Virus record (IMG/VR): IMGVR_UViG_3300011116_000108
Span: 1 to 20,048 of that record
Source: a virus
DNA: 20,048 bases
Reading direction: 5' to 3' (one strand)
The translations under genes and the position numbers were made by a program. Shown piece by piece: positions 1-20,048 of the stretch. The stretch's first letter is position 1. Each line of letters starts with the position of its first letter. The notes below the pieces were generated by a model. The model did no database searches, was not told where the DNA came from, and saw nothing but the letters and a program-made list of their open reading frames with translations.

Positions 1-1191
1 GCCAACAGTGAGGCCCAGCTACGCTCCGTGACGTGGGGCGAGCTAACGAAATGGTCCACGATGATTATCAACGCGCATTGGTGGGAGATCAGCGCAACCA
101 AGCTGATGCCTGCCAAGTGGCTGACGGACATCGTGGAGCGCGACCTAAAGAAGGGTACGCGCTACTGGGCGGCGGAAGGCAAGCTGTGGAGCGAGGAGAA
201 CCCGGACAGCTACGCGGGTGTCCACAACCACGACGGCATGATGCTGATCTTCGACGAAGCCAGCGGTATCCCCGACAGCATCTGGTCGGTCGGCGCGGGC
301 TTCTTCACTGAAAACATTCTGGATCGTTACTGGTTCGCCTTCAGCAACCCGCGTCGCAACACGGGCTACTTTTTTGAATGCTTCCACGCCAAGCGAGACT
401 TCTGGGCCTCCCGACAGGTCGATGCCCGGACGGTGGAGGACACCGACAAGCAGGTGTATAGGCAGATCATTGAGGAGTACGGCGAGGACTCCAGCCAAGC
501 GCGGGTTGAGGTGTACGGCGAGTTCCCAAGCTCCGGCGACGATCAGTTCATCAACCCGTCCATTGTGGCCGACGCTGCGGCGCGGCCTAAGTACAAGGAT
601 GAGACGGCACCCATCGTAATCGGCGTCGATCCGGCCCGTGGTGGCGCGGACTCGACGGTCATCGCCGTGCGGCAAGGGCGCGATTTGATCGCTTTGCACC
701 GCTACCAAGGCGAGGACACCATGACCATCGTGGGGCGCGTGATCGACGCCATTGAGGAGTACAAGCCGACGCTGGTGGTGCTGGACGAGGGCGGGCTGGG
801 CTACGGCATCCTCGACCGGCTGCATGAGCAGCGGTACAAGGTGGTGCGTGGGGTAAACTTTGGCTGGAAGGCCAAGAATCCGATCATGTACGGCAACAAG
901 CGCGCCGAGCTGTGGGGTGCGATGAAGGACTGGCTCAAGACCGCCTCCATCCCGAGCGATCGGGCGCTCAAGGCTGACCTAACCGGCCCAACGCTCAAGC
1001 CGAACTCATCGGGCACGATCTTCTTGGAAGGCAAGAAGGAGATGAAGGCTCGAGGGCTGGCGTCGCCTGACGCGGCGGACGCATTGGCCGTGACATTTGC
1101 ATTTCCCGTTGCACATAGGCAATATGTTGACAAACGTCCCCAAAGGGCGTATGCAGCCGACAGCATCGGAACAAGTTGGATGGGAGCCTGA
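1..1191 (+). CDS. Terminase large subunit, 3' part (5' end outside window)
   Basis: The packaging motor ATPase/nuclease pumps phage DNA through the portal and cuts the concatemer. The frame is open from base 1 and the text before the first GTG (base 28) reads ANSEAQLRSV, a typical internal terminase stretch, so the gene starts upstream. About 396 residues are visible. A Walker B-like strand, MMLIFDEASG, lies at about residues 80-89. The motor-to-nuclease link follows at FAFSNPRRNTGYF. The RNase H-like nuclease is marked by IVIGVDPARGGADST (Asp codon at 628), LVVLDEGGLGYG (Asp codon at 784) and SPDAADALAV (Asp codon at 1078), which together look like an intact acidic active site. The Walker A region is off-window. 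It ends in a TGATG overlap with the next gene. The family call is firm; the packaging type (headful or cos) cannot be read from this part. Confidence 0.95.
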   Translation, partial: ANSEAQLRSVTWGELTKWSTMIINAHWWEISATKLMPAKWLTDIVERDLKKGTRYWAAEGKLWSEENPDSYAGVHNHDGMMLIFDEASGIPDSIWSVGAGFFTENILDRYWFAFSNPRRNTGYFFECFHAKRDFWASRQVDARTVEDTDKQVYRQIIEEYGEDSSQARVEVYGEFPSSGDDQFINPSIVADAAARPKYKDETAPIVIGVDPARGGADSTVIAVRQGRDLIALHRYQGEDTMTIVGRVIDAIEEYKPTLVVLDEGGLGYGILDRLHEQRYKVVRGVNFGWKAKNPIMYGNKRAELWGAMKDWLKTASIPSDRALKADLTGPTLKPNSSGTIFLEGKKEMKARGLASPDAADALAVTFAFPVAHRQYVDKRPQRAYAADSIGTSWMGA

Positions 1192-1454
1192 TGGCTAAGA
1201 AAGGCGTATCGTTGTCAGTAGGCCGTGGCGAGAAGCTGCCAGTATCAAAGGGTGCTGGCCTGACGGCCAAAGGCCGGGCCAAGTACAACCGCGCAACCGG
1301 CTCAAAGCTGAAAGCCCCGGCTCCCAACCCTAAGAGCAAAACGGACAAAGGCCGTAAGGCTTCATTTTGCGCGCGAATGAAAGGCGTAGTAGCCAAGGCT
1401 AAAGGCCCGGCTGAACGCGCCAAGGCGTCGCTCCGCCGCTGGAAGTGTGGCTAA
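1191..1454 (+). CDS. Small, strongly basic phage protein with two Cys
   Basis: 87 residues. The ATG at 1191 overlaps the terminase stop by one base (TGATG), with GGGAG just upstream. A longer version starting at TTG 1176 is less likely. By count it has 25 Lys/Arg against 3 acidic residues, so the net charge is about +22. The N-terminal two thirds is low-complexity and Lys/Gly/Ala/Pro-rich. The C-terminal part is better ordered: SFCARMKGVV at residues 58-67, then KGPAERAKASLRRWKCG at 71-87, with Cys60 and Cys86. Small proteins ending in a similar Cys/Arg/Trp block are familiar from phage structural clusters, but I know of no assigned function. The charge suggests nucleic acid contact or packing inside the head; that is inference. 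Confidence 0.75.
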   Translation: MAKKGVSLSVGRGEKLPVSKGAGLTAKGRAKYNRATGSKLKAPAPNPKSKTDKGRKASFCARMKGVVAKAKGPAERAKASLRRWKCG

Positions 1455-1690
1455 TGGCCAAGCGCACGGCAATGGCGAATGGCAAGACCGTCAAGCGGTC
1501 GGGCAATATGCCAGATGCCAAGATGGGCAAGGCGCAGAAAATTCACGATGGTAAAAACAGGCGCAAGGCTGATAAAGTAAGAGCTATGTTGGGCGGCGTT
1601 GTGCGTGCTACCAGCCACAACTACGGAATGAAAGGTGCTAAAGGCCGCGAACTTCGCGGCGCGGCGCTTGGGTTTGAAGACGAGGATTAA
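1454..1690 (+). CDS. Small basic hypothetical phage protein
   Basis: 78 residues, unrecognised. The ATG at 1454 shares one base with the upstream stop (TAATG), and GGAAG lies about 8 bases before it. An in-frame GTG at 1445 is possible but sits inside the upstream gene. By count it has 19 Lys/Arg and 8 acidic residues (net about +11). Basic residues run throughout, and the acidic ones gather at the C-terminus (GFEDED). No Cys, no membrane segment and no known motif were seen. It is in the middle of a chain of tiny coupled genes between terminase and portal, so a role in the head or in DNA handling is plausible but not shown. Confidence 0.7.
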   Translation: MAKRTAMANGKTVKRSGNMPDAKMGKAQKIHDGKNRRKADKVRAMLGGVVRATSHNYGMKGAKGRELRGAALGFEDED

Positions 1691-1700
1691 GGAGAAATTT

Positions 1701-1895
1701 ATGCCGGTATTTTTCCCGCGCGGGTCAGTTGGCAAAATGATTCAGGATGCTCAGGCCGCTCAGGCAGCCGCACAATCTAGACCAGTTACTTCTGCACCAA
1801 CTGCAGCGCCTAATCCTAATGTCATTAGCACTACAACTAATTATCGTCCGTCTCCGGCTACTATGGCGGTGATGCGTCGTGGGTTTAGATTCTAA
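1701..1895 (+). CDS. Small Ala/Gln/Pro-rich hypothetical protein
   Basis: 64 residues, unrecognised. The start at 1701 is preceded by a clear AAGGAG (1689-1694) at good spacing; an upstream in-frame start would run deep into the previous gene. The N-terminus (MPVFFPRGSVGKMI) and C-terminus (TMAVMRRGFRF) look ordered. Between them is a low-complexity Ala/Gln then Thr/Pro/Asn linker at about residues 16-50. This is the only member of the small-gene chain that is not strongly basic. It shares its last base with the next start (TAATG). Confidence 0.6.
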   Translation: MPVFFPRGSVGKMIQDAQAAQAAAQSRPVTSAPTAAPNPNVISTTTNYRPSPATMAVMRRGFRF

Positions 1896-2041
1896 TGCCC
1901 CTAGTTAAATCAACATCTAAGGCCGCGTTTCGGAAGAACGTCGCGGCTGAAGCACGGGCTGGTAAGCCTATCAAGCAGGCTGTGGCCATCGCCTATTCCG
2001 TCAAGCGCCGTGCGGCGAGCAAAGGAAGGAGCAAGAAATGA
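1895..2041 (+). CDS. 48-residue basic conserved phage protein
   Basis: The ORF reads MPLVKSTSKAAFRKNVAAEA at its start and continues with GKPIKQAVAIAYSVKRRA. This pattern (a Lys/Ser N-terminus, then a GKPxKQAVAIAYSVKR helix) is familiar to me from many very short phage and phage-like ORFs of unknown function. By count it has 14 Lys/Arg and one Glu, so it is close to a nucleic-acid-binding peptide in composition. It starts within the stop of the preceding gene (TAATG) and overlaps the next gene by four bases (ATGA). Its 3' end carries the strong GGAAGGAG that serves the next gene. Confidence 0.7.
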   Translation: MPLVKSTSKAAFRKNVAAEARAGKPIKQAVAIAYSVKRRAASKGRSKK

Positions 2042-2205
2042 AGTCAACCACCAAGCATATTCGCAAGGTTCAGAGCCGCCAGCCCAAGATTGGCAACGGC
2101 ACTGCTCGCAACACGCCGACCTATCACTGCGATTGTGAGGGCACGATTCCTGCTAAAGGAAACGTCAAGGCTGCAGTTTCTAGCGTGCTGTCAAAGATCA
2201 AATAA
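2038..2205 (+). CDS. 55-residue basic protein with a Cys-X-Cys motif
   Basis: The ATG at 2038 overlaps the previous stop as ATGA and has GGAAGGAG (about 2024-2031) six bases upstream, a very strong ribosome site. The N-terminal third is basic (MKSTTKHIRKVQSRQPKIG); a small Cys-containing segment (YHCDCEG, residues 29-35) and a short helix-like tail follow. There are 11 Lys/Arg and 2 acidic residues. The CxC with a neighbouring His could bind a metal, but a full zinc site is not visible in the monomer. It ends two bases before the portal start, so portal translation is probably coupled to it; the portal has no good Shine-Dalgarno of its own. Function unknown. Confidence 0.65.
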   Translation: MKSTTKHIRKVQSRQPKIGNGTARNTPTYHCDCEGTIPAKGNVKAAVSSVLSKIK

Positions 2206-2207
2206 TA

Positions 2208-4400
2208 ATGGCGACGATGAAGCAAGACCCGACGGGCATCTCTGGCGCTGGCAAGGTGTCGGCTCGCGGAGGCCCAGATCAGAAGGATCACCGCGATACC
2301 TTGCAGATGATGCGGGATCGTCTGCGTCAGGCTATTGGCGCGTACTCCGAGTCGCGTGAGGACGAGTTAGACGACCTGCGCTTTATGGCAGGCTCGCCCG
2401 ACAACCAGTGGCAGTGGCCGCAGGACGTGCTGGCTACTCGCGGTTCGGTGCAAGGTCAGACGGTCAACGCGCGGCCTTGCCTCACGATCAACAAGCTCCC
2501 GCAGCATGTTCGTCAGGTGACGAACGAGCAGCGGCAGAACCGCCCGTCGGGCAAGGTCATCCCCGTCAACGATCAGGCCGACGTTGAAGTGGCCGAGGTG
2601 CTAGACGGCATCGTTCGGCACATTGAATACATGTCAGACGCTGACGTGGCCTACGACACTGCCTGCGAGAATCAGGTGACGTATGGCGAGGGCTACATTC
2701 GCCTTCTGACCGAGTATTGCTACGAAGACAGCTTCGATCAAGACATCAAGATCGCTCGCGTCCGTAACAGCTTTAGCGTCTACATGGACCCGCTGATTCA
2801 AGACCCATGCGGTGCGGACGCTGAATGGTGCTTCATTACCGAAGACCTGATGAAAGAGGAGTACGAGCGTCTGTACCCAGATGCCGCTCCGTTGTCGTCA
2901 ATCATGGCTCAGGGCATTGGCGATCAGGACATTAGCCAGTGGATTACGGACGACACGATCCGTATCGCTGAGTATTTCTATATCGACCATAAAGACGACA
3001 CGCTGTATCTGTTTCCCGGCAACCAGACTGTGTTCAAAGGCTCTCCGCAGGATAAAGCCCTGCGTGACATGGGGCTGCAGCCGCTGCGTGAGCGCAAAGT
3101 TGACCGCAAGCGCGTCATGTGGATGAAGACCAACGGTTTCGAGGTGCTGGAAGAGCGCGAATGGGCCGGTAACTACATCCCCGTGGTGCGTGTAATCGGC
3201 AACGAGTTTCAGGTTGACGGACGTACTTTCATTTCCGGCATCGTGCGTAACGCGAAAGACGCTCAGCGCATGTACAACTACTGGACTTCGCAGGAAGCGG
3301 AAATGCTGGCACTGGCCCCCAAAGCCCCATTCATCGGCTATGGCGGGCAATTTGAAGGCTATGAACTTCAGTGGAAGACCGCCAACACGCAGAATTGGCC
3401 TTATTTGGAGGTCAATCCTGACGTTACGGACGGTTCTGGCAGCGTCCTGCCGCTGCCCCAGCGTGCGGCCCCGCCGCTCCCCCAGACTGGCCTTATCCAA
3501 GCCAAGATGGGCGCTTCTGAGGACATCAAGAACACCACCGGCCAATATGACGCATCACTTGGTCAGGTGTCTAACGAGCGGTCTGGCCGAGCAATTTTGG
3601 CCCGTGAGAAGCAGGCCGACACTGGCACGTATCATTACGTGGACAATCTGGCCCGTGCCGTGCGGTATGTGACCCGTCAGCTTGTGGATTTGATCCCCAA
3701 GATTTACGACACGCAGCGCATCGCCCGAATCATCGGGATTGACGGCGAAACCAACATGGTCAAAATCGACCCCAGCCAGCAAGAGCCGGTCAAGAAGATC
3801 GTCGATCAGGCTGGCGTGGTGATTGAGAAGATTTACAACCCGTCCGTGGGCCGTTACGACGTTGTGGTAACGACTGGCCCGAGCTACATGACCAAGCGTC
3901 AGGAAGCGATGGATGCGATGAGCCAGATTCTGCAGGGCAACCCGAACCTGTGGGCTGTGGCTGGCGACCTGTTTGTCAAAAACATGGACTGGCCGGGCGC
4001 TCAGGAGATGTCGGAGCGCCTTCGTAAGACGATTGATCCGAAGTTGCTGGCCGATCAGGACAATGACCCGGCTCTGCAGGCGGCTCAGAAGCAGATTGAG
4101 GCGATGGCGGGAGAAATGGACGCCATGCACCAGATGCTTATGAACGTGGACAAGTCGATGGAGGCCCGCGAGGCTAAGGTCCGCGAGTTTGAGGCCCAGA
4201 TCAAGGCGTTTGATGCTGAAACAAAGCGTATTTCGGCCACAATGGCCGGTATGTCGATGGAGCAGATTCAAGATATTGTTTTGGGAACAATGGCTGCGGC
4301 TAAAGACACTGGGGATTTGATCCCGCCGCAACAAATGTCCGGCCCATTGGTTCAGGGTAGCGCCCCTGAAACCCCCGTTCCGCCAGAATACATGCGCTAG
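2208..4400 (+). CDS. Portal protein, P22 gp1-like
   Basis: The portal forms the ring at one capsid vertex through which terminase loads DNA and to which the tail attaches. The 730 residues are very near the usual length of P22-type portals (725 in P22). The N-terminal region has the characteristic ARPCLTINKLPQHVRQVTNE stretch followed by QRQNRPSGKVIPV. The middle holds the clip/stem region with EDIKNTTGQYDASLG and NERSGRAILAREKQADTGTY, typical of this family. The C-terminus, about residues 620-680, is a long Met/Glu/Lys/Gln-rich helix of coiled-coil character, as in the barrel helices of P22 portals, followed by a Pro-rich tail. Its place after terminase is canonical. Family assignment is secure; the visible shadow ORFs on the other strand are ignored. 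Confidence 0.95.
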   Translation: MATMKQDPTGISGAGKVSARGGPDQKDHRDTLQMMRDRLRQAIGAYSESREDELDDLRFMAGSPDNQWQWPQDVLATRGSVQGQTVNARPCLTINKLPQHVRQVTNEQRQNRPSGKVIPVNDQADVEVAEVLDGIVRHIEYMSDADVAYDTACENQVTYGEGYIRLLTEYCYEDSFDQDIKIARVRNSFSVYMDPLIQDPCGADAEWCFITEDLMKEEYERLYPDAAPLSSIMAQGIGDQDISQWITDDTIRIAEYFYIDHKDDTLYLFPGNQTVFKGSPQDKALRDMGLQPLRERKVDRKRVMWMKTNGFEVLEEREWAGNYIPVVRVIGNEFQVDGRTFISGIVRNAKDAQRMYNYWTSQEAEMLALAPKAPFIGYGGQFEGYELQWKTANTQNWPYLEVNPDVTDGSGSVLPLPQRAAPPLPQTGLIQAKMGASEDIKNTTGQYDASLGQVSNERSGRAILAREKQADTGTYHYVDNLARAVRYVTRQLVDLIPKIYDTQRIARIIGIDGETNMVKIDPSQQEPVKKIVDQAGVVIEKIYNPSVGRYDVVVTTGPSYMTKRQEAMDAMSQILQGNPNLWAVAGDLFVKNMDWPGAQEMSERLRKTIDPKLLADQDNDPALQAAQKQIEAMAGEMDAMHQMLMNVDKSMEAREAKVREFEAQIKAFDAETKRISATMAGMSMEQIQDIVLGTMAAAKDTGDLIPPQQMSGPLVQGSAPETPVPPEYMR

Positions 4401-4425
4401 AATATCGGTACTCAGGAGTTAATGA

Positions 4426-4788
4426 ATGAAACCGGCAGAATTTGTAGGCATGTTGTTTCTGGCCCGTGATGTGGCCCATAGCGTGCATCTAAACACCCGC
4501 AGCTATGCTAAACACAAGGCTCTACAGAAGTTTTACGAGGAAATTGTAGACCTTGCGGACAGTTTTGCTGAAGCGTATCAGGGCAAACATGGGCTTATTG
4601 GCCCTATTTCGCTTATGAACGCCAACAAAACGACCAATATTGTTGAGTTCTTGCAAGATCAGGTCGATGGTATTGAAAATGCTCGATATGAAGTTTGCAA
4701 GGAATCCGAAACGGCGCTGCAGAACATCATCGACGAGATTGTTGGCCTGTATCTCAGCACACTCTACAAACTTCGCTTTTTGGCGTGA
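4426..4788 (+). CDS. Dps/ferritin-like small helical protein
   Basis: 120 residues, with AGGAG (4414-4418) upstream. The whole protein looks helical, without membrane segments. The stretch from Ala17 to Gly53 resembles the ferroxidase-bearing part of Dps: H18, H30, D45 and E49 have exactly the spacing (12, 15, 4) of E. coli Dps H51, H63, D78 and E82. Alternatively HLNTR (21-25) pairs with Dps HWNMR if a loop is three residues shorter. Dps D67 is replaced by Gln34. Conserved phage proteins of this kind exist, mostly as domains of unknown function, and I believe this is one of them. Dps proteins oxidise and store iron and protect DNA; whether this one does so is inference. Its location between portal and fibre genes suggests late expression. 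Cys91 is the only Cys. Confidence 0.6.
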   Translation: MKPAEFVGMLFLARDVAHSVHLNTRSYAKHKALQKFYEEIVDLADSFAEAYQGKHGLIGPISLMNANKTTNIVEFLQDQVDGIENARYEVCKESETALQNIIDEIVGLYLSTLYKLRFLA

Positions 4789-4799
4789 AAGGAATAAGC

Positions 4800-5102
4800 A
4801 TGGAACTGTTGAAACCTCTTAGTAAGGCTGATTTTGCGGCCCAGACGGCCTCTTATACGGGTACGGCTGGCAACACAACCGGCTGGAACGCTGGCCCGCA
4901 GGGCGTTCTGGTATGGTCGGATCAGGCGTGCTATGTGGAAGTTGGTGAAAACGCCGTAGCCACAACGGCCAGTACGCCCATTCCTGCTAACACTCCGGTG
5001 CCGTTTGCGGTCCCACTGACCGTTTCTGGCGTCTGGCGCGTGAGCGCAATTCAGGTATCTTCGGGCGGCACAATCTACACCAAGCCTCTTAATAAACAAT
5101 GA
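4800..5102 (+). CDS. Small virion-type beta protein
   Basis: 100 residues starting at ATG 4800, seven bases after an AAAGGA. Upstream in-frame starts lie inside the previous gene and are rejected. The sequence is Thr/Ala/Gly/Val-rich and beta-like: QGVLVWSDQACYVEVGENAV, then a Pro-rich turn (STPIPANTPVPFAVP), then GVWRVSAIQVSSGGTIYTKP. This pattern, an isolated beta-sandwich with a conserved WRVSAIQ strand, is familiar from small structural proteins in podovirus-like phages that have no settled function. Overlap with the next start (ATGA) suggests coupled expression. Candidate roles are a capsid decoration or tail-attachment component; this cannot be decided from sequence. Confidence 0.65.
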   Translation: MELLKPLSKADFAAQTASYTGTAGNTTGWNAGPQGVLVWSDQACYVEVGENAVATTASTPIPANTPVPFAVPLTVSGVWRVSAIQVSSGGTIYTKPLNKQ

Positions 5103-5338
5103 GCTATTTTGGCGTAGGGTTGCGTAATGCGGTGTCCCTTGGGCTAGGCGGGGTCATCTCATTAAAATCTAATGTAACGGGGGCTTCGCCGCCTGACCCC
5201 GGCCCACCGTGGATTGTGCTTAACTCTACGGGGACTGACTACATCTGTACTAATCAAGTATTAGCTTCTACGGGCGTCATTTATTCAGTTGTATCGCCTG
5301 TATTGAGCAGCACTGGCACTAGTTACAACCCGATTTAA
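5099..5338 (+). CDS. 79-residue protein with a 14-residue Ser-Thr-Gly repeat
   Basis: The start overlaps the previous stop by four bases. The N-terminus, MSYFGVGLRNAVSLGLGGVI, is a glycine-rich hydrophobic segment of a kind common at the start of small phage structural proteins. After a Pro-rich hinge (PPDPGPPW, residues 31-38) come three copies of an S-T-G-T/V-x-Y unit beginning at Ser43, Ser57 and Ser71, exactly 14 residues apart, with the last copy cut short by the C-terminus. The repeat suggests a small repeating beta fold, as in fibres. Function unknown; its position just before the fibre gene suggests a virion surface protein. Confidence 0.6.
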   Translation: MSYFGVGLRNAVSLGLGGVISLKSNVTGASPPDPGPPWIVLNSTGTDYICTNQVLASTGVIYSVVSPVLSSTGTSYNPI

Positions 5339-5347
5339 GGTATTACA

Positions 5348-6433
5348 ATGGCTAATTATCAAGTCCTTTCGTTAGATACGGCCACTCCGCAGATTAAAGC
5401 GCCGGGCACGGGTAATGGGTACAGTTTTGACTCAGGGGCTACCAATCTAGGCACTTGGACAACTTCAGCGTTAAATTTGTCAACGCCGTTGACTTTAACA
5501 ACAGCGTTAGCAAGTAGTAGTGGCGGCACGGGCCTGACCGGCTTTACCGCAAACGGCGTTGTATACGCAAGCAGCAGTTCGGCTCTGACCACTGGGAGCG
5601 CGCTGACGTTTGATGGGACGAATTTAGTAACTACTCGACTATTGGCTGGTCGGCCAACCCCTGACGCTAACAACTGGGCTGTTCAGACATACGCTACGTC
5701 TGCTTATGCTTCTGGTATGTCGTTTACTTACGGCGGCGTCGGCGCTGCTGCGATGTGGGTGCCCGCCGGAAATGCGTTGGCGTTTGGCGCTGACGGAGCC
5801 AGCGGCACTACAGAGCTGATGCGGGTTAATAACACAGGGCTGGGCATCGGGACAAGTTCGCCTGCTGCGAAGCTAGATGTTGCGGGAAGCGCTAACTTAG
5901 GCGCCGCCGGTACAGACACCGTTACATTAACAGGTCAAGTGTCTGCAAACAGCAGCGTTGGTTCTGCGGGTCAAGTTCTCACTAGCCAAGGCGCTAATTT
6001 ATCTCCTAAATGGACTACTATATCTGGTGGTCTAACACTGATCACAACGCTAGTCCCGACAGCTGGTGCTTCATCCGTAACACTGACAAATATCTCGTCG
6101 TATAAATCGCTTTTAATAATGACGGATAGCGGAGTCGCACTATCTTCCGCCGTTACGTTAAGAATTGCCTTGAGTTCAGACAACGGAAGTACATACGGCA
6201 GTGTGACGGCATTTACAAGCGCCAACGCAACAAATCCTTATGGATACATACAGTTTTTTAGAACAGACAATTCATCATCAAACAAACCTTACTTTACTAT
6301 AACTGGTTCATCTACGGCATCGTATGCAAGAGTTGCATCCCCAACTGGCACAGTAAATGCGCTGGAAATAACACCAAACAGCGGGGCAACATTTAGTGGT
6401 GGCGGCAATATTTTTGTGTATGGGATAAACTAA
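5348..6433 (+). CDS. Tail fibre-like protein
   Basis: 361 residues; TAAGGT lies about 7 bases before the start. Composition is Ser/Thr/Gly/Ala-rich with almost no charged residues, as in trimeric phage fibres. The middle holds GGTGLTGFTANGVVYASSSS (residues 59-78) and GIGTSSPAAKLDVAG (166-180), both standard fibre repeat motifs; the second often precedes a C-terminal chaperone domain, but none is present here. The C-terminal 130 residues (from about LITTLVPTAG, 231) look like a separate beta-sandwich of a type found at the tips of other fibres, which would be the receptor-binding part. The C-terminal half is distinctly A/T-rich compared with portal or coat, suggesting recent exchange. Probable host recognition; the exact ligand is unknown. 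Confidence 0.8.
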   Translation: MANYQVLSLDTATPQIKAPGTGNGYSFDSGATNLGTWTTSALNLSTPLTLTTALASSSGGTGLTGFTANGVVYASSSSALTTGSALTFDGTNLVTTRLLAGRPTPDANNWAVQTYATSAYASGMSFTYGGVGAAAMWVPAGNALAFGADGASGTTELMRVNNTGLGIGTSSPAAKLDVAGSANLGAAGTDTVTLTGQVSANSSVGSAGQVLTSQGANLSPKWTTISGGLTLITTLVPTAGASSVTLTNISSYKSLLIMTDSGVALSSAVTLRIALSSDNGSTYGSVTAFTSANATNPYGYIQFFRTDNSSSNKPYFTITGSSTASYARVASPTGTVNALEITPNSGATFSGGGNIFVYGIN

Positions 6434-6434
6434 A

Positions 6435-6620
6435 ATGGCATATCCAGTTATTCAAGTAGTAAACGCCGAAACTGGCGAAACAACAGTCCGTGAAATGACT
6501 GAAAACGAATATTTGCAGCATCAGAGCAACATTGCTCCCGCTCAAATAGCACAAACAAAAGAAGAATTGCTTGCAGAATTGCAATCACTTGCGGCAAAAA
6601 TTTCGGCTATGGCTGATTAG
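6435..6620 (+). CDS. 61-residue helical protein, possible fibre assembly helper
   Basis: It begins one base after the fibre stop, so translation is probably coupled. The N-terminal 20 residues (AYPVIQVVNAETGETTVREM) look like a short beta segment. The rest (TENEYLQHQ, then TKEELLAELQSLAAKISAMA) is a helix with heptad-like hydrophobics. Small ORFs of this shape commonly follow phage tail fibre genes and are often annotated as fibre assembly or chaperone-like proteins; the match is by shape and position only. It lies in the same reading frame as the next two genes and ends in TAG. Confidence 0.55.
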   Translation: MAYPVIQVVNAETGETTVREMTENEYLQHQSNIAPAQIAQTKEELLAELQSLAAKISAMAD

Positions 6621-6632
6621 GGAGTATTAGGC

Positions 6633-7139
6633 GTGCCAGTCGTAACACTTTCAATTTTTGGCGGCGTCGGCGCTCAGTTTTTTGACAACAGCGGCAACCC
6701 GCTGACCGGCGGCTTGATCTACTCGTATCAGGCGGGTACAACCACGCCGCTGACGACCTACACGTCATCGTCTGGCGGCAGCGCCCACACTAACCCTATC
6801 GTGCTAGATTCTGCTGGGCGCGTGCCAAACGGCGGTGAGATTTGGTTGAATTACTTTTACAAGTACAAGTTTGTCCTTAAAACTTCTACCGGCACGTTGA
6901 TTGCTACCTACGACAATATAGGCGGCAGCTTTAACGCCTCGCCCATCATCGCCAACTTTACGGGTACTGGGTCGCAGACTGTGTTTAATTTGGCGTCTAG
7001 CCCCGCAAGTGAAGATACGACTAACATTTACATCAACGGTGTGTATCAGCAAAAGAATACGTATTCTGTGGCTACAAACGCTATTACGTTCTCTCAAGCG
7101 CCTCCATATACCGCCACGATTGAAGTGAATTACGTTTAA
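6633..7139 (+). CDS. Tailspike head-binding/adaptor protein
   Basis: 168 residues from a GTG at 6633, with GGGAG (6620-6624) eight bases before it. Residues 1-100 (GAQFFDNSGNPLTGGLIYSY, then LDSAGRVPNGGEIWL) follow the pattern of the P22 tailspike N-terminal head-binding domain: a short beta barrel in which 'QPIVLDSAGRV'-like strands recur. Residues 105-168 form a second small beta domain (FTGTGSQTVFNL, IYINGVYQQKNTYSV, AITFSQAPPY), a knob common in tail fibres and spikes. In many phages these domains are fused to the enzyme part of the spike; here the ORF stops at TAA, 9 bases before the beta-helix gene and in the same frame. It probably attaches the spike to the tail. Confidence 0.75.
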   Translation: MPVVTLSIFGGVGAQFFDNSGNPLTGGLIYSYQAGTTTPLTTYTSSSGGSAHTNPIVLDSAGRVPNGGEIWLNYFYKYKFVLKTSTGTLIATYDNIGGSFNASPIIANFTGTGSQTVFNLASSPASEDTTNIYINGVYQQKNTYSVATNAITFSQAPPYTATIEVNYV

Positions 7140-7148
7140 GGAATTGTT

Positions 7149-8417
7149 ATGAGCCTAACCAAAGTTTCATATTCAATGATTTCGGGCGCTCCGGTAAATG
7201 TTTTGGACTATGGGGCGGACCCAACAGGGGCGGTAGATAGCAAGCCTGCCATTCAAGCCGCAATAGACAGCGGAGCGACAGATATTGTCATTCCGCCGGG
7301 CACTTATAGGATCAATTCAACGATAACAATTTTGTCTACGAGCGCCGTAAAAAGCATCGCTGGGCAAGGATTGGCCACGCTTAAACTGTACACCGCAGTT
7401 CAAGCGTCTATTTTTCAAATTGAATTTGGAAAACAGCTATTTAGCATCAACAATTTGGTCTTAGATTCTAACGGCACTAAGAATGATGGCCTGTCTACGT
7501 ATGGTATTTTGAGCATTGGTAACGCCTACGCTCAGTTTGACAACATACGAGCAACTAACTTTAGCGGCGCTGGCATGGAAATACGCCAGTGCGTATACGT
7601 TGGAATTTCAAACTTTACGGCAAATTCTTGCACTTACGGATTGAGTTTTGAAAAGTATTCGGGCGTTCAATGCACCGCATATAAGGTCAATCGAGCGTAC
7701 ATTTCTGGATGCACTAGGGGCATTTATCAAAACGGGTCTGTAAACGCGACTTACGATAATTGCGTCATAGAATATTCTGGCAGTTCAACGTCAACGGACG
7801 GTGCGTTTCATTTGGCGGGCGGAACCGCTGAGTGTACGTTTATGTATTTCGAGGCAAATGCCCGAAATATCGTGTCCGTTGACGCTAACGCAACAATGAA
7901 AAATGCGTCGCCGTACGCCGCTACCGCAGCGGATGTGGTGACATATTCCGCACTTCCGTTTAGCGAGCGTGGGTGGGATTGGGTTTACCCGTACAAGCAA
8001 ACAATTTCCCAGCTTAACGCGGATACCTTTACAAACCACGATTTGGTCATAGGCGAAAACCTGACCGTCCCTGTCGCGGGCGGCAGCGTTATTTTTGGCA
8101 ATGAGACGATGTATAGCGCGTCTGGCACCCTTACAAACGGCGTGTGGACTACTGTCTATACCATCCCCGCCGCTGAAGTTACGGGAACTGCCGTAAATGC
8201 AAAAGCAATGTATGAGTACACTTGCTACGCTGGCTCTGCGGATTTGAGCACCGGTTTTGATTCTGGAACTATTATGAACAGCACGCTTCGTAGTTATTCT
8301 GGATCAACGCCTGCATGGCTGCAATTGAGCGGCAATTTGGTTCAAATGAATGTGACTAGTTATAGCTATGGATTGACGTACAAAATTGTTATGCGCCGAG
8401 TATACCCCGGCAATTGA
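7149..8417 (+). CDS. Beta-helix tailspike protein (pectate-lyase-like fold)
   Basis: 422 residues; AAGGAA (7138-7143) overlaps the upstream stop and sits 5 bases before the ATG. After a short lead (LTKVSYSMISGAPVNVLDYG), ADPTGAVDSKPAIQAAIDSG and IVIPPGTYRINSTITI mark the entry cap of a right-handed parallel beta-helix of the pectate lyase 3 type, found in phage spikes that bind or cut surface polysaccharide. About residues 60-260 carry the Asn/Gly/Ser-rich rungs. From about 290 on a separate C-terminal beta domain follows (IPAAEVTGTAVNAKAMYEYT, then KIVMRRVYPGN), possibly for trimerisation or binding. Catalytic residues cannot be assigned by eye, so enzyme activity is open. Codon use is A/T-richer than in the capsid genes. 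Confidence 0.8.
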   Translation: MSLTKVSYSMISGAPVNVLDYGADPTGAVDSKPAIQAAIDSGATDIVIPPGTYRINSTITILSTSAVKSIAGQGLATLKLYTAVQASIFQIEFGKQLFSINNLVLDSNGTKNDGLSTYGILSIGNAYAQFDNIRATNFSGAGMEIRQCVYVGISNFTANSCTYGLSFEKYSGVQCTAYKVNRAYISGCTRGIYQNGSVNATYDNCVIEYSGSSTSTDGAFHLAGGTAECTFMYFEANARNIVSVDANATMKNASPYAATAADVVTYSALPFSERGWDWVYPYKQTISQLNADTFTNHDLVIGENLTVPVAGGSVIFGNETMYSASGTLTNGVWTTVYTIPAAEVTGTAVNAKAMYEYTCYAGSADLSTGFDSGTIMNSTLRSYSGSTPAWLQLSGNLVQMNVTSYSYGLTYKIVMRRVYPGN

Positions 8418-8441
8418 CACAATTCGTTTTTAGTGTAATGT
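8414..8441 (+). promoter_or_regulatory. Possible sigma-70-like promoter before scaffold/coat
   Basis: A perfect TTGACA (8414-8419) overlaps the end of the spike gene. Downstream are TGTAAT (8434-8439, five of six matches but only 14 bases away) and TAATGT (8436-8441, a weak match at 16 bases). It lies in one of the few non-coding gaps, just before the highly expressed scaffold and coat genes. Spacing is not ideal, so this is a candidate only. Confidence 0.25.
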
Positions 8442-8450
8442 AAACCCGTA

Positions 8451-8467
8451 CTGATGCGGAACATCAG
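8451..8467 (+). other. Small hairpin in the scaffold 5' leader
   Basis: CTGATG (8451-8456) and CATCAG (8462-8467) are perfect reverse complements around a 5-base loop. The stem is only 6 bp and has no U-tract, so it is not a convincing terminator. It contains an ATG (8454) that would otherwise open the scaffold frame, which is one reason to place the start at 8490. Confidence 0.35.
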
Positions 8468-8489
8468 GGACTCTAACGAGTTAAGGACC

Positions 8490-9284
8490 ATGACTGAAGA
8501 AACTCAGAACTTAGCGGAAGTTGAAACCGCGCCAGCCCCCGAGGTGACGGCCACCACGGACACGGGTGCAAATGCGCCGGAAGTCGCTGAAAGTCAGCCA
8601 GAGCAGACGCCAGAGGAAAAGAAATTTACTCAGGCCGAGCTGGACGCTGCTATCGGCAAGCGCCTTGCTAGAGAACAGCGTAAGTGGGAACGGGAGCAGA
8701 AGCTGAAGGCGCAGAACGCGCCAGCCAAGCCCGCCGAACTTCCGACGCAGGACAAATTCGACACCCCTGAAGCCTATGCGGAAGCATTGGCCGAACAGAA
8801 GGCTGCTGAACTTGTCGCCAAGCGGGAGTCCGAACGGCAGCAAGCTGAAACTCTTGAGGCTTACCACGACCGTGAAGAAGAAGCCCGGAACAAGTACGAT
8901 GACTTTGAACAGGTCGCGTACAACCCCCGTCTTCCAATCACGCAAGTGATGGCCCAAACGATTCAGGCTTCCGATATTGGCCCCGAGGTGGCGTACTACC
9001 TTGGTTCCAATCCAAAGGAAGCAGATCGTATTTCCAAACTTTCGCCTTTCTTGCAGGCAAAAGAAATCGGAAAGATCGAGGTCAAGCTGACCGACAATCC
9101 TTCCACCAAAAAATCGTCGAGTGCTCCGGCACCGATTCAGCCTGTCACCCCTAGGGGCGGCAACGCTAGGTCTTTGGATACAACGGACCCACGTTCCATC
9201 AAAGAGATGTCAACGTCCGAGTGGATCGAAGCAGAGCGTCAGCGGCAGATTCGGCGGTGGGAAGCACAACACAGAACCCGCTAA
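8490..9284 (+). CDS. Scaffolding protein
   Basis: 264 residues from the ATG at 8490; AAGGA (8483-8487) precedes it at a short spacing. The in-frame ATG at 8454 would add 12 residues but lacks a ribosome site and lies in a hairpin. The protein is built as phage scaffolds are: an acidic, Glu/Ala/Pro/Thr-rich disordered N-terminus, a charged coiled-coil around FTQAELDAAIGKRLAREQRK and further Glu/Ala/Arg helices, a Ser/Pro linker, and a basic C-terminal helix (EWIEAERQRQIRRWEAQHRT). In P22 a basic C-terminal helix-loop-helix of the scaffold binds coat; the equivalent here is visible. Position directly before coat is the P22 order. It should direct procapsid assembly and leave before or during packaging. 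Family call is firm by architecture, not by sequence identity. Confidence 0.85.
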   Translation: MTEETQNLAEVETAPAPEVTATTDTGANAPEVAESQPEQTPEEKKFTQAELDAAIGKRLAREQRKWEREQKLKAQNAPAKPAELPTQDKFDTPEAYAEALAEQKAAELVAKRESERQQAETLEAYHDREEEARNKYDDFEQVAYNPRLPITQVMAQTIQASDIGPEVAYYLGSNPKEADRISKLSPFLQAKEIGKIEVKLTDNPSTKKSSSAPAPIQPVTPRGGNARSLDTTDPRSIKEMSTSEWIEAERQRQIRRWEAQHRTR

Positions 9285-9302
9285 CTTTTAAGGAAATTTA
9301 TC

Positions 9303-10505
9303 ATGGCAAATAGTCTGCTTACTATCGACATGATTACTCGCAAGGCCCTTGAAATCCTTGAGAATAATCTTGTCCTGACCCGTAACGTGAACCGTCAGTA
9401 CGACGACAGCTTTGCTGTTGAAGGCGCTAAGATTGGTTCGACCCTGCGTATCCGTCTGCCGGACCGCGCTCTGGTGACTGACGGTGCCGCCCTGCAGGTG
9501 CAGAGCGACAACGAGCAGTACACGACCCTGAGCGTTGCTTCGCAGAAGCACATTGGCGTGAACTTCACGTCAGCGGAACTGACCCTGCAGTTGGACGACT
9601 TTGCGGAGCGCGTGCTGAAGCCTCGTATCAGCCAGCTTGCTTCCAGCATCGACGCCGACGTGGCCAACAGCTTCAAGAGCATCTACCAGTCGGTCGGCAC
9701 GCCGGGCACCACGCCCGCCACGTCCGCCGTGCTGCTGGCCGCTCAGCAGAAGCTGAACGAGTCCGCTGCCGTCATGTCGCCCCGCTATGCCACCGTCAAC
9801 CCGGCTGCTAACGCCGGTCTGGTCGAGGGCATGAAGGGTCTGTTTAACCCCACCGACACCATCAGCCGCCAGTTCAAGAACGGCATGATGGGCGTTGGCG
9901 TGCTGGGCTTCGACGAGATCAACATGTCTCAGTCGATCAAGCAGCACACCACTGGTAGCTGGGGCACGGGCATCACCGTCACTTCGACCGTTTCTACTCA
10001 GGGTTCGACCACGCTGGGCATCAGCTTCACGGGTTCGAGCAAGACGTGGAATGTCGGTGACGTGTTCACCGTGGCTGGCGTGTACGCCGTTAACCCGCAG
10101 ACCCGCGAATCGACTGGCTCGCTGCAGCAGTTCGTGGTGACGGCGGCTGCGACCGGCTCGTCCACTGCCACGCTGAGCGTCAGCCCGGCGATGTACACTG
10201 CCGATCAGGCTCTGGCCACTATCGACGCCTTCCCGCAGGCCGCTGCGACGGTGACGATGCTGGGTTCATCGGCTACTGCGTACCCGCAGAATCTGGTGTA
10301 TCACAAGGATGCCATCACGTTCGCCACCGCCGACCTTCTGCTGCCGCAGGGTGTTGACATGGCTTCGCGTCAGGTTCACAACGGTATTTCGATGCGTGTT
10401 GTCCGTCAGTACGACATCAACAATGACCGTATGCCGTGCCGTATCGACGTGCTGTATGGCTACAGCGTGATCCGTCCGCAGATGGCCGTGCGTCTCTGGG
10501 GCTAA
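9303..10505 (+). CDS. Major capsid (coat) protein, P22 gp5-like
   Basis: 400 residues (430 in P22); TTAAGGAAA (9288-9296) lies at good spacing before the ATG. The opening (MANSLLTIDMITRKALEILE, then NNLVLTRNVNRQYDDSFA) and GSTLRIRLPDRALVTDGAAL are typical of the P22-type HK97-fold coat family. The N-arm and P-domain features continue through residue ~220 (VMSPRYATVNPAANAGLVEG). About 220-335 is a Thr/Ser/Val-rich beta section that fits the extra I-domain of this family. The C-terminus (DINNDRMPCRIDVLYGYSVI) returns to the core. Codon choice is strongly biased to G/C-ending codons, as expected for the most abundant product. It forms the capsid shell with the scaffold. Confidence 0.95.
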   Translation: MANSLLTIDMITRKALEILENNLVLTRNVNRQYDDSFAVEGAKIGSTLRIRLPDRALVTDGAALQVQSDNEQYTTLSVASQKHIGVNFTSAELTLQLDDFAERVLKPRISQLASSIDADVANSFKSIYQSVGTPGTTPATSAVLLAAQQKLNESAAVMSPRYATVNPAANAGLVEGMKGLFNPTDTISRQFKNGMMGVGVLGFDEINMSQSIKQHTTGSWGTGITVTSTVSTQGSTTLGISFTGSSKTWNVGDVFTVAGVYAVNPQTRESTGSLQQFVVTAAATGSSTATLSVSPAMYTADQALATIDAFPQAAATVTMLGSSATAYPQNLVYHKDAITFATADLLLPQGVDMASRQVHNGISMRVVRQYDINNDRMPCRIDVLYGYSVIRPQMAVRLWG

Positions 10506-10531
10506 TAGCGTAACTTTTAGAGGTATTTAAT

Positions 10532-10933
10532 ATGGCAATTCCTAATGGCGCTGGTGGTTACCAGTACAGCGACGGCAATAATGGCGAGGCACTGCTGATC
10601 GTTCAGGGCGCTCCTACGGCTCTGACGGCAGGTGCTACCGTTACGGCGGCTCAGCTTGCAAACGGTCTGTTCACTTTTGACGGTACGGCGGGCAATCTGA
10701 CGCTGCCGACCGTCGCCCTGCTGGAAGCCGAAATTTCATCGGCTACCAAGGTGAACGCGGCGTTTGACTTCTATGTCGTCAACGTGGATTCGGCTGGTTC
10801 GGACGCGATCACGGTCGCGGTCGGCACTGGCTGGACTCTGGTTGGTACCGCCGCTGTGTCGGCTGGCACGTCAGCTCACTGGCGCGCTCGCAAGACTGGC
10901 GACGGCACTTGGACGGCGTACCGTCTGTCGTAA
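10532..10933 (+). CDS. Probable capsid decoration protein
   Basis: 133 residues, preceded by AGAGGTA (about 10519-10525). It is Gly/Ala/Thr/Val-rich with alternating strands: LTLPTVALLEAEI (57-69), NAAFDFYVVNVDSAG (75-89), ITVAVGTGWTLVG (93-105), HWRARKTGDGTWTAYRL (116-132). I recognise this small beta-fold pattern as one that often follows a coat gene in phages and is usually called a minor capsid or head decoration protein. Codon bias resembles the coat gene, in line with high expression. A strong GC hairpin lies just after its stop. Decoration is inferred from context; a tail role cannot be excluded. Confidence 0.65.
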   Translation: MAIPNGAGGYQYSDGNNGEALLIVQGAPTALTAGATVTAAQLANGLFTFDGTAGNLTLPTVALLEAEISSATKVNAAFDFYVVNVDSAGSDAITVAVGTGWTLVGTAAVSAGTSAHWRARKTGDGTWTAYRLS

Positions 10934-10935
10934 CC

Positions 10936-10961
10936 CATAGGGGGGCTTCGGCCCCCCTATG
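10936..10961 (+). terminator. 11-bp GC-rich UUCG hairpin after the coat/decoration genes
   Basis: CATAGGGGGGC (10936-10946) pairs perfectly with GCCCCCCTATG (10951-10961) around a TTCG loop closed by C-G, an exceptionally stable tetraloop. No uninterrupted U-tract follows, only scattered TTT runs (10963-10979). It may therefore be a weak terminator or a 3' mRNA-protecting or processing stem rather than a classical intrinsic terminator. Its core is repeated at 11295-11314. Confidence 0.75.
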
Positions 10962-10992
10962 CCTTTGGCAATTTGATTTGTAAAGGTGAATC

Positions 10993-11289
10993 ATGGCTAA
11001 CAACAAGCCGATTGGGGTAGCGTACGCAGACCCGCAGCTTGATAGTCTCACCGTCACTGGAGCGTCCTCACTTGCAGCCGTTACGGCCACTAGTGTCACG
11101 ACCTCTGGCGACGCTGCGGCTTCAAACGCTGTGGCCGGTGTATATTTCTACTCGACCGCTATTACTGCCAATACGACCACGACGACCGCCCCGAAGGGAT
11201 CGCTCGCTCTGACCAGCAATGCAACTGGTCTGGGCAAGCTGTTCTACTCGGACGGCACCAAGTGGCAGATTGGTTCTGTAACTCCGTAA
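10993..11289 (+). CDS. 98-residue virion-type protein
   Basis: AAAGGTGA (10982-10989) precedes the ATG. The sequence opens MANNKPIGVAYADPQLDSLT and continues with Val/Thr/Ala/Ser-rich strands, ending in a short KLFYSDGTKWQIGS segment resembling the ends of fibre repeats. The opening is of a type I associate with small phage virion proteins found next to coat genes. It is the only gene between the two near-identical hairpins, so it may sit on its own short transcript or have its dosage set by them. Likely a head fibre or decoration protein; function not established. Confidence 0.6.
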   Translation: MANNKPIGVAYADPQLDSLTVTGASSLAAVTATSVTTSGDAAASNAVAGVYFYSTAITANTTTTTAPKGSLALTSNATGLGKLFYSDGTKWQIGSVTP

Positions 11290-11294
11290 AGGGG

Positions 11295-11314
11295 AGGGGG
11301 GCTTCGGCCCCCCT
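11295..11314 (+). promoter_or_regulatory. Second UUCG hairpin, possible translation-control element
   Basis: AGGGGGGC (11295-11302) pairs with GCCCCCCT (11307-11314) around TTCG. Its 22-base core, including the flanking AT, is identical to that of the hairpin at 10936-10961. No U-tract follows, and the next ATG is only 9 bases downstream. An AAAGGGG (11288-11294) lies immediately 5' of the stem, so with the stem folded it would be 9 bases from the ATG at 11324. Confidence 0.65.
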
Positions 11315-11323
11315 ATCTAAACT

Positions 11324-11530
11324 ATGGCTGTAATTTATCTTCGACACCCCCGTCACGGCACGAAAGTCGCCTGCTCTGACTTTGAAGCAGAGTACGATCT
11401 GCAGCGTGGATGGGAAGAATTTGACCCCACCGAAGAATCAGATGAGTCTGTAGAAGACGAATCTGACGAACCCATTAACGAATTGCAGCCACGCCGTCGC
11501 GGGCGTCGGCCTAAAGAGGCAAGCGTATGA
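11324..11530 (+). CDS. Small acidic-middle, basic-tail phage protein
   Basis: 68 residues. The opening AVIYLRHPRHGTKVACSDFEA, followed by AEYDLQRGWEEFDP, is a pattern I recognise from small ORFs beside capsid genes in many phages, without known function. Residues 34-54 are strongly acidic (Asp/Glu runs) and the tail is basic (PRRRGRRPKEA). This charge layout would suit a protein bridging two virion parts or touching DNA. No normal Shine-Dalgarno lies close to the ATG; the purine run is on the far side of the preceding hairpin. It overlaps the gp4-like gene by four bases (ATGA). Confidence 0.65.
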   Translation: MAVIYLRHPRHGTKVACSDFEAEYDLQRGWEEFDPTEESDESVEDESDEPINELQPRRRGRRPKEASV

Positions 11531-12246
11531 GTACATCGGCCACGGCTGGCGAACTTATCAAGGGTGCGTTGCGGCTGATTGGCCAGTTGGCGGAGGGTGA
11601 AGAACCGTCCGCCGACACGATGCAGGACTCCATCATGGCTATGAATCAGATGATTCAGTCATGGGATACGGAGCGCCTGTCTGTTTTTAGCACGCAGGAT
11701 CAGGTATTTACATGGCCTGCGTATGAGATGACGCGAACGATTGGCCCAACCGGCGATTTTGTCGGAAATAGGCCAATTGAGATTGACGACGCCACGTACT
11801 TCAAAGACCCGTCATCGGGCCTGTCATTCGGCGTCAAGATGATTAACCAGCAGCAGTACGACGGTATTGCGTTCAAGACTGTTACGTCAACGTACCCGCA
11901 GGTGATGTTTGTAAACAACACCTTCCCCGACATGACGATGACCGTTTATCCAGTGCCGATTAAGGCGCTGGAATGGCACATAATTTCGGTTGAAACGCTG
12001 ACTGAAGTAAGCAGCGTGGCGACAGATATGTACTTCCCGCCCGGCTATCTGCGGGCGTTTAGGTACAATCTGGCTATGGAACTGGCTCCTGAGTTCGGCG
12101 TGGAACCATCCCCGCAGGTGACGCGCATTGCCATGACCAGCAAGCGTAACCTGAAGCGCATCAACAATCCGGGCGACATCATGGCCATTCCGTATCCGAT
12201 TGTTGCCACCCGCCAGCGGTACAACATTTACGCTAACAACTTCTGA
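11527..12246 (+). CDS. Tail accessory factor, P22 gp4-like head-completion protein
   Basis: 239 residues, starting in an ATGA overlap. The N-terminal helical part (ATAGELIKGALRLIGQLAEG, then MAMNQMIQSWDTERLSVFS) is the signature of this family, which forms the first ring bound to the portal and closes the filled head. The rest is beta-rich (YPQVMFVNNTFPDMTMTVYP) and is followed by MYFPPGYLRAFRYNLAMELA, again typical. P22 gp4 is shorter (166 residues); the longer form is common in relatives. P22 gp4 also has a weak muramidase activity; nothing here lets me assign it. Placement next to a gp10-like gene supports the call. It shares one base with the following start (TGATG). Confidence 0.85.
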   Translation: MSTSATAGELIKGALRLIGQLAEGEEPSADTMQDSIMAMNQMIQSWDTERLSVFSTQDQVFTWPAYEMTRTIGPTGDFVGNRPIEIDDATYFKDPSSGLSFGVKMINQQQYDGIAFKTVTSTYPQVMFVNNTFPDMTMTVYPVPIKALEWHIISVETLTEVSSVATDMYFPPGYLRAFRYNLAMELAPEFGVEPSPQVTRIAMTSKRNLKRINNPGDIMAIPYPIVATRQRYNIYANNF

Positions 12247-13673
12247 TGAAAACGCCAATTCTCGGGTCAACTTATGTAGCGCGGTCAGTCAATGCTGCCG
12301 ACGCTCGCATGGTCAATATGTTCCCAGAAGTGGTGCCAGAAGCAGGCAAGGAACCGGCGTTTCTGATGAGAGCGCCGGGGCTAAAGCTGTTGACTACCGT
12401 TGGAAATGGCCCGATTCGCGGGCTATGGCAACTTGGCGGCTACATGTATGTTGTCAGCGGTGACAAGCTATACAAAGTCAGCAGCACATACGTGGCGACG
12501 GAAATTGGATACATAGCCAACAACGGCCCCGTATCTATGTCAGATAACGGCACGCAAATTTTCATTGCGGCTAACCCTGAAGGTTATATCTACAACACTA
12601 GCACCGATATTCTCCAGCAGATCGGCGGAGACTTTCCCGGCGCGGTGACAGTCGGGTATATAGACGGGTATTTCGTATTCAACGAGCCAAACAGCCAAAA
12701 GTTTTGGGTTACGGCGCTGCTAGATGGTACGTCGGTCAATGCACTAGACTTTGCCAGCGCCGAAGGCTCGCCTGACGGTCTGGTTGGATTGATTGTCGAT
12801 CACCGCGAGGTGTGGCTGTTCGGCACCAACAGCGTCGAGGTATGGTACGACGCAGGATTGCTTGACTTCCCGCTTCAGCGCATCCAAGGCGCGTTTAACG
12901 AAATTGGCTGCGCGGCGGCGTACTCTATCGCCAAGATGGACAATTGCGTGTTCTGGCTCGGTCAGGACGCGCGCGGTAACGGCATCGTCTACCGTGGGCA
13001 GGGCTACACCGGCCAGCGCATCTCGACGCATGCCGTGGAATGGCAGATTCAGCAGTACGGCGACGTGTCGGACGCCATTGGCTACACCTACCAGCAGGAC
13101 GGCCATAGCTTTTATGTTCTGATTTTTCCAACGGCCAACACCACTTGGGTGTTCGACGTGGCGACTGGCGCATGGCACGAACGTGCCGCGTGGAACAATG
13201 GCGAATGGGCGCGGCACCGCAGCAACTGTCAGGTTTTCTTCAACAACCTGACCATTGTGGGCGACTACGAAGACGGGCGCATTTATGCGTTCGACCTTTC
13301 ATATTATCAGGACGACGACAAGCCCCAGCGTTGGTATCGGTCATGGCGCGCGCTTCCGACTGGCCAGAATGACCTGAAGCGATCCGCTCAGCACAGCCTA
13401 CAGCTTGATTGCGAGACGGGCGTAGGACTTAATATTGGGCAGGGGGACGATCCTGAAGTTATGCTCCGTTGGTCTGATGATGGCGGGCATACGTGGTCTT
13501 ACGAGCATTGGAACAAGATGGGCAAGATTGGCCAGTACGGCTATCGAACCATCTGGCGGCGTCTTGGCATGACGACCAAGATTCGTGATCGCGTGTATGA
13601 GGTATCGGGCACTGACCCGGTAAAGTTGGCAATCATGGGCGCTGAACTGTTCGTGACGCCGACCAATGCCTAG
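12246..13673 (+). CDS. Tail accessory factor, P22 gp10-like DNA stabilisation protein
   Basis: 475 residues, nearly the same as P22 gp10 (472). Gp10 proteins bind below the gp4 ring, stop DNA leaking and carry spike and needle. Characteristic blocks seen: [20 protein letters not shown] and RMVNMFPEV at the N-terminus, [11 protein letters not shown] (39-49), [20 protein letters not shown] (55-74), [18 protein letters not shown] (138-155) and [16 protein letters not shown] (189-204). The rest is a WD-like run of short beta blades rich in Trp/Tyr ([19 protein letters not shown]). It overlaps the next gene by 8 bases. The call is firm. Confidence 0.92.
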
Positions 13674-14673
13674 TCCGTTTAACATTACCAATATAACCCC
13701 TCCGCGCGTCCCGTTGACGGACGAACGGACGGGGCTTATTTCGCGTGAATGGTACAGATTCTTTCTTAACCTGTTCCAATTGACGGGAAATGGCAGCAAT
13801 CAAATATCGTTAACTGATCTTCAGTACGGACCCCCGCCTGTTAGGGCGGAAGATATTCCTGTTATCCCCGGCGACGTATCGCCGCCGTCTGATTCGGGGT
13901 TAACTTCTAAAGTTGCAGAATTGCAAAAGCAAGTCGAGGCGCTCCAATCTGCACCAGAGACAACCCCGCAAGTCAAACAAGACATTTACGGGGCGTTCCA
14001 GAACAACACGGACGAACTGGCGGCTACGACTACTTCCGCCCAGATCGTGTATTTTGACACTGTAGATTTAGCCAGCCGAGTGACGCTAGAGAACGAAACG
14101 TCAGTATTTACCGCCGCGATTGCCGCTACGGCGATGACTGTTTCGGCTGTAACGTCTGGGTCCATTCATATCGGCATGACTGTGACGGGTACAGGCGTTG
14201 CGGCGGGTACCAAAATTACCGCGTTCGTGTCCGGCACGTATGGCGGAATCGGCGTATACACTGTCAGCGTATCTCAAACGTTGACCAGCCGCACGATGAC
14301 AGGATCGTTTGCATCCCGCATCACGGTCTACGCGCCGGGCGTGTACAACCTCCAGTTTAGTGCCCAGTTTGTAAATACCGACACGGTAGCGCATGACATC
14401 AACATCTGGCTGCAGAAAAACGGAACAAACGTAATAGAATCAAACTCTTACGCCACGATTCCAAACAAACATGGTGGCGTTAACGGTAATGCTCTGGTGG
14501 CGCTAAACTTTTTCGTTGAAATGAAAGCTGGGGATTACCTATCTTTAGCTTGGTGGGCGTCGAATACAGCGGTGCTGATGGGCTTCATCGCCCCCACTAC
14601 TAGCCCCACAAGGCCCGCATCTCCGGCTATCATTACCACAATTTCGTGTGTTTCTGGACCGACGACTCAGTAA
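13666..14673 (+). CDS. Tail protein with C1q/TNF-like domain and inserted beta domain
   Basis: 335 residues, overlapping the gp10-like gene by 8 bases. The N-terminal 45 residues ([20 protein letters not shown]) are a motif common at the start of podovirus tail proteins. A Pro-rich linker leads to a short heptad segment, [14 protein letters not shown] (81-94). The C-terminal domain ([20 protein letters not shown], then [14 protein letters not shown] and [14 protein letters not shown]) has the strand pattern of a C1q/TNF-like trimeric sandwich. Residues ~146-215 interrupt this fold between RVTLEN and [12 protein letters not shown] with a separate small beta domain. In P22 the gene after gp10 is the tail needle gp26, and the Sf6 needle has a TNF-like knob. 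This protein may be an analogue, but the coiled coil is too short for a long needle. Confidence 0.7.
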
Positions 14674-14682
14674 GGAAATATC

Positions 14683-15021
14683 ATGGCTGTTTATGTAAAG
14701 ACTTTGGTGGAAGCCAAAACGGTTGAGGCGGCGCAGACCACGCAGTACACGGCTACGGGCGTGACGACGATCATTGATAAGTTCACGGCTACCAACTACA
14801 ACACATCTGCTGCGACGATCAGCGTCAATCTGGTGGCGTCTGGTGGCGCGGCGGGCAACAGCAACATTATCACCAAGACCAAGACGCTCCAGCCTGCGGA
14901 GGTGTACACTTTCCCCGAACTGGTCGGTCAGGTGCTGTCTAGTGGCGACTTCATTTCCACGATTGCCGGTACGGCAAGCGCGATCAATATGCGCGTCTCT
15001 GGGCGTGAAGTGACTGCCTAA
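14683..15021 (+). CDS. Small tail-associated beta protein
   Basis: 112 residues; TAAGGAAAT (14672-14680) precedes the ATG. The sequence opens MAVYVKTLVEAKTVEAAQTT and has Thr/Ala/Val/Ser-rich strands: TIIDKFTATNYNTSAATISV, then TKTLQPAEVYTFPELVGQVL and GDFISTIAGTASAINMRVSG. Small proteins of this pattern occur in phage tail clusters without a settled name. There are no Cys and no membrane segments, and it shares one base with the following start (TAATG). A fibre or tail adaptor component is the likeliest reading. Confidence 0.6.
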   Translation: MAVYVKTLVEAKTVEAAQTTQYTATGVTTIIDKFTATNYNTSAATISVNLVASGGAAGNSNIITKTKTLQPAEVYTFPELVGQVLSSGDFISTIAGTASAINMRVSGREVTA

Positions 15022-15473
15022 TGAATTTGACCGTCCAAAATAGAACGGCGTTAATGACGCAAAAGATTGGCGTTTTGCAGTCAGAGCTGTCTAAATTGCC
15101 ACAATACGAGCCTGAAACTAAACATTATTTTCATGGTGGTATGTATTGCCGCGAGGTGTTTAGACATGCGGGCGTTCTTGTTGTGGGCGCGGTCCATAAA
15201 AAAGAACATTTTTATTTGATTGTTAGCGGGTCTGTACTGATTACTGATGGTGACGGCACGTCACAAGAAGTGACTGGCCCATATTTGTTTCAAAGCAAGC
15301 CCGGCACCAAACGCGCCGTGTACGCGCTAACTGATACGCTTTGTATGACTTTTCATGCACTTGAAGCTAAAACTGTAGAAGCTGCAGAAGCTGAATTGAT
15401 TGAAGCAGACCCTGAGTCAATGTACAGTTTTGGGAATCAAGTCAAACATCCAGAAATTGAGGTGCAATCATGA
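15021..15473 (+). CDS. Cupin-fold phage protein
   Basis: 150 residues, starting in a TAATG overlap. The centre has the cupin layout: HYFHGGMYCREVFRHAGVLV, GAVHKKEHFYLIVSGSVLIT, then GPYLFQSKPGTKRAVYALTD. His59, Glu62 and His63 occupy the metal-ligand positions of cupin motif 1 (G-x5-H-x-H-like, here HKKEH), and Pro94-Gly95 mark motif 2, whose usual His is not obvious. The tail (KTVEAAEAELIEADPES) is an acidic helix. Similar cupin-like ORFs occur among phage tail genes, where enzymic activity is unproven. It may be a structural cupin or a metal- or sugar-binding protein. It overlaps the next gene by ATGA. Confidence 0.65.
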   Translation: MNLTVQNRTALMTQKIGVLQSELSKLPQYEPETKHYFHGGMYCREVFRHAGVLVVGAVHKKEHFYLIVSGSVLITDGDGTSQEVTGPYLFQSKPGTKRAVYALTDTLCMTFHALEAKTVEAAEAELIEADPESMYSFGNQVKHPEIEVQS

Positions 15474-16279
15474 CTTTTTGGGTAGCAGGCGCGGTTGTAG
15501 TAGGAAACGTAGTTTCTTCCGTTAAAACCGCCCGCGCGCGTAGAACCGCCGCGCAAGATAGGCTTAGGGCTATTCAAGAAGCCAAAGACATTACTAAGCA
15601 ACAGTACGACGTTAGCAAAGGCTATTTGGAACCGTATTATAACGTAGGTACTGCGTCTTCTAATAGGCTAGGCCAAATGCTCGGCGTTACTGGGGACACT
15701 TCAGCGCCAGATTATGGATCGCTAACGAAGAATTTTTCTATGGCCGACTATCAGGCCGATCCGGGCTATGCGTTCCGACTGGCTGAAGGCACCAAAGCCC
15801 TTGAGCGTTCTGCCGCTGCGCGCGGCGGGCTGTTGTCGGGCGGGGCGTTGCGCGAAACGCAACGGTATGGTCAGGGGTTGGCCTCGCAAGAGTATGAAAA
15901 CGCTTACAACCGCTATATGGGGCAAAATCTTCAGCGGTATAACATGCTCGCCCAGCAGCAAGGACGTGGGTACACTGCCGGAACGGCTTTGTCAGACCTT
16001 AGCAGCGGATACGGCGCTAATATCGCCAACCTTACTCTAGGCGGCGGAAATGTCCGCGCCGAAAGTGTTTTAGGGCAGCAATCTGCGTACACCCAAGGCG
16101 TTAACAGTTTGATTAACGCAGTAGGAAATTATATGAGCGGTGGCATGGGGTCTAAAACACCATCTACGTCTGGTGGCGTTGAGTCAGGGCTGCCAAGTAG
16201 CAGTATTTCTGGCTGGAGTTCTTCTGGGCAATTTGAAAGCCCTTATGACCAGTATGGCAATCGCATCCCCGGTCGTTAA
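15470..16279 (+). CDS. Probable ejection (DNA transfer) protein, gp7-like in position
   Basis: 269 residues. The N-terminus (MTFWVAGAVVVGNVVSSVKT) is a hydrophobic helix followed by an Arg/Lys-rich coil. A conserved block follows: FSMADYQADPGYAFRLAEGT (89-108), KALERSAAARGGLLSGGALR and ETQRYGQGLASQEYENAYNR (~127-146). This 'DPGY-F-R-EG-ALERSAAARGGLLSGG' pattern is common in phage internal virion or tail proteins. The C-terminus is Gly/Ser-rich and disordered. As the first of three genes at the P22 7-20-16 position it probably leaves the head with DNA to form a channel; direct similarity to gp7 is not claimed. Confidence 0.7.
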   Translation: MTFWVAGAVVVGNVVSSVKTARARRTAAQDRLRAIQEAKDITKQQYDVSKGYLEPYYNVGTASSNRLGQMLGVTGDTSAPDYGSLTKNFSMADYQADPGYAFRLAEGTKALERSAAARGGLLSGGALRETQRYGQGLASQEYENAYNRYMGQNLQRYNMLAQQQGRGYTAGTALSDLSSGYGANIANLTLGGGNVRAESVLGQQSAYTQGVNSLINAVGNYMSGGMGSKTPSTSGGVESGLPSSSISGWSSSGQFESPYDQYGNRIPGR

Positions 16280-16295
16280 GTAAAGGTAAATTATC

Positions 16296-17609
16296 ATGGC
16301 GGCAATAGATACAAGTTTGCTTGGCGGTCCTCCGGCTTTTGATACGTCAACTTTTGGTGCTTCAACGGCTAATGACGCGTTCAAAATACAGAATTACATC
16401 CAAGCGCAGCGCGCGCAGCAGGAAGAAATTGCGCGCACTAACGCGCTTGGTGAGTTGTATGCCAAACACTATGACCCGTCTACCGGCGATGTAAACTATA
16501 ACAATCTGATTGCTGACGCTTCGCGTAATCAGCTTACGGCCAAAGTTGTCCCCGCTTTGATGGGGGAAGCACAGAAGGCCGCTACTACCGCCGCGACTAT
16601 TGAGCATAACAGACAGTTGGCCGCTCAAGAAGCGGCAACGGCTGCGGCTAAGACTCAGGAAACGGAGTCAGCACAAGCTAAATCGGCGCTTCAAGCATCG
16701 CGCAGTAATCTAGAATATGTAAATACTCCAGAACAGCTTTTGAAATGGCATGAGAGCAATCACGCTAATCCTGCGTTGAAGAAGTTTTTTGAGTCTCAGG
16801 GTATAGCCAAAGATGAGCGTACGGCAGAACTTAACGCTACTTTGGCCCAGCCCAATGGGTTTGCAACGGCACTGGATAGATCAAAGCGCGCGCTTGACAA
16901 CATTTTGGGCGTCAAGCCAGAAGGTCAAACCGAATTTGACAAGAAATGGGCGTTGTTCAAACAGCAGTACCCACAGGGTACGTATGAACAGTTTGCACGA
17001 CTGTCTCAAGCCCCCGGCACAAACATTACTGTAAAAACTGGCGAGGAAGCCGCCACCGCGCTTGCCAAGACGATGGGCGCTAAAGTCGCGGACGAAATGG
17101 CTACCCTGAATAATACGGCACAGGGCGCGGTATCAAACCTTAATGTTTCAGCCTCTCTACGCCCGTTACTTGAAAGTGAAAACTTTATTTCTGGCACATT
17201 GGCCGAACAAAGACTAGCTCTTGCTAAGGCTTTGGGATTAAAAGGTGCGACGGAAACGCAAGCGTATTTTGCGGGCGTCGGAAAACAAGTGGCCGAATTG
17301 GTTAAACAGTTTGGTTCAGGTACTTCTATTTCTAACGCTGACCGTGAATACGCGGAAAAAATTGCGGGCGGAAGTATTGAGCTAACTAAAGACGCCATAC
17401 GAAAAATTATTGACCTTAACGATAAATACTCCAGAATAGCGATTGATAAACACAACGATCGTCTAAAATTTTTGGCGCGTAAAAATCCGGGTATTATGGA
17501 TTATTACGATACGATCACTGCACCTGCGCCTGCTGTTGGTGCCGCGCCTGCTGCTGCTGGCGCTGCGGCTGGCGGTGGTGTAGACACTTCCAATCCTCTT
17601 TTGAAGTAA
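16296..17609 (+). CDS. Probable internal virion/ejection protein, 437 residues
   Basis: TAAAGGTAAA (16279-16288) precedes the ATG. Residues ~25-135 are Ala/Gln/Glu-rich helix with coiled-coil character; 285-390 form a conserved-looking helical domain (AYFAGVGKQVAELVKQFGSG, then SISNADREYAEKIAGGSIEL and IRKIIDLNDKYSRIAIDKHN). The end is an Ala/Pro/Gly linker (410-428) and a short tail, NPLLK. The 'GSGTSISNADREYAEKIAGG' block is one I associate with internal or ejected phage proteins. No catalytic (lysozyme or transglycosylase) motif is evident. It corresponds in position to P22 gp20, but homology is not shown. Confidence 0.65.
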   Translation: MAAIDTSLLGGPPAFDTSTFGASTANDAFKIQNYIQAQRAQQEEIARTNALGELYAKHYDPSTGDVNYNNLIADASRNQLTAKVVPALMGEAQKAATTAATIEHNRQLAAQEAATAAAKTQETESAQAKSALQASRSNLEYVNTPEQLLKWHESNHANPALKKFFESQGIAKDERTAELNATLAQPNGFATALDRSKRALDNILGVKPEGQTEFDKKWALFKQQYPQGTYEQFARLSQAPGTNITVKTGEEAATALAKTMGAKVADEMATLNNTAQGAVSNLNVSASLRPLLESENFISGTLAEQRLALAKALGLKGATETQAYFAGVGKQVAELVKQFGSGTSISNADREYAEKIAGGSIELTKDAIRKIIDLNDKYSRIAIDKHNDRLKFLARKNPGIMDYYDTITAPAPAVGAAPAAAGAAAGGGVDTSNPLLK

Positions 17610-17619
17610 GGGAAGCAAC

Positions 17620-19890
17620 ATGGCTTCATCGCTTGCCGATATTCTTCAAGACCCGAACTACGTCAACGCTAACGACGCGACGAAGAAAGCTATTTTTGAC
17701 AAGTTTTCGGCGCAGGACACAAATTACACCGGCGCTAATGAAGCGACGCAGAAAGCTATCCGCGTAAAATTTGGCGTAGAGACGCCCGCTGCAGCTTCTG
17801 CTGCTGCGCCGGGCGAAGGTATGCCCGCCGCTCGTACCAACTTTGGTGGGTTCATGCGGCATTTGGCAGGTGAAGCTGATGTAGCGTTGGGATTGCCCGG
17901 AAAAGCGGTGCAAGGTCTGGCCGGATTGGTTGAGTACGGCGCTACTCGTCTGCCTTATGTTTCTGAAGCTGGCATGCTGCCGGGCGCAAGCCCTGAAGAA
18001 GCTGCGGCGGCGCAACGTAGAACTACAGAGTCTTTGAGCGGACTTGCTGCGCCTTACGGTACGCTGTTTGGAGTTGCTGGAACGCCAGAGTATGAAGCGC
18101 AATTGCCAAATCAAATTCTTAGCGCCGTCAATACCTATGGTATTGAGCCGACTAAAAACTTGTTGGCGTTTACTACCGGCATGCCGCCACAAGATGCGAA
18201 TGCCTTGGTAGATACAACACTGTTCGCTGCCACTGGCCCTGTGACTAGGGGCGTCGGCGCTGGCGTCGGTGCTGTGCGGCGCGGTGTTGGGGCCGTTCGC
18301 AGCGCGCTGTCGCCTGAAATACAAGCGGGCCAACTTGCGCGCGCTACATTAAATAATGATCCTGCGGCAATTGCTCAGGTTCAAGCCGCAAACATTGCAC
18401 AGCCAGACGTACTAGCCAGCCAAGCCGCCGCCGCATTGCCAAAAACGCAGCCAGTTCCTGCGTATCAGGCATTGCTCCGCACTGCTGAAAAGCTAAACCC
18501 ATTGGGTAAAGCCGCAGTTGAGCGCGAAGCTAAGCACGACGCCAATATTGCACAACTTGACCAGTGGGCGGGCGGAGCCACCAAGACGGAGCAGTTGGCT
18601 ACAGGTAAAGCTGGTCTTGAAGCTTTGAATAAAGTTACTACGTCGATGAGCGAGCAAGAACTTGCAGCGGCGGGCGAAGCTAACCGCGTGCTGCCCGGCC
18701 TTCAGGCGACTGCTGAAAGGTTTGGAAAGGCCGCAGAAAGCAAAGTCGAAGACGTGCGTCGATTTACCGCTGCTGCGGACAGAGCAAATGAGTGGGCGCG
18801 TAATTGGGCGCCGGGGGGGCGACGCCAGCCGGGCGCGCCTATACCGCCGACGAAATACACTTATCCGGGCGAGCTTGCCGGACGGGCGGAAGCAGTTGCT
18901 ACAAAATCTGCAGAAGACTCATTGCTGCTTGGCCAAATGCGACGCGATGCAGAAGAGCGCATGGCCAGCCTTGAGGCGCATGGGCTTAGGCCGTTAAACG
19001 TAGATTCTTTGACCGGAAATTTACGGTCTATGCTTAAAGAACCTGAAATACGATACAATCCACCTCTTAGTGATGGATTGTCCCGCATAATTGATATGCT
19101 GCAGGACGCTAAAGAAACGTATGGTCAAGTAACGCCTGAAGTTCTTGCGGCCATTCGCAAAAATGGCACCAATAGTGTCATAGAAAAATTGACGCAAGGC
19201 TCTGATATAACGTCTAAAAACAAATTTGCTGCTTCAATGTTAAGCAAAGTCAATCCATTGATTGACGACGCCATTGTCAAAGCTGGCGGCACAGGATGGA
19301 CGGACTATCTAGACACCTACGCCAAAGGGCGTGAGGCGCTGAATACGCAGACGCTGTTTGGCAAATTGTCTGAGATGTACAAGAACAACAAAAAAGCGTT
19401 TGTCAATGTCGTGGAAGGCAATGATCCTGAGTTGGTACGCGAAACGCTTGGCGGCAACAAGTTGAACATTAAAGACGCGCTAGGCGACAAGTACGCCAAG
19501 GTGCGTCAAATGGCCGACTATATTAAGTCTGAGCAGAAAATTACCAAGACCGCTAGAGAAGGTGGCCCCGCGCTTACAGAAATCATGGCTGAACGTAATA
19601 AGCCAATGATGAACCAAATGCTAAGTTTTATGCTTGGCCCTAAAGTGGTGTTGACAAACGCATTGGTTGAAGGGCTGCGCGGGAGCGTAAACGCAAAAGT
19701 CATGTCGCGCATTAGTGAAGCGGCGAAGTCTGGCCGAAGCATGAACGACCTGCTCAATACGTTGCCGTACAATGAACGCGTGCAAGTTATGAACGCATTT
19801 CAAAAAACGCCGGGCGGCGAGTTTATGCTCAATACTTTGGGAGGAGGCGCTACTGTTAGCGCCGGGCAGCAAAACGCGCTTGCACAGTAA
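17620..19890 (+). CDS. Large internal virion/ejection protein, 756 residues
   Basis: AGGGAAG precedes the ATG. The N-terminus has two copies of a ~22-residue unit: NYVNANDATKKAIFDKFS (13-30) and NYTGANEATQKAIRVKFG (35-52), a repeat seen at the start of other large phage virion proteins. Gly/Ala-rich amphipathic stretches follow (ADVALGLPGKAVQGLAGLVE, 87-106; RGVGAGVGAVRRGVGAVRSA, ~210-229), which could be membrane-active. The rest is mostly helical, without Cys and without a recognised enzyme motif. Size, helical nature and position as the last of three match the P22 gp16 slot: a protein that enters the host envelope with DNA. Family unassigned; role by context. Confidence 0.65.
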   Translation: MASSLADILQDPNYVNANDATKKAIFDKFSAQDTNYTGANEATQKAIRVKFGVETPAAASAAAPGEGMPAARTNFGGFMRHLAGEADVALGLPGKAVQGLAGLVEYGATRLPYVSEAGMLPGASPEEAAAAQRRTTESLSGLAAPYGTLFGVAGTPEYEAQLPNQILSAVNTYGIEPTKNLLAFTTGMPPQDANALVDTTLFAATGPVTRGVGAGVGAVRRGVGAVRSALSPEIQAGQLARATLNNDPAAIAQVQAANIAQPDVLASQAAAALPKTQPVPAYQALLRTAEKLNPLGKAAVEREAKHDANIAQLDQWAGGATKTEQLATGKAGLEALNKVTTSMSEQELAAAGEANRVLPGLQATAERFGKAAESKVEDVRRFTAAADRANEWARNWAPGGRRQPGAPIPPTKYTYPGELAGRAEAVATKSAEDSLLLGQMRRDAEERMASLEAHGLRPLNVDSLTGNLRSMLKEPEIRYNPPLSDGLSRIIDMLQDAKETYGQVTPEVLAAIRKNGTNSVIEKLTQGSDITSKNKFAASMLSKVNPLIDDAIVKAGGTGWTDYLDTYAKGREALNTQTLFGKLSEMYKNNKKAFVNVVEGNDPELVRETLGGNKLNIKDALGDKYAKVRQMADYIKSEQKITKTAREGGPALTEIMAERNKPMMNQMLSFMLGPKVVLTNALVEGLRGSVNAKVMSRISEAAKSGRSMNDLLNTLPYNERVQVMNAFQKTPGGEFMLNTLGGGATVSAGQQNALAQ

Positions 19891-20048
19891 TGACGGACGT
19901 TGAGAAAAAAGACCTGACGTATGTTAAGAACGACTACGCCCATAGGATTCGGGCGGTAGCGGCGCGGGTTAGCAGTTTGGAAAAACGGCTTGGATGGATT
20001 GAAAAGCTGTTGTGGCTGTCAGTCGGCGGGTTGATTAGCTGGCTGGCG
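19890..20048 (+). CDS. Coiled-coil plus membrane helix protein, 5' part (runs off window)
   Basis: It starts in a TAATG overlap with the preceding gene and 53 codons are visible, without a stop. The pattern is a polar coil (MTDVEKKDLTYVKNDYAH, then RAVAARVSSLEKRLGWIEKL) followed by a hydrophobic helix (LLWLSVGGLISWLA) reaching the window edge. This layout resembles XhlA-type and other small phage membrane proteins that work with holins. It may open the lysis module; without the rest it cannot be identified. Confidence 0.6.
   Translation, partial: MTDVEKKDLTYVKNDYAHRIRAVAARVSSLEKRLGWIEKLLWLSVGGLISWLA

Follow-up and report, generated by a model that had tools for sequence, protein, structure and literature searches.

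What would a Dps-like protein be doing next to the portal gene of a phage? In bacteria, Dps stores iron and protects DNA. The question is raised by a reading frame of 120 residues in the window, i.e. the whole stretch of 20,048 nucleotides of the virus record IMGVR_UViG_3300011116_000108 that was analysed here. Four residues of the encoded protein, H18, H30, D45 and E49, were originally predicted to reproduce the spacing of the E. coli Dps ferroxidase ligands H51, H63, D78 and E82. We examine the family, the predicted fold and the ligand positions of this protein, and compare it with Dps and with its phage homologues. We will argue that a Dps-type fold and a Dps ligand set are supported, with one histidine different from the one first assigned.

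Gene and Family

The features of the locus are collected in Table 1. The reading frame had been delimited correctly, in coordinates, length and start alike. The window contains terminase, scaffold, major head protein, head-closure and portal genes, which identifies a late head region, from a phage with P22-like head genes. No tRNA or Rfam features were found in it.

Table 1. Coordinates of the gene, its neighbours and the codons at Dps ligand positions in the window.
Feature	Position	Strand	Basis
DUF5856 / PHROG 858 gene, predicted Dps-like mini-ferritin of 120 aa	4426..4788	+	Pfam, PHROG, family profile, predicted structure
AGGAG, putative ribosome-binding site, 7 bases 5' of ATG 4426	4414..4418	+	sequence
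Portal protein gene, immediate upstream neighbour, stop at 4400	2208..4400	+	PHROG 156, E 2e-129
Downstream ORF without PHROG match; similar sequence in 39/80 close loci	4800..5102	+	
H18 codon, originally equated with Dps H51; H in 60/66, off the Dps ligand position	4477..4479	+	profile alignment, conservation
H21 codon, counterpart of E. coli Dps H51, invariant	4486..4488	+	profile alignment, conservation
H30 codon, counterpart of Dps H63, invariant	4513..4515	+	profile alignment, conservation
Q34 codon, counterpart of Dps D67, variable	4525..4527	+	conservation
D45 codon, counterpart of Dps D78, invariant	4558..4560	+	profile alignment, conservation
E49 codon, counterpart of Dps E82, invariant	4570..4572	+	profile alignment, conservation

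The claimed place next to the portal gene is borne out by the relatives. MW202483 (70%) and OR003940 (68%), the nearest relatives among named records, have the gene directly 3' of the portal gene. The latter is present in all 80 close environmental relatives, and in 79 of them no more than about 80 bases separate its end from the Dps-like gene, which follows it directly. In the one exception (locus L023, 1695-3004), two additional reading frames of 329 and 107 amino acids lie between the two genes. On the downstream side, the ORFs at 4800-5102, 5099-5338 and 5348-6433 have no PHROG match, and similar sequences occur in 39, 8 and 3 of the 80 close loci, respectively, some of these loci being truncated.

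The window protein belongs to DUF5856 (PF19174), with a Pfam E-value of 1.3e-23 and a score of 84.2 bits (curated cut-off 34.6 bits) over model positions 1-94 of 94, and it matches PHROG 858 with E 1.3e-27. In the databases the former is labelled as of unknown function and the latter as a starvation-inducible transcriptional regulator. All 44 family members searched match DUF5856, and no Ferritin model appears among the 25 of 30 Pfam families listed at E 0.1. For the window protein, NCBIfam gave a sub-threshold match only, and PADLOC gave none. By tblastn the family was found in 1,427 phage records, mostly of enterobacterial phages; among the matches listed, T4-like and Ackermannviridae genomes stand out. 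No bacterial or archaeal relative, and thus no host copy, turned up when patterns drawn from the window protein were run over 84,980 species genomes, a search that distant relatives would escape.

Among the members of this family are T4 rI.-1 (mobD.6), Sajous1 gp217 and LIMEstone1 ORF78. The window protein matches the family over its full length and falls in the same length class, and it has the family's invariant H21, H30, D45 and E49. The gene contexts differ, however: the gene follows the portal gene here and rI in T4-like phages, and it is near the DNA primase gene in Ackermannviridae. T4-like members also have an N-terminal extension, whereas the window protein has none.

Predicted Fold

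A structure prediction and comparison with Dps had been proposed as a check; the predicted fold is that of a four-helix ferritin, with Dps as the nearest match. The AlphaFold2 model, calculated with an alignment of 44 sequences, has a mean pLDDT of 94.4 and a pTM of 0.88, with helices at residues 3-23, 27-55, 72-90 and 96-118. With VIA-align, Dps chains ranked first (M. smegmatis Dps2: Z 14.4, rmsd 2.4, 119 residues; E. coli Dps: Z 13.3, rmsd 2.4, 117 residues), and all 50 matches listed are ferritin-like. Z values below about 13 can be ordinary among helical bundles, and the sequence evidence therefore matters. With Foldseek against the PDB, no E-value was below 0.001 (best 0.08), the top rows being nearly all Dps or bacterioferritin.

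When the family profile was searched against all PDB sequences, Helicobacter NAP came first with E 4e-5, and eight Dps-family sequences were below 1e-3, as was the designed helical protein 2jua at 1.5e-4. The profile is needed for this detection; single-sequence phmmer against the PDB gave just E 0.07 to HP-NAP. Taken with the model, these searches support a Dps/ferritin-type four-helix fold for the window protein.

Several other viral proteins came up in BFVD. Matches named Dps or DpsA are weaker, with E-values of 1.6e-3 and above. The bundle was also matched by A0A6J7WIS1 and A0A6J7XDU5, named prohead protease (432 and 333 amino acids; TM 0.70 and 0.78), and by a 713-residue protein named NUDIX hydrolase, all of which could possibly be fusions of a Dps-like domain. 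The same fold is seen in two uncharacterised proteins, A0A481ZC29 of Pithovirus LCPAC404 (TM 0.70) and A0A7D3V608 of Fadolivirus (TM 0.84).

Ligand Positions

The exact Dps spacing originally claimed is only in part what it seemed to be. The residues H18, H30, D45 and E49 are in place, and the ungapped pattern H-x11-H-x14-D-x3-E occurs a single time across the six frames of the window, but H18 is not the counterpart of H51. When the family profile is aligned to Helicobacter NAP and Deinococcus Dps2, H21 falls on the ligand histidine, with a gap of three residues in the A-B loop. The spacing counted from H18 is thus coincidental, because this loop is three residues shorter than in Dps. In members with a longer loop, such as L092 (HFGVTGPGSYAKH) and L227 (HLRVSGRGSFAKH), the Dps H-x11-H spacing is found when counted from the second histidine. 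Conservation agrees, H21 being present in 66 of 66 members and H18 in 60, with R, K or Q in the other six. A direct reading of H18 as Dps H51 is therefore rejected, given both the profile alignment and the conservation. The assignments of H30, D45 and E49 to H63, D78 and E82 were confirmed by the profile alignment, and the glutamine said to replace D67 is at the claimed position.

In 66 diverse members, entropy is lowest in the four columns H21, H30, D45 and E49, each invariant (66/66); these counts are somewhat inflated, since peptide patterns, some of them covering H21, H30, A32, L33, Y37, D45 or E49, had been used to collect the 44-sequence set. Among 23 members sampled by tblastn alone, a set that contains a few close relatives, six columns are invariant, namely H21, H30, D45, E49, Y114 and L116. 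The probability that six randomly placed invariant columns include all four ligands is about 2e-6. Judging from sequence geometry, one face of helix B carries H30, Q34, D45 and E49, as in Dps. As far as residue identity goes, the Dps ligand set holds for this protein, with H21 replacing H18.

The fifth position behaves differently. D67 of Dps belongs to the second iron position, and the corresponding residue 34 is variable in the 66 members (G 35, N 8, Q 6, D 6, E 6, R 4, A 1). This freedom to vary suggests stricter conservation of one metal position than of the second, which may be weakened in the family.

Comparison with Dps

E. coli Dps, M. smegmatis Dps2 and Helicobacter NAP have the four-helix fold in common with the model of the window protein over 117-119 residues, and four of the five ferroxidase ligands are identical at aligned positions. 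The differences lie in the size and in the periphery. Besides the shorter A-B loop and the change of D67 to Q, the window protein is some 45 residues shorter than E. coli Dps and has no tails, its helices extending from residue 3 to residue 118. It is acidic (pI 5.5), and no BC helix is predicted, i.e. none between residues 55 and 72. In Dps, which forms a dodecameric cage, the BC helix is at the dimer interface. A basic DNA-binding tail is present in E. coli Dps, although not in all Dps.

With neither tails nor a predicted BC helix, and with its acidic pI, the protein is not expected to coat DNA as Dps does. DNA protection, suggested originally as one possible function, is consequently not indicated in the form of a coating, and coating in the manner of E. 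coli Dps is unlikely. Dps-like proteins of the ferritin superfamily have been described in other phages, namely Gratiaviridae, Lactobacillus phages and, as DpsA, crAss-like phages (PMC8008677), and it is at the superfamily level that the window protein can be likened to them.

Virion Association in Relatives

We now consider the suggestion of a virion function, which finds support in two distant relatives. In LIMEstone1, ORF78 was among the virion proteins identified by mass spectrometry, with a mass of 13.15 kDa and a coverage of 28.21% (PMC3296691). The protein encoded at this locus in the LIMEstone1 record is a homologue of 117 residues and 13,149 Da, and 33 of its 117 residues would give 28.21%; the agreement in mass and coverage identifies ORF78 as a family member found in virions. 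The homologous locus of Sajous1 is annotated as gp217, a protein 40% identical to the one in the window. It was detected by mass spectrometry in CsCl-purified virions and recognised as a ferritin by Phyre2 (PMC10892097), so that the ferritin reading of DUF5856 is already published for this one clade. The few peptides in the virions of these relatives may be carry-over. LIMEstone1 ORF78-82 (L096, 6137-9012) form a small cluster in which the Ackermannviridae homologue is accompanied by uncharacterised virion proteins and putative late promoters.

The N-termini of some members provide a further lead. Several T4-like and large-phage members open with MKFSDF, MKFNEF, MRKFSDF or similar, and RB9 internal proteins begin with MKTFKEF or MKTYQEF. 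The extension of the T4-like and some of the large-phage members can be summarised as M-[KR]-F-[SN]-[DE]-F. In T4, such N-termini target proteins to the head (PMC9026906). The resemblance of the family motif to these capsid-targeting sequences is offered as a lead only. The variants MKFSDF, MRKFSDF, MKKFSEI and MKRFSDF were seen in L087 (2962-3348), L092 (1453-1851), L206 (2336-2887), L207 (2285-2878) and L195 (1765-2232). After the motif, L206 has INE and L195 has LNE, which resemble prohead-protease sites.

Alternative Explanations

The protein could be a ferritin-fold intracellular regulator, as T4 rI.-1 might be in the rI operon, modulating the timing of lysis and perhaps sensing metal or redox state, and neither a ferroxidase nor part of the virion. 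The T4-like homologue does adjoin rI in RB9, ECD7, Aes508, Gravdalen and others, its over-expression slightly delayed the collapse of lysis inhibition in T4 (review PMC6832632), and the name of PHROG 858 is that of a regulator. However, the T4 effect was obtained by over-expression from a plasmid, and RaK2 has a homologue while T holin, RI, RI.1 and RIII are absent (PMC3622015). Considering also that the window gene follows the portal gene amid head genes and that two relatives' proteins were detected in virions, we regard a regulator as unlikely. Some laboratory stocks of T4 have a frameshift in rI.-1 (PMC8573959), which shows the gene to be dispensable there. Among the papers searched, none mentioned both rI.-1 and Dps. 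An iron carrier borne by the virion, which would aid adsorption via the iron-uptake receptors of the host, is very unlikely. This "ferrojan horse" role was put forward by the Sajous1 authors for gp217 after its detection in virions, but Vi01-like phages, among which Sajous1 has the homologue, showed normal infection of Salmonella tonB and feoB mutants, so that the tested host gave no sign of TonB or FeoB dependence (PMC10892097). The conserved neighbour in the present case is, moreover, the portal gene, which encodes a head protein, and not a tail fibre gene.

Two further options concern the meaning of the fold itself. A structural relic, i.e. a ferritin-fold protein reused in the head or connector with its metal function gone, had been allowed for originally and would fit the location among head genes and the loss of an acidic residue at the D67 position in most members. 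For the family it is nevertheless improbable, because the ligand columns are the four most conserved among the 66 diverse members, whose overall identity goes down to 20-40%. A chance likeness of a short helical protein to Dps is hardly credible: the coincidental H18-based spacing and the score of the de novo protein 2jua can be cited in its favour, but sequence profile, fold and ligand invariance agree with each other and strongly disfavour it.

Proposed Role and Implications

The explanation that we consider fairly probable is that the gene encodes a minimal Dps-type metal-binding ferritin of the DUF5856 family, which would handle iron at the virion or at the head under assembly. Its basis is the predicted fold, the relationship to Dps by sequence profile, and the invariance of H21, H30, D45 and E49; we infer the metal, the oligomer, the oxidation and the presence in the virion of this phage. 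Two subunits would pair as in Dps, with iron or a metal like it bound at the dimer interface between H21 and H30 of one subunit and D45 and E49 of the other. Synthesis would take place late, together with the head proteins, and the product would probably associate with the virion, or with the head during its assembly, and would bind or oxidise ferrous iron. As the outcome, reactive iron would be kept off the phage DNA, or the bound metal would be carried with the particle.

A wider and more doubtful version, which we put forward tentatively, is that a capsid-packaged mini-ferritin is common to P22-like, Ackermannviridae, T4-like and jumbo phages, T4 rI.-1 included, and that, entering or travelling with the genome, it controls the iron around this genome.

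The DUF5856 family is carried by more than 1,400 sequenced phages, among them relatives of T4. A Dps-type ferritin with invariant ligands would give T4 rI.-1 and the Ackermannviridae virion proteins a function that can be tested, and this reading bears on the proposal of iron in tailed phage particles.
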